Notes under the pieces: model-generated | Told to the model about the DNA's origin: nothing | The model's database searches: none | Seen by the model: only the letters and a program-made list of their open reading frames with translations | Assembly: GCA_021299375.1 (NCBI GenBank) | Contig: JAJTGR010000002.1 | Location: forward strand, 1 to 64,000 | Source of the DNA: Gemmatimonadota bacterium | GTDB taxonomy: Bacteria > Gemmatimonadota > Gemmatimonadetes > Gemmatimonadales > Gemmatimonadaceae | DNA length: 64,000 nucleotides | Reading direction: 5' to 3' | Translations under genes and position numbers: made by a program | Part shown: positions 1-64,000 of the stretch, piece by piece | Position numbering within the stretch: position 1 is the first letter of the stretch | Layout of the letters: each line of letters opens with the position of its first letter

Positions 1-93
1 GCGGCTGCCGCCGTTCGCTGTTTCGCCGTCCCGATCACGCCGTTCCCATGACGTGGTTTCCTGTGCCGTCGTTGCGGCTGCCGCCGTTCGCTG
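1..93. repeat. Two copies of a 20-base direct repeat
   Basis: The 20 bases at 1-20 recur exactly at 74-93, a 73-base period. Only two copies are visible, and the first touches the window edge, so more copies could lie upstream. Function unknown. Confidence 0.6.
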
Positions 94-185
94 GTGTTGC
101 GGTAAAGGATTCCCCTATGGTGCGCCGCGCCGTTTGGTTGCACTGTGGACGTGCAGAGTGAGGGCGATGCCTCCACGATGACTCG

Positions 186-259
186 GCGGGTCGGGGATCG
201 ATCCCGATTCCTCAGGGTGCAAGAGGCGAAGCGAGAGGGCACCGCGTGCATCGACCCGC
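186..259 (+). ncRNA. Possible structured RNA (weak)
   Basis: A perfect 7-bp pairing, GCGGGTC (186-192) with GACCCGC (253-259), encloses a hairpin around the GATCGATC palindrome and a second GGTGC/GCACC pairing. The span of 74 bases resembles a tRNA in size, but the TTCGA T-loop expected just before the 3' acceptor strand is absent, so I do not call it a tRNA. The 12-bp terminator-like hairpin at 400-427 follows with no protein gene in between. I recognise no RNA family. Confidence 0.15.
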
Positions 260-399
260 TGCAACATTCCACCGCCGCGTGGAACGCGCCGTCGGGGCAG
301 GGTTCGACCCCTCCTCGATCGGGTGCCGACTCGGACTCAGATGGCTGCACGTGCCATCACGACCACAGGTCGGTACGACCCTCCGAGGCCGACACAGGG

Positions 400-427
400 A
401 AGCGCCGGGCAGCGATGCCCGGCGCTT
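400..427 (+). terminator. Strong hairpin, probable terminator
   Basis: Perfect 12-bp stem (400-411 with 416-427) and a GCGA tetraloop. There is no U-run after it on the plus strand. It sits 28 bases before the SnoaL-like gene and does not follow any recognisable protein gene. Confidence 0.55.
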
Positions 428-455
428 CTCGCGTCCGGCCATGCATATTCCGGCC

Positions 456-845
456 ATGCGAGACCACGCCGCCGACATCCGGGCCTTGCGCAGGCAATCC
501 AATGCCGCCATTGCGGCGCTCGATGCGCAATATGTCGTGTCGTTCATGGATGATGACGTTACCGTTGCCGTTGCCGGCGGGCCCGTGCTGACGGGCCGTG
601 CCGCCAACCGTGCGGCGTTCGCACAGCAGATGGCCGACCCGGGATTCGGCGGCTACGTGCGCACGCCCGAGCAGATCATCGTGCACGAGCAGCCGCTGCG
701 GGCTACCGAGCGCGGCCAATGGAAAGCCCGCTGGCGCGTTCGCGGCCGTGTGCACGAGCAGGATGGCCATTACACCGCCGAGTGGCGACACAGCGACATG
801 GGCTGGCTCATCACCGCCGAGACGTACACCAACGCGGCGCGTTGA
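456..845 (+). CDS. SnoaL-like / DUF4440-type protein
   Basis: Cytoplasmic protein of 129 residues with the layout of the SnoaL/DUF4440 (NTF2-like) fold: an N-terminal helix (IRALRRQSNAAIAALD), then the 'D-V-x-V' strand and 'G-G-P-V-L-T-G' turn, and a C-terminal sheet ending W-R-H-S-D-M-G-W. Proteins of this fold are small enzymes, enzyme partners or ligand binders; the substrate cannot be told. The ATG at 456 is chosen because the family starts at this helix and the upstream frame (ATG 441 and earlier) is Arg/Ser-rich. The hexamer CATATT lies exactly six bases before this ATG, an arrangement also seen before the genes at 38163 and 40907. The gene stands alone after a terminator hairpin. Confidence 0.75.
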   Translation: MRDHAADIRALRRQSNAAIAALDAQYVVSFMDDDVTVAVAGGPVLTGRAANRAAFAQQMADPGFGGYVRTPEQIIVHEQPLRATERGQWKARWRVRGRVHEQDGHYTAEWRHSDMGWLITAETYTNAAR

Positions 846-905
846 TCAGGCGACGCGTATCGTCGCGCGCATGGTTGCGAGCCCGCGCTGGCGGCGCGCT
901 GCGGC

Positions 906-1379
906 CTACGGCATGCGCACGTAGGTCGCGAAAGTCACCCCCGTGGTCTTTCCGGCGACGTCCTCGCGCAGGTAGATCACAGCGAGCGTGGAGTGGTCGG
1001 GCGAGAGCACGTTGGTGAGGCGCTGCGTGACGCGCCCATGACTGCTGTTCACGATCTCGTTGATGAGCGGGCTCACCGTGCGCACGGCCGCGTGGGTCTG
1101 GTTGGCGTTGCCGGTCACCGGCATGTCGCGCCCGTCGAACTCGGTGGTGTACCACCAGCGCGTGGTGTCACCGCGCGCGTTCACCGATTGGATGGTGACC
1201 TTCATGCCCTGTGCGCCGAACGGCTCGTAGGTCATGATGTTGCTGGCCGGTGGCGGCGCGTCCGACTTGAGCAGCCAGCGTCCGAAGCGCGGGTTTGCTG
1301 TCTGGGCGCGGGCCGAGGCGGCAAGCAGGGATACGAGGGCACCACCGAGCAAGGCAACAGGGAGTTGGCGCACGGTCAC
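906..1379 (-). CDS. Secreted protein of unknown function
   Basis: 157 residues. The N-terminus (MTVRQLPVALLGGALVSLLA) followed by A-S-A-R-A-Q is a classical Sec signal peptide with an AxA cleavage site, so the mature protein of about 130 residues should be periplasmic or exported. The rest is beta-rich, with W-L-L-K-S and W-W-Y-T-T-E-F-D-G-R-D motifs reminiscent of small lipocalin-like or substrate-sensing proteins, but I recognise no named family. It lies 40 bases after the MFS gene on the same strand and could be transcribed with it. Confidence 0.75.
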   Translation of the reverse strand: MTVRQLPVALLGGALVSLLAASARAQTANPRFGRWLLKSDAPPPASNIMTYEPFGAQGMKVTIQSVNARGDTTRWWYTTEFDGRDMPVTGNANQTHAAVRTVSPLINEIVNSSHGRVTQRLTNVLSPDHSTLAVIYLREDVAGKTTGVTFATYVRMP

Positions 1380-1419
1380 TCCGGGGCTGAAGGCGAGGCT
1401 GCCGCTCGTCGCCGGTGCG

Positions 1420-2706
1420 TCAGGAGTTGTGCCGCTCCTCGCGTCCGCGTTCCCGTGCCAGCGGCCGGACCGCGAGCGTGAGCAGCAGCCCGACGCCCAG
1501 CAGCAGCGCCAGCAACTGCAGGGGCTGGTCGTAGATGTGCACCCGGGATGTGCCGGGCGCCAGCGCCGCGCGTGCCCGCTCGGACAGCTGGGTGATGATC
1601 ACCGGGCCGACCACGGCGGCCACGCTCCAGGCGGTAAGCAAGGTGCCATGAATGGCGCCTACGTTGGCCGTGCCGAACAGGTCGGCCAGGAACGCCGGAA
1701 TGGTCGCAAACCCACCGCCGTACATGGTGAACACCGTGAGCAGACAGGCCAGGAACGGCCACCACGAACCCGCCTGCGCCAGCGGCGGAATGAGCAGGAA
1801 CAGCCCGATCTGCGCGCCGAAGAAGATCAGGTAGGTGGGGCGCCGCCCAATCAGGTCACTCGCGCTCGACCAGAGCAGGCGCCCGCCAGCGTTGAACAGG
1901 CTGATCACGGCCACGATGGCGGCCGCCTCGGCCGGGGTGCGGCCGAACAGGTCCTGCATCATGGGGCTGGCTTGCGCCAGGATGCCGATGCCGGCGGTGA
2001 CGTTGATGCAGAGGATGCCCCACAGCAGCCAGAACTGTGGCGTCCGCACCGCCTCGCGTCGGGTAAGCCCCTCATCCACCGTGCGTGTCGGTGTCGATCG
2101 GGGGTTGATGTTCGAATCGGGAAGCGGGCACCCGGGCGCCGGCCGCAGTAGCTGCGCGCCCGTCAGCATGATGACCAGGTACAGCGCCCCCAGCACAAAC
2201 AGGGCGTTGGCCACGCCCACCCGCTCGATGAGAAACGCATTGGCGTAGCCGGCGAGGAACGCACCGCCGCCAAACCCCATGATCGCAAACCCCGTGGCCA
2301 TGCCGCGCCGGTCGGGAAACCACTTCACCAGCGTGCTGACCGGGGCGATGTACCCCAGCCCGCAGCCGATGCCACACAGGATGCCCATGCCGAGGAACAC
2401 CAGCAGCGGCTGGCGCAGGGCAAGCCCGATGCCCCCGAGGAGCAGCCCACTGGCGAAGAACACGGCGGCGGTTCGAGCCGCGACCTGAGCACCGCGTCGC
2501 TCCACCCACGGCCCGAAGGTGGCCGCGCTCAACCCCAGCAGCACCAGTGCTGAGGTGAAGGTGGTGTACGGGGGGCTCGCCCACGCCGGCATGGCGGGCA
2601 TGGCGGCGATGATGGGGCGGTTGAGGGTGCTCCAGGCGTACACCGAGCCAATCCCCAGATGGACGAGGATGGCGCCGAGCGGGATGGGCCAGCGGGCGAC
2701 AGACAT
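1420..2706 (-). CDS. MFS transporter, oxalate/formate antiporter (OFA) type
   Basis: Inner-membrane permease of 428 residues with 12 predicted membrane segments. The N-terminal half carries G-S-V-Y-A-W-S in segment 1, typical of the OFA subfamily of the major facilitator superfamily, and G-I-G-C-G-L-G-Y in segment 4; a K-W-F-P-D-R-R-G-M-A-T-G loop follows, also typical of OFA. The central cytoplasmic loop (about residues 195-225) is hydrophilic. OFA members carry small carboxylates, but the substrate here is unknown. Start chosen at the MSVARWP methionine because the residues before it are Arg/Pro-rich and would not fit the family start. Confidence 0.85.
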   Translation of the reverse strand: MSVARWPIPLGAILVHLGIGSVYAWSTLNRPIIAAMPAMPAWASPPYTTFTSALVLLGLSAATFGPWVERRGAQVAARTAAVFFASGLLLGGIGLALRQPLLVFLGMGILCGIGCGLGYIAPVSTLVKWFPDRRGMATGFAIMGFGGGAFLAGYANAFLIERVGVANALFVLGALYLVIMLTGAQLLRPAPGCPLPDSNINPRSTPTRTVDEGLTRREAVRTPQFWLLWGILCINVTAGIGILAQASPMMQDLFGRTPAEAAAIVAVISLFNAGGRLLWSSASDLIGRRPTYLIFFGAQIGLFLLIPPLAQAGSWWPFLACLLTVFTMYGGGFATIPAFLADLFGTANVGAIHGTLLTAWSVAAVVGPVIITQLSERARAALAPGTSRVHIYDQPLQLLALLLGVGLLLTLAVRPLARERGREERHNS

Positions 2707-2914
2707 GTCGAATGGAACGGCTGGGCGAGGCAAAGGGTTGCCGCGGCGGCGCAGCAGGGCCGGGTGCCCGCACGTCGCCGGTCGTCCCGTCTGCACTCTC
2801 ATCCGGTGGCGTCAGGCTCGCACGGCGTGCTCCTCCGCGTGTCTGCCGCCCGGTGGCTTGCGGGGGCGGATGGGCAATGACAAGATCCCTGCGCGCGTTC
2901 GCCTGATGCCTCCA

Positions 2915-2980
2915 GCGCGACGGCAGCGCGACGGCAGCGCGACGGCAGCGCGACGGCAGCGCGACGGCAGCGCGTCGGCG
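2915..2980. repeat. 11-bp tandem repeat, five exact copies plus one variant
   Basis: The unit gcgcgacggca occurs five times in tandem (2915-2969) and is followed by a sixth copy, gcgcgtcggcg (2970-2980), differing at two positions. The array ends 31 bases before the start of the erythromycin-esterase-family gene, so it lies in its promoter region or leader. Confidence 0.9.
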
Positions 2981-3011
2981 TGCCATGAACTGAGGACGCC
3001 GGTACCTTGCC

Positions 3012-4352
3012 ATGGCTGATTCGGCTGATCTCATCCACACGGTGTCGGCTGCGGCGCAGCCGCTCACCGGGGCCCCTGCGGACTTCGACGTCATCCTCGA
3101 ACACGCCGCCGACGCGTCGGTGGTGCTCATCGGCGAGGCGTCGCACGGCACCCACGACTTCTATCGTGTGCGAGCCGAGCTCACCAAGCGGCTCATACGC
3201 GAGCACGCATTTGCCGGCGTGGCCGTGGAGGCCGACTGGCCCGATGCCTTCCGCGTCAACCGCTACGTGCGCGGCCTCTCGGACGATGCCGACGCTCACG
3301 AAGCGCTGGGTGGGTTCCGGCGATTTCCTCAGTGGATGTGGCGCAATGCCGACGTGCTCGACTTCGTGGGATGGCTGCGGGCGTACAACGATGCCTTGCC
3401 GACAGCCGCGCCGCGGGTGGGCTTCTACGGCCTCGATCTCTACAGCCTGCACGCGTCCATGGCGGCCGTACTGTCGTATCTCGACATCGTCGACCCCGAC
3501 GCGGCGGCCCGCGCCCGCCGGCGCTACGCCTGCTTCGACCACTTCGGCGACGATCCCCAGGAGTACGGCTACGCGGCTACCCGCGGCTGGGCCGAATCGT
3601 GCGAGGGCGACGTGGTGGCGCAGTTGCTCGAGCTGCAGCAGGCGGCGGCCACGTACGCGCCGCGCGATGGCCGGGTGCTGGCTGACGCGCACTTTTTCGC
3701 CGAACAGAATGCGCGGCTCGTCCGCAACGCGGAGGCATACTATCGGGCGATGTTCCGTGGGCGGGCCGCCTCGTGGAACCTGCGCGACCGGCACATGTTC
3801 GACACGCTGGGGCACTTGGCGACGCATCTTGCCGCGGAGCGCGGCTGCGCGGCGCGATTGGTGGTGTGGGCCCACAATTCGCACCTCGGCGACGCCTCGG
3901 CCACCGAGATGGCCACGCACGGCGAGTTGAACCTTGGCCAGCTGGCGCGCGAGGCCATGGGCCCGCGGAGTCTGCACGTCGGATTCACCACCCACGGTGG
4001 CACGGTGACGGCAGCCTCGGACTGGGGTGGGCCAGCCCAACGCATGATGGTGCGGCCGGCACTCCCCGGGAGCTGCGAGCAGCTGTTGCACGAGGTGGGA
4101 ACGAGCCTGCTGCTCGACTTCCGGGGCCGTAGCGACCTGCGCGAGGCACTCGCTACGCCGCGCCTGCAGCGCGCGATCGGTGTGATCTACCGGCCCGAGA
4201 CTGAACGCCAGAGCCACTACTTCCTGACGCGGCTGCCCCAGCAATTCGACGTACTGCTGCACTACGATGTGACGCGTGCCGTGGAACCCCTCGAGCGTAC
4301 AGGGCTCTGGGACCGGGGCGAGTTCCCGGCGACGTATCCGTCGGCGCTGTAG
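3012..4352 (+). CDS. Erythromycin esterase family protein
   Basis: 446 residues, the normal length for the erythromycin-esterase family (Ere-like, PF05139). The family signature residues are all present: G-E-A-S-H-G-T-H-D-F near residue 42 (first His), V-E-A-D-W-P-D near residue 72 (catalytic Glu) and W-A-H-N-S-H-L-G-D near residue 285 (second His). Known members hydrolyse macrolide lactones, but most chromosomal relatives have unknown substrates, so resistance should not be assumed. There is no signal peptide, so it is cytoplasmic. TACCTT lies three bases before the ATG, with GTGCCA 17 bases further up (2980-2985), and no Shine-Dalgarno is obvious. Confidence 0.88.
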   Translation: MADSADLIHTVSAAAQPLTGAPADFDVILEHAADASVVLIGEASHGTHDFYRVRAELTKRLIREHAFAGVAVEADWPDAFRVNRYVRGLSDDADAHEALGGFRRFPQWMWRNADVLDFVGWLRAYNDALPTAAPRVGFYGLDLYSLHASMAAVLSYLDIVDPDAAARARRRYACFDHFGDDPQEYGYAATRGWAESCEGDVVAQLLELQQAAATYAPRDGRVLADAHFFAEQNARLVRNAEAYYRAMFRGRAASWNLRDRHMFDTLGHLATHLAAERGCAARLVVWAHNSHLGDASATEMATHGELNLGQLAREAMGPRSLHVGFTTHGGTVTAASDWGGPAQRMMVRPALPGSCEQLLHEVGTSLLLDFRGRSDLREALATPRLQRAIGVIYRPETERQSHYFLTRLPQQFDVLLHYDVTRAVEPLERTGLWDRGEFPATYPSAL

Positions 4353-4992
4353 GGCACCGCCTGGCGGGCTCTGGTGTCGGCGGCGAGATCGGCGGGCCAC
4401 GGGTGGCGTGGTGCGCGGGGCGAGTCCTTTGGCCGCGGATTGCGCTGAACAGACGGAAACGGCTCACGGAGACCACCTCGAAAAGACGGCTCGTCCGCGT
4501 TTGGCGTGGGGTGGTCTGGCCACATCGCGGTCCCCTGGATATCTGGCCAGGCGGGTGCCGCGATGCGGGCGCCGCGAGGCGGGCATTGTGATGCCGGCGC
4601 CGCCTTCGGCGTCGCGATCAACAACGGGAGAACGGCAGGATCGCCCTGCGCAGCAGGCCAGCCGCGCGCGCTCCTCGGGTGGAGCACCTGGGGTGATCCG
4701 GTGGTCGTAAACCACCCCCCGCAGGGGGCCAGGACGCCATCGCGACGGGCCCGCACGACCGGGCGCGATTCGCACGGCGCGTGATGCCGGCGTGGCGCCT
4801 GACGCCGCCGACCGCCGGAGGGCGCTCGACGCTGGCCGCCGCCCAACCGAACGCCACCCCACGCGCAACCCCGAAGAGCCGAAAGGACAATGTCCTGGGA
4901 TCGCGCGGTGCGCTGACCTGGAGCCGTATCCGTGTCGTTCCCGCCGCTGTACGTTCGCACGGTCCCCCACACGCCATCAGGGAGCCTGCCTC
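4353..4992. other. 640-base intergenic region, no gene seen
   Basis: All six frames give Arg/Pro/Gly/Ala-rich translations without family resemblance. Two adjacent short hairpins are visible at about 4700-4728: GGTGGT/ACCACC, then a C-run pairing with a G-run. A GGGAG ribosome-binding site lies about ten bases before the ATG of the next gene. The region probably holds the promoter and leader of the secreted esterase. Confidence 0.45.
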
Positions 4993-6750
4993 ATGCGTCC
5001 CCACTATCTGGCCGTCCCGCTCGTCGCTGCCCTCGCCGCTGGTCCGGTCGCCGCCAATACGCAGCCTCGCCCCGCCTTGCCACGGCCGGGGCTCGGCCCT
5101 CAGGTCGCCGTGACGCTCCCGCGCGAGCGCGCCAACACGCCACTCGACGGCCGCCTCCTGCTGCTGATCTCCACCGACAGCACACGCGAACCGCGCTTCC
5201 AGATCTCCGACGGGCCCGAGTCGCAACTGGTGTTCGGACAGGACGTGGACGCGTGGGTGCCCGGCACGGCGCGCGTCGTGGGGGCACAAGCCGACGGCTA
5301 TCCACTCGCCACCCTGCGCGAGCTGCCGCCCGGCCGCTATTGGGTGCAGGCGTTGCTCAACCGCTACGAGACCTTTCACCTGAGCACCGGGCACACCGTC
5401 AAGCTGCCGCCTGACCGGGGCGAAGGGCAGCAGTGGGCCCGCAAGCCGGGCAACCTGCTCAGCACCCCGCGCTGGATCACCATCGACCCGCGACAGCGCA
5501 TCCGGCTGGCCATCGCGCTCGACCGCGAGATTCCGGCCATCGCGCCGCCGCTGGACACGAAGTGGATCAAACACGTCACCATCCGCAGCGAACGCCTGTC
5601 GAAGTTCTGGGGCCGCGACATGGTCATCGGCGCCAACGTGCTGCTCCCCATGGGGTTCGACGAGCACCCCGAGGCCCGCTATCCGCTGGTGGTGTACCAC
5701 GGACACTTCCCGGCCACCTTCGAAGGCTTTCGCGAGACGCCGCCCGATCCGAATCTCGCGCCCGATTTCTCGGCGCGTTTCAACCTCGCCGGCTACAACC
5801 GCATCCAACAGGAGTTGCACCACCAGTTCTCCAAGGACTGGACCGGCCCGAACTTCCCGCGCGTCCTGCTCATGGAAGTGCGCCACCCTACGCCGTACTA
5901 CGACGACTCGTACGCCGTGAACTCGGCGTCGCAGGGGCCCTGGGGCGATGCCATCATGTACGAGCTCATTCCCGAGGTGGAGCGGCGTTTCCGCGGCATC
6001 GGACAAGGGTGGGCGCGCATCACGTACGGCGGCTCCACCGGCGGCTGGGAAGCCATGGCCGTGCAGCTGTTCTACCCCGACGAGTTCAACGGCGCGTACA
6101 TCGCCTGCCCCGATCCGATCGACTTTCGCGCGAATACCGTGTTCAACCTCTACGAGGAGGCGAACGCGTACTACCTGCCCAGCCGGTGGAAGCGCACCCC
6201 GCGGCCCGCGCATCGCAACTACCTGGGGCAGGTGCAGACCACCATGGAGGAGGCCAACCGTCGCGAGGCCGCCCTGGGCAGCAAGGGACGCAGTGGCGAC
6301 CAGTGGGACATCTGGCAGGCCACGTATTCGCCGATGGGGCCCGACGGCTATCCCAAGCCCATCTGGGACAAGAAGACCGGGGCAATCGACCACGAGGTGG
6401 CACGCTACTGGCGCGACCACTACGACCTGTCGTACATCCTGCGCCGCGATTGGGCCACGCTCGGCCCCAAGGTCCACGACAAGATCAACATCTACGTCGG
6501 CGACATGGACAACTACTACCTCAACAACGCCGTCTACCTCACCGAGGAATTCCTGCGCGGCACCACCACCCCGAAGTGGACCGGTGAGATCACCTATGGC
6601 GATCGCGCCGAGCACTGCTGGAACGGCGATCCCACGCGCAGCAACGCGTACTCGCGGCTGCGCTATCACCAGATGTACATCCCCCGCATCTACGAGCGCA
6701 TGCGTGCCCGCGCGCCGCGTGGGGCCGACACCCTGAGCTGGCGCTACTGA
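4993..6750 (+). CDS. Secreted putative alpha/beta-hydrolase esterase
   Basis: 585 residues with a Sec signal peptide (MRPHYLAVPLVAALAAG, cleavage near P-V-A-A-N), so probably periplasmic or exported. The N-terminal 170 residues are a beta-rich domain; the rest is an alpha/beta-hydrolase of the esterase-D/enterochelin-esterase kind. It has a lipase-type nucleophile elbow, Y-G-G-S-T-G-G-W (Ser near residue 346), a Y-P-L-V-V-Y-H-G-H oxyanion strand and a late A-E-H-C-W segment that could supply the catalytic His. The substrate is not evident. Start chosen at the methionine of the signal peptide, with a GGGAG site upstream; the frame is open further upstream but lacks coding character. Confidence 0.78.
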   Translation: MRPHYLAVPLVAALAAGPVAANTQPRPALPRPGLGPQVAVTLPRERANTPLDGRLLLLISTDSTREPRFQISDGPESQLVFGQDVDAWVPGTARVVGAQADGYPLATLRELPPGRYWVQALLNRYETFHLSTGHTVKLPPDRGEGQQWARKPGNLLSTPRWITIDPRQRIRLAIALDREIPAIAPPLDTKWIKHVTIRSERLSKFWGRDMVIGANVLLPMGFDEHPEARYPLVVYHGHFPATFEGFRETPPDPNLAPDFSARFNLAGYNRIQQELHHQFSKDWTGPNFPRVLLMEVRHPTPYYDDSYAVNSASQGPWGDAIMYELIPEVERRFRGIGQGWARITYGGSTGGWEAMAVQLFYPDEFNGAYIACPDPIDFRANTVFNLYEEANAYYLPSRWKRTPRPAHRNYLGQVQTTMEEANRREAALGSKGRSGDQWDIWQATYSPMGPDGYPKPIWDKKTGAIDHEVARYWRDHYDLSYILRRDWATLGPKVHDKINIYVGDMDNYYLNNAVYLTEEFLRGTTTPKWTGEITYGDRAEHCWNGDPTRSNAYSRLRYHQMYIPRIYERMRARAPRGADTLSWRY

Positions 6751-6785
6751 GACGGACGGACCGGAGCGGGGACCGCTGCCCGTCT
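6750..6785 (+). terminator. Imperfect hairpin after the esterase gene
   Basis: An inner 5-bp stem AGCGG/CCGCT (6765-6769, 6773-6777) sits inside a partial outer pairing AGACGG/CCGTCT (6750-6755, 6780-6785). No U-run follows, so the assignment is tentative. Confidence 0.3.
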
Positions 6786-6863
6786 GCCCGACGCCGGAGC
6801 GCAGGATCTGCCGCTATCGTAACAGCACATCCACGAGGCTCGGTCGAAATGACCGGGCCTTCG

Positions 6864-6910
6864 TGCTCTGCGGGGTTTGTTCGGATGAACAAAGCCACGA
6901 ACAGAGCACG
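6864..6910 (+). promoter_or_regulatory. Nested perfect inverted repeats upstream of the porin
   Basis: An outer 9-bp repeat (6862-6870 with 6902-6910, CGTGCTCTG/CAGAGCACG) encloses a perfect 7-bp repeat TTTGTTC-GGAT-GAACAAA (6876-6893). It is AT-richer than its surroundings. It could be a double operator at DNA level or a branched hairpin in the leader RNA. Confidence 0.55.
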
Positions 6911-6925
6911 GTTGTGTAAAGGCCA

Positions 6926-6962
6926 TGTAACGCAAGAGGAGAACAGGTAAAGGTTCGTTACA
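6926..6962 (+). promoter_or_regulatory. Hairpin presenting the porin ribosome-binding site
   Basis: TGTAACG (6926-6932) pairs perfectly with CGTTACA (6956-6962), which ends at the base before the ATG. The 23-base loop carries the Shine-Dalgarno AGAGGAG. In mRNA this would place the ribosome-binding site in a loop and the start codon at the base of a stem, so translation could be modulated by folding. Confidence 0.5.
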
Positions 6963-8225
6963 ATGCGGTCGCAGAACGATCACCACGTTGCGACCTCGGC
7001 CCTGTTCATGTTCCGTGCATCCCGGGTGCTTGGCGCCCTGACCTTTCTCGTTCCGGCCTCCGCCGGTGTCCTTGGCGCCCAGGCGGTGCCGGCGGCGCCG
7101 CCCAAGGCCCCCGCCACCCCCTGGTACGACAAGCTCCGGATACGCGGCTACGGGCAGGTCCGCTACAACCGCCTGCTGGAATCGAACCCGGAGCTGCAGT
7201 GCGAGCAGTGCGACCGCAGCTGGGGACGGAACGGTGGTGTGTTCCTGCGCCGCGCCCGAATCATCTTCCAGGGGCAAGTCCACAAGAATGTCTTTCTCTA
7301 CCTGCAGCCGGACTTCGCGACGGCGGTGGGCACCAGTGGCAACGTGGCGCAGCTGCGCGACTGGTACATGGACGTGGGGCTCGATCCCGACAACGAGTTC
7401 CGTGTCCGACTTGGCCAGAGCAAGGTGCCGTACAGCTTCGAGAACATGCAGAGCAGCCAGAACCGGTTGCCGCTCGATCGCGCCGACGCCACCAACAGCG
7501 CGCACGCCAACGAGCGAGACGTGGGCGCGTACGTCATGTGGGCGCCGAAGAAGATCCGCGCCCGCTTCGCCTCGCTCGTGAACGACGGACTGAAGGGGAG
7601 CGGTGACTACGGCGTGGTCACGGTCGGCGTGTTCAACGGCCAGACCGCCAACCGCGTCGAGTCGAACGACAACCAGCATGTGGTGGCGCGCGTGACCTAT
7701 CCCTTCGCGGTGCGCACCCAGATCATCGAGCCGTCGATCGCCGCGTACTCGGGGCAGTACGTGGTCACAGCCGATCAGCGCACGGCGGGCGTGAAGGGAC
7801 ACGCCGACTGGAACTATGCCGACGAGCGCGTGCTCGCCTCGATCAACCTCGCGCCGCGCCCTTTCGGCCTGCTGGCCGAGTACAACGTGGGACGAGGGCC
7901 GGAGTACAACCCGGCGCGGGACAGCATCGAGACCCGCGCCTTGCGCGGGGGATTCGTGACCGCGACGTACCAGCTGAAGCGCGGGGCACATGTCCTGTTC
8001 CCGTTCACGCGCTATCAGGTGTACGAGGGCGGCAAGAAGCATGAGCGCGACGCCCGCAGCCACTCGGTCAACGATGTGGAAGTCGGCGTGGAGTGGCAGC
8101 CCAACCCGAACTTCGAGCTCGTTGCGGCGTGGTACCGCGGTGATCGGCGCTTCGAGGACAAGCAGCGGCCGCGCAATACCCAGACGGGCGATCTGCTGCG
8201 GTTGCACTTTCAGTTCAATTACTGA
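6963..8225 (+). CDS. Outer-membrane porin, OprO/OprP (phosphate-selective) family
   Basis: 420 residues. A signal sequence (hydrophobic stretch V-L-G-A-L-T-F-L-V-P, then G-A-Q-A-V near residue 39) is followed by a beta-barrel of alternating amphipathic strands ending in F-Q-F-N-Y, a typical outer-membrane C-terminus with a terminal aromatic residue. Diagnostic OprO/P features are the N-terminal I-R-G-Y-G-Q-V-R-Y-N strand, F-L-R-R-A-R-I-I-F-Q-G, and the R-L-G-Q-S-K-V-P-Y-S-F-E segment. Family members admit anions such as phosphate or pyrophosphate, but many homologues have other or unknown substrates. It is a single gene with a strong AGGAG site and a hairpin-rich leader, suggesting tight regulation. 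Confidence 0.85.
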   Translation: MRSQNDHHVATSALFMFRASRVLGALTFLVPASAGVLGAQAVPAAPPKAPATPWYDKLRIRGYGQVRYNRLLESNPELQCEQCDRSWGRNGGVFLRRARIIFQGQVHKNVFLYLQPDFATAVGTSGNVAQLRDWYMDVGLDPDNEFRVRLGQSKVPYSFENMQSSQNRLPLDRADATNSAHANERDVGAYVMWAPKKIRARFASLVNDGLKGSGDYGVVTVGVFNGQTANRVESNDNQHVVARVTYPFAVRTQIIEPSIAAYSGQYVVTADQRTAGVKGHADWNYADERVLASINLAPRPFGLLAEYNVGRGPEYNPARDSIETRALRGGFVTATYQLKRGAHVLFPFTRYQVYEGGKKHERDARSHSVNDVEVGVEWQPNPNFELVAAWYRGDRRFEDKQRPRNTQTGDLLRLHFQFNY

Positions 8226-8287
8226 CGCGGCGGCGCGCTGGAGTGCGTAGGGGTAGTGAACCCCCGGGCAACAGGGGGAAGGGTAGC

Positions 8288-8326
8288 AGGAAGGAGGGGG
8301 CAGGGCACGGCAGTTCGCTGCTTCCT
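8288..8326. repeat. Palindromic intergenic repeat, copy A
   Basis: AGGAAGGAG (8288-8296) pairs at 8 of 9 positions with CTGCTTCCT (8318-8326). It closely resembles the core of the larger palindrome at 35236-35328: both read AGGAAG-x-AGGGGGCAG ... CTGCTTCCT. It lies exactly where homology of the decayed aminotransferase stops. Confidence 0.6.
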
Positions 8327-8327
8327 C

Positions 8328-9217
8328 GACCGCGCCCATCGGGACGGCCCCGTTGGTGATGCCCTCGGCCACGGTCATGAGGTCGGGGATGACGCCGAAG
8401 TACTGCGCCCCGAACGGGGTGCCGAGCCGGCCGAACCCGGTGATGACCTCGTCGAAGATGAGCTGGATGCCGTGGCGGTCGCACATGGCCTGCAGGCGCT
8501 CGAGGTAGCCGACGGGCGGCACGAGGACTCCCGCCGAGCCGGCCATCGGCTCGACGATCACCGCCGCGATGGTTTCGCCACCGTGTATGGCCGCGAGCTG
8601 CACGAGGGCGTCGGCGAGATCGGCGCCGTGTGCCGGCTGGCCTCGGCTGAACAGGTTGCCTTCCACCCCGTGCGTGGTCGGTAGATGGACATCGGTATGG
8701 GGGAGCAGGTACTCCGCGAATGCCTGGCGATTGTTCTCGATGCCCCCACCGAGTTGCCGCCGAACCCCACGCCGCGGTAACCGCGCACGCGCCGCACCAC
8801 GCGGAGGCGGCGCGAGTCGCCGCGCACGGCGTGGTACGCGATCACCATGTCGAGCGCCGTGTCCACCGCCTTCGAACCCGCGTTGGTGAAGAACACGCGG
8901 TCGAGTCCCGGCGGTGTGATGCTGGTGAGCCGCGCAGCCCGTTCGAACTGCGCCGGGTGCCCCATGTTGAAGCCGAGCGTGTCGTCGAGCGTGGATGCCC
9001 CCCGCTGGATGGCGGCAACTATCGGGGGGCGCGCGTGTCCGGCGTTCACACACCACAGCCCCGCGGTCCCGTCACGGATGCGGTGGCCGTCCACATCCCA
9101 GTACTGCACCCCCTCGGCACGCGCCAACAGGCGCGGTGCCTGCTTGAAGGCCCGGTTGGCCGTGAAGGGCATCCAGAGGGCGTCGAGCGCGGTGGGAGCT
9201 GACGATGGAACGGTCAT
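8328..9217 (-). pseudogene. Decayed omega-amino-acid:pyruvate aminotransferase (class III, PLP)
   Basis: The 5' half (from ATG 9217) encodes a class-III omega-aminotransferase start: W-M-P-F-T-A-N-R, L-D-G/R-D-G-T-A-G-L-W-C-V-N-A-G-H, V-F-F-T-N-A-G-S-K-A-V-D-T-A. At G-F-G-G-N-S-V-G the frame breaks: a run of five C on the plus strand (8743-8747) is one short. Reading resumes as N-N-R-Q-A-F through L-I-F-D-E-V-I-T-G-F-G-R and T-N-G-A-V-P-M-G-A-V. The PLP-binding lysine expected before G-I-T-N-G is glutamate (codon at 8364-8366). Homology ends at 8328, so the C-terminal part, roughly 150 or more residues, is missing. The intact family normally has about 440 residues. Three independent lesions make this non-functional. 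Confidence 0.88.
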
Positions 9218-9317
9218 GGTACACACGGAGAGCAGGGGAGTTGGCGCGGATCGGCGGAACATGCAGCGCACACCGGGAGGCGGTAGGTTTCCATGGTCAC
9301 AGCAAGGAGGGCAGGTG

Positions 9318-9872
9318 ATGCGCGGACGATGGGTGGTGACGATGGCATGCGTCGTGTTGTGGCCTGCGGGATCGCTCGGCGCTCAGCTCGCGGAGCTGCA
9401 GCCAGGTACCAAGGTGCGGGTGCGGGCCCCCGGCGCCGTGGCAGGCCAGCTGACCGGCATGGTGATTGCCCGCACGGCAGACTCGGTGACGATCACGCGC
9501 CCGGGCGCGGTCCCGGTGGCGGTTCCGGTGCGGGCCCTTACGTCCCTCGAGATTTCGCGCGGCAAGAGCCGGAGTCGCGGGGCGCGGCAGGGACTGCTCT
9601 GGGGGGGTGGGATCGGTCTGGTGCTGGGGCTGGTCCCGTTCAGCGATCGCCCCTGCGTGGCTGGGCAGTTCGAACCCGACTGCGAGCGTGTCAGCATCGC
9701 CGAGAACGCCTCGTACTCCACGCTTGGCGGTGGCATGATCGGCGCCCTGGTGGGCGCGCTGGTCGGCAGCGAGCGGTGGGATCGTGCCACGCTGCCCGCG
9801 AGCGTTGGCCTGGCGCCGGCGCCAGGCGGTCGAGGCCTGCAGGTGGGTGTGCGGGTGAACGCGCTGCCTTGA
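9318..9872 (+). CDS. Exported protein with a glycine-zipper hairpin, unknown function
   Basis: 184 residues with a signal peptide (MRGRWVVTMACVVLWPAG, cleavage after L-G-A). A short beta-rich domain (P-G-T-K-V-R-V-R ... D-S-V-T-I-T-R) resembling a small SH3-like/Sm-like barrel follows. Then come two glycine-rich hydrophobic stretches (G-L-L-W-G-G-G-I-G-L-V-L-G and L-G-G-G-M-I-G-A-L-V-G-A-L-V-G), separated by a loop with two cysteines (P-C-V-A-G ... D-C-E) that could form a disulphide. The hairpin would insert into or contact a membrane. A strong AAGGAGG site (9304-9310) precedes the ATG. Confidence 0.75.
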   Translation: MRGRWVVTMACVVLWPAGSLGAQLAELQPGTKVRVRAPGAVAGQLTGMVIARTADSVTITRPGAVPVAVPVRALTSLEISRGKSRSRGARQGLLWGGGIGLVLGLVPFSDRPCVAGQFEPDCERVSIAENASYSTLGGGMIGALVGALVGSERWDRATLPASVGLAPAPGGRGLQVGVRVNALP

Positions 9873-10053
9873 CGGCCGGCGTGCGGAGGCGGCTCGGGGC
9901 CACAGTAGCACGGCGCCCACACGGCACGGCGCCGCTGATTTCGGGAATCGTGGGCGCGCTCTAGCTTCAAGGGCACTTCTTGCGTCCCGCACCATCCCGA
10001 TCGCTGGCGGTCCGGATGGTGCGGCGATGCCCCCACCCTCTTGCTCTCGACTC

Positions 10054-11462
<1,409 letters not shown>

Positions 11463-11466
<4 letters not shown>

Positions 11467-13619
11467 GGTGCGCGGTACGCCTGGCGACGGCGGCACTTGC
11501 CGTCGCCAGTCGGGCCGCCGCGGCCCAGCCTCTCACGCTCGACCAGGTGGTGCAGGCGGCGCCCATCACCGGGCCCACCCCCTCGGCCCTGACGTGGGCG
11601 CCCGACGGCCGCACGCTGGCCTTTGCGTGGGACAGCAGTGGCAGCGCCGTACGCGATGTGTGGCTCGTCGCGCACGACGGGCGGAACCGGCGCGCCCTCA
11701 CGGCATTGGCCGGTACGCGCGACGGCGTGCGCGAGCTGGCGTGGCATGCCAATGGGCGGGTCCTCTATGCGTTGCGCGGTGAGGCCTTCGTGCGCGTGAA
11801 TGCCGTGAGCGGCGCCCTCGACACGATTGCCGCGGTGGGGCGAGATGCACACGACATCGCGCTGTCGCCCACCGGCACCCACGCGGCATTCCTTCGTGAG
11901 GGTGACGTCTGGCTTGTGGCGCTCGACGGCGCGGCGCGCAACGCGACCCCGCGGCCACTCACCCGTGTCGCCGTCCCCTCGATAGCCGCGGTGCCCCTCG
12001 GGACCTACGCCCGACTCGATCGCGAAATCGGTCCGGGTACCTGGGGCACTGCCGCACCGTCGTTCAGCTGGGCGCCCGATGGCCGTACGCTCGCGGTGCA
12101 CCTCGTGGATCGCCGCGCCGTGCGCACCGTGCCCTTTCCGTACTATCTCGGTGCCGAGACGCAGGTGAACATGCTGCGGCGCCCGTATCCCGGCGACCCG
12201 AACGAGTCGCGGCACGTGGCGCTGGTCGACGTGGCGTCGGGCGCCATGACCATGCTTCCGTTCGATGCGCCCACGGCGGTACAGATCGTGAACTACGCGT
12301 GGTCGCCGCAGGGGGTGCTGCTCGTGGACCGCGAGTCGGATGACGCGACGCAGCGCTGGGTGCATGTGGTCCGCCCGACGCAGGCGCCACAGCTGGTCTA
12401 TCGTGACGCTCGCGCGTCGCGCATCTACACCGAGATTGCCTCGGCGTGGTCGCATGACGGCCGTCGCGTGCTGCTCACCACCGACCGCGACGATCGCTAT
12501 CGCGTGTTCGCCGTGACCCCCGGCGACACCGTGCCGGTGGCGTTGACGCCGGCGGCGTCCGACGTGCAGGGGGCGGCCCAGCCGCTGCCGGGCGGTGGCA
12601 TCGCATGGCTGTCGTCGGCACCGGTGGTGGCAGAGCGCCACCTTTGGCGCGCCGACCCGGGGCAGGCGCCGGTGCAGGTCACGCGGCGCGCCGGTACCCA
12701 TCGTGTGCTCGTGGCCCCCGACGGCCGCACGGCGGCGAGCCTTGTGAGCGACGACGTCACCCCGCCGCACTTGCTGCTGATACCCATGCGCGGCGGCGCT
12801 GAGGTGGTGGTGACCCCGCCGGGTGGCCGGGGGCTGGCGGCGGCAGGACTTGTCGCGCCTCGCTACGTACGCTTCGCCGGCGCCGTGGCCGCCGAGACGC
12901 TGCACGCCAAAGTCTGGCTGCCAGCCGCGGCACAACGCGGCGGGCGCGTACCCGTTCTCTTCGGCCCCGTCTACTCCAACACGGTGCGCAACCGCTGGGG
13001 GGGCACGTACGGGCTGCTGCAGCAGCTGCTCGTGCAGCGCGGCTATGCCGTCGTACAGGTCGACGTGCGTGGCTCCACGGGTTACGGACGCGCCTTCCGC
13101 GAGGCGTTCCTGTTTGAGTGGGGCGGGCGCGACCTCGACGACCTCGCCGCGACGGCGCACTGGCTCGGCCGCGAGGCGTGGGCCGACACGTCGCGGCTCG
13201 GCATCTTCGGGTCGTCATACGGCGGGCTCATCACCGTGTACGCGCTCTTCAAGCGCCCCGGGCTGTTCAAAGCTGGTGTGGCGGGTGCGCCCGCCACCGA
13301 TCCGCGCTTCTTCGGCAGCGACGACGTGGCCATCACGCGGCGGCCGGGAACGCACCCGGAGGCATTCCGGCGCGGCGCGCTGCCGTACGCGGGTGGCCTG
13401 CGTGATCACCTCATGCTCATCCACGGACTCATGGACGATGTGGTGCCATTCAAGACCACGGCGGATCTCGCCGAGGAGCTGATGCGGCAGGGCAAGGACT
13501 TCGACCTCGTGATTGCCCCCTCGGCGACGCATGGGTGGACGGCGCGGCCGCCACACGCACGCTACTTGCTTGGCAAGCTGGTGCAGCATTTCGATCGCCA
13601 TCTGGGCGGCCGGCCGTAA
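11463..13619 (+). CDS. S9 family (prolyl oligopeptidase-like) peptidase, secreted
   Basis: 718 residues. A signal-like N-terminus (A-T-A-A-L-A-V-A-S, cleavage near A-A-A-A-Q) leads into a seven-bladed beta-propeller (W-A-P-D-G-R-T-L, W-H-A-N-G-R-V-L, W-A-P-D-G-R-T-L-A) and a C-terminal alpha/beta-hydrolase with the catalytic triad: Ser in F-G-S-S-Y-G-G, Asp in G-L-M-D-D-V-V-P-F, His in S-A-T-H-G-W. It should cleave oligopeptides in the periplasm. The only start in a sensible place is a TTG whose last two bases share the stop of gdhA (TTGA), so translation is probably coupled. It likely feeds peptides to the glutamate pathway. Confidence 0.85.
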
Positions 13620-13648
13620 CGGCGACGTTCCCCCAACACCTTCGATCC

Positions 13649-14179
13649 ATGTCCATCGTGCACGATCAAGCGGCCCTGCTCGACGCCGTGCTTCGCGAAT
13701 ATGCCTTGCCCCCCGACGGCGCCCACGGCGTCGTGCATTGGGCGCGCGTGCTGGAGAACGGATTGCGAGTGGCCGAGGCGACCGGGGCCGATCGCGAGGT
13801 GGTCATGCTGTTCGCGCTGTTTCACGATGCGCGCCGCGTGAACGAACACCTCGACCACGGCCACGGCACCCGAGGCGGTGACTTCGCACATTCGCTGCGC
13901 GGGACGCTCGTGCACCTCGAGGATGCGCGCTTCGACCTGCTCTACGAAGCGTGCCGCCTGCACACCGACGGGCACACCGAGGGGGATCCCACGTTGCGGG
14001 CCTGCTGGGATGCCGACCGTCTCGACCTGGGGCGGGTGGGTATCACGCCGGCCCCGGATCGCCTGTGTACCGACGCGGCGCGGTCGCTGCTGCCCTGGGC
14101 CCACGAGCGGGCCCGCACGTGGCATGTGCCCGAGCATGTGCTGGCCGCCTGGCGCGCCGACGTCCGGGGGCACACATGA
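13649..14179 (+). CDS. HD-domain phosphohydrolase-like protein
   Basis: 176 residues, cytoplasmic. It carries an HD-type metal site: H-G-V-V-H-W-A-R near residue 24, L-F-H-D-A-R near residue 55, a second histidine group in D-H-G-H-G-T-R-G, and the late C-R-L-H-T-D-G-H-T and C-W-D-A-D-R-L-D-L-G-R motifs found in small HD hydrolases. Natural substrates of this group are mostly unknown; nucleotides are possible. It follows the S9 peptidase by 29 bases and overlaps the gltS start (ATGA), so it belongs to the same transcription unit, although its role in glutamate use is unclear. Confidence 0.8.
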   Translation: MSIVHDQAALLDAVLREYALPPDGAHGVVHWARVLENGLRVAEATGADREVVMLFALFHDARRVNEHLDHGHGTRGGDFAHSLRGTLVHLEDARFDLLYEACRLHTDGHTEGDPTLRACWDADRLDLGRVGITPAPDRLCTDAARSLLPWAHERARTWHVPEHVLAAWRADVRGHT

Positions 14180-15402
14180 CGCTCAAGGTCGACATGATCC
14201 AGACCGTGGCGCTGGCGGCCGCGGTGCTGTTTCTGGGCTACGGGGTGCGTCGCCGGGTCGGCGTGTTGGACCGGTTCAACATCCCGGCGCCGGTGGTGGG
14301 CGGGTTCCTGTTTGCCGTGGTGTCGCTGGTGCTGCGGCAGTCCGGGGTACTCGCACTCGAGTTCGACAGCGCGCTCCAGTCGCCGCTCATGGTGGCGTTC
14401 TTCACCACCATTGGGTTGGGGGCGAGCCTCGGGCTGCTGAAGCAGGGCGGGCCGCAGGTGCTCGTGCTGGCGGTGCTCGCGAGCCTGCTGGCTGTGCTGC
14501 AGAATGGGATCGGGGTTGGCATCGCGAAGCTGCTGGGGGTGAACCCGATGCTCGGCCTCATCTCCGGGTCCATCACCATGACCGGTGGCCATGGCACCGG
14601 CGCCGCGTTCGGCAAACTCATGGAGGAACAATACGGCATGACGGGGGCCGTTACCGCCGCGATGGCCGCCGCGACGTTCGGTCTCGTGAGTGGTGGACTG
14701 CTCGGTGGGCCGATCGGTACGCGGCTCATGACGCGCTTCGGCCTGCGGTCCACAGGGGGAGAGCCGGCGCCGCTGGCCGCGGTCGCCGAGCATGCGGCCC
14801 TCGACGCCGAGATCGACACCGAGCCGGCCGGTGAGGCGCCGACGGCGTTCCTGCTCCTGCAGATGCTCGCCGTCATTCTCGGGTGCATGGCCTTGGGTGG
14901 CCTGCTGTCCACGTGGCTGGGGCAGTTCGTGACACTGCCCGGCTACATCGGCGCGATGCTGGTGGCCGCGCTGCTGCGCAACGTGGCGGAGGCGACCCGC
15001 CTGGTGCGGATCGAGCAGCGCGTGGTGGACGACCTGGGCACCATCGCGCTCGCCCTGTTCCTGACGATGGCGCTGATGTCGCTCAAGCTGTGGGAGCTGC
15101 TGGGACTCGCGGGGCCGATGCTCGCGATCCTGGTCGCGCAGGTGGCGCTGATGGCGCTCTTCGCCTATTTCGTCACGTTCCGCGTCATGGGGCGCGATTA
15201 CGACGCGGCCGTGATGGCCGGCGGGCATTGCGGGTTCGGGCTGGGCGCCACGCCGAACGCGGTGGCCAACATGAAGTCGCTGGTGGAGCGCTACGGGCCA
15301 GCCCCGCGCGCCTTTCTCGTGCTGCCCATGGTGGGGGCATTCTTCATCGACTTCACGAATGCGGTCATCATCACGACCTTTCTGAACCTGCTGCGGCCGT
15401 GA
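14176..15402 (+). CDS. gltS: Sodium:glutamate symporter
   Basis: 408 residues, an inner-membrane protein with about ten membrane segments. It matches the GltS (ESS) family: an N-terminal F-N-I-P-A-P-V-V-G-G-F-L-F segment, the re-entrant loop I-T-M-T-G-G-H-G-T-G-A-A-F, and the second pseudo-repeat V-M-A-G-G-H-C-G-F-G-L-G-A-T-P-N-A. GltS imports glutamate with Na+. It sits beside glutamate dehydrogenase and two peptidases, which fits import and catabolism of glutamate. Start at the ATG overlapping the stop of the HD gene by four bases; its own stop overlaps the next gene's GTG. Confidence 0.93.
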   Translation: MTLKVDMIQTVALAAAVLFLGYGVRRRVGVLDRFNIPAPVVGGFLFAVVSLVLRQSGVLALEFDSALQSPLMVAFFTTIGLGASLGLLKQGGPQVLVLAVLASLLAVLQNGIGVGIAKLLGVNPMLGLISGSITMTGGHGTGAAFGKLMEEQYGMTGAVTAAMAAATFGLVSGGLLGGPIGTRLMTRFGLRSTGGEPAPLAAVAEHAALDAEIDTEPAGEAPTAFLLLQMLAVILGCMALGGLLSTWLGQFVTLPGYIGAMLVAALLRNVAEATRLVRIEQRVVDDLGTIALALFLTMALMSLKLWELLGLAGPMLAILVAQVALMALFAYFVTFRVMGRDYDAAVMAGGHCGFGLGATPNAVANMKSLVERYGPAPRAFLVLPMVGAFFIDFTNAVIITTFLNLLRP

Positions 15403-15896
15403 GCGACCCGCAGCGCACCTTTCACTCCACACCCGACAGCCCCGTGCCCCTCAAGGACTTCCCCGACCACCACGACGCCGAGCTGGTGCTCAGGCTCTAC
15501 GATCTGCGCCGCGAACGCGTGATGCGTGAGTCACGCACCCAGCTCCTCAGCGGGTTCCTGCCCACCAGCTTCGACGACGTGCTGGCCATCACCAGGCCGG
15601 AGCACCCACTCAACGCGGCGTTCCGGCAGTGCTCCTCGTTCTGGGAGATGACGTACGCCATGGCGCGCCACGGAGTGGTGCATGCCGATTTCATGATGGA
15701 GAGCAACGGCGAGGGGCTGCTGCTGTTCTCGCGTATCGAGCCATGGCTGGCCGAGTACCGCGCGCACGTGAATCCCATCGCCTTCCGGAACGCCGAATGG
15801 GTGGCCACCGAATCGGAAATGGGCCGCATGATCGCGGAACGCTTCCGCAAGCGCATGCAGGCGCACCTCGCGGCGTCGGCCCAGCCGACATCGTGA
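15399..15896 (+). CDS. Conserved-looking cytoplasmic protein of unknown function
   Basis: 165 residues with a GTG start whose last two bases lie in the gltS stop codon (GTGA). There is no signal peptide or membrane segment. It is mostly helical, with L-V-L-R-L-Y-D-L-R-R-E-R-V-M-R-E-S-R near residue 28, a W-E-M-T-Y-A-M-A-R-H-G-V segment and a basic C-terminal helix rich in Arg and Met. I recognise no family. The tight coupling to gltS suggests a regulator or partner of the transporter, but that is inference from position alone. Confidence 0.72.
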   Translation: MSDPQRTFHSTPDSPVPLKDFPDHHDAELVLRLYDLRRERVMRESRTQLLSGFLPTSFDDVLAITRPEHPLNAAFRQCSSFWEMTYAMARHGVVHADFMMESNGEGLLLFSRIEPWLAEYRAHVNPIAFRNAEWVATESEMGRMIAERFRKRMQAHLAASAQPTS

Positions 15897-16029
15897 TTCC
15901 CAGCCGGTGGCGCTGACGCGCCACCGCGTCGCGCGCGCCGACGTTCGCGGCGGCGGCTGATTCGAGGCCGACGTCGAGGTCCGAATCGGGGCCGCCGCCG
16001 CACCCGCCCTTCTGCCATGAGGTTCCGCC

Positions 16030-17610
16030 GTGTCCTCCCGTGCTCCCCTGCTTGCCGTCGGCCTCCTGGCTGCCTCGTTCGCGACCCCGTCGTATGCAGC
16101 GGCGCAGCCCGCCGCGGAATCGTGGTGGCGCCACGTCCAGGTGCTGGCGCACGATTCGCTCAAGGGGCGTGACACCGGCAGTCCCGGGCACGAGAGCGCC
16201 GCGCGCTACATCGCCGAGCAGCTGCGCGCCGCAGGACTGCAGCCGGCGGGCAGCGATGGCTGGTTTCAGCGCGTGGCCTTCGTGGAGGTGGCCCTCGACG
16301 CATCCGGTGTGCAGCTGGCGTTGCGGGAGGGTGGCCAGTGGACGCCCCTCGCGCTGGGGCGCGACCTGCGCCTGACGGCGCGCCCGGCCACCGGCAACGT
16401 GGAGGCGCCGCTGGTGTTCGCCGGGTATGGCCTGTCGCTGCCGGAGGCCGGCGTCGACGATCTCGCGGGCCTCGACCTGCGCGGCAAGGTCGTCGTGCAT
16501 GTGAACGGGGTTCCCAATGGACTGTCCGCACCACTGCAGGCGCACGGTGCGCGTTCACGTTGGCAGGCCATGCAGCGCGCCGGGGCCGTGGGCGTCATCG
16601 CCATCGGCGCCGGCGGCGTGTGGAACGAGGCGGCGCCGGGGGCGGCGGGCAGCACCGTCTCTCTGGTCGACCCCACCCTCGACGACACCCGCGGCCAGCG
16701 GGTCGGAGGCACCGCGAACCCTGCGCTGGCGGCGCGCCTGCTGGCCGGAAGTGGCATCGTGTGGGACACCGTGGTGGCGCGTGTCCAGCGCGGTGCGCCC
16801 CTCCCGGCGGGCGCACTGACGGGGGCGCTGCGGGCCACCCTGCCCACGGTGCGCCGTACCCTCACCTCGCCCAACGTGGTGGGGCTGATTCCCGGCACCG
16901 ACCCCACGTGGCGCGACGAAATCGTGGTGTACTCCGCGCACAGCGACCACGTGGGCACGTTCAAGGGGCCGGTGCTCACCGGCGACAGCATCTTCAACGG
17001 CGCCATGGACAACGCCTCCGGCATGGCCACGCTCATCGAGACGGCGCGTCTGGTGGCGGCACGCGGTGGCAACAAGCGCACCCTGGCATTCGTGGCCGTG
17101 ACGGCGGAAGAGAAGGGGCTGCTGGGGTCCCGCTACTTCGCGGCGCATCCCTCGTTTGCGCGGGGCACGATCGTGGCCAACCTCAACACGGACATGTTCC
17201 TGCCGCTCATTCCGCTCCGGGGCGTGTTCGCCTACGGGTACGACGAGTCGGACCTGGCGGATGACCTCGACGCCGTGGTGAAGGCGCGTGGTCTCGAGGT
17301 GCTCCCCGATCCGGAGCCGGAGCAGAACCGGTTCGTCCGCAGCGACCAGTACAGCTTCATCCGGCAGGGCATTCCGGCGCTGGCGTTCAAGGTGGGGTAT
17401 CGGTCTGGCACGCCCGAGGAGAAGACGTGGCAGGCGTGGGTGCGCGATCACTACCACAAGCTCAGCGACGACGCGACGCAGCCGGTGGACTTCGAGGCCG
17501 CGGCCGGGTTCAATGCACTATATGCGGACCTCGCGCTGCGCGTTGCCAATCGGTCCACGCGGCCGGTGTGGCGGCCCAACAGCTTCTTCGCGAAGCCGGT
17601 CGTGCCGTAA
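16030..17610 (+). CDS. M28 family zinc aminopeptidase with PA domain, secreted
   Basis: 526 residues with a GTG start and signal peptide (A-P-L-L-A-V-G-L-L-A-A-S-F, cleavage near Y-A-A-A-Q). An N-terminal M28 segment (H-D-S-L-K-G-R-D-T-G-S-P-G) is interrupted by a protease-associated (PA) insert (about residues 110-250). The di-zinc catalytic half follows: H in S-A-H-S-D-H-V-G, D in G-A-M-D-N-A-S-G, the Glu pair in T-A-E-E-K-G-L-L-G, D in N-L-N-T-D-M-F and the last H in D-H-Y-H-K-L-S. All metal ligands and the base are present. It should release N-terminal amino acids outside the cytoplasm. It follows the glutamate run after 133 bases and may have its own promoter. An ATG at 16017 is out of frame. 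Confidence 0.88.
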   Translation: MSSRAPLLAVGLLAASFATPSYAAAQPAAESWWRHVQVLAHDSLKGRDTGSPGHESAARYIAEQLRAAGLQPAGSDGWFQRVAFVEVALDASGVQLALREGGQWTPLALGRDLRLTARPATGNVEAPLVFAGYGLSLPEAGVDDLAGLDLRGKVVVHVNGVPNGLSAPLQAHGARSRWQAMQRAGAVGVIAIGAGGVWNEAAPGAAGSTVSLVDPTLDDTRGQRVGGTANPALAARLLAGSGIVWDTVVARVQRGAPLPAGALTGALRATLPTVRRTLTSPNVVGLIPGTDPTWRDEIVVYSAHSDHVGTFKGPVLTGDSIFNGAMDNASGMATLIETARLVAARGGNKRTLAFVAVTAEEKGLLGSRYFAAHPSFARGTIVANLNTDMFLPLIPLRGVFAYGYDESDLADDLDAVVKARGLEVLPDPEPEQNRFVRSDQYSFIRQGIPALAFKVGYRSGTPEEKTWQAWVRDHYHKLSDDATQPVDFEAAAGFNALYADLALRVANRSTRPVWRPNSFFAKPVVP

Positions 17611-17626
17611 CGGCGCCCGGCCGTGG

Positions 17627-18298
17627 TCAGGTCGCTGCAATCGACGCGAACGCCCGCACGGGGAATGTGCCCACGCCGACGAGCTTCGGCGGCACGGCGG
17701 TGAAGGTGAAGCCGCAGTCGGGCAGCGTGGCGAGGTTGCAGAGATGCTCCGCGATCAGGATCTCCTCGCGGAGAAGGATCGTGTGAACGGGACGTGTGCC
17801 GCCGTCGGTGTCATCGATGTTCATGGAATCGATGCCCACCAGCACGGCGCCGCCGTCGCGCAGCGCCGTCGCCGCCTCGGCGGTGAGATGCGGGTGCCCC
17901 TCGAAATAGCGGTCGGTGCCCCAGTGGACATCCCAGCCGGTGTGCACGAGCACGGCCTGTCCCCGCACGTCGAGTCCCGCAAACCACTCCGCCCCGATGG
18001 CGCGACCCGTGCGGGCCACGGGACGCACCACGCGGGCGGGTACGTTGACGAACCGCTCGAGCGGCATCTGGGCCACGTCCCGGCCGTCGGCATAGCGATG
18101 GAACGGCGTGTCGATGTAGGTGCCCGTGTTGGTGACCAGCTCCACGTGGCCGATGTGGAACTCGGTGCCCGGTTCGTACAGCGCCCGTGACGCCGCGCGA
18201 CTCAGGTAGTCGCAGATCACCGGCGCCGGCAAGCCCTTGTAGTACACCACGCCGTGCTCGATGTGATGGCTGAGATCGATCAGGTGCGGAATCGCCAT
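17627..18298 (-). CDS. Cyclase family protein (kynurenine-formamidase-like)
   Basis: 223 residues, the usual size for the cyclase/KynB family of metal-dependent hydrolases. The family core is visible as G-T-Y-I-D-T-P-F-H-R near residue 58, where the classical motif is HxGTHxDxPxH. The two early histidines are replaced (N-T-G-T-Y), while Asp and the last His remain; the late E-E-I-L-I-A-E-H-L segment supplies other conserved residues. Metal binding or substrate may therefore differ from true kynurenine formamidase, and I do not give it the kynB name. It lies 37 bases after the exchanger on the same strand. Confidence 0.8.
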   Translation of the reverse strand: MAIPHLIDLSHHIEHGVVYYKGLPAPVICDYLSRAASRALYEPGTEFHIGHVELVTNTGTYIDTPFHRYADGRDVAQMPLERFVNVPARVVRPVARTGRAIGAEWFAGLDVRGQAVLVHTGWDVHWGTDRYFEGHPHLTAEAATALRDGGAVLVGIDSMNIDDTDGGTRPVHTILLREEILIAEHLCNLATLPDCGFTFTAVPPKLVGVGTFPVRAFASIAAT

Positions 18299-18335
18299 GG
18301 TGCCGGCCGATGTGGGGGAACGCGTGTCACGGGGC

Positions 18336-19286
18336 TCACGCCAGCCCGGCCATCCTCGTCATGAACAGCAGAAAGAGCACGAGGAACAGCATGCCTTCCC
18401 AGCGGGAGATCCGCTTGTCCTGGGTCAGCAGATAGAAAAGCAGGGAGGCCGCCGCCACGAAGGGCAGCGCGAACGCACGGAGTGACGTTGGCACCTCCAC
18501 TCCGCCACTGGCCGCGGCGGCCCCGCTCACGGCCAGCGCGTTGAAGATGCACGAGCCCAGAATGTTGCCGACGGCCAACGACGCGAGCCCACGGCGCGCG
18601 GCCGTGATGCTGATCACCAGTTCGGGGAGCGTCGTGCCGATGGCCAGAATGGTGACCGACGCGATGGCTGGCGCGATTTCCAGCGCAGCGGCCAGACGCC
18701 CAAGGGCAGCGACCGTGCGGTCACCGCCCAGGTAGATCGCCACGGCCCCGGCCACGAGAATGGCCGCATCCACTGCCAGCCGGCGACTCCTCGCGGGCAG
18801 CTGGGCCGTCTGCGCGGTGTCCGCCGTGACGGTGCGACCCTCGGCCGCGAGATAGGCCATGTACACCCCATACCCGACGAGCAGCAGCCAGCCCTCCAGC
18901 GGGGTGATCGCTCCATCCGCCATGGTTGCCCCCAGCAGGACCATCGCGCCAAGCAGGAAGTGCAGGTCGATGAACAAGTACTCTTCACCGAGCACGATGC
19001 GGCCTGCCGGTACGACAATGCTGGTGGCACCGAGGATGAGCAGCAGGTTGGCCGCGTTCGCACCGAGGACGTTGCCGGCGACGATCTCCGACGTCCCGGC
19101 ACGGACGCTGAGAAGCGACGCCACCAGTTCCGGCAATGACGTGCCGATCGAAACGATGAACACGCCCACCACGAACGCCGACATGCCAAGCGCCAGGCCG
19201 ATCCGTTCTGCTGCAGCCGTGAAGAAGTGCGCGGCCACCAGCAGGATGGCCAGGCCAACGGCGAAGGCCACCAGCGCGGGGAGCAT
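18336..19286 (-). CDS. Calcium/sodium antiporter (CaCA family, YrbG-like)
   Basis: 316 residues with ten predicted membrane segments arranged as two inverted halves. Each half carries the alpha-repeat signature: G-T-S-L-P-E-L-V-A-S-L ... G-N-V-L-G-A-N-A-A-N-L-L near residue 45, and G-T-T-L-P-E-L-V-I-S ... G-N-I-L-G-S-C-I-F-N near residue 210, with both ion-binding Glu residues present. Such exchangers extrude Ca2+ against Na+ or H+. The ATG overlaps the stop of the upstream M24 peptidase by one base (TGATG on the coding strand), so the genes are co-transcribed. Confidence 0.9.
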   Translation of the reverse strand: MLPALVAFAVGLAILLVAAHFFTAAAERIGLALGMSAFVVGVFIVSIGTSLPELVASLLSVRAGTSEIVAGNVLGANAANLLLILGATSIVVPAGRIVLGEEYLFIDLHFLLGAMVLLGATMADGAITPLEGWLLLVGYGVYMAYLAAEGRTVTADTAQTAQLPARSRRLAVDAAILVAGAVAIYLGGDRTVAALGRLAAALEIAPAIASVTILAIGTTLPELVISITAARRGLASLAVGNILGSCIFNALAVSGAAAASGGVEVPTSLRAFALPFVAAASLLFYLLTQDKRISRWEGMLFLVLFLLFMTRMAGLA

Positions 19287-20695
19287 CAGCGAATCAGGTA
19301 GAACTGCTCCTGCCGCGGCCGGAAGAAGCGATAGCCCTGCTCGGTGAGATAGGCGTCGTCCTCGAACATCACGAACACCTTCTTGCCGTTCCACTCCGGA
19401 ACGGGCGTGGCGGTGTTGAGTTCGATCGAGATGTACGACCCGAGGCGGAGCCGCGCGTTCTGCGCCGTGGTGTCGCTGCGCAGCCCACTCCGGAAGTCGA
19501 TGGAGGTGCCGAGGCCGTGGCCCTGGTTGCCGATGGGGTGCGAGTAGATCATCGCTTCGATCCCCCGCTCACGCATCTCGGCCATCGTGGCATTGAAGAC
19601 GGCGCCGCCGGTCATGCCGGCCCGGGCGTGCCGCAGCATGAGCGCATCCTGCAGCGTGTTCGAGTTGGCCATGGCCTGCTTGAGCCCCGCCGGCACCGTG
19701 CGCTCTCCGGGCTTGAGGACGTAGCCCATCTTCTGCCAGTCGGTGTCGAACCCCATGTAGCTGATGCCGAAGTCGATGTGCACCACGTCGCCGCGGTGGA
19801 TGACGGTGCTCTCCGGCGCCACGGCGAGGAAGCCGCGGGACGTTGCCACGTCGCCGTCGGCCCGTTGCACGCGCAGGTCCGGCTGGAACCACGTGCGCAC
19901 ACCGGCTGCCCACAGCATGTCGAACAGGGCACGGCGCACGTCACCGACGGTGGTGACGCCCGGGGTGATCACGTCGTTCGACAGGGCGCGCTTCACGATC
20001 GCCTCGGTAACGGTGACCGCCGTGCGATAGTGCACCATCTCCTCGGGGAGGCGCGTGTCCAGATACTCCTGCACCAATTCCCCGGCGCTCACGAACGTCT
20101 TCTCCGCCTCGGGGCCGAGCGTCTCGGCGAGGAAGCGATAGGTGTCGTAGCCCAGGGTGCGGGTCTGCCCGCGTGTGCCGCGGATGCCCAGGCCGATCGT
20201 GGCCGGCTTGTACTGCTGATGGAGGTCGCGCAGCGTCGCGGCGGGTGGGCGGGGTTCCGTGAAAGGCGCATCGAAGAAACGCGCCAGATTCTCCTCGGTG
20301 TAACCGGTGATCGCGAACTTCCGGAGCCCCTGCGCGCCGCCGTCGATGAAGACGAAGAGGTCGCGATTGCCCGTGTAGGGTCGCGGTGGCGCCACCGCGT
20401 GCACGAGCGGATCATCGTGAAACTCCTCGTTCACCACGATCCACATGCCGATGCCGTGGCGGCGCATCATCGGCAGCAACAGCTCATGGCGCTTCGTCAG
20501 CCATTGCTCGCGCACCGCGATCTGCTGTGACCAGGGCAGCAGCGCGTCGGCCTCCGGCACCCGCATCGTGCGTGCGCGCGTGGTGCGCACCTGCGCGCGC
20601 GCAGGGGTGTCCTGCGTGTGTGCGGTGTCCGGTGCAAAGGCCATGACGGCGAGCAGCAGCGTGGCTGCGCGCGAGAGCCTGCGGGTGGCGTTCAT
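19286..20695 (-). CDS. M24 family metallopeptidase (Xaa-Pro aminopeptidase-like), secreted
   Basis: 469 residues with a signal peptide ([12 protein letters not shown], cleavage near T-A-H-T-Q), so extracytoplasmic. The C-terminal pita-bread domain holds the five metal ligands: D and D in [15 protein letters not shown] in Q-G-H-G-L-G, E in I-S-I-E-L-N-T and E in V-M-F-E-D-D. The N-terminal creatinase-like domain is also present. The natural substrate is likely an Xaa-Pro peptide. It is linked by one-base overlaps to the upstream M20 gene and the downstream exchanger. Confidence 0.87.
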
Positions 20696-22176
20696 CAGTT
20701 GGTGGTTCCCTTGCGATAGTCGAGTTGCGGTTTCTGGTTGCCCAGCACCGTCTCGTACGTGAAATGCGGGCCACGCCGGGCGTCGAGCTCCTTCTTCGCC
20801 TCGGCCAGCGTGGCCGGTGACATAAAGAGATCGGCCGCCGTGAGGGCCATGGTCTTGGCGGCCACCATCATGCCCTTCGCACCAATGCTCATGCCACCGG
20901 CGGCCACGGCCTGCCACGAGTGCGCCGCCGTGCCGGGTACCCAGGTGGCCGCACTGAGCTGCACGGTGGGCACGGTCCAGCTCACATCGCCCACGTCCGT
21001 CGAGCCGGCGCCCGGTTGCCCGACGACGAGGGGCCTGACTTTCCGGATGGCGTCCAGCGTGACCGGCACGAAGGCTTCGCTTTTCTGCAGTGCCTCGGCG
21101 AAGGCGCGCTCCTCGGCCGTGTAGGTGTAACCGCCCACACGCTCGAGGGCCCGCTGCTCGATCTTCAGCAGGGTCTCGTTGGGCAGCAGCGAGTAGACCG
21201 AACCGATGAGCTGCAGGTCGTACGTGGTGCCGGTGCCAAGGGCCGCGCCCTTGGCGGCATCGATCACGCGGCTCCACACGTGCTTCACCACGGTCATGTC
21301 GACGTGGCGCACGTAGTAGTACACCTCGGCTTCGTCTGGCACGACGTTGGGTGCCTTGCCGCCATTGGTGACCACGTAGTGGATCCGCGTCCCGTCCGGC
21401 ACATGCTCACGCAGGTAGTTGGTCATGACGTTCATGACCTCCACGCCGTCGAGTGCCGAGCGGCCCCGCTCCGGGGAGCCAGCCGCGTGCGCCGAGATGC
21501 CGTGAAAGCGGAACTTGCCGGTGATGTTCGCCATCGTGCGTTCCCCCGTGGCCGCGTGCTCGTCGCCGGGATGCCACGCGATCACGGCATCCACGTCGTT
21601 GAACACGCCATCGCGCACCATGTACACTTTCCCCGAGCCCCCTTCTTCGGCCGGGGTACCGATCATGCGCAGCGTCCCCTGCACCTTATTGGCCTGCATC
21701 CACTGTTTGAGCGCGATCGCTGAGGCCGCGCTGGCGGTGCCGAACAGGTGATGCCCACAGCCATGTCCAGGGCCACCGGCCCGCAGCGGTTTGCGTTCGG
21801 GTACCGCGTCCTGCGACAGGCCGGGAAGGGCGTCGAACTCCCCGAGGATGGCGATCACCGGTTTGCCGCGGCCGAACTCCGCCACGAAGGCGGTCGGTTC
21901 GCCGGCAATGCCTCGGGTGATGGTGAATCCCGCCGCCGCGAGTTCCTGCTGCAGCAAGGCCGAGCTCTTCTCCTCCAGGTAGCCCACCTCGGCAAACTCC
22001 CAGATTTGTCGGGCGATGCTGGCGTACCGGCCACTGGCGGCATCGAGGGCGGTCAGCATCGCCGCCGTGTTGGGCGCCGGCTTGGGGAGCTGGGCGGTCA
22101 GTGCCGGGGCCACGGTCAGGCCGGAGGCGGCGCTCACGACGAGCGCGAGCATGGGAACGGATGGGATGGGGCGCAT
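20695..22176 (-). CDS. M20 family amidohydrolase (AbgB-like), secreted
   Basis: 493 residues. It resembles the p-aminobenzoyl-glutamate hydrolase subunit B/M20D group. Metal-ligand motifs are [25 protein letters not shown] and the late T-A-A-H-S-W; a dimerisation insert lies between about residues 220 and 335 ([12 protein letters not shown]). A signal sequence ([12 protein letters not shown], then A-L-T-A-Q) implies export. ATG 22176 is preferred over the in-frame GTG at 22188 because a GGAG site stands six bases before it. It heads the run M20-M24-exchanger-cyclase. Confidence 0.87.
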
Positions 22177-22320
22177 GAGACTCTCCACGGGGGAAGCCGT
22201 TGGGGCCGACCCGGCCGGTCACGATCCGGCCGGATCTGCCCCGGCGACACAGTCCTGCCAATGATACTGCCCGCACACGCCACCGGGTGTGCAGCCCACC
22301 CGGTGCGCAGGCCCGCGGGC

Positions 22321-22326
22321 TATACT
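22321..22326 (+). promoter_or_regulatory. -10-like TATACT upstream of the HbpS-like gene
   Basis: TATACT lies 48 bases before the ATG at 22375 in an otherwise very GC-rich divergent intergenic region. No good -35 is seen 17 bases upstream, so this is a weak call. Confidence 0.3.
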
Positions 22327-22374
22327 CCACGCCCGAGGCCTGACCACCCACCCTCCACCGTTCCCACCGGTCCC

Positions 22375-22866
22375 ATGTTCCGCTCCATGCAGCCCCGCCG
22401 GGTCATCGCCGTGCTCACGGCCACGGCTCTCCTCACGGCGCCGCGCGCCGCGCACGCCCAGCTTGCCGACACCAAGGCCCTCACCGCCGCCGCGGTGAAG
22501 AACGTGCTCGCCGCCGCCGAAGCCAAGGCGCGGGAGAATCAGTGGAACGTGTCCATCGCGGTGACGGACCCGGCCGGTGACCTCCTCGGCTTCCTCAAGC
22601 TCGACGGTGCGGCCACCGGCACCGTGCAGATCGCGCAGGGCAAGGCGCGCACGGCGGCGCGGTTCGGCCGGCCGACCAAGGTCTACGCCGATCGCATCCT
22701 CAACGATACCCTCACGTTCCTGTCGGTCGAGGGCGTGGTGCAGTTGCAGGGTGGGGTACCGATCATTGTGAATGGTCGCGTGATCGGTGCCGTGGGCGTG
22801 AGTGGCGTGACCAGCGCACAGGATGAGCAGGTCGCGATGGCCGGGGCGGCGGTGATCAAGCCGTGA
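22375..22866 (+). CDS. HbpS/GlcG-like haem-binding-family protein, secreted
   Basis: 163 residues with a signal peptide (A-V-L-T-A-T-A-L-L-T-A-P, cleavage near A-H-A-Q). The mature part follows the PF03928 (GlcG/HbpS) pattern: A-A-E-A-K-A-R-E-N-Q-W-N-V-S-I-A-V-T-D-P-A-G-D, then K-A-R-T-A-A-R-F-G and G-G-V-P-I-I-V-N-G-R-V-I-G-A-V-G-V-S-G. Family members bind haem or act as accessory proteins; the role here is unknown. ATG 22375 gives the full signal peptide, and ATG 22387 is a possible alternative. Confidence 0.85.
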   Translation: MFRSMQPRRVIAVLTATALLTAPRAAHAQLADTKALTAAAVKNVLAAAEAKARENQWNVSIAVTDPAGDLLGFLKLDGAATGTVQIAQGKARTAARFGRPTKVYADRILNDTLTFLSVEGVVQLQGGVPIIVNGRVIGAVGVSGVTSAQDEQVAMAGAAVIKP

Positions 22867-23009
22867 GGGACACGAACCGGATGATGCTGTAACGGGGGCG
22901 CCCGACGATCGACGCCACCATCGGCACGACGCCGCCGGGGCGCGTGCAGCGCCTGCCGGGCCCCGACGGTCCCTTGCCGCGTTGTCCTCAGGCACGCAAG
23001 CTCGCACCC

Positions 23010-24254
23010 ATGACCACCATGACACTCCCTCTCCGCGCAGCCGGGTGCGGACTCGCGCTGGGCATGGCCGTTCAGACGATGCCGGCGCAGGCTCAACCGC
23101 GGCTGCCGCAGCGCGCCCAGACACAGGCCGACGACTACACCCGCTACGAGCTGCTGGCGCCCGGCTCGGGGAAGTTCCGCATCCTCTACGACGTGACGGC
23201 CACGACCCCCGGGGCGACGCACTTTTTCAACGTGATTCGCAAGGGCAGCATCGCCACCGACGAGCGCGTTACCGATCGCGCGACCGGCCAGCCGCTGCCC
23301 TGGGAGGTGGTGGACGCCGCGGCGGCGCGCGCTGGTGGGGTGCGCGTGAGCGACACGACCGTGCAGTACATACGGGTTACCCTCGCCCGGCCGGTGCCGC
23401 CAGACGGCGGTGAAGCACGGTTGCTGATCGAGAAGACCTACGAGGACCATGCCAGCTACGTCCTGCGCGGCGACACGCTGCTGTTCGATCGCCCGCTTGG
23501 CATCAAGCGCAACGCCGTGGTGCTGCCGGCGGGGTACGAGCTGGTGTCGTGCAACTATCCCTCGCAGGTGCTGCAGGAGGCCGACGGCCGCATCGCCATC
23601 AGCTTCCTGAATGCCACGCCGGCCGAAGCGCCGCTGGTGCTGCGGGCCCGGCCGGCGGGCGCGCTGGCGGCGGCGCGCTCGAGCGTGGCGGCGCGCCTCG
23701 ATGAACGCGCGAAGCAGACCCGCGAGATCGTGTACGCACTCCAACAGCCGGAGACGCACACCTTCGATCTCTACCATGACTACACCGAAACACGACCCGG
23801 CATGGACCACTACATCAACGTGGTCCGGGCCGGGAGCAGGGTGAGCAACCCCTCGGCGCGCAACCTCGATACGGGCGAGTCGCTGCGGCACGAGGTGCTC
23901 GTTGGCGACGCGATCACCCGGGCACGGCTCGATGTGCCGAACGTCACGCCCACAACCGAGGCCGTGGTGTTCCGGTTTGCCCCCGTGGCACCGGGTACGT
24001 CGGTGCGCCTGCGCATGTCGGAGACCTACACCGATTCGGCCCGGTATCGTCTGGTGAACGGGGAACTGGTGTGGGACCGCGCCTTTGGCCGGCCTGCCAA
24101 CGCGGTCGTCCTGCCTGCGGGGTGGGTGCTCACGAACAGCGCCATCCCCACCACGGTCTCCACGCTCCCCGATGGCCGGGTGCGTCTCGACTTCCTGAAT
24201 CCGCGGCCGGACGAGGTCGCGACGCTCATCACCGCGCGCCGGCGCGCGCCGTAG
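23010..24254 (+). CDS. Secreted protein made of two duplicated domains, unknown function
   Basis: 414 residues with a signal peptide (A-A-G-C-G-L-A-L-G-M-A-V, cleavage near A-Q-A-Q). The mature protein is an internal duplication of about 180 residues. In half 1, Y-E-L-L-A-P-G-S-G-K-F-R leads to H-F-F-N-V-I-R-K-G-S, L-L-I-E-K-T-Y-E-D and N-A-V-V-L-P-A-G-Y-E-L. In half 2, F-D-L-Y-H-D-Y-T-E-T leads to H-Y-I-N-V-V-R-A-G-S, L-R-M-S-E-T-Y-T-D and N-A-V-V-L-P-A-G-W-V-L. Both halves look beta-sandwich-like. I recognise no named family. The NRAMP-like gene starts seven bases later, so the two are probably co-transcribed. Confidence 0.8.
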   Translation: MTTMTLPLRAAGCGLALGMAVQTMPAQAQPRLPQRAQTQADDYTRYELLAPGSGKFRILYDVTATTPGATHFFNVIRKGSIATDERVTDRATGQPLPWEVVDAAAARAGGVRVSDTTVQYIRVTLARPVPPDGGEARLLIEKTYEDHASYVLRGDTLLFDRPLGIKRNAVVLPAGYELVSCNYPSQVLQEADGRIAISFLNATPAEAPLVLRARPAGALAAARSSVAARLDERAKQTREIVYALQQPETHTFDLYHDYTETRPGMDHYINVVRAGSRVSNPSARNLDTGESLRHEVLVGDAITRARLDVPNVTPTTEAVVFRFAPVAPGTSVRLRMSETYTDSARYRLVNGELVWDRAFGRPANAVVLPAGWVLTNSAIPTTVSTLPDGRVRLDFLNPRPDEVATLITARRRAP

Positions 24255-24261
24255 CGGTACC

Positions 24262-25611
24262 ATGCGACCCACCTGGGGAAAGCGCGCGACGTCCCGTCCG
24301 GCTGGCGTCACGCCGCACGGTGTCGCCCACGCCCGCCGAGGTATCAGGGCCCGCTTCGCAACCCTGCGGGCCGCGGGCGCGTCGGCGCTCGCCGCGTTCC
24401 TCGTGGTGCTCGGCCCCGGGCTGCTGGCCGGTCTCTCCGATGACGACCCGGCCGGCATCACGACGTACTCCGTGCTCGGTACCGACCATGGATATCGCCT
24501 GCTGTGGATCATTCCGTTGTCGACGGCGCTGCTGGTGCAATTCCATCTGGTGGCGGTTCGCATCGGGGCGGCCACGGGCAAGGGATTCGTGGGCCTCATC
24601 CGCGAGCGGTGGGGGCGTGGCTGGGGCTATCTGAGTGTGGTGTTGCTGCTGTTCGCGAATTTCGGCACCATCTGTGCCGAGTACGCTGGCGTGGCGGCCG
24701 CCGGTTCGCTGATCGGTGTCCCGACGTGGGCGAGCGCGCCGGCCGCGGGTGTCCTGATCACGCTCGTGGTGCTGCTCGGCTCGTTCCATCGCATCGAGCG
24801 CGTCCTGTTGGTCATCTCCTCGACGCTTGGGCTGTACATCATCGATGGCATCCTGGCGAGCCCGGTGTGGTCGGAGGTCGCGGCCGGTTCGCTCGTGCCC
24901 CGTCTCCCGGAAACCGAGGCGGGCTGGGTGGCGATCACCGCGTCGCTCGGCACCACCCTCGCTCCGTGGGGGCTGGCGTTCATCCAGTCGTACGCGGTGG
25001 ACAAGCGCATCACCGCCGAGACGATGCCATGGGCGCGGTGGGACGTCATCATCGGGTCGATTCTCACCGGCGTCATCGGGCTCGCCATCGCGGTGGCGTG
25101 TGCGGCCACCCTGCACCAGGCGGGGGTGCGCATCGAATCGGCCGGGGATGCAGCGGCGGCACTGCGGCCGCTCGCCGGTCGATTTGCCACGGTGCTCTTC
25201 GGGGCTGGCCTGCTGGGGGCATCGCTGCTGGCTGCCACCATCGTACCGATGGCCACGGCATACTCGATCGCCGAGGGAGCCGGTGAGCCCGCGTCGCTGG
25301 ATCTCGATGCTCGTCACTTCCAGTGGTTTTACGCGGCGTTTGTCGGGCTCACGGTGGCGGCGGTGAGCGTCGTGGTGCTGCCGGGGCTCCCGCTCATTCC
25401 ACTCATCTACGCAAGCCAGGTCGTCAACGCCGTGGTCTTGCCGCTGCACCTCATCGCGCTGGTGCTGCTGTCCTCCGACCTGTCGATCATGGGGACCCTC
25501 TGCTCCACCCGGCGTGGCACAGTGCTGGGCTGGGGCAGTGTGGTGCTGGTGGTGTTGTGCGTGGCGGCCATGGCCTGGTGGTCATCGGCGAGCGGAGCGG
25601 CGACGCGGTAA
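24262..25611 (+). CDS. NRAMP-family divalent metal transporter, atypical binding site
   Basis: 449 residues with about 11 membrane segments after a basic N-terminal tail. The first segment holds G-L-S-D-D-D-P-A-G-I, corresponding to the NRAMP DPGN motif but with Asn lost. The sixth segment reads T-T-L-A-P-W-G-L-A-F where Mn/Fe transporters have the MPH motif, so the metal-contacting Met and His are absent. The overall fold and the D-P motif still fit NRAMP. NRAMP-related Mg2+ transporters also lack the Met, so the substrate may not be Mn2+ or Fe2+. I give no mntH name for that reason. The ATG lies seven bases after the preceding stop. Confidence 0.82.
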   Translation: MRPTWGKRATSRPAGVTPHGVAHARRGIRARFATLRAAGASALAAFLVVLGPGLLAGLSDDDPAGITTYSVLGTDHGYRLLWIIPLSTALLVQFHLVAVRIGAATGKGFVGLIRERWGRGWGYLSVVLLLFANFGTICAEYAGVAAAGSLIGVPTWASAPAAGVLITLVVLLGSFHRIERVLLVISSTLGLYIIDGILASPVWSEVAAGSLVPRLPETEAGWVAITASLGTTLAPWGLAFIQSYAVDKRITAETMPWARWDVIIGSILTGVIGLAIAVACAATLHQAGVRIESAGDAAAALRPLAGRFATVLFGAGLLGASLLAATIVPMATAYSIAEGAGEPASLDLDARHFQWFYAAFVGLTVAAVSVVVLPGLPLIPLIYASQVVNAVVLPLHLIALVLLSSDLSIMGTLCSTRRGTVLGWGSVVLVVLCVAAMAWWSSASGAATR

Positions 25612-25635
25612 CGGCGCAGCGCCGTGCGCCGGCGT

Positions 25636-26655
25636 TCACCGACTCAAGGCGTGGCGCACCGACGCGAAGGCCTCGTACTGATCGGTGGCCACGAAGTCCA
25701 CACCGGCCCGCACGGCGGCGCGCCACCGCTGCTGTACCGCGGCCAGCGAACCGAAATTGTACGAGGCGGTCCAGCCGCGGTCGTCACCCGCGGCGAAGCC
25801 ATCGAGCGTGTAGAAGCGGATCCAGTAACCCTGACGGTGCGCGCGCCGGACGAGGGCGTCGAGGCGCAGCGAGTCGGTGCGGGTCCAGTGGCCGGCAGAC
25901 TGCTGACCGCCCGCCTCGACCACGCGCCACGGGAAATTCACCCACCGCGCAAAGTTGTCGGCGGAGCGCGGCACATGCTGCGCCGGCGTCATTCGTATCG
26001 CCCGTCCTGCACGCTGGGCTTTCGTGCGGCCCACGACCGGCGCCGGCTCCATGGCCCCGAACGCGCGCAACAGGGCGCCGATCGGTACCGCGTCGTGAAA
26101 GCGACGGCGCTGGGCACTGTCGGCCCCGCTGAGTACCAGCAGCGGGCCCGCGCGCAACGGTTCCACCCGCAGCGGCGTGGCCGTGCGTGGCGCCGTGGTG
26201 AGCCACGCCTCGTACTCTCCCAATAGCGTCCACACGGCGTCGAGATGCGCCGGATGATTGTCCTTGAAATCGAGATTGAGCACCAGCAGCGGCCACGTGT
26301 CGCGCCGGTTCTCGCGCAGCGCCCGCTCCATGAGTGGCCGTACGCGTTCGAAGAAGTACGTCCGCAGCGTGGGCGCGCCGTCGAGTGCGTCGTCGTCGTG
26401 GGCCACCACCGATGCCGGAGTGCCGCCCGGCCCCATCCCCCAATGCAGGTCCTGCTCGATGGCCAGCGGGGTGCCCGTAGCAAGGGCGCGGTCGAGCCGG
26501 TCGGCAAACTGCCCGCGTTCCGGATAGGCGTTATGGGCGTCGAGCAGCACCCGCGCGCCGGGGCCGTAGGGGTCGCCCCCGGCGGCGCGCATGGTCGCCA
26601 CGGCGGCGCACACCATGGCCAGCCCCATCAACACCTGCCACCCCGCTCGATGCAT
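25636..26655 (-). CDS. Secreted PLC/GDPD-like phosphodiesterase
   Basis: 339 residues with a signal peptide (Q-V-L-M-G-L-A-M-V-C-A-A-V-A). The mature protein looks like a TIM-barrel phosphodiesterase of the phosphatidylinositol-phospholipase-C/glycerophosphodiesterase superfamily: L-L-D-A-H-N-A-Y-P near residue 34 (first His), I-E-Q-D-L-H-W (Glu and Asp for the metal), V-A-H-D-D-D and a late W-I-R-F-Y-T-L-D-G strand. It probably cleaves phosphodiesters outside the cytoplasm. Start chosen at the methionine of the signal peptide; the open frame continues upstream into the divergent MFS gene without coding character. Confidence 0.78.
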   Translation of the reverse strand: MHRAGWQVLMGLAMVCAAVATMRAAGGDPYGPGARVLLDAHNAYPERGQFADRLDRALATGTPLAIEQDLHWGMGPGGTPASVVAHDDDALDGAPTLRTYFFERVRPLMERALRENRRDTWPLLVLNLDFKDNHPAHLDAVWTLLGEYEAWLTTAPRTATPLRVEPLRAGPLLVLSGADSAQRRRFHDAVPIGALLRAFGAMEPAPVVGRTKAQRAGRAIRMTPAQHVPRSADNFARWVNFPWRVVEAGGQQSAGHWTRTDSLRLDALVRRAHRQGYWIRFYTLDGFAAGDDRGWTASYNFGSLAAVQQRWRAAVRAGVDFVATDQYEAFASVRHALSR

Positions 26656-26710
26656 GCGCCTCCCGGTCGGTTCGCCCCTCCGTGATGTCCCAAAGCTAGC
26701 TTGTCGCGTG

Positions 26711-27859
26711 ATGACCGACCCCACCCGCCTGCGACGGGCCCGCTGGGCCACCCGTGCCCAATTCCTGCACCTCGGCGTCATCGCCGGCCTGTTCGGCGTA
26801 CATGTGCCGTCCGTTGCGTCGACGTATGCGCTCGAGACGCGGGCGCTGGCCGCGGCGCTGTTCTCGTCCACGATCGGGTCACTCATCATGCTGCTGCTGG
26901 CAGGCCGCATCATCGCCGCCGTGGGTGCGCGCACCACGGCCATGCTTTCGGGGTGGGCGTTCTGTCTCGCCCTGCTGCTGCTGTTGCGGCTGCCGGCGTG
27001 GTGGCTGGTGTTCCCGGTCATGACGCTGCTCGGGGCCGGTGAGAGTCTGTACGACATCGCGATCAACGCTGAGGGCACCATGCTGGAGCTGCTGGGCGGC
27101 GAGGCCGTCATGAGTGGGTTTCACGCCATGTTCAGCGTAGGGGCCATGGTCGGCGCCGGCACGGGCTCGCTGCTCTTTCGGCTCGGTGTCGCACCGGCGA
27201 TGCAGCTGCTGCTGGTGGCCGCGCTGGTTGCCGCGTCGCTGAGCGTGGCGTCGCGTGCGATGCTGCCCACGCACCCGTCGCCCGAGCACGCCGAGGCACA
27301 CTTTGCCTGGCCGCGCGGGGCGCTGCTGGTGATCGGCCTGCTCATCCTGCTCGGCATGATGGCCGAAGGCGTGATGTACCACTGGAGCGTCCTGTACGTG
27401 CAGCAGGAGCTCGGGGCGCCACCGCAGCGGGCAGCCCTCGCCTACGTGACGTTCGCCGGTGCCACGGCGCTCATGCGTTTCGCCGGCGACGCCCTGCGCG
27501 CCCGCGTCGCCGAGCGGCACATACTCGTGGCCGGGGCGTTGCTCGCCAGCGGGGCCATGGCCGCGGTGCTGCTCGTCGCCCGCCCCGGGGTGGCCCTGAT
27601 CGGTTTCGCGGTCGTGGGCGTGGGGCTGGCGACCATCGTTCCCATTCTCTACAACGCGGCCACGCGCATCCCCGGCGTGAGCCGAGCCGCGGCTCTCGCA
27701 TCGGCCTCGTCGATCGGGTACGTGGGCTTTCTGCTGGGCCCCCCGCTGGTGGGCGGCATCGCGCACGCCACCTCACTGACGTGGGCCATGGGCACGCTGA
27801 TCGCCGCCAGCCTGCTGCTGGTGCTCGGAACGCGGCGGGTGCCGCTCACCGGGGGCTGA
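26711..27859 (+). CDS. MFS transporter (YbjJ-like)
   Basis: 382 residues and 12 membrane segments with short loops, an MFS permease of the small YbjJ-like group. Conserved pieces include F-G-V-H-V-P-S in segment 1, the G-A-G-E-S-L-Y-D-I-A-I-N loop and G-F-H-A-M-F-S-V-G-A in segment 5. Substrate unknown; the group is suspected of exporting or importing sugars or drugs. A GTG at 26708 directly precedes the ATG; TAGCTT ends five bases before that GTG, so a leaderless message starting at the GTG is possible. It is divergent from the phosphodiesterase gene, with 55 bases between them. Confidence 0.82.
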   Translation: MTDPTRLRRARWATRAQFLHLGVIAGLFGVHVPSVASTYALETRALAAALFSSTIGSLIMLLLAGRIIAAVGARTTAMLSGWAFCLALLLLLRLPAWWLVFPVMTLLGAGESLYDIAINAEGTMLELLGGEAVMSGFHAMFSVGAMVGAGTGSLLFRLGVAPAMQLLLVAALVAASLSVASRAMLPTHPSPEHAEAHFAWPRGALLVIGLLILLGMMAEGVMYHWSVLYVQQELGAPPQRAALAYVTFAGATALMRFAGDALRARVAERHILVAGALLASGAMAAVLLVARPGVALIGFAVVGVGLATIVPILYNAATRIPGVSRAAALASASSIGYVGFLLGPPLVGGIAHATSLTWAMGTLIAASLLLVLGTRRVPLTGG

Positions 27860-27962
27860 CGGTGGGCGGGCGGTGGCTGGGCTGCCGCCGCCATCCTGCC
27901 CCGTCCCGATCAGGCCCTTCCGAAACGGCGACATCGGCGGCGCGGTCGACTACACTTCGGGC

Positions 27963-28022
27963 ATGTCGTGCTTCCCCGGCGCACTGGCCGGGGCGGTTGT
28001 CCCGTTCGGAGTGCCGTCGTGA
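27963..28022 (+). other. Possible 19-codon upstream reading frame
   Basis: ATG 27963 lies six bases after the -10-like TACACT (27951-27956) and opens 19 codons ending in TGA at 28020-28022, 17 bases before the ATG of the membrane-protein gene. It may be a leader peptide. Alternatively, the real gene may begin at GTG 27968, which is in frame with the membrane protein. Confidence 0.2.
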
Positions 28023-28039
28023 GACCCGAGGTTGTGCCT

Positions 28040-28462
28040 ATGAACGAACCCCATGACTCCGCGTCTGCTGGTCGCCTGGGAGCCGGCCAGACGACGGCGC
28101 TGGCTGCCGCGCTGGGGCTGGTGGCCTACGCGCTCATCGATGCGATTCCGTGGCTGCGCAGCCAGGGCGTTCCGCAGGGGGCCGTGCAATTCGTGTGGCT
28201 CCTCTTCGTGATGGGCGCGGCCGGGCTCTGTGGCTATCTCATGCCGGTACGGGCGTGGCGCTGGGCAACCATCATCATGGCCGTGCAGCCACTCTACATG
28301 CTGGCCGTGACGCTCGTGCGCGGTGAACCGGACGCCTCGCCGGACACCATCCCGGCCCGCACGTCGCTGTTCATTGCCTCGGTGTTCATCACGACAGCGA
28401 GTCCCTTTCCCCTGCTCGCGGCGAGTGCGATGGCGTCGAAACGGCGCAGCGAATCGCGCTGA
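28040..28462 (+). CDS. Small membrane protein, unknown function
   Basis: 140 residues with four hydrophobic segments (A-L-A-A-A-L-G-L-V-A-Y-A-L-I, V-W-L-L-F-V-M-G-A-A-G-L-C-G, A-T-I-I-M-A-V-Q-P-L-Y-M and I-A-S-V-F-I-T-T-A) and a charged C-terminus. No family is recognised. An in-frame GTG at 27968 could extend the N-terminus by 24 residues rich in Arg and Pro; ATG 28040 is preferred. A 14-bp tandem repeat begins just after its stop. Confidence 0.68.
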   Translation: MNEPHDSASAGRLGAGQTTALAAALGLVAYALIDAIPWLRSQGVPQGAVQFVWLLFVMGAAGLCGYLMPVRAWRWATIIMAVQPLYMLAVTLVRGEPDASPDTIPARTSLFIASVFITTASPFPLLAASAMASKRRSESR

Positions 28463-28468
28463 GCCCTT

Positions 28469-28520
28469 CGCGCTGAGGGGCTGGCGCTGAGGGGCTGGCG
28501 CTGAGGGGCTGGCGCTGAGG
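28469..28520. repeat. 14-bp tandem repeat, 3.7 copies
   Basis: The unit gcgctgaggggctg occurs at 28469-28482, 28483-28496 and 28497-28510, followed by ten bases of a fourth copy. The array starts seven bases after the stop of the small membrane protein, and related bases (gcgctgagcc) precede it. It is non-coding as far as can be seen. Confidence 0.9.
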
Positions 28521-28655
28521 GCATCGCCGGAGCGCACGACGCGCATCGCGATCGGCGATCCCCGGCGTCCGGTGCCGATGCCCATGGGAATACCGTGGGG
28601 CGCGCCGGATTAACTTCGGCGTCGCCGCGTCGTCTACCGCGCCAAGTGCACACCC

Positions 28656-29985
28656 GTGGTGCGACGATTTCATGCCGGAGGCGTCGGCTTGTCGCTGGCC
28701 CTCCGGAGCGGTGCCTCCGCCCCTGCACTCCCTGCGCAGCCACCCACGGTCATCCTCGGGCGGCCGACCGCGGAGGACGTGACCCTGAACCTCCTGAGCG
28801 GCGTCACGGGCGAGGGCTATATCGAATTCGGCCGAGCGCCCGGGCCCTTCACCACCCGCACCCCCGCGCAGCCCCTCGTGGCCGGTGTGCCCACGGAAAT
28901 CGAGGTGCGCGCCCTGCGTTCCGACACGCGGTACGTGTACCGGCTACGTCATCGTAAGGCCGGGGCAGTCGACTTTGCCGCCGAGGCGACTGCCCAGTGG
29001 CATACCCAGCGCGCGCCCGGGCGCGCGTTCATCTTCAGCGTGCAGGGCGACTCGCACCCCGAGCGACCCGGACGCATGTACGATCCGTCGCTCTACCTGC
29101 GCACCATGCAGCATGTGGTGGCCGGTGACCCGGACTTCCATGTCACGCTGGGCGACGACTTCAGCATCGAACGGCTCATCGCATCGGGGCGCCTCGCGCC
29201 AGCCACGGTGAACGCGGTGTATGCGCAGCAGCGTCCGTTCCTGGGCGTGGTGGGGCGGCAGGCCGCGCTGTTTCTGGTGAATGGCAATCACGAGGAGGCG
29301 GCACCATTCCTGTTGGATGGTACGCCCAACAGCGCGGCGGCGCTCGCCGGACGGGCGCGCACGACGTTCTACTCCCTCCCCGCCCCTGATGGCTTCTACA
29401 CGGGCGACACCGCGCGTGTCGAGCACGTGGGCCTGCTGCGCGACTACTACGCCTGGACATGGGGCGATGCGCTCTTTGTAGTGATCGATCCGTACTGGCA
29501 CTCCACGGTGCCGCCGGATGGGGAGCCGGACGCCGGGGCCGCTACCCCGCGCGCCGCCGGAGATAGCGCGCGAGACGAGCGACGCGCGGCGGGAGGCGGG
29601 CGTGGCCGCGCGGGGGCGAGCCGAAGCCCGAACCGGGAGGCGGGACGTATGGCCGCTGCCCATTCACCAACTCTTCGTGCGGACCGGCGTGACGATCTTC
29701 TTCCAGGGGCACGATCACCTCTACGCCCGCCAGGAGCGCGATGGCGTGATCTACCAGTCGACGCCCAACCCCGCCGATCCCACCTACACGGCGTTCAACC
29801 GGGAGGCCTATCGCCCGGGGGACGTGCTCCCCAACAGCGGCCACCTGCGCGTGAGCGTCTCCCCCACGGACGTGCGCGTGGACTATGTCCGCTCCGTCCT
29901 GCCGCGCGACGAGTCGCCCCAGCAGCGCGACGGCACCGTGGCCACGAGGTACCGCATCACCGCCTCCCCGAGGAACGAGCCCTGA
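28656..29985 (+). pseudogene. Metallophosphatase copy 1, internally deleted and frameshifted
   Basis: The N-terminal part has a purple-acid-phosphatase-like N-domain (residues about 30-110) and metallophosphatase motifs: D-x-H in V-Q-G-D-S-H, G-D-D in L-G-D-D-F and G-N-H-E in V-N-G-N-H-E-E-A. It stays in frame to V-V-I-D-P-Y-W at about 29500. Homology resumes in another frame at W-P-L-P-I-H-Q-L-F (about 29655), with G-H-D-H in F-Q-G-H-D-H-L-Y. Copy 2 has about 90 residues between these points, including the metal-binding H-H of F-V-F-A-H-H; here only about 50 codons of biased sequence remain and that motif is gone. The first half begins at GTG 28656. Its stop overlaps copy 2 by four bases. 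Confidence 0.8.
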
Positions 29986-31448
29986 CGCCATTCATCCGAC
30001 CCCTCCGCCGCATTGCCCTGCTCACGACGATGCTCACGGTCGCGTGCGACGCGTCGCGGCTGCCGAGTGAGGCCTCGTCGCCACCAGTGAGCCCACCCGT
30101 CGTGCGTCCGGTCGGCACGGCCGGTGCCTTTCGTGGTTCGGTCATCCTGGGCGTTCCCACCGGCACCGGCATCACCGCCAACGTCTGGGCCGCCGATCAG
30201 GGGGGCACCGTGGCGCTGCTCTACGGGACCGCACCCGGCGTGTACACGGCGCAGACCCCGGCGCGCACCCTCACGGCCGATGTGCCGCTGGAGATTCCGC
30301 TGGAAGGGCTGACGCCCAACACGCGCTACTACTACCGGCTGCAGTACACGGGCAGCGTCATGGGACCCACGGAGGAGCGCAGCTTCCGCACCGCCCCGCC
30401 GGCCGGTGGCACGTTCCGCTTCGGCCTGCAGGGTGATTCGCATCCGGAGCGGGAGCGATCGCAGTTCGACGCGTCGCTCTACACCCGCACGCTGCAGGCC
30501 GCGGCCAACGACAGCCTCGATTTCTACGTCATGCTGGGCGACGACTTCAGCGTGGACGTGCTCGACCCGGCCACGGTGACCGAAACGCAGGTGCGGGGCC
30601 GGTACACGCTGCAGCGCCCGTGGCTGGGCATCATCGGCGCCATGTCGCCGCTCTTTCTCGTGAACGGCAATCATGAGCAGGCGGCGCGCTACCTGCTGAA
30701 CGGCACACCCAACAGCGTCGCGGTCTGGGCCCAGAACGCTCGCAACCGGCTCTTCTCCCAGCCGGCGCCGGACGCGTTCTACAGCGGCAACACGGAGCAG
30801 GTTCCGCACATTGGGCTGCTGCGCAACTACTACGCCTTCACGTGGGGTGACGCCCTGTTCGTGGTCATCGATCCGTACTGGGGGTCGGACGTGTGCGTGG
30901 ACAATCCGTTCTTCGGGGGCGACAAGCGTAGCGACTTGTGGACGGTGACGCACGGCGACGCGCAGTACCAGTGGCTCAAGACCACACTCGAGGGCAGCCG
31001 CGCCCGCTACAAGTTCGTCTTCGCGCATCATGTCATGGGAACGGGGCGAGGCGGCATCGAGATCGCGCGTCTCTACGAATGGGGTGGACGCAGCCCGAGT
31101 GGCAACACCGACTTCGCCTCGCGCCGGCCGTCCTGGCCGGTACCCATTCACACGCTGTTCGTGCAGAACCGGGTGAGTGCGTTCTTTCAGGGGCACGACC
31201 ACATCTGGGTGCGGCAGGAACTCGACGGCGTGGTCTACCAGTCCGTGTCCGAACCCGCCGACCCCAACTACTCGCTCTTCAACGCCGATGCCTACACCAC
31301 CGGCATCAAGTTCCCCAACTCCGGATACACGCGCGTCACCGTGGCCCCCAGCGGGGCCAGGGTGGAGTACGTGCGCATGTACCGGACTGCCGACGAGTCG
31401 GCACAACGCGTGAGCGGCACCGTGGCCTACAGCTACGTCATCCCATGA
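29982..31448 (+). CDS. Metallophosphatase copy 2, intact lipoprotein with PAP-like N-domain
   Basis: 488 residues. The N-terminus (P-L-R-R-I-A-L-L-T-T-M-L-T-V-A-C) is a lipoprotein signal with its lipobox Cys near residue 17, so it is membrane-anchored outside the cytoplasm. A purple-acid-phosphatase N-type beta domain (about residues 45-135) precedes the calcineurin-like domain with every metal motif: L-Q-G-D-S-H, L-G-D-D-F, V-N-G-N-H-E, F-V-F-A-H-H and F-Q-G-H-D-H. It should hydrolyse phosphoesters; the substrate is unknown. No ATG/GTG/TTG stands at a sensible place: the only fitting start is CTG 29982, sharing the preceding TGA (CTGA). ATG 30030 would remove most of the signal peptide. Confidence 0.83.
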   Translation: MTPFIRPLRRIALLTTMLTVACDASRLPSEASSPPVSPPVVRPVGTAGAFRGSVILGVPTGTGITANVWAADQGGTVALLYGTAPGVYTAQTPARTLTADVPLEIPLEGLTPNTRYYYRLQYTGSVMGPTEERSFRTAPPAGGTFRFGLQGDSHPERERSQFDASLYTRTLQAAANDSLDFYVMLGDDFSVDVLDPATVTETQVRGRYTLQRPWLGIIGAMSPLFLVNGNHEQAARYLLNGTPNSVAVWAQNARNRLFSQPAPDAFYSGNTEQVPHIGLLRNYYAFTWGDALFVVIDPYWGSDVCVDNPFFGGDKRSDLWTVTHGDAQYQWLKTTLEGSRARYKFVFAHHVMGTGRGGIEIARLYEWGGRSPSGNTDFASRRPSWPVPIHTLFVQNRVSAFFQGHDHIWVRQELDGVVYQSVSEPADPNYSLFNADAYTTGIKFPNSGYTRVTVAPSGARVEYVRMYRTADESAQRVSGTVAYSYVIP

Positions 31449-33111
31449 GCACGCTCGGCGTGTCACCAGCCAGGATGCTCCGGCCCTTGCGGTGGAGCGT
31501 CGTCGTCGGCGCCCTGCTGCTGCTTGCGTGCGGCCAGCCGAGCGCGCCCGCATCGACCAGCGCACCGCCCGCTACGCCCGTCACGCCGGTCGTGGCCTCG
31601 GTCACCGTGTCACCGGCGACCGCGGTGCTGGCCGTGGGTGCCACCGTCGACCTCTCGGCGGCAGGGTTCGACCGGAATGGCACGGCCGTGCCTGGCCGCA
31701 CGGTCAGCTGGAACTCGGCGACACCCGCCGTCGCCACGGTGTCGAACGCCGGGCGGGTCACGGCCGTGACGGCAGGAACCGCCAGCATCCGCGCCACCAT
31801 CGACGGGCAGAGCGCGACGGCCAGCATCACGGTCACCACGGTGCCTGGCGGCAGTGACGGCTTCGTCACCGCCGTACCGCCCATCGATTTCAATGTCATC
31901 CCCGCGCGTCCGACGGAAACGTCCATCGCCCTGAGCCTCTACTCGGCCAGCACGCGTACCGTGACGGTCACCCTGCTCGACGAGAATCGCGTCGTCACGC
32001 AGGCGCTCACGGGTGGCGAGCCCGCCGTGCTTGAACTCACCGGCCTTGCCCCCGAGCGCAGCTACCGGTACCGGATCACCGGACCGTCGCTGTCGTTCAC
32101 GGGGGCGTTCCGCACCGCCAGACGCACCGGGTCGGCGTTCCGGTTCGTGATGCAGGCGGACTCGCATCTCGACACCAACACCGACCCGGCGCTGTATACC
32201 AACACGCTGCGCAACATGGTGGCCGACAGCGCGGACTTCCTTGTCGATCTGGGCGACACGTTCATGTCCGACAAGTACGCGGACTTCCGCGATGCCGCCG
32301 CCCAGTACTACGCCCAGCGTCACTACTTCGGCATCGTGGGCACGGTCATGCCCACGTTCCTCGTGCAAGGCAATCACGACGCCGAGAACGGCTGGCTGGG
32401 CGCCAACACCACGTGGGCCGCGCAGCAGCGCGTGCGGTGGTTCCCGCCCATCATCGGCAATGCGCTTTACAGCACCGCGTTCCTCCCGCGCAACTATTAC
32501 GCCTGGCGCTGGGGCGATGCCACGTTCATCGCGCTCGATCCCTACACCTTCACCGCCACGCAGCCCAATCGCGCGGGATCGAGCTGGCGTGGACGCTTGG
32601 CCGTGAACAGTACGACTGGCTCGAGCGCACGCTCCGGGGCACCACGACGCCCTTCACGTTCGTGTTCCTGCATCACCTCGTGGGTGGGCGCGGCTTCGAG
32701 GCACGCGGCGGCGTCGAGGCGTCGTATGCGTTCGAATGGGGCGGCGCCAACCTCGACGGCACGCCGGGCTTCACCGCCAACCGGCCGGGTTGGACGGCGC
32801 CCATTCACCAGCTGCTCGTGCAGTATCAGGTGTCCGCTGTCTTCCATGGGCACGATCACCTGTACGTGAATCAGCAACGCGACGGCATCCGCTACCAGGA
32901 AGTGCCGCAGCCTGGCTTTCCCCGCGACAATGCCACGGCCAGCGCGGTCGATTACGGCTACCTGTCCGGCGTACTGCTGGGCAGCTCCGGGCACCTGCGG
33001 GTGTCGGTGGCCAGCGACCGGGCCGTTGTCGAGTACGTGCGATCGCGCCTGACGACCGGCAACGGGGCCGTCGTCGACCGCTACGAGATCCTTCCCGCGA
33101 GACGGCCATGA
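31445..33111 (+). pseudogene. Metallophosphatase copy 3 with BIG2 domain, frameshifted
   Basis: Starts at ATG 31445 (ATGA overlap). The lipoprotein signal (V-V-V-G-A-L-L-L-L-A-C) is followed by a bacterial Ig-like BIG2 domain (about residues 55-135: V-A-S-V-T-V-S-P-A-T ... V-A-T-V-S-N-A-G-R-V-T-A), a linker domain and a calcineurin-like domain: M-Q-A-D-S-H, L-G-D-T-F, V-Q-G-N-H-D. Near 32570-32585 the frame changes: the first frame carries F-I-A-L-D-P-Y-T-F-T, the other W-T-L-G-R-E-Q-Y-D-W-L-E, F-V-F-L-H-H and F-H-G-H-D-H to stop 33111. One missing base would restore a full gene of about 555 residues with all metal ligands. This may be a recent mutation or a sequencing error. Confidence 0.8.
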
Positions 33112-34607
33112 ACACGCGTGCGTTGCTCCGTCGAACGTTCGACCGGGTCCGCAGACTGCCGGCCGGCGCGGTGCTCCTGGGCGCGGGCATCGGCTGCGGC
33201 GGAGGCGAGGCCGCGTCGGCGCCGTCGTCGGGCGGCACGCCAACGCTACCCCCGACGGCCAGCTTCGTGATCACGAGCAGCGATGCGGCCAACCGGGTGC
33301 TTCCCTTCACGTATACCTGCGACGGGGATGCCAAGTCGCCGCCCCTTGCCTGGAGCGGCGCCCCGGCGGGCACGACGCAGTTCGCCCTGCTCATGACCAC
33401 GATTCCAAGCCAGGGGAGCACCAAGTACAACTGGGTGCTCTACGGCATTCCATCGGGCACCGTGTCCATTCCCGTCGGCACCAGCGTCGGCACCGTGGGA
33501 CAGGCCGACGATGGCGCGGGCACCAACTATGCGCCGCCCTGCTCGCAGGGGCCCGGGGCGAAGGAGTACACGTTCACGCCGTACGCCCTGTCGTCGGCGC
33601 CCTCGCTTGACGGGGCGAACCCGGCGCAGGTCACCGGCGCCACGCTCGTGAACGCCATTGCCGACCGCACGCTCGCCAAGGCTACGCTCACCGTGACCGT
33701 TAACCGCACGGTGGCGATGATCAATTGCGGCTACGTCCGCAACTCGGTCGCCGCCTACCGCACGGCCACCGCCGTCGACGTCACCTGTGATTCGACCTAC
33801 GCCGCCATCAGCACCCTCGGCATCCAGAGTCGGCACGCCATGATGACGGGCATCCGGGCCACCAACCAGCAGGTGCCCGTTCCGCAGAACTTCACGGGCA
33901 CCAATGCCTGGCGTATTCCGCTCACGCCCGTGGTGGCCGGCACCAAGGTGTCGGCGGTGGATGGGCCGATCGGTATCGCGGTGAACGGCGTCCCGATCTT
34001 CAATCCCTGCAAGCAGGGGGGATGCAGCGGTCCTGGAGGCGGCGATACCAAGGTGCTCGGTGAGCTCGACACCTGCAATGGACACGCCGGCCGCGCCGAC
34101 GATTATCACTACCACGCGGCCCCGATCTGCATGATGAGCGACCAGAACGCCGCCTACTGGGACACGCATCCGCTGGGTTGGGCACTCGACGGATACGCCA
34201 TCTTCGGCTATCGCAACCCCGACGGCACCACCGCGCCCCGCGATGCGGTCTGCGGTGGCAACACGGTGACGCATCCCAACGCGCCCGCCGGTTACGCCTA
34301 CCACGTGACCGAGGTGAGTCCCTACATCCTCAGTTGCTTCTTCGGCGTGCCGAGCCCCGATCTGGCCGGGCAGGGCGGGAAGTACCAGCCCCTCCGGCCG
34401 CCGGGCACTCCCATGCCCTCCACCAACATGACGCTGGATGCGACGGCGGCGTCGCTCGCCATCGGCGGCACGTCCACCATGCGGTGGCAGAACGGGGCCG
34501 CCGCCTACCAGATCCGCTACACCCGCACATCGGCCGCCTGCTGGACGTTCAGCTTCGTCACCAACGGGGCCGAGACCTCGAGCGCCAACTACTGCCGCAG
34601 CCGATGA
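33108..34607 (+). CDS. PEBP-YHYH fusion lipoprotein
   Basis: 499 residues. A lipoprotein signal (A-G-A-V-L-L-G-A-G-I-G-C) is followed by two recognisable domains. Residues about 50-200 form a YbhB/YbcL-type phosphatidylethanolamine-binding (PEBP) domain (F-T-Y-T-C-D-G-D-A-K-S-P-P-L-A-W, F-A-L-L-M-T-T-I-P, W-V-L-Y-G-I-P). Residues about 240-410 form a YHYH domain with its name motif D-D-Y-H-Y-H-A-A-P, plus G-W-A-L-D-G-Y-A-I-F-G-Y and paired cysteines. A C-terminal tail of about 60 residues contains W-Q-N-G-A-A-A-Y-Q-I-R. Ligands of either domain are unknown here. The ATG overlaps the stop of copy 3 (ATGA), and its own stop overlaps the next start the same way. Confidence 0.85.
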   Translation: MNTRALLRRTFDRVRRLPAGAVLLGAGIGCGGGEAASAPSSGGTPTLPPTASFVITSSDAANRVLPFTYTCDGDAKSPPLAWSGAPAGTTQFALLMTTIPSQGSTKYNWVLYGIPSGTVSIPVGTSVGTVGQADDGAGTNYAPPCSQGPGAKEYTFTPYALSSAPSLDGANPAQVTGATLVNAIADRTLAKATLTVTVNRTVAMINCGYVRNSVAAYRTATAVDVTCDSTYAAISTLGIQSRHAMMTGIRATNQQVPVPQNFTGTNAWRIPLTPVVAGTKVSAVDGPIGIAVNGVPIFNPCKQGGCSGPGGGDTKVLGELDTCNGHAGRADDYHYHAAPICMMSDQNAAYWDTHPLGWALDGYAIFGYRNPDGTTAPRDAVCGGNTVTHPNAPAGYAYHVTEVSPYILSCFFGVPSPDLAGQGGKYQPLRPPGTPMPSTNMTLDATAASLAIGGTSTMRWQNGAAAYQIRYTRTSAACWTFSFVTNGAETSSANYCRSR

Positions 34608-35197
34608 CGGTCACCCGCCGCCGCTTGGTGCACCTGATCGGCCTCGTGACGCTGCTGGGCGTGTCGGGTGCCACGGCGCGGGCGCACGACCTGGCCGAGG
34701 CCAGCGCCGCGCTCGTGGTGCGTGACGGCGGACACCTCGAACTGCGCCTGCAGGTGCCATGGGCTGCGCTGCTGCAGGCGGACCGGATGCCGGGACGCCC
34801 CCTGCCGGAGTTCCTGATGTACGTGTCGGCCATGTCGCCGTCGACGTTCGACGGGCACTACCGGCGGCTGGTGGCCCGGCTGGAGCGCGCGTTCCGCCTC
34901 ACCCGACCAGCCGCGGCCCCGGTGACGTTTCAGCGGTGGGTGTGGCCGCGCAGCGCAGCGGTCCAGCAGGCCGTCCAGCGGGAGCTGATGTCGCGCCTCG
35001 CCGACGGTGCAAACGCCGAGCACGCTGCACGCCTGCCGGCGACGGCCGAAGCGGTAGTGGGGGGCGGCGTTGCGAGCGTGGCGCTCGAGGTGCCCGCGCT
35101 GCTCACCCCGCTGCTGCTCACCGTCACGCGACCGCAGGCGCAGTGGGTGCGCGCGGGGCAACCTGCGGTCGTGGTGCCGTTGGGGATGCGGCGTTAG
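34604..35197 (+). CDS. Secreted protein ending the metallophosphatase/YHYH operon
   Basis: 197 residues. The N-terminus (T-R-R-R-L-V-H-L-I-G-L-V-T-L-L-G-V, cleavage near A-R-A-H) is a signal peptide with a basic, twin-arginine-like start. The mature part begins H-D-L-A-E-A-S-A-A-L-V-V, resembling the extracytoplasmic start of HupE/UreJ-like proteins, but no membrane segments follow, so it is either a stand-alone domain or a different family. The rest is beta/alpha with W-V-W-P-R-S-A-A-V-Q-Q. It starts at the ATGA overlap with the YHYH gene and is followed by a large palindrome. Confidence 0.72.
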   Translation: MTVTRRRLVHLIGLVTLLGVSGATARAHDLAEASAALVVRDGGHLELRLQVPWAALLQADRMPGRPLPEFLMYVSAMSPSTFDGHYRRLVARLERAFRLTRPAAAPVTFQRWVWPRSAAVQQAVQRELMSRLADGANAEHAARLPATAEAVVGGGVASVALEVPALLTPLLLTVTRPQAQWVRAGQPAVVVPLGMRR

Positions 35198-35235
35198 GCG
35201 ACGTTTGGACGAGCGGGCTCCATGATGCCGCTCAA

Positions 35236-35328
35236 CCCCAAGGCATCGGGGAGGAGGGCTCAGGAAGCAGGGGGCAGTGAAGGGCCGCTGCTTCCTGCAT
35301 CCTGACACCCCCCTCCTGATGCCTGGGG
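35236..35328. repeat. Large intergenic palindrome, copy B of the repeat at 8288
   Basis: The inner perfect 10-bp stem CAGGAAGCAG (35261-35270) / CTGCTTCCTG (35288-35297) is surrounded by GAGG/CCTC-rich partial pairing. An outer stem CCCCAAGGCATC (35236-35247) / GATGCCTGGGG (35318-35328) pairs with one bulged A. It lies between two convergent genes and could terminate both. The core shares AGGAAG-x-AGGGGGCAG ... CTGCTTCCT with 8288-8326, so it is probably a dispersed element rather than a one-off terminator. Confidence 0.75.
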
Positions 35329-35360
35329 GATGCAACCGGTAGCAACGACCCGACCTCAGG

Positions 35361-36836
35361 TCACGGCTGGATCACCCGCCGCCGCTTCATCAGCGCCTCG
35401 ATCTCGTCGATCTCGCGCGGCACGCGGGAAATCCACTCGAGCCCCTTGTCGGTGATGAGATAATCGTCCTCGATGCGCACGCCGGTGTTCTGGTACTGCT
35501 TCACCGTCTCCAGCACCGCGGCCTTGAACCGCCGGTTGCGCGGCGTGTCGGGGAGCACGTCGAGCGCCCGCGTGCTCACGTAAATCCCGGGCTCGATCGT
35601 GAACGCGTCGCCCACGTGAAACACGCCGTCGCGGCGCGCATCGCCCTGCAGCGGGTCGTGTACGGCCAGCCCGATGCCGTGGGTGATGCCATGGATCATC
35701 CACAGGTTGGCCTGCCGGCACGATGCCGGCGTCGCCGCGCAGTCCACGCGCCAGGGCGGATCGTACGACGCCGTGTCGCTCTCGATGAGCCCGAGGGCCG
35801 CCAGTCCGCGGGTGCGCACCGCCACCGACGAGTCGGCCGCTGCACGGATGCTCATGCCCGGTTGTGACATCCGTTCGGCGATGGCCTGCGCGTCGCGCAC
35901 CAGCTGGTACAGCTGCCGCTGCTCCTTCGTGTACGTCCCGCTCACCGGAATGGTGCGCGTGATGTCGGCCGCATAGCCGCGATACTCGGCGCCGGCGTCC
36001 ATGACCACCAGATCGCCCGGCCTGACCGGGTCGCTGTCCTTCATGTAGTGCAATGTGGTGCCGTTGTAGCCGCTGCCCACGATCGAGCCGTACGCGGGAC
36101 GCTCGGCGCCACGCCGCGTGAACTCGTACTCGAGCGCGGCCCGCAGTTCGTACTCGTGCTGTGGGTTGGCCGTGAGCATGGCGGCACGGTGTCCCTCGGC
36201 GCTGATCTCCACCGCTTTGCGGATGAGCGCCAGCTCGGCGTCGGACTTCTTCGCCCGTACCGCCAGCACGTGCGGCATGGCGTTGCTGATGCGAAGCGAC
36301 GGATACCGCCGGGCCAGCGACTTCACGGCCTCCTGCCCGCGCGTGAGCGTGTCGAGCCGCGAGAAATCGGTCGTCTCGACATCGGGCAGGTGGTAGAACG
36401 GCAGGCCGCTGGTGGCGAGCGAATCCAGCACGCCGGCGAGGGCGCTGAACGAGCGCGCCGGCATGCCGGTGCGCGCCACGCTCGACGCCGAATCGAGACG
36501 CTGTCCGTAGTAGAACGCCGTACGGGCGTCGAGTGGCGTGAGGAACAGGGTGCTCTGCGGCACCCGGTCTTTCACTACCATCACCAGCGCGTGATCGGGC
36601 TCGTTGAGCTCCGTGAGGTACCGGAAGCCCGGCAGCTGGTAGAAGGTGGTGAAGTCATGGACCAGCGCGCGGCCCCCGAACGCCAGCAGCACGCCGTTTT
36701 CCAGGCGGGCGGCAAGGGCCGCCCGACGGGCCGCGAGCTCGCCGAGGGAAACACCGGGGCCGTTCTGGGCGCGCGCCGCGCCTGGGAGCACAGAGACAAA
36801 CAACAGGGTCGCAACGGCGCGAGCGGCGACGCGCAT
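35361..36836 (-). CDS. Aminopeptidase P family (M24B) Xaa-Pro peptidase, secreted
   Basis: 491 residues with a signal peptide (A-T-L-L-F-V-S-V-L-P-G-A, cleavage near A-R-A-Q). The N-terminal creatinase-like domain contains F-Y-Q-L-P-G-F-R-Y-L-T-E. The catalytic domain has all metal ligands: D and D in V-M-D-A-G-A-E-Y-R-G-Y-A-A-D-I-T-R, H in H-G-I-T-H-G-I-G, E in F-T-I-E-P-G-I-Y and E in V-R-I-E-D-D-Y-L-I-T. It removes N-terminal residues ahead of proline from peptides outside the cytoplasm. It is a second M24 enzyme, distinct from that at 19286. It stands alone, facing the YHYH operon across the palindrome. Confidence 0.9.
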   Translation of the reverse strand: MRVAARAVATLLFVSVLPGAARAQNGPGVSLGELAARRAALAARLENGVLLAFGGRALVHDFTTFYQLPGFRYLTELNEPDHALVMVVKDRVPQSTLFLTPLDARTAFYYGQRLDSASSVARTGMPARSFSALAGVLDSLATSGLPFYHLPDVETTDFSRLDTLTRGQEAVKSLARRYPSLRISNAMPHVLAVRAKKSDAELALIRKAVEISAEGHRAAMLTANPQHEYELRAALEYEFTRRGAERPAYGSIVGSGYNGTTLHYMKDSDPVRPGDLVVMDAGAEYRGYAADITRTIPVSGTYTKEQRQLYQLVRDAQAIAERMSQPGMSIRAAADSSVAVRTRGLAALGLIESDTASYDPPWRVDCAATPASCRQANLWMIHGITHGIGLAVHDPLQGDARRDGVFHVGDAFTIEPGIYVSTRALDVLPDTPRNRRFKAAVLETVKQYQNTGVRIEDDYLITDKGLEWISRVPREIDEIEALMKRRRVIQP

Positions 36837-36926
36837 GGCTGGCGGGGCAGGAGGGTTGGGGGTAGGAGAGCCAGAACGCAGCTCCCCTCCAACTTACCTG
36901 CAACCGACCTGCGCACGGCACCGCGG

Positions 36927-38030
36927 TCAGGCCGATTCACGCCGTGCCAGCTTCGCCGCATACATCGCTTCGTCGGTGCGCTTCACCCACGCGTCGAGCG
37001 TCTCGCCGTGCCGCCACTCGGCGCTGCCGGTACTCGCCGCCAACGCAAGGCCTTGCTCGGTGTACGGCCAGGGCTCTCCACCGAGGGCCTCCGTAAACCG
37101 CTCCTCCAGCCGACCAGCCATGGCCGCGGAGGTGTTGGGCAGCACCACGGCGAATTCGTCACCGCCGATCCGACACACCACGTCCGATTCCCGCAGAAAG
37201 ACGCGGTGCAGCACCTTGGCCACCGTCATGAGGGCGGCGTCCCCCATCTGGTGTCCGAGCCGATCGTTGATGGGCTTGAGATTGTCGAGGTCGACCATCA
37301 CCAGCGCGATCGGATGCCCGCCGAGTGCGTGCAGGTGCAGCTGGCGCGCCAGCGTACGCTGGAAGCAGAGACGGTTGCCCAGGCCGGTCAGCGGGTCGGT
37401 CTCGCTGGCGCGCTGGGCCTCGTCGAGCTGGGAGCCCAACTGCTCGATGCGGGCGGCGAGTAGACCGAACGTGGCGCGATGGGAATCACGCCGCTGTGCC
37501 GACAGGGCTTCGAGCGTACGCATGGCGTGTGAGATCTCGGTCTTCACGACGCCGGTCTCGAGGCCCTCAAGGGCCCCGCGCACTCGATCCATCTGGACCG
37601 AGGCGGCGGTGTCGGTCTCATACTCCGTCTGCAGCGCCTGATACGTCCGTTCCACGCACACCCACAGCGCATCCCGCAGGTCGCGCAGCGCCGTCTCCAC
37701 GAACTGCTTCTCGGTTCGGCGATGCTCCCCGAAGGTGCGGCTGACACCCGCCCAGTCGCGCTCCGGGATCGCCCCGCCCGAGGTGCTGGTTTCGTCGGCA
37801 TCGGGCGCCCGGGTCCCGATCATGGCATGCCGGTGCCATGCGCCGAACGTGGCCCGCGTCTCGCCCTCGGGTCGATCGGGAAGGTCGAACAGGCCATGGG
37901 TGTATGCCGCCAGCACCTGCCCCAGCGTATCGAGCACCGGTGTCACCGCATCCGGGACAGCACCGCCATCGGCGGCGCAGCCCTCAGGCTGGGAGGGTGT
38001 GGAAACAGGACTCGGGCGCTTGAAGAACAT
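36927..38030 (-). CDS. GGDEF diguanylate cyclase
   Basis: 367 residues, cytoplasmic. The N-terminal 190 residues are helical without a recognised sensor domain (W-V-C-V-E-R-T-Y-Q-A-L-Q-T-E), followed by a short coiled coil. The GGDEF domain (about 205-367) has D-P-L-T-G-L-G-N-R, D-L-D-N-L-K-P-I-N-D and an intact R-I-G-G-D-E-F active site, so it should make cyclic di-GMP from GTP. An inhibitory I-site R-E-S-D lies five residues before the active site, so product feedback is expected. ATG 38030 is preferred because GGAGG stands about seven bases before it. A c-di-GMP signalling role is family knowledge; the input signal is unknown. Confidence 0.88.
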   Translation of the reverse strand: MFFKRPSPVSTPSQPEGCAADGGAVPDAVTPVLDTLGQVLAAYTHGLFDLPDRPEGETRATFGAWHRHAMIGTRAPDADETSTSGGAIPERDWAGVSRTFGEHRRTEKQFVETALRDLRDALWVCVERTYQALQTEYETDTAASVQMDRVRGALEGLETGVVKTEISHAMRTLEALSAQRRDSHRATFGLLAARIEQLGSQLDEAQRASETDPLTGLGNRLCFQRTLARQLHLHALGGHPIALVMVDLDNLKPINDRLGHQMGDAALMTVAKVLHRVFLRESDVVCRIGGDEFAVVLPNTSAAMAGRLEERFTEALGGEPWPYTEQGLALAASTGSAEWRHGETLDAWVKRTDEAMYAAKLARRESA

Positions 38031-38162
38031 GGATATCCTCCGGGAGAGACAGGCAGGCAAGCCGCCGCGCAGCTGCCTCCGGAGTATCGACGGCAGGGGG
38101 CAACGGCTTCAGTGCCAGCGGGTCGGGCAGCGAGGCGCTCACGGGGCCGATATGTTCCGGCC

Positions 38163-39062
38163 ATGCGACTCCTCCCCGTTCTCGCGTTCGTGAGCGCGCT
38201 GGCCGGCGCACTCATCAGCGGTGATGCTGCTTACGCGCAGCGACCCGTACCCGCGGCGCTCCGCCGCACCCTCGACAGCCTCGCCGACGCCCACCGCGGC
38301 GTGGTCGGCTATCACATCACCAACCTCGAGACGGGCGAAACCCTCGAGCGGCGCGGCGACGAAACCTTCCCCACGGCGTCGCTGATCAAGGTGCCGGTGC
38401 TGGTGGCGCTGTTCGATTTGGCCGAGCAGCAGCAGCTCTCACTCGATGATCCGATCGTCCTCACGGACATCGACAAGGTCGGCGGCGCCGGGCAGCTGCA
38501 GTTCTTGCGCACCCCGCTCACGCTGCGGCTGTGGGACGTGGCATGGCTCATGAGCACCCTCAGCGACAACACGGCCACCAACCTCGTACTCGACCGCATC
38601 AAGATCCGGCGCGTGTGGCAGAAGATGGAGGCGCTCGGCCTGCCGCACACGAAGGTGCATTCCGGATCCATGACACGCATCGCGAGCGTGGCCCCTGACA
38701 GTTCCGCCAAGTACGGCCTTGGCGTGACCACCCCAAACGAAATGGCACGGCTCTTTGCGCTGCTGGCCGAGGGAAAGGCGGTCAGTCCGCGCGCCGATTC
38801 CACCATGCTCGCCCTGCTCGAGCACAACGAGGACAGCTCGAAGCTGCTGCGCTTCAACTACGGGGTGCGCGCCGCCCACAAGACGGGCGATGTCGATGCG
38901 GCCCGCACCGACTGCGGTGTGCTGTACCTGCCGGCCCGTGTGGTGGCCTGCGTGATGACCAAGTCGAATGTCGACACGCGCTACTGGAGCGACAGCGAGG
39001 GGAACGCCGTGATCGCCCGCATCGGGCAGGCCATCACGGCGGCCTGGGGCAAGCGCCCCTGA
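38163..39062 (+). CDS. Class-A-beta-lactamase-like serine hydrolase, secreted
   Basis: 299 residues with a signal peptide (L-P-V-L-A-F-V-S-A-L-A-G-A-L-I, cleavage near A-Y-A-Q). The penicillin-recognising fold is clear: catalytic T-A-S-L-I-K near residue 77, S-D-N in L-S-D-N-T-A-T-N near 137 and K-T-G in A-H-K-T-G-D-V near 242. The omega-loop glutamate of class A enzymes (ExxLN) is not present where expected, between S-D-N and T-T-P-N-E-M; that stretch reads H-S-G-S-M-T-R-I-A-S-V-A. Deacylation of beta-lactams would therefore be doubtful. TATGTT lies exactly six bases before the ATG. Confidence 0.82.
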   Translation: MRLLPVLAFVSALAGALISGDAAYAQRPVPAALRRTLDSLADAHRGVVGYHITNLETGETLERRGDETFPTASLIKVPVLVALFDLAEQQQLSLDDPIVLTDIDKVGGAGQLQFLRTPLTLRLWDVAWLMSTLSDNTATNLVLDRIKIRRVWQKMEALGLPHTKVHSGSMTRIASVAPDSSAKYGLGVTTPNEMARLFALLAEGKAVSPRADSTMLALLEHNEDSSKLLRFNYGVRAAHKTGDVDAARTDCGVLYLPARVVACVMTKSNVDTRYWSDSEGNAVIARIGQAITAAWGKRP

Positions 39063-39066
39063 CGGC

Positions 39067-39522
39067 TCAGGGCCCCCCGACGGTGTCGATGGGTTCGGGA
39101 GGACGCGAGTACTGGGTGTAGAGCTGGCTCTGGCTCAAGTCACCACTCCCGGTGGAGATGACGTCGAGCCGCGCAATCACGCCGGGCCCGGTCTGGACCG
39201 GCTGACTGGTCCACGCGAACCGCCCGGCGACCGCACGGACGGCGAGCACGAGGGTTCCGCCCGGCTGCAACTCGTTCTCCGGCACCTGGATGGTTCGCGT
39301 GCTGTTCCCGTTCACGAGTCCGAGGCGCCGGCTGTTGCCACCGCTGGAGCGCACGGAGAACACGTTCACGTCGAAGAAGCCGCGATTGGTGACCACCAGG
39401 ATGACCGTGTTGCCGCTGGGGTTGACGCCGCCCCTGTAGCAGCCCGTCCCGCTCATGGCGCCAGCCGCCAGCAGCAGCGAAACGACGACGCGAGCCAGCT
39501 GGCTCTTCGTGAACCTGGACAT
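39067..39522 (-). CDS. Small lipoprotein, unknown function
   Basis: 151 residues. The signal (A-R-V-V-V-S-L-L-L-A-A-G-A-M-S-G-T-G-C) ends in a lipobox, so the mature protein of about 125 residues is lipid-anchored. The body is a single beta-rich domain (T-V-I-L-V-V-T-N-R-G-F-F-D-V-N-V-F) with a proline-rich tail. No named family is recognised. It is convergent with the serine hydrolase (4 bases apart) and lies 50 bases before the glgC start side of the next gene's stop, so co-transcription after glgC is possible. Confidence 0.75.
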   Translation of the reverse strand: MSRFTKSQLARVVVSLLLAAGAMSGTGCYRGGVNPSGNTVILVVTNRGFFDVNVFSVRSSGGNSRRLGLVNGNSTRTIQVPENELQPGGTLVLAVRAVAGRFAWTSQPVQTGPGVIARLDVISTGSGDLSQSQLYTQYSRPPEPIDTVGGP

Positions 39523-39572
39523 GCAGACGCTCGGCGTGGAAAGGCACGACGGTGGCTCCGGGCGAAATCGGC

Positions 39573-40829
39573 CTAGAGGCGATCGATCATGGGCTGAGTG
39601 ATCAGGACGGTCCCCTTCTCGCTTCGCCGAAACCGCTGCGCATCGAGCACGGGATCCTCGCCAACCACGAGGCCTTCCGGGATGCGTACCCCGCGATCGA
39701 CCACCACGTTCGTCAGGCGGGCCCCGCGGCCGACCTCCACATAGGGCTGCACCACCGCGCCTTCGAGGTGCGAGTACGAGTGGACGCGCACACCGGTGAA
39801 GAGCAGCGAGCGATGGAGATAGGAGCCCGAGACGATGCACCCGCCCGAGACGAGCGAGTTGAGCGCCTGCCCGCGCCGCCCCTCTTCATTGTGCACGAAC
39901 TTGGCGGGCGCCGTGATCTCGGCGTAGGTCCAGATCGGCCACTCCTGGTCGTACAGGTCGAGCGCTGGGACCACGCTGGTAAGGTCGACGTTCGCCTCCC
40001 AGTAGGCGTCCACCGTGCCCGCGTCGCGCCAGTACGCCTCGGCCTCGCGGTCCGCCTTCACGCACGACTGACTGAAGCGGTGGGCGACGGCCTTGCCGTT
40101 GGCCACCACGTACGGAATGATGTCCTTGCCGAAATCACGGCTCGAGTTGGGGTCGGCCGCGTCACGGCGCAGCAGGTCGAACAGGAACGACGTCCGGAAG
40201 ACGTAGATGCCCATGCTGGCGAGCGCCAGATCCGGGTTGCCCGGAAGACCCGGCGGATCGGCTGGCTTCTCGAGGAAATGCACGATGCGGTCGTCGGCAT
40301 CCACGTGCATGACCCCGAAGCCCGTGGCCTCCATGCGCGGCACCTCCAGCACCCCGACGGTCACGTCGGCTCCCTGCGCCACGTGCTGCTCGAGCATCAG
40401 CTCGTAGTCCATCTTGTACACATGGTCGCCCGCGAGGATGACCATGTACTCCGGATGATAGGCGTCGATGATGTCGATGTTCTGGTAGACGGCATCGGCG
40501 GTGCCGTCGTACCACTGGGTCTCGCTCACGCGCTGGCTGGCGGGCAGGATGTCGAAGCTTTCGTTGCGTTCGGGGCGCAGGAAGTTCCAGCCGCGCTGCA
40601 GGTGCCGGATGAGGCTGTGCGCCTTGTACTGCGTAGCCACCCCGATGCGACGGATGCCCGAATTGATGGCATTCGACAGCGCGAAATCGATGATGCGGGT
40701 CTTGCCGCCGAAATACACGGCCGGCTTGGCCCGGCGATCGGTCATCTCGTAGAGCCGGGAACCACGTCCGCCGGCGAGCACGTAGGCCATGGCGTTGCGG
40801 GCAATGGTACCGGGGCGGTGTTGGGCCAT
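39573..40829 (-). CDS. glgC: Glucose-1-phosphate adenylyltransferase
   Basis: 418 residues. It makes ADP-glucose from glucose-1-phosphate and ATP, the committed step of glycogen synthesis, in the cytoplasm. The nucleotidyltransferase domain has [12 protein letters not shown], the K-P-A-V-Y-F-G-G-K activator/product region, [23 protein letters not shown] and V-H-F-L-E-K-P; a left-handed helix domain follows from about residue 300. ATG 40829 is preceded by AGGAG. It is divergent from glgA. Confidence 0.95.
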
Positions 40830-40871
40830 CGTCGGGCTCCTGATGCGGCGGGAATGGAGACTACGGCCATT

Positions 40872-40900
40872 TTGCGTCACGGGTGCGGATCGCGTAAGGT
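40872..40900 (+). promoter_or_regulatory. Probable glgA promoter
   Basis: TTGCGT (40872-40877) and TAAGGT (40895-40900) are separated by 17 bases. TAAGGT ends six bases before the glgA ATG, so transcription would begin at or next to the start codon (leaderless message). The same TAAGGT hexamer forms the -10 of the candidate at 48233-48261. Confidence 0.5.
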
Positions 40901-40906
40901 ACGGCC

Positions 40907-42349
40907 ATGAAAGTGCTCTTCGTGGCGGCCGAGGTGGCCCCGTACGTCAAGACCGGCGGTCTCGCCGATGTGGCCGCTGCCCTGCCGCAGGCGCTCCAGC
41001 ACGCCGGCCATGAGGTCCGCGTCGTGATGCCGAGGTATCGCGAGCTCCGGGAACGCGGCGTCCCCATGTCCGGGCCCGTCGCTGCCTCGTTCCTCCCCAT
41101 CGGCGAGCGGGCCGAGGAGCAGCGGGTGTGGCGGAGTCTCGAGAGCGACGTCCCGGTGTATTTCCTCGACATTCCGGCGGCCTTCGAACGCCAGGCCATC
41201 TACGGAGAACCGGACGATCACCGGCGGTTCATCCTGTTCTGCCGTGGCGTCATGGACACCATCCAGCACCTGCGCGAGGTGGAAGGATGGTCGCCGGATG
41301 TCGTGCACGCACACGACTGGCACGCGGCGCTGGTCGTCAACTACATCAAGACGTTCTATCACTACACGTTCGGCCATATGGCCACGGTGTACACCATCCA
41401 CAATCTCGCGTACCAGGGGCAGGTGCATCCGGATACGCTGGCGCTCGCCGGGTTGTCGGAAGGCGGGCTGGTGGAGAATGGCATGGGCTACGGGCTGGCC
41501 AACACCTTCAACTGCATGGCGCGCGGCATTCTGTACGCCGATGTGGTCACCACGGTGAGCCCGACGTACGCCCGCGAGATCATGACCATGGCGTACGGCG
41601 AGCGCCTCGACGGGCTGCTGCGCCACCGGGCCGACCGGGTGCGCGGCATTCTCAACGGCATCGATACCACGGTCTTCGATCCGGCCACCGACCGGCATCT
41701 CGCCGCACCCTACACGGTGGAGGACATGGCCGGGAAGGCCGCCTGCAAGGCGGCGCTCCAGCAGCGGTGTGGCCTCGCGGTCGATCCGGCGCGGCCACTG
41801 CTCGGCGTCGTGTCGCGCCTCGTGGAGCAGAAGGGGCTCGACCTGCTGCACGCCGTGCTGCCCGGCCTGTTGCGCGAAACCAACGCGCAGGTCGTGGTCC
41901 TCGGCTCGGGTCAGCCGTACCTGCAGGAGGCGTTCCTGCGACACGGGGAGGCGCATGGCGACCGCGTTTCGGTGAAGATCGGCTTCGATGTCGCGCTGGC
42001 CCAGCAGATCTACGCCGGCAGCGATGCGTTGCTCATGCCCTCACGATTCGAGCCCTGCGGTCTTGGGCAGCTCATCGCGCTGCGCTACGGCACCGTGCCC
42101 ATCGTGCGGGCCACCGGTGGCCTGGCGGACACCGTACGCGAAGGGCTCGACGGCAACGGCTTCGTGTTTCATCCGCATGATGCGCGCCACTTCGCGGAGG
42201 CCATCGGCCGCGCACTGGCCTGCTATCGGGATCCCATCGGCTGGGCCGCCGTGCGAGACCGTGGCATGCGGGAAGACCACTCGTGGGCGTCGGCCGCGGT
42301 ACAGTACGCCGCCGTGTACCAGTGGGCACGCCGACTGATCGGACACTGA
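40907..42349 (+). CDS. glgA: Glycogen synthase (ADP-glucose dependent)
   Basis: 480 residues, the usual length of GT5 bacterial glycogen synthases. It transfers glucose from ADP-glucose to the growing alpha-1,4-glucan. Conserved features are the N-terminal V-K-T-G-G-L-A-D-V motif binding ADP-glucose, [27 protein letters not shown] and the C-terminal [12 protein letters not shown] loop. It is divergent from glgC with 77 bases between the starts. It has no Shine-Dalgarno, and the candidate promoter ends six bases before the ATG. Confidence 0.95.
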
Positions 42350-42420
42350 TCGGATGCGGACGGGGTGACCCGGCGGCCGATTGCGCGGAGATCGCGGATA
42401 CGGCGTGATCGCCAACACCG

Positions 42421-43188
42421 TCAGGCCACCGGGGGCTCGTCGAGCGAGTGGCGCAGCAACTCCCGCGTGGCGCTGTGCGTCGGCGACTCGAGCACTTCAC
42501 GCGCCGGCCCACACTCCACGACGACGCCCTCGGCCAGTACCGCCACGCGATCGGCGACCGTCCTGGCGAACTCGATGTCATGGGTCGTGATCAGCAGGGC
42601 GCGCCCCTCGCCGGCCAGACGGCGCAGCGTGTCGGCGAGGGCGCCACGCCGCGCAGGGTCGAGCGCCGCGGTGGGTTCGTCCATCAGCAGCACGTGCGGG
42701 TCGAGCGCGAGCGCCCGCGCAATCGCCACGCGCTGCGCTTCGCCGCCGGAGAGTTGCCCGGGATAGGCCTCGCTGCGGTGCGCGACGCCGAGGGACGCCA
42801 GCAGGGTGTCGGCCCGCGCCTGTGCCTGCGTCGGGTCGACGCCAGCGGCGTGGATCGGGGCCAGCATGACGTTCTCCCGCGCCGTGAGGTGCGGGAACAG
42901 CGCATGCTGCTGGAACACCATGCCGATCCGGCGGCGCAGCGCGCGCAGGCGCGACTCGGCAGGCAGACGCCCGGGAAGCAGCACCTCACCATCCACCACG
43001 ATGCGGCCGGCATCGAAGGCGTCGAGCGCCACCGCCGCCCGCAGGACCGTGGACTTGCCAGCCCCCGACACGCCCATCAGCGCCCACACGTCACCAGCGG
43101 GCACGACCAGGTCGACCCCGCGCAGCACCTCCTGCCGCGCCCGGGACAGGCGCAGCCCCTCGATCTGCAGCGCGACGGAGCGGCTCAT
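42421..43188 (-). CDS. Amino acid ABC transporter ATP-binding protein
   Basis: 255 residues. It has the Walker A G-V-S-G-A-G-K-S-T near residue 42, a Q-loop in V-F-Q-Q-H-A-L-F-P-H-L, the signature Q-L-S-G-G-E-A-Q-R-V, Walker B L-L-M-D-E-P-T-A-A-L-D-P and the switch histidine T-T-H-D-I. Sequence style matches the polar amino acid (GlnQ-like) ATPases. Its ATG overlaps the stop of the fused binding-protein/permease gene (ATGA), so together they form the transporter. The likely substrate is a polar amino acid such as glutamine or glutamate. Confidence 0.92.
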   Translation of the reverse strand: MSRSVALQIEGLRLSRARQEVLRGVDLVVPAGDVWALMGVSGAGKSTVLRAAVALDAFDAGRIVVDGEVLLPGRLPAESRLRALRRRIGMVFQQHALFPHLTARENVMLAPIHAAGVDPTQAQARADTLLASLGVAHRSEAYPGQLSGGEAQRVAIARALALDPHVLLMDEPTAALDPARRGALADTLRRLAGEGRALLITTHDIEFARTVADRVAVLAEGVVVECGPAREVLESPTHSATRELLRHSLDEPPVA

Positions 43189-44651
43189 GCCATGTGCCAC
43201 CGCGCTTCGAGCCGGCGCGCCAGTCGCGACAATGGCAGCGACATGGCGAGATAGATCGCCCCGCACAGCAGCCCCGGCACCACCCAGCTGCCGACGTTCG
43301 TGGCGTAGATCGCCGTCTGCTTGGTCAGCTCCACCACCGTGATCACCGACACCAGCGACGAATCCTTGAGTAGGGCCACGAAATCGTTCGTCATGGGCGC
43401 CAGCGCCAGGCGCAGCGCCTGCGGCCCGCGCACCAGCCGGAATACCTGCCATTCGGAGAGGCCCAGCGTGCGCGCCGCCTCGAGTTGCACCCGCGGGATG
43501 GCCTGCAGTGCGGCGCGATACACCTCGGACTCGTACGCGGCGTAGTTGAGGCCGAGGCCAAGCACGGCGGCCACGAATGCCGGCAGGCGGACCACGCCGC
43601 TCAGCCCGTAGTACAACACGAACAGCTGCAGCAGCACGGGTGTCCCGCGCACCACTTCCACGTAGGTCAGCAGGAGGCCCCGCAGCAGCGGTCCGCCGTA
43701 GAGGCGCCCGGCGGCCACCACGGCGCCCATCGTCATGGCCAGCAGCATGGCCAGCAGCGAAATGAGCGCCGTGATTGCGGCCGCCCGCGCCAGCGCGGGC
43801 AGATAGGCGCGCACCGTGCGTGAGGCCGCCGCCGGGCGTGCCCCGTCGGATGCGGTGCGGTCGGCCAGCACCCGGGCCAGGTATCGCTCCTGCTCCTCGT
43901 CCCACACGCCCCACCGGCGGAAGGTGCGCTCGAGTGAACCGTCGGCGATGCGCGCCCGCAGGATCGCATCGGCCGAATCACGCAGCGCTTCCTTGCCCTG
44001 CGCGAACACCGCCACGTAATGGCCCCGCGCCACCGCGCTCGGTTGGATGACGAACCCCGGCGCGCGCCGCAGCGCCCGCTCGGCAATCACATGGTCGAGC
44101 AGCACCGCGTCGAGGCGGCCATCCACGAGATCGGTATACGGATGCACGTCGTCGTCGTACGACACCGGCACCACGCCGTGCGTGCGCTGGGCGTCCAGCA
44201 GCAACTGATACGCCTGGGTCGACCCCAGCGTCCCGACTCGGCGGCCCGCCAGGTCCGAGAGCGACAGAAAGCGCGCCCGGTCGGCCGGGCGCACCGCCAG
44301 CACCTCGCGGAACTCGAAGTACGGCAGGCTCACCGCGAAACGTGATCGCAACTCGGGGCGGTCTTCCAGGCCGGACATCCCGACATCGAAGTCACCGCGC
44401 GCCACCGACTGCTCGATCGATGCCCACGCCACCTGCGTGAACTGCGGCGTGCGCCCGAGACCCGCGGCCAGCATGCCGGCAATCTCCACGTCGAAGCCGC
44501 GTACGACCGCGGGGTCGGCCGGATCGGCTTCCACGAACGGCGCGCCCCCCTCGGCATCGCCGCCCCAGCGGAGGACGGCGCCCCGCCCCGTGTCAGGTGG
44601 GGCGCCACAGGCCGCGAGGACCGCCAGCAGGAGGATCAGGAGGGAGCGCAC
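43185..44651 (-). CDS. Fused substrate-binding protein and permease of a polar amino acid ABC importer
   Basis: 488 residues with a GTG start. The lipoprotein signal (L-L-I-L-L-L-A-V-L-A-A-C) is followed by a type-II solute-binding domain (residues about 30-250: G-F-D-V-E-I-A-G-M-L-A, F-D-V-G-M-S-G-L, Y-F-E-F-R-E-V-L, V-G-T-L-G-S-T-Q-A). A membrane domain (about 270-488) then carries the EAA-type loop E-A-A-R-T-L-G-L-S-E-W-Q. This binding-protein/permease fusion is known in some polar amino acid importers; the ATPase is the next gene. Upstream frame residues before the GTG are not family-like. No strong Shine-Dalgarno is seen. Confidence 0.88.
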   Translation of the reverse strand: MRSLLILLLAVLAACGAPPDTGRGAVLRWGGDAEGGAPFVEADPADPAVVRGFDVEIAGMLAAGLGRTPQFTQVAWASIEQSVARGDFDVGMSGLEDRPELRSRFAVSLPYFEFREVLAVRPADRARFLSLSDLAGRRVGTLGSTQAYQLLLDAQRTHGVVPVSYDDDVHPYTDLVDGRLDAVLLDHVIAERALRRAPGFVIQPSAVARGHYVAVFAQGKEALRDSADAILRARIADGSLERTFRRWGVWDEEQERYLARVLADRTASDGARPAAASRTVRAYLPALARAAAITALISLLAMLLAMTMGAVVAAGRLYGGPLLRGLLLTYVEVVRGTPVLLQLFVLYYGLSGVVRLPAFVAAVLGLGLNYAAYESEVYRAALQAIPRVQLEAARTLGLSEWQVFRLVRGPQALRLALAPMTNDFVALLKDSSLVSVITVVELTKQTAIYATNVGSWVVPGLLCGAIYLAMSLPLSRLARRLEARWHMA

Positions 44652-44720
44652 GCCGGAGAATGTAGCGCGGGACCGGAGGGCCAGGCGGCCTGATCGGGCC
44701 GGTGTGCGGCGGGTGCTCGG

Positions 44721-44780
44721 TCGACGCGCGCTCCGTTGATGTGCGCTCAGTCGATGCGCACGCCGCCGATGCGCGCTCAG
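44721..44780. repeat. Degenerate 15-bp tandem repeat, four copies
   Basis: Four consecutive 15-base units share the pattern t-y-g-a-y-g-y-g-c-r-c-k-c-m-g (44721-44735, 44736-44750, 44751-44765, 44766-44780). Copies 2 and 4 are the most alike (13 of 15). The last copy overlaps the hldD stop codon at 44777-44779, so the array starts inside the gene end and spreads into the spacer. Confidence 0.7.
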
Positions 44781-45817
44781 TCCCCGAGCCGGCGATCCCC
44801 GACCAGATAGCCCTGCACGTAGTCGCGCACGGCGTCGGCCAGCGGAGTCACCGGGGCGTCGTAGCCCGTCGCCCGCAGCTTTCCGATGGCCGCCTGCGTG
44901 TGGTACTGGTACTTGGCGCGAATGGACTCGGGCATGTCGATGAACTCGATCGCCGGCGGCTTGTCGAGCGCCGCGAAGAGCGCGCCGGTGAGTTCGAGCC
45001 ACGTGTGCGCGGCGCCGCTGCCGACGTTGAACAGGCCGCCGGCAGCGGGAGCCATGGCCAGATGCAGCGTCATCGCCACGGCGTCCTTCACGTACAGGAA
45101 GTCGCGCTGCTGCTCACCGTCGCGGTACTCGGGGCGATGCGACTTGAACAGCTTCACCGCCCCCGTCTCCAGAATCTGTCCGTACGCCTTGTGCACCAGC
45201 GACCGCATGTCGGCCTTGTGCGCCTCGTTGGGGCCATACACGTTGAAGTACTTGAGCCCCACGACTCGGGACAGCACACCGGCGCGCGCCGCATACTGGT
45301 CGAACAGGTGCTTGGAGTAGCCGTAGGCGTTGAGCGGCCGCAGCCGCGTCAGCGCCGCGTTCGAGTCGTCGGTGTCGTCCATGCCCGCGGCGCCGGCCCC
45401 ATACGTGGCCGCGCTCGACGCGTAGACAAAGCGTATGTGCCGCCCCAGGGCCCAGTGGGCGAGCAGCTTGGTGTACTCGAAGTTGTTCTTCCCGAGATAC
45501 GTCGCGTCGAGCTCCGTGGTGGCCGAGCAGGCACCAAGGTGCAGCACCAGATCGAACGTGCCGAGCGCCCCCGACTCGAGGCGCGGCAGCAGGTCGTCGG
45601 CATCGAGGTAGTCCTCGAAACGCAGCGGCACCAGGTTGCGCCACTTCTCGTCGCGACCGAGGCGGTCGGTGACCACGATGCGTTCGACCCCGAGCCCGTT
45701 GAGGGCCCAGACGAGGGCGCTGCCGATGAAGCCGGCGCCGCCCGTGACGAGCACCCGGGACGGGAGGCGCGTGGGGATCGCAGGGAGTGCCAGCGGGTGG
45801 GAAACAGGTTCGGACAT
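44777..45817 (-). CDS. hldD: ADP-L-glycero-D-manno-heptose-6-epimerase
   Basis: 346 residues, a short-chain dehydrogenase/reductase-type epimerase. It converts ADP-D-glycero-heptose to the L-glycero form for the lipopolysaccharide inner core. The N-terminal Rossmann motif V-T-G-G-A-G-F-I-G-S is preceded by about 22 extra residues; D-E-K-W-R-N-L-V-P, H-L-G-A-C-S-A-T-T-E, Y-A-S-S-A-A-T-Y-G, the catalytic Y-x-x-x-K in Y-G-Y-S-K-H-L-F-D and F-N-V-Y-G-P-N-E match HldD closely. Its presence implies an outer membrane with heptose-containing LPS. The gene is not clustered with other heptose genes here. Confidence 0.93.
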   Translation of the reverse strand: MSEPVSHPLALPAIPTRLPSRVLVTGGAGFIGSALVWALNGLGVERIVVTDRLGRDEKWRNLVPLRFEDYLDADDLLPRLESGALGTFDLVLHLGACSATTELDATYLGKNNFEYTKLLAHWALGRHIRFVYASSAATYGAGAAGMDDTDDSNAALTRLRPLNAYGYSKHLFDQYAARAGVLSRVVGLKYFNVYGPNEAHKADMRSLVHKAYGQILETGAVKLFKSHRPEYRDGEQQRDFLYVKDAVAMTLHLAMAPAAGGLFNVGSGAAHTWLELTGALFAALDKPPAIEFIDMPESIRAKYQYHTQAAIGKLRATGYDAPVTPLADAVRDYVQGYLVGDRRLGD

Positions 45818-45898
45818 GACGAGATCACGAAACGGGGAAGCCTGAAGCAGCCGACCGCCGCAAGATACACGGCCCCGCCCGACGGTGCGGCGGTGCGA

Positions 45899-47107
45899 TC
45901 AGGCCGCGAACACGCCCCGCAGCTGCTCCACGGCCCACGCCAGGTCTTCTTCGGACGCCACAAGCGGCGGCGACAGGCGGATGACCGTGCCGTGCGTCTC
46001 CTTGCACAGCACCCCATGCGCCTGCAGCGCCTCGCAGTAGGGGCGTGCCGCCTCGTGCAGCTCGATGGCGCACATGAGCCCGCGGCCTCGCACCGCCTTG
46101 ATGGCCGGGTGGCGCAGCGTTTCCAGTTGCCGCAGCAGCCACGCCCCGAGCGCCGCCGATCGCTCCACCAGCCGCTCGTCGTCGATCACGGCGAGCGCCT
46201 CCCGCGCCACCGCGCACCCCAGTGGATTGCCGCCGTAGGTGCTGCCATGCGACCCCGGCTCGAACACACCCAGCACCTCCCGGCGCGACACCACCGCCGA
46301 CACGGGATAGAAGCCGCCCGACAGGGCCTTGCCAAGCACATACATGTCCGGGACCACGTCGTCGTGATCGCAGGCGAACATCCGCCCCGTGCGGCCGAGG
46401 CCCGTCTGGATTTCGTCGGCGATGAGCAGCACGTCGTGCGCGCGGCACAGCGCGGCAAGCTCCCGCAGGAATCCGTCGGGCGGGATGATGACCCCCGCTT
46501 CGCACTGGATGGGTTCCACGAGCACGGCGCAGGTGTGCGGCGTGATCGCGGCCTGCACGGCGTCAAGGTCCCCGAATGGGACGAGGACGAACCCGGGCGC
46601 GAACGGCCCGAAGTCGGCCCGGTAGGTGGGTTCGCTGGAGAACCCCACCAGCGTCGTGGTGCGCCCGTGGAAGTTGTTGGTGAAGGCGATGATCGTGGCC
46701 TGATCGTGCGGAATGCCCTTGGTCCGATAGCCCCAGCGCCGCGCCGCCTTGATGGCGGTCTCCACGGCCTCGGCACCGGTGTTCATGGGCAGCACCATGT
46801 CCATGCCGCAGCGCTGCGCGAGGTCTTTGCAGAAGGCGCCGAGCTGATCGTTGCGAAAGGCGCGCGAGGTGAGCGTCACCCGCGCCGCTTGTTCCGTCAG
46901 GGCGCGCAGCAGGCGCGGATGGCCATGCCCCTGGTTCACCGCCGAGTATGCACTCAGGCAGTCGAGATAGCACCGCCCCTCCACGTCGGTCACCCACGCG
47001 CCGTGTGCCTCGGCCACCACCAGGTCGAGCGGACGATAGTTGTGGGCGCCCCAGGCGTCTTCGCGGGCGATATACGACTGCGTCGGGGAGGCGAGCGTGG
47101 TGGTCAT
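45899..47107 (-). CDS. rocD: Ornithine-oxo-acid aminotransferase
   Basis: 402 residues, a class-III PLP enzyme moving the delta-amino group of ornithine to 2-oxoglutarate, giving glutamate semialdehyde. OAT motifs are H-N-Y-x-P-L-D-L-V near residue 22, N-T-G-A-E-A-V-E-T-A, N-N-F-H-G-R-T, L-I-A-D-E-I-Q-T-G-L-G-R-T-G, the PLP lysine in V-L-G-K-A-L-S-G-G and G-S-H-G-S-T-Y-G-G-N-P-L. All catalytic residues are present, unlike the decayed class-III gene at 8328. It lies 22 bases after arginase on the same strand, forming an arginine-to-glutamate pathway. Confidence 0.94.
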   Translation of the reverse strand: MTTTLASPTQSYIAREDAWGAHNYRPLDLVVAEAHGAWVTDVEGRCYLDCLSAYSAVNQGHGHPRLLRALTEQAARVTLTSRAFRNDQLGAFCKDLAQRCGMDMVLPMNTGAEAVETAIKAARRWGYRTKGIPHDQATIIAFTNNFHGRTTTLVGFSSEPTYRADFGPFAPGFVLVPFGDLDAVQAAITPHTCAVLVEPIQCEAGVIIPPDGFLRELAALCRAHDVLLIADEIQTGLGRTGRMFACDHDDVVPDMYVLGKALSGGFYPVSAVVSRREVLGVFEPGSHGSTYGGNPLGCAVAREALAVIDDERLVERSAALGAWLLRQLETLRHPAIKAVRGRGLMCAIELHEAARPYCEALQAHGVLCKETHGTVIRLSPPLVASEEDLAWAVEQLRGVFAA

Positions 47108-47129
47108 GGGAGGCTCCCGTGTGAGGCGA

Positions 47130-48053
47130 TCAGAGGATGCGACGCCCGAAGGCGCTCGCCATCAGGTCGGCCGCCAGCTCGGCGGTCGCGTTCCGGTGGT
47201 CGAGAATCGGATTGATCTCGACGAGGTCCAGCGCGAGCAGCGCCCCGGTGTCATGGATGATCTCCATGGCCAGGTGGGCCTCACGCACCGTGGCGCCCCC
47301 GCGCACCGGCGTGCCAACGCCCGGCGCCTCGGCCGGGTCGATCCAGTCCGCGTCGCAGGAGACATGCAGTCCCCCGGTGCCCGCCGTGGCGATGGCGACG
47401 GCATCGTCCATCACCGCGCGCAGGCCGCGCTCGTCGATGTCGCGCATGGTGAAGGCGCGAATACCCAACGCGCGGATGGCCACCTTCTCGGCGTCGTCGA
47501 GATCGCGCAGGCCGACATACACCAGCTGCTCGGGACGTACCGCCGGCGTCACCGACGCCAGGCCGGCAAGCCGGGGATCGCCCAGGCCAAGCAGATGCGC
47601 CACTGGCATGCCGTGCACGTTGCCACTGAGGCTGGTGGCTGGCGTGTTGAGGTCGGCGTGGGCGTCGAGCCAGAGCACCCCCACTCGCTCGCCGCGTTCG
47701 GCGAGGGCGGTCGCGGTACCGGCCACAGAGCCGGCGGCCAGCGAATGGTCGCCGCCGAGTACCAGGGGGCAGACCCCGCGCCGAACCGCATCGGCCGTGC
47801 GCTGGGCAATATCGCGGCACACCGTCGTGATGGCAGCCAGAAGCGCCGTCGCGTCCGTTCCCAGCCGGGCGCGGTCGGGCACTTCGACGTTGCCGGTGTC
47901 GTGGACGATCAGGCCGAGCGCCTCGAGGTGTGTCACAAGATGGGAAAGCCGCATGGCCGACGGGCCCATGTCGACGCCGCGGCGGCTGGCGCCCAGATCG
48001 ATGGGGACGCCGATCAGTTCGACCGTGGCCGGCGTCTCGCGCGGCAAGGACAT
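47130..48053 (-). CDS. rocF: Arginase
   Basis: 307 residues. It hydrolyses arginine to ornithine and urea using a di-manganese centre. Ligand motifs are G-G-D-H-S-L-A, W-L-D-A-H-A-D-L-N-T, G-N-V-H-G-M-P and S-C-D-A-D-W-I-D-P, where classical arginases have S-x-D-V-D; the V-to-A change between the two aspartates is conservative. L-V-E-I-N-P closes the site. ATG 48053 is preferred over ATG 48062 because family members begin with V-E-L-I-G-V-P soon after. It is the first gene of a rocF-rocD operon and is divergent from the SusCD operon. Confidence 0.93.
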   Translation of the reverse strand: MSLPRETPATVELIGVPIDLGASRRGVDMGPSAMRLSHLVTHLEALGLIVHDTGNVEVPDRARLGTDATALLAAITTVCRDIAQRTADAVRRGVCPLVLGGDHSLAAGSVAGTATALAERGERVGVLWLDAHADLNTPATSLSGNVHGMPVAHLLGLGDPRLAGLASVTPAVRPEQLVYVGLRDLDDAEKVAIRALGIRAFTMRDIDERGLRAVMDDAVAIATAGTGGLHVSCDADWIDPAEAPGVGTPVRGGATVREAHLAMEIIHDTGALLALDLVEINPILDHRNATAELAADLMASAFGRRIL

Positions 48054-48232
48054 GGGAGGCATGCCCCTACGATGCGCCGGGAGGGATGGCAGCAACAAGC
48101 GGAAAAACCTGTCAAAAAGATTGAAAAGACTATCAGTTCGGCACCCTTAACTAACGAAATGGCAATCGCACGCCGAACGGTCATCGCATTCCAGAGTGCG
48201 TTACTCGTCATTGTGTCAATGCGCTGCGCAGT

Positions 48233-48261
48233 TTGACAGCCCTTCTGGCGCGGGCTAAGGT
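48233..48261 (+). promoter_or_regulatory. Probable promoter of the SusC operon
   Basis: A perfect -35 TTGACA (48233-48238), a 17-base spacer and -10 TAAGGT (48256-48261), in a relatively AT-rich divergent intergenic region. Transcription would start near 48267, about 32 bases before the ATG, and the leader lacks a Shine-Dalgarno. A second TTGACA reads on the minus strand at 48115-48110 and may serve arginase, but its -10 is weak. Confidence 0.6.
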
Positions 48262-48298
48262 AGGCCATCGCAGTCCCACCACCACCCGGCCCCTCCGC

Positions 48299-51200
48299 AT
48301 GATGCCCAACCGAATACTCACGGTGCTGCTCGGCACCTTCCTCTGGGCGGCGCCAGCCGTGGCCCAGGAGAAGATCGTGACCGGCAAGGTCACCCGTGAC
48401 GCCACCGTCCCCCTCTCCGGGGTCTCGGTGATCGTCAAGGGAACCAGCCAGAGCACCCAGACCAACCTCAACGGCGACTATTCCATCCGCGTGACCGTCG
48501 GCCAGGTGCTGCAGTTCCGGCTGATCGGCTACCTGCCGCAGGAGCGCACCGTCGGCGCGGCGAACACCATCAGTGTGGTCCTCGAGAAGTCGCCCACCAG
48601 CCTCGACGCGATGGTGGTGACCGCGCTCGGGCAGACCACCGCCAGGCGCAGTCTCGGCAGCGCCCAACAGACGGTGTCCGGCCCAGTGATCGCGCAGACG
48701 GGGCGTGAGAACTTCATCAACGCCCTCGCCGGCCGCGTGGCCGGTGTCGATGTGACCAGTTCCTCGGGCGTGCCCGGCTCGTCGTCGAGCATCACCATTC
48801 GCGGCGTCAGCTCGATCAGCGGCAGCAACCAGCCGCTCATGATCGTCGACGGTCTGCCGCTCGACAACAAGACGCTCAACACCGGCGTACTGGCCTCCGA
48901 CGCGCCCGGGTCGGCCACGGCCTTCAGCAACCGCGGTGTGGACTTCACCAACCGCGCTGCCGACATCAACCCCGAGGACATCGAGAGCCTCGTGGTGCTG
49001 AAGGGGCCCGAGGCCGCGGCTCTTTACGGTATCGATGCCGCGAACGGCGCCATTGTCATCACCACCAAGCGCGGGCAGGCCGGCACGGGCGGCTTCGAGT
49101 ACAGCAACTGGGTGCGCATGGACAACACCCGTTCGCAGCCGGAAATCCAGCGCGTCTATGGCCCCACGTCGCAGACTGGCGAAACGCTGGGCTCCTTCCA
49201 GTACTTCGGTGCACCGTATGCGCCGGGCACACAGTTCTACAACAACGTCAACGACTTCTTCCGCACGGCGGTCTCGCAGCAGCACACGCTGACTTTCAGC
49301 GGTGCGACGACCGACAACAAGGTCAGCTACCGCATCTCCGGCAACCTGAACCGGAATCTGGGCGTCGTGCCCAACTCCGACCTGACCCGCATTACGCTCA
49401 CCGGTCGGTCGATTGCGCAGGTCAACAAGTACGTGAACGCCGACCTGTCGGTGATCTACTCCCAGTCGGCCAACAACCAGCCGGAAAAGGGCAACAACGG
49501 CCCGCTGCTCGGCCTGCTGCTCTGGCCGCAGACGGATCAGGCCAGTGACTTCCTGTCACCGGCGGGCACCCGCCGCCGCATCACCGCACTGGCGCAGAAC
49601 TCCGAAACGGACAACCCGTACTTCAGCATCGAACGCAACAACATCGAGTCGCGCAATACGCGCATCTTCCCGAACCTCGGCATCACCATCACGCCATTCT
49701 CGTTCGGGTATTTCAAGACCAACGTTGGTGTCGACAATTACACCAACAGCAACATCATCCTGCGGCACCCCGAGAGCGCGGTCGGCTTCACGAACAACGG
49801 CATCCTCGACAACGCCGTCGACGTGACGCGCAACATCAATACGCAGACGCTGTTCAACTTCAACCGATACAACCTTGGCCGGAACTTCACGATCTCCGGA
49901 CTCGTGGGGCACGCGCTCTCCGACTCCAAGTCGACCGTGAACGCCGAGAGCGGCCGCAACTTTCTCGACCCCAACTTCGCGTCGATCAACAACACCGACG
50001 TCGCCACGCGCTTCGCCCGTACCACCATTGCCCAGCGTCGCCTGGTGAGCGCCTTCGGCCAGGCCCAGCTCGGGTATCGGGACTACCTGTACGTCACGGT
50101 CACCGGCCGCAACGACTGGACCTCCACCATCCCCATCGAGCGCAACTCCTTCTTCTACCCCTCCATCCAGAGCAGCTTCATCCTGTCCGAAGCGGTGCCG
50201 GCGATCGGCAAGCTCATGACGGCCAAGCTGCGGGCGTCGTACGCCGAGGTGGGCAAGGATGCGCGGCCGTATGCGTTCCGGCCGTCGCTGGAGTCCAAGA
50301 CCACCACCGGCGGCGGGTACGGCTACGGCTTCACGGGGCCCAACCTCGGCCTCAAGCCGGAGTTCGCCACGTCGTATGAGGGTGGCTTCGACCTCAGCTT
50401 CGCTGACGGTCGCGTCAACCTCGACGCGACGTATTATCGCAAGGAGACGGAAGACCAGATCGTCAACGACATCCGCGGCAGCTACGGTACCGGCTTCATC
50501 CTCTTCAACCTGAACGGCGCCAAGACGCGCAACACGGGCGTCGAGGTGGTGGCGAGCGCATTCCCGGTGCGCAAGCAGAACTTCTCCTGGGAGGTCATCG
50601 CCAACTACGAGCAGGCGAAGGCCCGCGTGATTGCGCTGCCGAATGCGTTGCCGGAGTCGTACGTGTCGGACACGTGGCTGTACGGCAACATCCGCAACGG
50701 GGTGGCGCCGGGCCTGTCGACCCGCTCGATGACGGGCACCTTCTACCTGCGCAATGCGCAGGGGCGACTGATCATCGATCCCACCACGGGGCTGCCGGTG
50801 CGCAACACGGCCTTCGTGGACGCGGGCTACGACCGCCAGCCGCTGTGGACGATGGGCGTGACAAACAACTTCACCTACAAGCGGGCCACGCTCACCATGC
50901 TGTGGGACTTCCGCCGCGGTGGGGATGTGTTCAACGCCACGCAGCACTTCCTCACCACGCGCGGGCTCACCATGCAGACGCTCGATCGGGAAACGCCGCG
51001 GGTCATCCCCGGTGTGCTCCGTGACGGCCGGCAGGACACCGCCACGCCGACCGAGAACACGATCGTCGTCATCCCGCAGGTGCAGCCGGGTTTCTACACC
51101 GGCATGAGCGAGGAGCTGTTCATCGAGAAGAACATCAACTGGGTGCGCCTGCGCGACGTCACGCTGCGCGTATCGCTCCCCGGCCAGTACCTGCAGGCGC

Positions 51201-51379
51201 GTCGGGCGAGCGCCTTCTTCCGCGGCACCGACCTGCTGCTCTTCACGAACTACTCCGGCCTCGACCCGATCGTGAACGGCAACACCGCCGCCGTCGGCGG
51301 CTCGGGGGCCGTGGGTATCGACTTCGGCAACTTCCCGATGCCGCGCGGTTATTCGTTCGGCATCACGCTGGGGTACTGA
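48299..51379 (+). CDS. SusC/RagA-family TonB-linked outer-membrane protein
   Basis: 1026 residues. The signal peptide (N-R-I-L-T-V-L-L-G-T-F-L-W-A, cleavage near A-V-A-Q) is followed by a carboxypeptidase-regulatory-like domain (V-T-G-K-V-T-R ... G-V-S-V-I-V-K-G-T), a plug domain with the SusC hallmark G-R-V-A-G-V-D-V-T and V-L-K-G-P-E-A-A-A-L-Y-G, and a 22-strand-type barrel ending G-Y-S-F-G-I-T-L-G-Y. It imports oligomeric substrates using TonB energy together with the SusD lipoprotein encoded next. The substrate is unknown; no glycosidase lies nearby, and a peptide substrate would suit the region. The ATG at 48299 is immediately followed by a second ATG. Confidence 0.93.
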   Translation: MMPNRILTVLLGTFLWAAPAVAQEKIVTGKVTRDATVPLSGVSVIVKGTSQSTQTNLNGDYSIRVTVGQVLQFRLIGYLPQERTVGAANTISVVLEKSPTSLDAMVVTALGQTTARRSLGSAQQTVSGPVIAQTGRENFINALAGRVAGVDVTSSSGVPGSSSSITIRGVSSISGSNQPLMIVDGLPLDNKTLNTGVLASDAPGSATAFSNRGVDFTNRAADINPEDIESLVVLKGPEAAALYGIDAANGAIVITTKRGQAGTGGFEYSNWVRMDNTRSQPEIQRVYGPTSQTGETLGSFQYFGAPYAPGTQFYNNVNDFFRTAVSQQHTLTFSGATTDNKVSYRISGNLNRNLGVVPNSDLTRITLTGRSIAQVNKYVNADLSVIYSQSANNQPEKGNNGPLLGLLLWPQTDQASDFLSPAGTRRRITALAQNSETDNPYFSIERNNIESRNTRIFPNLGITITPFSFGYFKTNVGVDNYTNSNIILRHPESAVGFTNNGILDNAVDVTRNINTQTLFNFNRYNLGRNFTISGLVGHALSDSKSTVNAESGRNFLDPNFASINNTDVATRFARTTIAQRRLVSAFGQAQLGYRDYLYVTVTGRNDWTSTIPIERNSFFYPSIQSSFILSEAVPAIGKLMTAKLRASYAEVGKDARPYAFRPSLESKTTTGGGYGYGFTGPNLGLKPEFATSYEGGFDLSFADGRVNLDATYYRKETEDQIVNDIRGSYGTGFILFNLNGAKTRNTGVEVVASAFPVRKQNFSWEVIANYEQAKARVIALPNALPESYVSDTWLYGNIRNGVAPGLSTRSMTGTFYLRNAQGRLIIDPTTGLPVRNTAFVDAGYDRQPLWTMGVTNNFTYKRATLTMLWDFRRGGDVFNATQHFLTTRGLTMQTLDRETPRVIPGVLRDGRQDTATPTENTIVVIPQVQPGFYTGMSEELFIEKNINWVRLRDVTLRVSLPGQYLQARRASAFFRGTDLLLFTNYSGLDPIVNGNTAAVGGSGAVGIDFGNFPMPRGYSFGITLGY

Positions 51380-51381
51380 TC

Positions 51382-53016
51382 ATGCGCCGACTCCTTCACC
51401 AGACGTCGTCCGCGACGCGCCCAACCATGCCCCGCCCGACCATGAAGATCCTCCGTGGCGCTCTTGCCGTGGGCGCGCTCACGCTCGCGGCGGGCTGCCA
51501 GAACTTCCTCGACGTCAACGAGAACCCGAACGCCCCGCAGACGGTCTCGCCGAACCTGTACCTGCCCGGCATCCTGCACTGGATGGCCACGTCGGAGCAG
51601 TTCGACGGCCGGTTCATCGGGCGCTACACGCAGAACTGGACGCTCCCGTCGGGGAGTGCCACACCGTCCACCTGGGACCGCATGGGCTACGACCCCACGA
51701 GCGACAACGGTGGCCAGCTCTGGCGCGACGTGTACTGGAGCATCGGCCAGAACCTCGTCGACATGATGACCAAGGCCGAGGCAGAGCAGCGCTGGGACCT
51801 GCTCGGGATCGGCTATGCGGTGAAGGCGTGGGGGTGGCTCAAGGTCACCGACGTGCACGGGGAACTGATCATCAAACAGGCCTTCGACCAGACCCGCTTC
51901 ACGTTCGACTACGACTCGCAGGAGTTTGCCTACACGGAAATCCTCCGCCTGCTCGACGAATCCATCAAGAACTTGTCGCGGACCGACGGGGCGGTGAGTG
52001 CGGCCTATCTGGCGCGCTACGACCGCGTGTACAGCGGTGACCGGACCAGGTGGCTCAAGTTCGCCTATGGCCTCAAGGCCATGACGCTCAACCACTTCTC
52101 CAACAAGTCGTCGTACAAGCCACAGGACGTCATCGCCGCGGTGGACCTCTCGTTCACCAGCAACGCCGACGACGCGCTGCTGCCGTACTCGGCCACCAGC
52201 GCCGACAATGCCGACGGCAATTTCTGGGGCCCGCGTCGCGGCAACATCAACGGCTACCGGCAGACGAACTTCGTGCTGAACCTGATGAATGGCACGGTGT
52301 TCGGGGGCGCGGTGGACCCGCGGCTCAGTCGCATGCTCTCGCCGTCGCCCGATGGGCAGTACCGGGCGTGGGATCCGAATTCGGGGATCAACGGTGCACC
52401 GGCGGCGCAGCTGCCGCAGAACTTCTTCGGCTACGTGGGCACGGCCGGCGCGGGCTTGCCCTCGCGCTATCTGTTCGCCGACAAGAGCCGGTTCCCGATC
52501 ATGACGTACGCCCAGCTGCAATTCATCAAGGCGGAGGCCGCGTACCGGTCGGGGAACCGGGCGGTGGCGCTGGCGGCGTACACGAACGGTGTCTCGTCGC
52601 ACCTCGACTTCGTGAACGCGCGCAACCTCGATGACGCGCAGGCCGTCGCCCAGATCACGCCGGCAGAGCGAAACGCGTTTCTCGCCAACCCGGCCATCAT
52701 CCCGAATGCGTCGAACCTCACGCTGTCCCAGATCATGTCGCAGAAGTACATCGCCCAATGGGCGTGGGGTCATGTGGAGACGTGGATGGACATGCGGCGC
52801 TACAGCTACACCGGGCTCGATCCGGTCACCGGCACGCAGATCTACCCCGGGTTCTCCACGCCCGCGGTGCTCTTCCCGGACAACAACGGCAAGATCGCCC
52901 AGCGCATCCGCGCCCGTTTCAACTCGGAGTACGTCTGGAATCGGGCCGCCCTCGATGTCATTGGCGGGCTGGCGCTCGACTTCCACACCAAGCCGCTCTG
53001 GATCACTCAACCGTAA
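51382..53016 (+). CDS. SusD/RagB-family outer-membrane lipoprotein
   Basis: 544 residues. It carries a lipoprotein signal ending A-L-T-L-A-A-G-C-Q, then F-L-D-V-N-E-N-P-N-A-P, the typical start of SusD-like_2 proteins, and helical TPR-like repeats. It binds the substrate at the cell surface and caps the SusC channel. ATG 51382 starts two bases after the susC stop, but the signal peptide fits better with ATG 51442 (MKILRG) or 51427; the longer start leaves a 39-residue signal. The C-terminal part contains W-A-W-G-H-V-E-T-W-M-D-M-R-R-Y, as usual for the group. Confidence 0.9.
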   Translation: MRRLLHQTSSATRPTMPRPTMKILRGALAVGALTLAAGCQNFLDVNENPNAPQTVSPNLYLPGILHWMATSEQFDGRFIGRYTQNWTLPSGSATPSTWDRMGYDPTSDNGGQLWRDVYWSIGQNLVDMMTKAEAEQRWDLLGIGYAVKAWGWLKVTDVHGELIIKQAFDQTRFTFDYDSQEFAYTEILRLLDESIKNLSRTDGAVSAAYLARYDRVYSGDRTRWLKFAYGLKAMTLNHFSNKSSYKPQDVIAAVDLSFTSNADDALLPYSATSADNADGNFWGPRRGNINGYRQTNFVLNLMNGTVFGGAVDPRLSRMLSPSPDGQYRAWDPNSGINGAPAAQLPQNFFGYVGTAGAGLPSRYLFADKSRFPIMTYAQLQFIKAEAAYRSGNRAVALAAYTNGVSSHLDFVNARNLDDAQAVAQITPAERNAFLANPAIIPNASNLTLSQIMSQKYIAQWAWGHVETWMDMRRYSYTGLDPVTGTQIYPGFSTPAVLFPDNNGKIAQRIRARFNSEYVWNRAALDVIGGLALDFHTKPLWITQP

Positions 53017-53022
53017 TCAGCG

Positions 53023-53802
53023 ATGAAGCCCTTCCGATCCCTCGCGATCCTGCTCGGCGTCGTTGCCCTGACGGCCTGTGACAAGGACGCGGTCCAGATC
53101 AGTTCCATCACGGCGCCGGTCACTGGTGCCCGCGTGAAGTTCTTCAACTTCGGCATCAATGCGCCGCAGGTGAACTTCTACGCCAACAACACCAAGGTCA
53201 CGGCCATCTCCTCGACCACCACCACGGAATCGACGGTGGGCGTGGCCTACGGTGCCGCCGCGGCCGGCGGCTTCTACATGGCCATCCCACCGGGGTCGAC
53301 CACCTTCCAGGGGCGCATCTCGGCCACGGTGGACAAGGACCTGCCGGTCGCGAGCATCACCGGCGCCATCGAGGATGGCAAGTCGTACTCGGTGTACCTG
53401 AGCGGGTTCTACAACACCACCACCAAGCAGGTGGAAGGCTTCGTGGTGGAGGACCCGTTCGCGACCCCGTTCGACTACACCGCGGCGCTGGTGCGCTTCG
53501 TGAACGCCAGCCCCAACGCGACGCCGATGCAGCTCTCGGTGCTCAGCTCGACGGCCACCACGGAGACGACGATCGGGGCCGCCATCGCTTACCGGGCCGG
53601 CGGGGCGTTCGTCGCGGTACCCACCGGCTCGTACACGCTCAACCTGCGGGCGGCCGGTACCACGGCGCCAGCCGTGACACGCACGGGCGTCTCGTTCATT
53701 GCGGGGCGCGTGTACACCATCACGCTGCGTGGCGACATGACCCTCCCCTCCACCGGCACGGCCGTCAACCGGCCGTTCCTCGACAACACGCTCAACCGAT
53801 AA
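53023..53802 (+). CDS. DUF4397 lipoprotein
   Basis: 259 residues. The signal (L-A-I-L-L-G-V-V-A-L-T-A-C) has a lipobox. The mature protein consists of two beta-rich DUF4397-type repeats: V-K-F-F-N-F-G-I-N-A-P-Q-V-N-F-Y and V-R-F-V-N-A-S-P-N-A-T-P-M. It follows the SusD gene by six bases and is followed by a strong terminator, so it is the third gene of the SusCD operon. DUF4397 proteins commonly accompany SusCD pairs, but their task is unknown; a surface-exposed accessory role is plausible. Confidence 0.88.
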   Translation: MKPFRSLAILLGVVALTACDKDAVQISSITAPVTGARVKFFNFGINAPQVNFYANNTKVTAISSTTTTESTVGVAYGAAAAGGFYMAIPPGSTTFQGRISATVDKDLPVASITGAIEDGKSYSVYLSGFYNTTTKQVEGFVVEDPFATPFDYTAALVRFVNASPNATPMQLSVLSSTATTETTIGAAIAYRAGGAFVAVPTGSYTLNLRAAGTTAPAVTRTGVSFIAGRVYTITLRGDMTLPSTGTAVNRPFLDNTLNR

Positions 53803-53810
53803 GCTGGCTC

Positions 53811-53844
53811 ACACGACGCCCCGGCACCCGCCGGGGCGTCGTGT
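53811..53844 (+). terminator. Terminator of the SusCD operon
   Basis: Perfect 15-bp GC-rich stem (53811-53825 with 53830-53844) with the loop ACCC, eight bases after the DUF4397 stop. There is no U-run, but the stem is very stable. Confidence 0.8.
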
Positions 53845-53861
53845 CTCTCGCCTGATCCCGC

Positions 53862-54281
53862 ATGGACGCCCTCGACACCCGCCTCATCGGCCTGCTCCGC
53901 GAGAACGCCCGCGAGAGCGTGGCGTCGCTGGCCAAGCAGTTGCGCGTCTCCCGGGGCACCGTGCAGAACCGCATCGACAAGCTGCTGGCCACGCGGGTAC
54001 TGCTCGGCTTCACTGTCCGGACCACGCCGGAGGCGGCCTCGCACCGTGTCCGGGCCGTCACCATGATCCGCACCGAGGGCGACGCCGACGCCGTGCTGAA
54101 GGCGCTGCGCGGTTATCCCGAGGTGCGGGCGTTGCACACCACCAACGGCCGCTGGGATATCGTGGCCGAACTGGCCACCGATACGTTGCCGCAGTTTGAT
54201 GAGGTCCTGCGGCAGATCGGCAAGGTGCGCGGCGTGGCCAACAGCGAGACGAGCCTGCTGCTCTCCACGCACAAGCTGTAG
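53862..54281 (+). CDS. Lrp/AsnC-family transcriptional regulator
   Basis: 139 residues. The N-terminal winged helix-turn-helix (L-D-T-R-L-I-G-L-L-R-E-N-A-R, then L-A-K-Q-L-R-V-S-R-G-T-V-Q-N-R-I) precedes a RAM ligand domain (V-R-A-L-H-T-T-N-G-R-W-D-I-V-A-E). Members sense amino acids and control their metabolism. The gene lies 18 bases after the SusCD terminator and is therefore a separate unit; it may control the nearby arginase/OAT or SusCD genes, but this is inferred only from distance. Confidence 0.92.
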   Translation: MDALDTRLIGLLRENARESVASLAKQLRVSRGTVQNRIDKLLATRVLLGFTVRTTPEAASHRVRAVTMIRTEGDADAVLKALRGYPEVRALHTTNGRWDIVAELATDTLPQFDEVLRQIGKVRGVANSETSLLLSTHKL

Positions 54282-54300
54282 CCTGCACCCCAAAAAAGAC

Positions 54301-54335
54301 GAACGCCCCACTCGACTGGCTCGAGTGGGGCGTTC
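54301..54335 (-). terminator. Intrinsic terminator of the dienelactone hydrolase gene
   Basis: Perfect 15-bp stem (54301-54315 with 54321-54335) and a 5-base loop. On the minus strand a run of six T follows two bases later (plus-strand A-run 54292-54297), the classical intrinsic pattern for the minus-strand gene ending at 54363. It may also stop plus-strand transcription from the Lrp gene. Confidence 0.88.
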
Positions 54336-54362
54336 GTTCGTATGGAGGGGTGTATGGTCGCT

Positions 54363-55448
54363 CTACTTCACGCCCATCTGCTTGCGAAGAAACGCCAGCG
54401 TGCGCGGCCACCCGTCCTTGGTGGCCGCCAGGTTCGCCTCGGCCTCGGCCCGGGCCACCGCGGCCGCGCTGTCGGTGGCGGTCGGCCGCAGGTCGTTCTG
54501 CGCCCGCAGGAAGCCGTGAATGGCCCCGTCGTAGTTCACGCCGGTGTAGCGCTTGCCGAGGGCCTTCATGGTGGAGTCGAGCGCCGGCATGAGCGCCGCG
54601 ATGCGGGCGTCCTTCGAGCCGTTGAGCAGCATCACCGGCTGCGTGATCTTCGCCAGCGAGTCGGCATCGACCGTGGCCGGCACGGCCGCCGTCGTGGCCG
54701 TGGCCGGGGTGCCGGCCTTGGTATACGGCGCACCGTAGAACGCCACGCCGCCCGCGTACCCCTTCACGCCGCCGTTCACGGCGTGCCCCCACACCGTGGT
54801 GCCGCCCCAGCAATAGCCGATCACGGCGTACTTCTGCTGTGCGCTGGGCAGCATCATGCCGTAGTTGGCCGACGCGCTGATGATGCGGTTGCGTTCTGCG
54901 GTGCTGACACCGGCGATGAGGCGGCGCGCCGTGTCGGCCGGGAGTTCGACGCTGCTCGGACCGCCCCGCACCCGCGACAGGAAGTCGGGCGCGATGGCAA
55001 TGAAGCCATCGGCGGCAGCCTGGTCGGCCACGGCGCGCACCCAGGTGGAGAGCCCGAAGATCTCGTGCACCACGACCACCACCGGCGCCTTCTGGCTGGC
55101 ACTGTTGCTGAAGGGATAGACCACCCACGCCATCAGCGAATCGGCCGAACCGGGTTCGTAGGCGATCTTGACCCACTCGCCGTGTCGCGGACTGCTGCGA
55201 ACCCGCTCGGCCGCGCCGCTGTTGCTCGCCGGCAACGTGGGATGCTGCGGCGAGGAGATCGGCATGACCGCCGACGGTGCAGCCAGATCGGCGGCGCTCA
55301 TGTGCGCCATGTGCTCGTCGGCGGCCAGCGGTCCCGACACGGCCGACACGGAACGGGACGCCAGCACGGCAGGCGTTCCGGGGGTGGCGCGCTGCAGGGT
55401 GCAGGCGCCGGCGAATAGGAGAAGCAGCAGGCTCAGGCGGCGAGACAT
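54363..55448 (-). CDS. Dienelactone hydrolase family lipoprotein
   Basis: 361 residues. A lipoprotein signal (S-L-L-L-L-L-F-A-G-A-C) and a Ser/Ala/Pro-rich linker (to about residue 90) precede an alpha/beta-hydrolase of the dienelactone hydrolase type. Its Cys nucleophile is in V-I-G-Y-C-W-G-G, Asp in N-G-S-K-D-A-R and His in G-A-I-H-G-F; the V-V-H-E-I-F-G-L motif with the conserved Glu is also present. Export of such an enzyme is less usual than cytoplasmic location and argues for an extracytoplasmic ester or lactone substrate. ATG 55448 is the start of the signal peptide. Confidence 0.87.
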   Translation of the reverse strand: MSRRLSLLLLLFAGACTLQRATPGTPAVLASRSVSAVSGPLAADEHMAHMSAADLAAPSAVMPISSPQHPTLPASNSGAAERVRSSPRHGEWVKIAYEPGSADSLMAWVVYPFSNSASQKAPVVVVVHEIFGLSTWVRAVADQAAADGFIAIAPDFLSRVRGGPSSVELPADTARRLIAGVSTAERNRIISASANYGMMLPSAQQKYAVIGYCWGGTTVWGHAVNGGVKGYAGGVAFYGAPYTKAGTPATATTAAVPATVDADSLAKITQPVMLLNGSKDARIAALMPALDSTMKALGKRYTGVNYDGAIHGFLRAQNDLRPTATDSAAAVARAEAEANLAATKDGWPRTLAFLRKQMGVK

Positions 55449-55517
55449 GGGCGGGTCCTGGAGAAAGGAGGGCACCACCCGCGAAATGTAACCCGCCCGA
55501 GCCTGCCGCACGCGCGG

Positions 55518-57611
55518 TCAGAACACCGCGAGTACTTCCTCGTCGTCGCCTTCGAACGGGATGAGCGCCTTCGCGGCAGACGGCCCGCTCCGGTGCCGTG
55601 GTCCGCCATGCGCCGTCACCCGCTGGGGCTGCGGGCGCTGTGACTGCGCCAACGGCGGCGCTGCGCTGTCGAGCACGAACTGGCCAACGAGGCTGCGCAG
55701 CATCTCTGCCTGGCTCGACAGTTCTTCGGCCGTGCTCGCCGATTCCTCGGCGTTCGCGGCCACCTGCTGGGTCGTGCCATTGAGTTCGTCGATGGCGACG
55801 TTGATCTGCGTGACGCCCAGCGACTGCTGGTCGAGGGCGGCACTGATCTCGGCAACCACATCGGACACCCGGCTCACCTGCGTGGAGATCTGGGCAAAAC
55901 TCGCGGTGGCGGTGGCATTGATCGCGACCCCGCGCTCGACACTCTGCAGCGACTGCTCGATGAGGGCGGCGGTCGACTTGGACGCCTCGGCCGAGCGGAT
56001 GGCGAGAGAACGCACTTCATCAGCTACGACCGCGAACCCTCGGCCGGCATCACCGGCACGTGCCGCTTCAACTGCCGCGTTGAGTGCGAGCAGGTTGGTC
56101 TGGAACGCGATTTCCTCGATCGTCTTCACGATGCGAGCCGTGTCGGCGCTGCCGCGGCGCATCTCCTGCACTGCCTCGGTGAGCCGGGCCATCTGCTGGG
56201 TACCATCATCGGCGCTGGCCCGCGCCCGCTGGGCCAACGCGGTGGCCTCCTGGGTGTTGGCGGCGGTGCTCTTGGCCATACTGGCGAACTCGGTCGAGCT
56301 GGACGACACCTCCTCCAGCCCCGCCGCCTGTTCGCTGGCCCCGGTAGCCAGCGACTGACTGGCACTGGTGATCTGCTGGCCGGCAGCGGCCACCTGTTCG
56401 GCGGCAGCCTGCACCTGCGCCAGCGTGTCGGACAGGTTGCCAACGGCGCCGTTGATGTCGGCCTTCAATTCGGCGAAGGCACCACGATAGTCACCCTTCA
56501 CGCGCACCGTGAGGTCACGGTTGGCCACCTGCGCCAGCACCTGCTGCGCCTCGCCGAGTGGGGTTTCCACGGCGCCGAACAGCTCATTCATCCCGCCAAC
56601 CAGCTGGCCATACGACCCCTCGAAGCCGGTGGTGTTGGCTCGCGCGGCAAAGTTGCCCGCCTGAGCGTGGGTGAGCATGCTGCGGGATTCGCGCAGCAGG
56701 CCATCCAGCTTCTGCCGAACGACGGTATAGTCGTTGATGGCCGACTGTGCCTGCCCGATGAGTCGATCCACCGTGTGGGCGACCATGCCGACTTCATCCT
56801 GCAACGGGCTGTTGATCGGCTGCGTCTTCGCGACGACCTCCTGCGACGTATCGCCGCGTGCCAGGGCGGCGAGGCCCTCACGCATTCCGGCGAGGCAGAC
56901 GTTCGACAACGATGCCGTTCGCTCGAGGACCAGCTGCAGCGGGCCTTCCATCAGACGGCCCAGGTAGACCGCGGCGCCAAGGCCGCAGGCAATCAGCGTC
57001 AGGACGGCAATCACGATGGCCAACCAGCTCTGGCTGAACACGCGATCGGCCTTGGCGCTGGCGGCCATGCTTTCCTTGTGGTTCAGCATGATCAACTTCG
57101 TGAGTGTCTCACTCACGGCGGACCATTCCTTGCCCATGGTCTTGGCCATCAGGGAGCTGGCCGCGGCGGTTCGCCGCGCTCGGGAGAGTTGCTGAACGGG
57201 CGGCCATTCGCTGAGGAAGCGCTTCGCCTGCTCCCGATAGGTGTTGAACAGCGCGCGGTCCGTCTCGAGGTAGATGGTCTCCTCGTACGCGCCCTCGAGG
57301 GAATCAAGTTGCTGCCGCTTGGTCTGCATTTCGCTCTCGATGGCCACGCGCTCTGCGCTACTGCCCGCCTCGACGTGCTGATAGGCGAGGATCTGGAACG
57401 AGAGCAGACGGCTTTCGATGGCCGCGATTCGCTCCACGCCGGGTAGCCACTCATTGGCGATCAGGGTCGACTGCGCATTGAGCACGGAGAGCCGCTGAAC
57501 AGCAAAGGCACCAAGGCCGGCGACCGCAAGCATCACTCCGCCTACCGCCACCAGCAGCTTGGTGCGAATCTTCAAAGTCAGGAACCACGCCACCATCGGG
57601 TACCACTCCAC
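55518..57611 (-). CDS. Methyl-accepting chemotaxis protein
   Basis: 697 residues. The first membrane segment ([15 protein letters not shown]) and the second near residue 200 ([15 protein letters not shown]) flank a four-helix-bundle sensory domain of about 150 residues. A long linker with a HAMP-like region ([10 protein letters not shown]) leads to the signalling hairpin with the invariant tip [21 protein letters not shown]. The C-terminus ends E-E-V-L-A-V-F and lacks the NWETF-like CheR tether. Ligand unknown; no other chemotaxis gene is nearby. ATG 57611 is the outermost start, and M6 (57596) is an alternative. Confidence 0.93.
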
Positions 57612-57796
57612 GTCAAGGGTCCGGGCGCGTCATCATGTCGTCACCGACACCACGCACGTAGGAGTGTCGGCGTGGCCTTGCCGTACTTGAGTCGGTCCCC
57701 GCCGATGTCGGGTCCGACCTTGGTCTTAGTCCTCGGATGTCGCGCCGCAACCACGGGGTCAGCACACGACGTCGCGGCGGCATCGCCCCTTCTATC

Positions 57797-60019
57797 ATGC
57801 GCCTTCTTCGCCCCATCCCGCTCCACTGGCTCGCCGCCTTGGGCTTGGCCTTCTCCGCCTGTGCCACGGCTGATACGGCTGCGACACCGGACCGGACGGT
57901 CGGTCCAGACTCGATTGAGCAGCGGTTCGCCAACGTTGCGCGGGGGGTGCCGTATGTCGGCGATTCCGCCTGCGTCGGCTGTCACGCGGCAGCTGCCGAG
58001 ACCTACGCCCGGCACAGCATGGCGCGGAGCTTTCACGCGTGGACGCCGTCGGTGCGGGTGGAGAGTACCCTGGTCCGCGCCCTCCTCAATGTGCCGACCG
58101 GCTACGCCTATCGCGTCGTGGACAGCGCCGGGGCGCTGTACCAGGTCGAGACGCGACCAGGTGATACTGGAAGGCCGGTGCACGAACTGCGCCGCCGCAT
58201 CGATTACGTCATGGGGAGCGGGCGACTGGCCCGCACCTACTTCACCGAGGACAATGGCCGCCTCTTCCAACTGCCGCTCACCTGGTACGCCGATCATGGC
58301 TGGGATTTCAGCCCCGGCTACGAACTGAACAACGCACGGTTCTCGCGCACACTGCCGGATCGCTGCCTGGCGTGTCACAGCAGCTACCCCGACCCGGCGC
58401 CACATCTCGAGGGCAAGTACCCGGTGCTGCGCGCGGGTATCGGCTGTGAGCGGTGTCACGGTCCGGGCGCGGTGCACGTGCAGGCGCGCCAGCCCATGCG
58501 GGCCTCCGTGGGCCGTGTCGCCGTGCGCGACCGCGGTGCGCGGGCGCATGCCGGCGCATTCGATTCGACCATCGTGAATCCGGCGCGGCTCCCGCTCGAC
58601 CGGCGACTCGACGTGTGCGAGCAGTGTCACGTACATACCTCGGTGGCGGTGCTGCGGGAGCGCCGGAGCGCCTTCGATTTCACCCCCGCCGGGCAGCTGG
58701 CGGCGCAGTACGCGTTCTACAAGAACGGCGGCGACATCGACCTCGTCTCGCACGCCGACCGGCTGCGACAGAGCGCCTGTTTCGTGGCCACCAAGGACTC
58801 CGCCCGGCCGCTGGAGTGTGCCAGCTGCCATAATCCGCACGCCGCGCCGCCCACGAAGGCGACGCGCAACCAGCCGTGTCTCTCGTGCCATGGTGGGAGC
58901 CGCCTTGCCACGCGCGTACCGGCGGCATCCCGCGCGACCCACACGCCGGCCAGTGACTGCGTCTCGTGCCACATGCCGGTGGTGAAGGAGCGCACGGTGC
59001 CGCACGGGACCTTCAGCGACCACTGGATTCGGGTGCTGTCGCGGGAGACGCCCCGATCGGCTCCGCCTGTGCTGCCGATCGAGGCCTATTTCCCGCGTGA
59101 TCGCAGCGGCCCCGAGGCGGCCCGCTACGGCGCCATGGGCCAGGTGGTCTACGCGGCGCTCGCCAACGATGGCCGCGCGTACGAGTCGGCGGCTGCAGGG
59201 CTCGCGCCGCTGCTGGGAACGGGCGTCGATGCGCCGCGCGCCCACTTCCTGCTCGGGGTGGCGCATGCACAGCGTGGCCGCACCAGGGAAGCGCACGCCG
59301 CCTTCATGCGCGCCACCGCGCTCGATCCCGCGAACCCCGAGGTCCTGCGTGCCCTCGCCCAGGTGACACACCGCCTCGGTGACACCGACCAGGCACTGGC
59401 GCTGTATGTGCGCGCGCTGGCCCTCCAGCCGGCGCTGGCGTGGGTGCGCGCCGAGTATGCCGACGTGCTGCAGCAGGATGGCCAACTCGACGCTGCAATC
59501 GCCCAGTATCGCGCCGCACTCCGCGAGCAGCCGAGTCTGGCCACGGGGCACTTCACCCTCGGCATGGCGCTGCTGGCCAAGCAGCAAACAGCCGAGGCCC
59601 GTGTGTCACTTACCGAAGCCGTGCGCCTCGATCCGGCGTTGGCGACGGCGCTCGAGGCGCTGATCGCGGTGCGCACCAGCGGCAAGCGGGTCAGCGACGC
59701 CCGATGGCTCGCCTCGCCTGCTACCGCCGTGCGTGCTGCACCGCCGGCGCCGGGGACGCTGGGGGTGCGCGTGGCGTCGACGTCCAGCGTACAGTTCACC
59801 AACACGCCACCGAACGGGTTCGTGCTGGTCTCGTCGCCGGACGGGACGTTGCTGCTGGCGGTGCCCACTGGCAACGGCGGCACGGTCACGTGGGACCTTC
59901 GCACGGGCGAAGGCCGCCCAATCGGCGCCGGGCTCTATCGCGCCGAGGTGCAAGCGCGCGGGCTGGTGAGCAGGCCTGGGGGGGCGACTGCGACGTACTT
60001 CGCGGTGGTGCATCAATAG
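57797..60019 (+). CDS. Seven-haem cytochrome c / TPR lipoprotein
   Basis: 740 residues. The lipoprotein signal (W-L-A-A-L-G-L-A-F-S-A-C) puts it outside the cytoplasm. The first 400 residues contain seven CxxCH haem c sites (near residues 59, 190, 217, 274, 341, 361 and 388). Four or so TPR repeats follow (residues about 450-640: A-H-F-L-L-G-V-A-H-A-Q-R-G-R-T, A-L-Y-V-R-A-L-A-L-Q-P). The C-terminal 80 residues resemble a FlgD-type Ig-like domain (V-T-W-D-L-R-T-G-E-G-R-P-I). It is probably an electron-transfer or redox scaffold protein; the partner is unknown. Start at the signal-peptide ATG. Confidence 0.88.
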   Translation: MRLLRPIPLHWLAALGLAFSACATADTAATPDRTVGPDSIEQRFANVARGVPYVGDSACVGCHAAAAETYARHSMARSFHAWTPSVRVESTLVRALLNVPTGYAYRVVDSAGALYQVETRPGDTGRPVHELRRRIDYVMGSGRLARTYFTEDNGRLFQLPLTWYADHGWDFSPGYELNNARFSRTLPDRCLACHSSYPDPAPHLEGKYPVLRAGIGCERCHGPGAVHVQARQPMRASVGRVAVRDRGARAHAGAFDSTIVNPARLPLDRRLDVCEQCHVHTSVAVLRERRSAFDFTPAGQLAAQYAFYKNGGDIDLVSHADRLRQSACFVATKDSARPLECASCHNPHAAPPTKATRNQPCLSCHGGSRLATRVPAASRATHTPASDCVSCHMPVVKERTVPHGTFSDHWIRVLSRETPRSAPPVLPIEAYFPRDRSGPEAARYGAMGQVVYAALANDGRAYESAAAGLAPLLGTGVDAPRAHFLLGVAHAQRGRTREAHAAFMRATALDPANPEVLRALAQVTHRLGDTDQALALYVRALALQPALAWVRAEYADVLQQDGQLDAAIAQYRAALREQPSLATGHFTLGMALLAKQQTAEARVSLTEAVRLDPALATALEALIAVRTSGKRVSDARWLASPATAVRAAPPAPGTLGVRVASTSSVQFTNTPPNGFVLVSSPDGTLLLAVPTGNGGTVTWDLRTGEGRPIGAGLYRAEVQARGLVSRPGGATATYFAVVHQ

Positions 60020-60055
60020 CTGCCGCACGGCGCCGGCGCCGCGTTACCTTCCGGC

Positions 60056-60526
60056 ATGATCGCCCTCGTCGTTGCCTTGGTCGCGTGGCCGCCCCCGCAG
60101 CCGCTCTGTGCGGCGGCCGACCAGTTTCTGCGCATCGATCGCCGCATGGCGACGGTGGTGGAAGCCGACACCATCGACGATTGGCGCACCCGGCAGCGTC
60201 TTGTTGGCTGCCGTCTCTCGGCGGCAGGCGGCACCACGCGCGGTGTGCAGGCGGAAGCCGTGGGCTTTTTCGAGCGGGTGCGGGCGAGCGGGTGGGTGCG
60301 AACCCCCGAGCCGCGCGATGCCCCCAATGAGGGCTCGTTGCGCTTCCGCCATGACGGCGCCGACTGTCTGTTCAACGTGTACGGCGATGCCATGCTCATG
60401 ACCGACGCCGAGGCCCAGGCAGGGGAACGGCGCCCGTTGGCGCCGGGGGAAGCCCGCTATCACGTGTACGTCATGTGCCTGCCGGCCATGCCGGCAGCGG
60501 CGCGGGATCCCGTAGGGCCGCGTTAG
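60056..60526 (+). CDS. Small exported protein, unknown function
   Basis: 156 residues. A short hydrophobic start ([11 protein letters not shown], then P-L-C-A-A-A-D) suggests an atypical signal peptide. Four cysteines (about residues 18, 52, 103 and 142) could form disulphides. The rest has [10 protein letters not shown] and F-N-V-Y-G-D-A-M-L segments and no known family. TACCTT lies five bases before the ATG. It ends in a four-base convergent overlap with the IlvD/Edd gene. Confidence 0.68.
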
Positions 60527-62232
60527 CTCGCGGCCGAGCGCGGCGCGCCGGAGTGCGTCACCGCGCCCAAGTGCGCCGGCCCGACGAGCGCGGCGTACTT
60601 CTCCAGCGCGCCGCCGCGTACGCCTGACCCACGCGGCGGCAGCATCGCCAACCGCTCGGCCAACTCCGCGTCGCTGAGCTCCACCACGATGCGCCGTGCA
60701 CCCGGCCGCGCGTCGATGGCGATCATGTCCCCATCACGCAGCGCCGCGATTGGCCCGCCATCGGCCGCTTCCGGCCCGGCGTGGCCGATGCACAGCCCGC
60801 GTGTGGCCCCGCTGAAGCGCCCGTCCGTGAGCAGCGCCACGCGTGTACCCATCCCTTGCCCGTACAGCAGCGCCGTGATGCCCAGCATCTCCCGCATGCC
60901 GGGGCCGCCACGGGGCCCTTCGTTGCGAACGACCAGCACGTCGCCCGGCTGATAGGCCCGCCCGGTCACGGCGGCCTGCGCCGCTTCCTCGTGTTCGAAC
61001 ACCCGCGCCGGGCCACGAAACACGAGCGTCTCCAGCCCCGCGGTCTTGAGCAGGGCACCGTCGGGACAGAGGTTGCCATGCAACACCGTGAGGCCGCCGT
61101 CGGCTGAGCCGGCCGTGGCGGTGGTGTGCACGACCGTGCCGTCCGGCGGCGCACAATCAGCGATCGCCTCGGCGAGTGTCCGCCCCGTGAACGTCAGTGC
61201 GCCGCCGTGCAACGCGCCAGCCTCCAGCAGCACGCGCAGCACCACGCCGGCTCCACCCACGTGGTGCAGGTCGTGCGCCAGGAAGCGCCCGCCAGGCTGG
61301 AGGTCGGCAATCAGGGGGGTGCGTGCGAACACGGCCGCCACATCGTCGAGCGTGAAGCGGATGCCCGCCTCGTGGGCGATGGCCGGAATGTGTAGCGCCG
61401 CGTTGGTGCTGCCGCCGGTGGCCGACACCACGGCACAGGCGTTTTCGAGGGCGGGCCGCGTGACGATCTCCCGCGGGCATGGCCCACCCCGCCTGACCGC
61501 CCGCATGAGCGCGGCGGCCGCGCGGCGCAGCAGCGGCGCCCGCTGGCTGTACACGGCCGGCACCGTACTCGAGCCGATCGGCGAGAGCCCCAGCGCCTCG
61601 CCGACCATGCCCATTGTATTGGCGGTGAACTGCCCCGCGCACGCCCCGGCGGTGGGAATGCAGGCTGCGGCGAGCGCGCGCAGCCTCGCCTCGGACTCCT
61701 CACCCGCCAGCACCTTGCCGATGGTCTCGTACGTCTCCGCAACATTCGTGTCGCGCCCCTGCCAGCGCCCGGGCAGCGCCGCCCCGCCGTGCACGAACAC
61801 CGCCGGTACGTTGCAGCGCACCAGGCCCATCATGAGCCCGGGGAGGTTCTTGTCGCAGCCACCGATGGCGAAGAGGCCGTCCCACTGATGCCCCTCGGTG
61901 CTCGCCTCGACGCTGTCGGCGATGAGTTCACGGGACACCAGCGAGTAGCGCATGCCACGGTGGGCCACGGACAGCCCGTCGCTCACCGACACCACCGGGC
62001 ATTCGTGCGGCATGCCGCCACCGGCGTAGATGCCGGTCTTGGCGTGCTGCGCCTGCTCCCCCAGGGTGAGGTTGCACGGACTCATCTCGCCGCCGGTGTG
62101 GAACACCCCGATGTGCGGGCGGCGGATTTCGTCATCGTCCTGGCCGAGTGCCTGCAGGAAGGCGTGCGTCGTGGCGCGCAGCGTGCCGCTGTAGATGGCG
62201 CTCGATCGGAAGCGGCGGGGGGTATCGCTCAT
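60523..62232 (-). CDS. IlvD/Edd family dehydratase
   Basis: 569 residues. It is an iron-sulphur dehydratase of the dihydroxy-acid/sugar-acid dehydratase family. Cluster cysteines appear in M-S-P-C-N-L, G-G-C-D-K-N and [14 protein letters not shown]. Other family blocks are [24 protein letters not shown] and [11 protein letters not shown]. The neighbourhood (SDR plus hydroxyisobutyrate-type dehydrogenase, no ilv genes) suggests an aldonic-acid dehydratase rather than the branched-chain amino acid enzyme, so no ilvD symbol is given. The ATG overlaps the stop of the next gene upstream (ATGA). Confidence 0.88.
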
Positions 62233-63146
62233 GGCGTCTCCCGCGAGGTATCCAGCACACGCCGGAGGCGGATGAGCCGTGACGCATCACCCTCGGCACC
62301 GATATCGGCACGTGCCATGGCCTCGTCGTACGCGGCCAGAGCGGCCCGGGCGAACGGCACGTCGGCACCGGCCTCGCCGGCGAGGCGCACCACCTGCGCA
62401 ATGTCCTTGCGGAACGTGCCGACCGCGCCGAGTCGCGGCCTGTCGACGCCGGTGGCCATGCGCGGCCCGAACACCTGCAGCGGCAGCGAATCGGCCCACC
62501 CGCCCGCGAGCGCGGCCGGCACCTGCGCCACATCGATGCCGGTGCGCTCGGCAAAGGCGAGCATTTCGGCGATCGCCAGCAGGTTGCAGGCGACGAGCTG
62601 CTGGTTGCAGCTCTTGGTGAGCTGCCCGGCCCCGTGACCGCCCATGTGCGTGACGCGCTGGGCGAGGGCGCTGAACACGGGCGCCGCATGTACCAGATCA
62701 TCGGCATCACCGCCGGCAAACACGATCAGCCGGCCCGCGCGCGCCGCCGGCACGCCGCCCGATACCGGGGCGTCGAGCCAGTGGGCGCCGCACTCGGCCT
62801 CGAGCCGCGCCGCCATGCGGACCGTGGCGTCGGGGGCAATGCTCGAAAGGTCGATGAGCAGCTGGTCCGGGCGCATCGCCCCCGCGATACCTGCGCCCCC
62901 GAACACCACGGCCTCGACGGCGGCGGTGTCGGTGAGGCAGAGACACACCAGGTCGGCGTCACGCGCGCAGTCCTGCGCCGACGCGGCGGCCTGTGCGCCC
63001 GCCGCCACGAGCGGCGCAAGCTTGTCGGCCGAGCGATTCCACACCGTGACGGCGCGGCCACACGCGAGCAGCCGTTCCACCATCGGTGTGCCGATGAGCC
63101 CCGTGCCGATGAAGCCGATCCGCACTGTATCGCCCGCCTCCACCAT
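62229..63146 (-). CDS. NAD(P)-dependent beta-hydroxyacid dehydrogenase (3-hydroxyisobutyrate dehydrogenase family)
   Basis: 305 residues. The Rossmann motif [13 protein letters not shown] lies near residue 10, with the substrate-binding D-A-P-V-S-G-G and the catalytic lysine in [12 protein letters not shown]. It oxidises or reduces a beta-hydroxy acid such as tartronate semialdehyde, hydroxyisobutyrate or a related sugar-acid product. It is coupled to the dehydratase by ATGA and follows the SDR gene by 12 bases. Confidence 0.9.
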
Positions 63147-63158
63147 GCGTCGCCCCGG

Positions 63159-63935
63159 TCAGCCGTTCAGGTGGAGACCGTTGTCCATCCGGATGATCTC
63201 ACCGGTGATACCGGCCGGACCATCGATGAGGAACACCGTGAGCGCGGCGACGTCGTCGGGGTGCAGCAGCCGCTTGAGCGGCTGCGTCTCGAGGTACTTC
63301 GCCTCGACGGCGGCCAGCGCCTCCGGGTCCAGCACACGGCTGGGAAGCCCGCCCGCGACGTAGCCCGGGGCGATGGCGTTGACACGAATGTGCGGCGCCA
63401 GCGCGCGGGCCATCGAGAGCGTGAGTGTACTCACCGCGCCCTTGCTCGCGGCATACGCCACCGACGAGCCCACACCGGAGATCCCGGCGATGGACGAATA
63501 GTTCACGATCGCCCCGCGGCCGCTGCGCTCGAGCCCTGCGCGACAGGCGCGAATCATCTGGAAGGTGCCAAGCACGTTCACGTCGTTGGTGCGCGCGAAT
63601 TCGCTGGAGGGCAGCGCGTCCAGGTCGGCGTGCGGAATGAAGCGCGTGACACCGGCGCAATTCACCAGCCCGTCGAGGCGCCCCATGTGCTGCTCGAAGG
63701 TCTGTGCCGCGCTCCGGCAGCTCGCGTCGTCGGTGACGTCCAGCTCGATGACCAGCGCGTGCTGGTTCAGCGCCTCGCACCGGACGGCCACCGCGTCGGC
63801 ATCGGCCCGCGTGGCGGGCAATGTGGCAACACCGACACGCCACCCGGCGCGCGCGAAGGCCAGCGCACACGCCGCGCCGATGCCGGTGGCGGCACCGGTG
63901 ATGAGTACGGTCGGTGATGGGTCGCACGTCATCAT
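63159..63935 (-). CDS. Short-chain dehydrogenase/reductase
   Basis: 258 residues, a classical SDR. The cofactor motif is T-G-A-A-T-G-I-G near residue 14, with N-C-A-G in the L-V-N-C-A-G-V strand, catalytic Ser in N-Y-S-S-I-A-G and Y-x-x-x-K in V-A-Y-A-A-S-K-G. The probable role is oxidation of an aldose or sugar acid at the start of the pathway completed by the dehydratase and dehydrogenase downstream. Starts at GTG 63941, ATG 63935 and ATG 63932 are all possible; 63935 is chosen. The 5' side runs toward the window edge, and more genes of the operon may lie beyond. Confidence 0.88.
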   Translation of the reverse strand: MMTCDPSPTVLITGAATGIGAACALAFARAGWRVGVATLPATRADADAVAVRCEALNQHALVIELDVTDDASCRSAAQTFEQHMGRLDGLVNCAGVTRFIPHADLDALPSSEFARTNDVNVLGTFQMIRACRAGLERSGRGAIVNYSSIAGISGVGSSVAYAASKGAVSTLTLSMARALAPHIRVNAIAPGYVAGGLPSRVLDPEALAAVEAKYLETQPLKRLLHPDDVAALTVFLIDGPAGITGEIIRMDNGLHLNG

Positions 63936-64000
63936 GTGCACGCGATCCGATGGAAGGTTCCGGCAGTTCGAACGGAGTCGGCCGAGTATACGGCGCGAGC

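Follow-up and report, generated by a model that had tools for sequence, protein, structure and literature searches.

A recurring gene pair for a PEBP-YHYH lipoprotein and an exported protein, with optional phosphatases, as a possible metalloenzyme module of the bacterial envelope

A block of five adjacent genes (28656-35197, + strand) in a 64,000-nt stretch of Gemmatimonadota DNA (hereafter the window, i.e. the whole stretch that was analysed) raises the question of whether its products form one functional unit at the cell envelope, and what such a unit would do. A preliminary description, made from the sequence alone, read the block as three tandem secreted calcineurin-like phosphatases, a PEBP-YHYH fusion lipoprotein and a final exported protein, joined at every junction by a 4-base overlap. 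According to the ORF list and the sequence, the block is real, yet it differs from that description. Among the three phosphatase genes only gene 2 has an intact frame; genes 4 and 5 are open as well, while genes 1 and 3 are frameshifted (Table 1). Moreover, inspection by eye gave no evident signal peptide for gene 1. The presence of three tandem secreted phosphatases is thus not confirmed.

Table 1. Features of the five-gene block, in positions of the window
Feature	Position	Strand	Basis
Gene 1, frameshifted remains of a calcineurin-like phosphatase of the exported type	28656..29985	+	frames, homology, alignment
Gene 2, lipobox-type metallophosphatase, clade A, intact; start probably CTG at 29982	29982..31448	+	ORF, Pfam, motifs
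Gene 3, metallophosphatase, clade C, with lipobox and N-terminal Big_2 domain, frameshifted	31445..33111	+	frames, Pfam, alignment
Gene 4, PEBP-YHYH fusion lipoprotein; PEBP residues 65-197, YHYH motif residues 333-336	33108..34607	+	Pfam, structure prediction, alignment
Gene 5, exported protein without further domains, 197 aa, predicted fold Ang-1-like	34604..35197	+	structure prediction, homologue motif
ATGA overlap of genes 2 and 3	31445..31448	+	ATGA in 3/3 relatives checked (G017, G021, L068)
ATGA overlap of genes 3 and 4	33108..33111	+	ATGA in 2/3 relatives checked (G017, G021)
ATGA overlap of genes 4 and 5	34604..34607	+	ATGA in 3/3 relatives checked (G017, G021, L068)

The 5' part of gene 1 lies in frame 0 (28656 to about 29530), and the homology of its 3' part runs in frame 1 from about 29632 to 29985. 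Compared to the closest relative (L129), about 75 residues are missing, including the HH metal-ligand motif (FSHHVLGTGRG in the relative). Gene 3 is read in frame 2 to about 32580 and then in frame 1 to 33111, with the break between the GNHD and HH motifs; the frameshift is a 1-nt deletion, and four relatives carry the extra base and read through. Homology searches with both genes split at the same places as the frame changes. Programmed frameshifting was considered for the two genes and rejected, since the shift directions differ and the relatives of gene 3 are fully open. The idea that gene 1 is a recent tandem copy of gene 2 was likewise rejected, as the phosphatase tree groups it with an Acidobacteriota homologue (L129_2378) and not with gene 2.

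As for the 4-base overlaps, the three ATGA junctions are present, whereas the CTGA between genes 1 and 2 requires a rare CTG start. In fact, frame 0 is open over 930 aa (28656-31448), from the first half of gene 1 through its out-of-frame 3' part and into gene 2, and because of this the start of gene 2 (the CTG at 29982, after GAGG) is one that we infer. Automatic annotation would probably call this frame as one false fusion gene. ATGA overlaps are common in bacterial operons, and the conserved ones in this block are normal operon architecture that has been maintained; alone they are not unusual. Judging from genome comparison, it is the finding of the gene set in other genomes that exceeds what chance would give.

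A scan of named genomes for PEBP-YHYH gave 79 loci from the best 80 of 358 hits, and since only these hits were kept, close relatives are over-represented. The loci come from Gemmatimonadota, Acidobacteriota, Leptospiraceae, Burkholderiales and other Proteobacteria, Colwellia among them. Two genomes of the genus, G017 and G021, share the arrangement of genes 2 to 5 (phosphatase A, phosphatase C, PEBP-YHYH, gene 5), two more (G012 and G003) share it in part, and the same order is present in L068, another Gemmatimonadota genome. The gene order is therefore not unique to this genome, and its recurrence in the genus, together with the joint occurrence of its parts in several phyla, speaks for the proposed functional unit at the envelope.

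The gene-neighbourhood search that had been suggested as a check did reveal co-occurrence. Within the loci from the best 80 of 358 hits, a gene-5 homologue lies directly downstream of PEBP-YHYH (under 300 nt, same strand) in 65 of 73, and family phosphatases are found nearby in 30 of 79, or in 12 of the 37 that have at least 8 kb on each side. In the same sample PEBP-YHYH and gene 5 stand alone in the fetched flanks at 36 of 79 loci, and four whole genomes with PEBP-YHYH (G322, G323, G324 and G325) have no phosphatase of the gene-2 family (E 1e-20). Therefore, this pair is the constant core, rather than the phosphatases. Among the phosphatase-bearing Gemmatimonadota genomes, PEBP-YHYH or its PEBP part occurs in 5 of 6, compared to 7 of 298 overall (Fisher p 7e-9, which is optimistic, as the genomes are related and the window's own genome is included); G307 has the PEBP part only, and in G093 the phosphatase and PEBP-YHYH are on separate contigs. 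The association of PEBP-YHYH, gene 5 and phosphatases appears to be undescribed in the literature searched, its parts being known families, and a combined search for literature linking phosphatase with PEBP found nothing.

Gene 4 matches both of its families above the cut-off, with 65.7 bits for PF01161 (PEBP; cut-off 24, E 7e-18) and 66.8 bits for PF14240 (YHYH; cut-off 25, E 3e-18). The predicted fold of the PEBP half resembles that of YbhB and CT736 (Z 21-22; Z 22.4 to 3N08), and in fold and Pfam score it goes with the YbhB/YbcL-type proteins (PDB 3N08, 1FUX). It differs from them in the pocket: every member inspected has TTxP..G instead of DPDAP, and Asn instead of the pocket His. Without the canonical pocket residues, binding of phosphatidylethanolamine is not to be assumed; phospholipid binding by this domain is unsupported by the sequences, and so is the suggested role in phospholipid processing.

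In the YHYH half, H326, D331, D332, H334, H336, D361 and H399 are invariant in 44 of 44 members, in which many Cys are conserved as well. The domain had been described as having no assigned role, but from such residues Iyer and colleagues predicted a Zn-dependent hydrolase in jumbo phages (PMC7824862). The His/Asp conservation in the 44 members agrees with that prediction, and the YHYH domain of gene 4 is thus a putative metal-dependent hydrolase. Gene 4 shares with the YHYH proteins treated there the motif and the residue set predicted to bind Zn, but it is fused to PEBP, is cysteine-rich and is a cellular lipoprotein rather than a phage tail protein. For the YHYH half, searched within gene 4, there was no solved-fold match among the matches listed, which is not evidence of a new fold. 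The literature search on PF14240 or YHYH returned phage and diatom mentions only, and no tested function of YHYH. Some members of the family are themselves irregular: the PEBP-YHYH gene of a related genome is likewise split by a frameshift (L051, G003:C40, about 693-923), an Acidobacteriota gene has one internal stop codon in the PEBP part (L106, 710-2149), and on a Loktanella salsilacus plasmid YHYH and PEBP are separate adjacent genes, in two successive pairs (L147, 6920-10342). One further locus (L080, 6675-9577) has, directly upstream of PEBP-YHYH, another YHYH protein whose domain is full-length (PF14240, 196 bits) and a HupE/UreJ_2 gene; the HupE/UreJ_2 gene is confirmed by Pfam and is one of a cluster of four. 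In Acidobacteriota and Gammaproteobacteria, an unannotated and probably exported family recurs near PEBP-YHYH (L105, L081, L086, L122, L123, L134).

The final exported protein, left unexplained in the preliminary description, is indeed an open, exported frame, and its predicted fold now points to metal binding. No family of Pfam or NCBIfam gives a meaningful score with gene 5, and no sequence relatives were found in the PDB. Its model (pLDDT 92) has as best PDB match 9GCE, the Cu-bound Ang-1 of a HupE/UreJ-2 protein (E 1.4e-4, TM 0.51, Z 9.5 over 132 residues), followed by the Zn proteins PA4063 and ZrgA; unrelated rows score far lower than 9GCE. Based on this match, which is a moderate one, gene 5 is predicted to share the Ang-1 "anglerase" fold. 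The mature protein is predicted to begin with His28 (ARA|HDL), and a His follows the apparent signal-cleavage site (judged by eye) in 75 of 77 homologue hits: 68 have the mature-end motif (His, with Arg twelve residues later) and inspection adds seven, while of the other two one clearly has no His at the mature end and the other is truncated. In the motif-positive table H1 and R13 are fully conserved because the filter used both, but H113, two Trp and three Pro, which were not selected for, are 87-94% conserved.

The anglerase paper (PMC12537917) reports for Ang-1 a Kd of 74 nM for Cu2+, a mono-histidine brace, and metallophosphatases as frequent neighbours of Ang-2 genes; YHYH and PEBP go without mention in it. 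Gene 5 resembles the anglerases (i.e. Ang-1 and Ang-2 of HupE/UreJ-2 proteins) in being exported, in its predicted first mature His and in its predicted fold. It differs in that it adjoins PEBP-YHYH, ends after the exported domain (the HupE/UreJ-2 permease domain being absent, with no Pfam match). A sequence link to Ang-1 did not show either in a PDB sequence search or in a profile comparison with only 4 HupE N-terminal domains (hhalign probability 0.2%). Because the permease is missing, gene 5 is not classed with the Ang-1 HupE proteins, although a similar mode of action is proposed; by this analogy it is predicted to grip copper or nickel through its first mature residue.

The one intact phosphatase, gene 2, has all five metal-ligand motifs (DSH, GDD, GNHE, AHH and GHDH), which are invariant in A2. 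It scores 25.9 bits for PF00149 (cut-off 21.5) and 26.2 bits for Pur_ac_phosph_N, below the cut-off of 30, and its PF16656 score also stays below the cut-off; no sequence relatives were found in the PDB. The five motifs and the N-terminal Ig-like domain are shared with calcineurin-like and purple acid phosphatases (PF00149, PF16656), from which the enzymes of the cluster differ by lipobox-type export, by their tandem paralogous clades and by their tie to PEBP-YHYH and gene 5. The tree resolves clades A, B, C and others; the usual order is A followed by B or C (reversed in L114 and L135), up to four phosphatases stand in tandem in Undibacterium and Inhella, and some carry Fn3 domains. The family is rare, with matches in 6 of 298 Gemmatimonadota genomes (E below 1e-70) and, in the order of Undibacterium, in 1 of 299 further genomes.

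Among the loci from the best 80 of 358 hits, 15 have a sensor-kinase cluster and 17 a response-regulator cluster, and a few of these seem unrelated to the module. The best NCBIfam matches of 5 of 6 kinases and 3 of 4 regulators scanned are the heavy-metal models TIGR01386/TIGR01387, all below the cut-off (218-250 against 292.55 bits; 216-221 against 279.2 bits); the Colwellia pair is closest to BaeSR, also below the cut-off. An LTXXQ-like family is present in six of the 79 loci from that sample, as well as in Chlorohelix and G307, with LTXXQ/Metal_resist-like Pfam matches (Inhella, Pelomonas, Chlorohelix) that are weak and below the cut-off. The locus in the window has neither a two-component system of this type nor an LTXXQ gene. 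Among 72,556 plasmid records, gene 5 had no match and the gene-2 family a single one (E below 1e-20), in Candidatus Chlorohelix (Chloroflexota), where the order is regulator, kinase, LTXXQ-like protein, PEBP (without the YHYH domain), phosphatase, phosphatase (L149, NZ_CP128401.1, 1914-9707). The phosphatases of this plasmid have an N-terminal twin-arginine and lipobox-like signal, and an ArsR-thioredoxin-permease set lies just upstream of the module.

How could these parts work together? After export and removal of its signal peptide, gene 5 would expose its N-terminal histidine and with it hold a transition metal, which the analogy with Ang-1 suggests to be Cu or Ni. It may thereby capture or buffer metal outside the inner membrane for its PEBP-YHYH lipoprotein partner, the YHYH part of which is predicted to be a hydrolase that depends on metal. 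Exported calcineurin-like phosphatases, of which a locus may have one to four, would split phosphoesters at the cell surface, and in many Proteobacteria the adjoining two-component system, closest to CopRS/CzcRS, probably controls the module. With genes 1 and 3 broken, only genes 2, 4 and 5 would serve the module in this assembly. A recurring metalloenzyme module of the envelope (i.e. metal-capturing gene 5, putative YHYH metallohydrolase and optional phosphatases), of which this locus would be one form, is the most likely reading, although it comes near to an even chance without reaching it. Against it stand the moderate fold match of gene 5 and its missing sequence link to Ang-1 in the searches above, the lack of a two-component system of this type and of an LTXXQ gene at the locus in the window, and the 36 of 79 loci where the fetched flanks hold the pair alone. 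The fuller claim, of a patchily distributed undescribed system in which an N-terminal-histidine metalloprotein captures copper or nickel for a YHYH metallohydrolase lipoprotein, with optional surface phosphatases and its own two-component system, is tentative and on the whole doubtful. If true, it would be a new kind of extracytoplasmic metal-and-hydrolase unit, would give the YHYH domain a defined cellular setting, and would carry the anglerase idea of 2025 beyond domains linked to a permease, to a soluble protein that partners exported enzymes. YHYH and gene 5 are both open to test, given their steady pairing in several phyla and, for gene 5, a predicted fold and an N-terminal histidine suggestive of copper.

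Other roles have been weighed against this. Phosphate scavenging would make the phosphatases the main actors, freeing phosphate from organic phosphoesters outside the cell with the other proteins assisting; the complete motifs of gene 2, the tandem arrays in Undibacterium and Inhella and the export of the enzymes (some with Fn3 domains) agree with this. It is nevertheless unlikely, because the constant pair is PEBP-YHYH and gene 5, the four genomes named above have PEBP-YHYH and no family phosphatase, 5 of 6 kinases scanned are nearer to heavy-metal than to PhoR models, and two of the three phosphatases in the window are broken. In a metal stress or homeostasis system, excess metal would be sensed and buffered by gene 5 together with the LTXXQ-like protein and the CopRS-like pair, and the hydrolases would repair or remodel the envelope. 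The heavy-metal-like regulators, the Ang-1-like predicted fold and N-terminal His of gene 5, the LTXXQ-like family and the HupE/UreJ gene near L080 fit such a role, but no metal efflux pump is prominent among the recurring neighbour clusters and the LTXXQ and regulator scores lie below their cut-offs, which leaves it rather improbable. YHYH domains are also present in structural proteins of phages, with a link to host recognition (PMC7029224), from which, together with the Fn3 and Big_2 modules that suggest surface display, a carbohydrate-binding or adhesive module could be proposed, with YHYH and PEBP binding as in phage tail proteins and the phosphatases acting on sugar phosphates. This is highly improbable, given that the invariant YHYH His/Asp set is typical of a metal site and that, outside single lineages, the cluster has no recurring gene for glycan handling.

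A different matter, compatible with the metalloenzyme module as well as with the other roles, is whether this particular copy is a decaying relic, or whether its two frameshifts are errors of sequencing or assembly. Gene 1 is both broken and shortened and gene 3 has its 1-nt deletion, while in 9 of 10 other window genes scanned the Pfam matches lie in one unbroken frame, so that the damage looks local to the block. Decay is countered by the intact genes 2, 4 and 5, and since gene 3 downstream of the shift is still 68-79% identical to its relatives, its break would be recent or false; an assembly error in turn does not sit well with gene 1, which lacks a whole stretch and not one base. That one or the other applies is a serious possibility, if somewhat less probable than its opposite. 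Elsewhere in the window, an erythromycin esterase family gene (PF05139, 438 bits) lies at 3012-4349 and a beta-lactamase enzyme family gene (PF13354, 196 bits) at 37722-39059.
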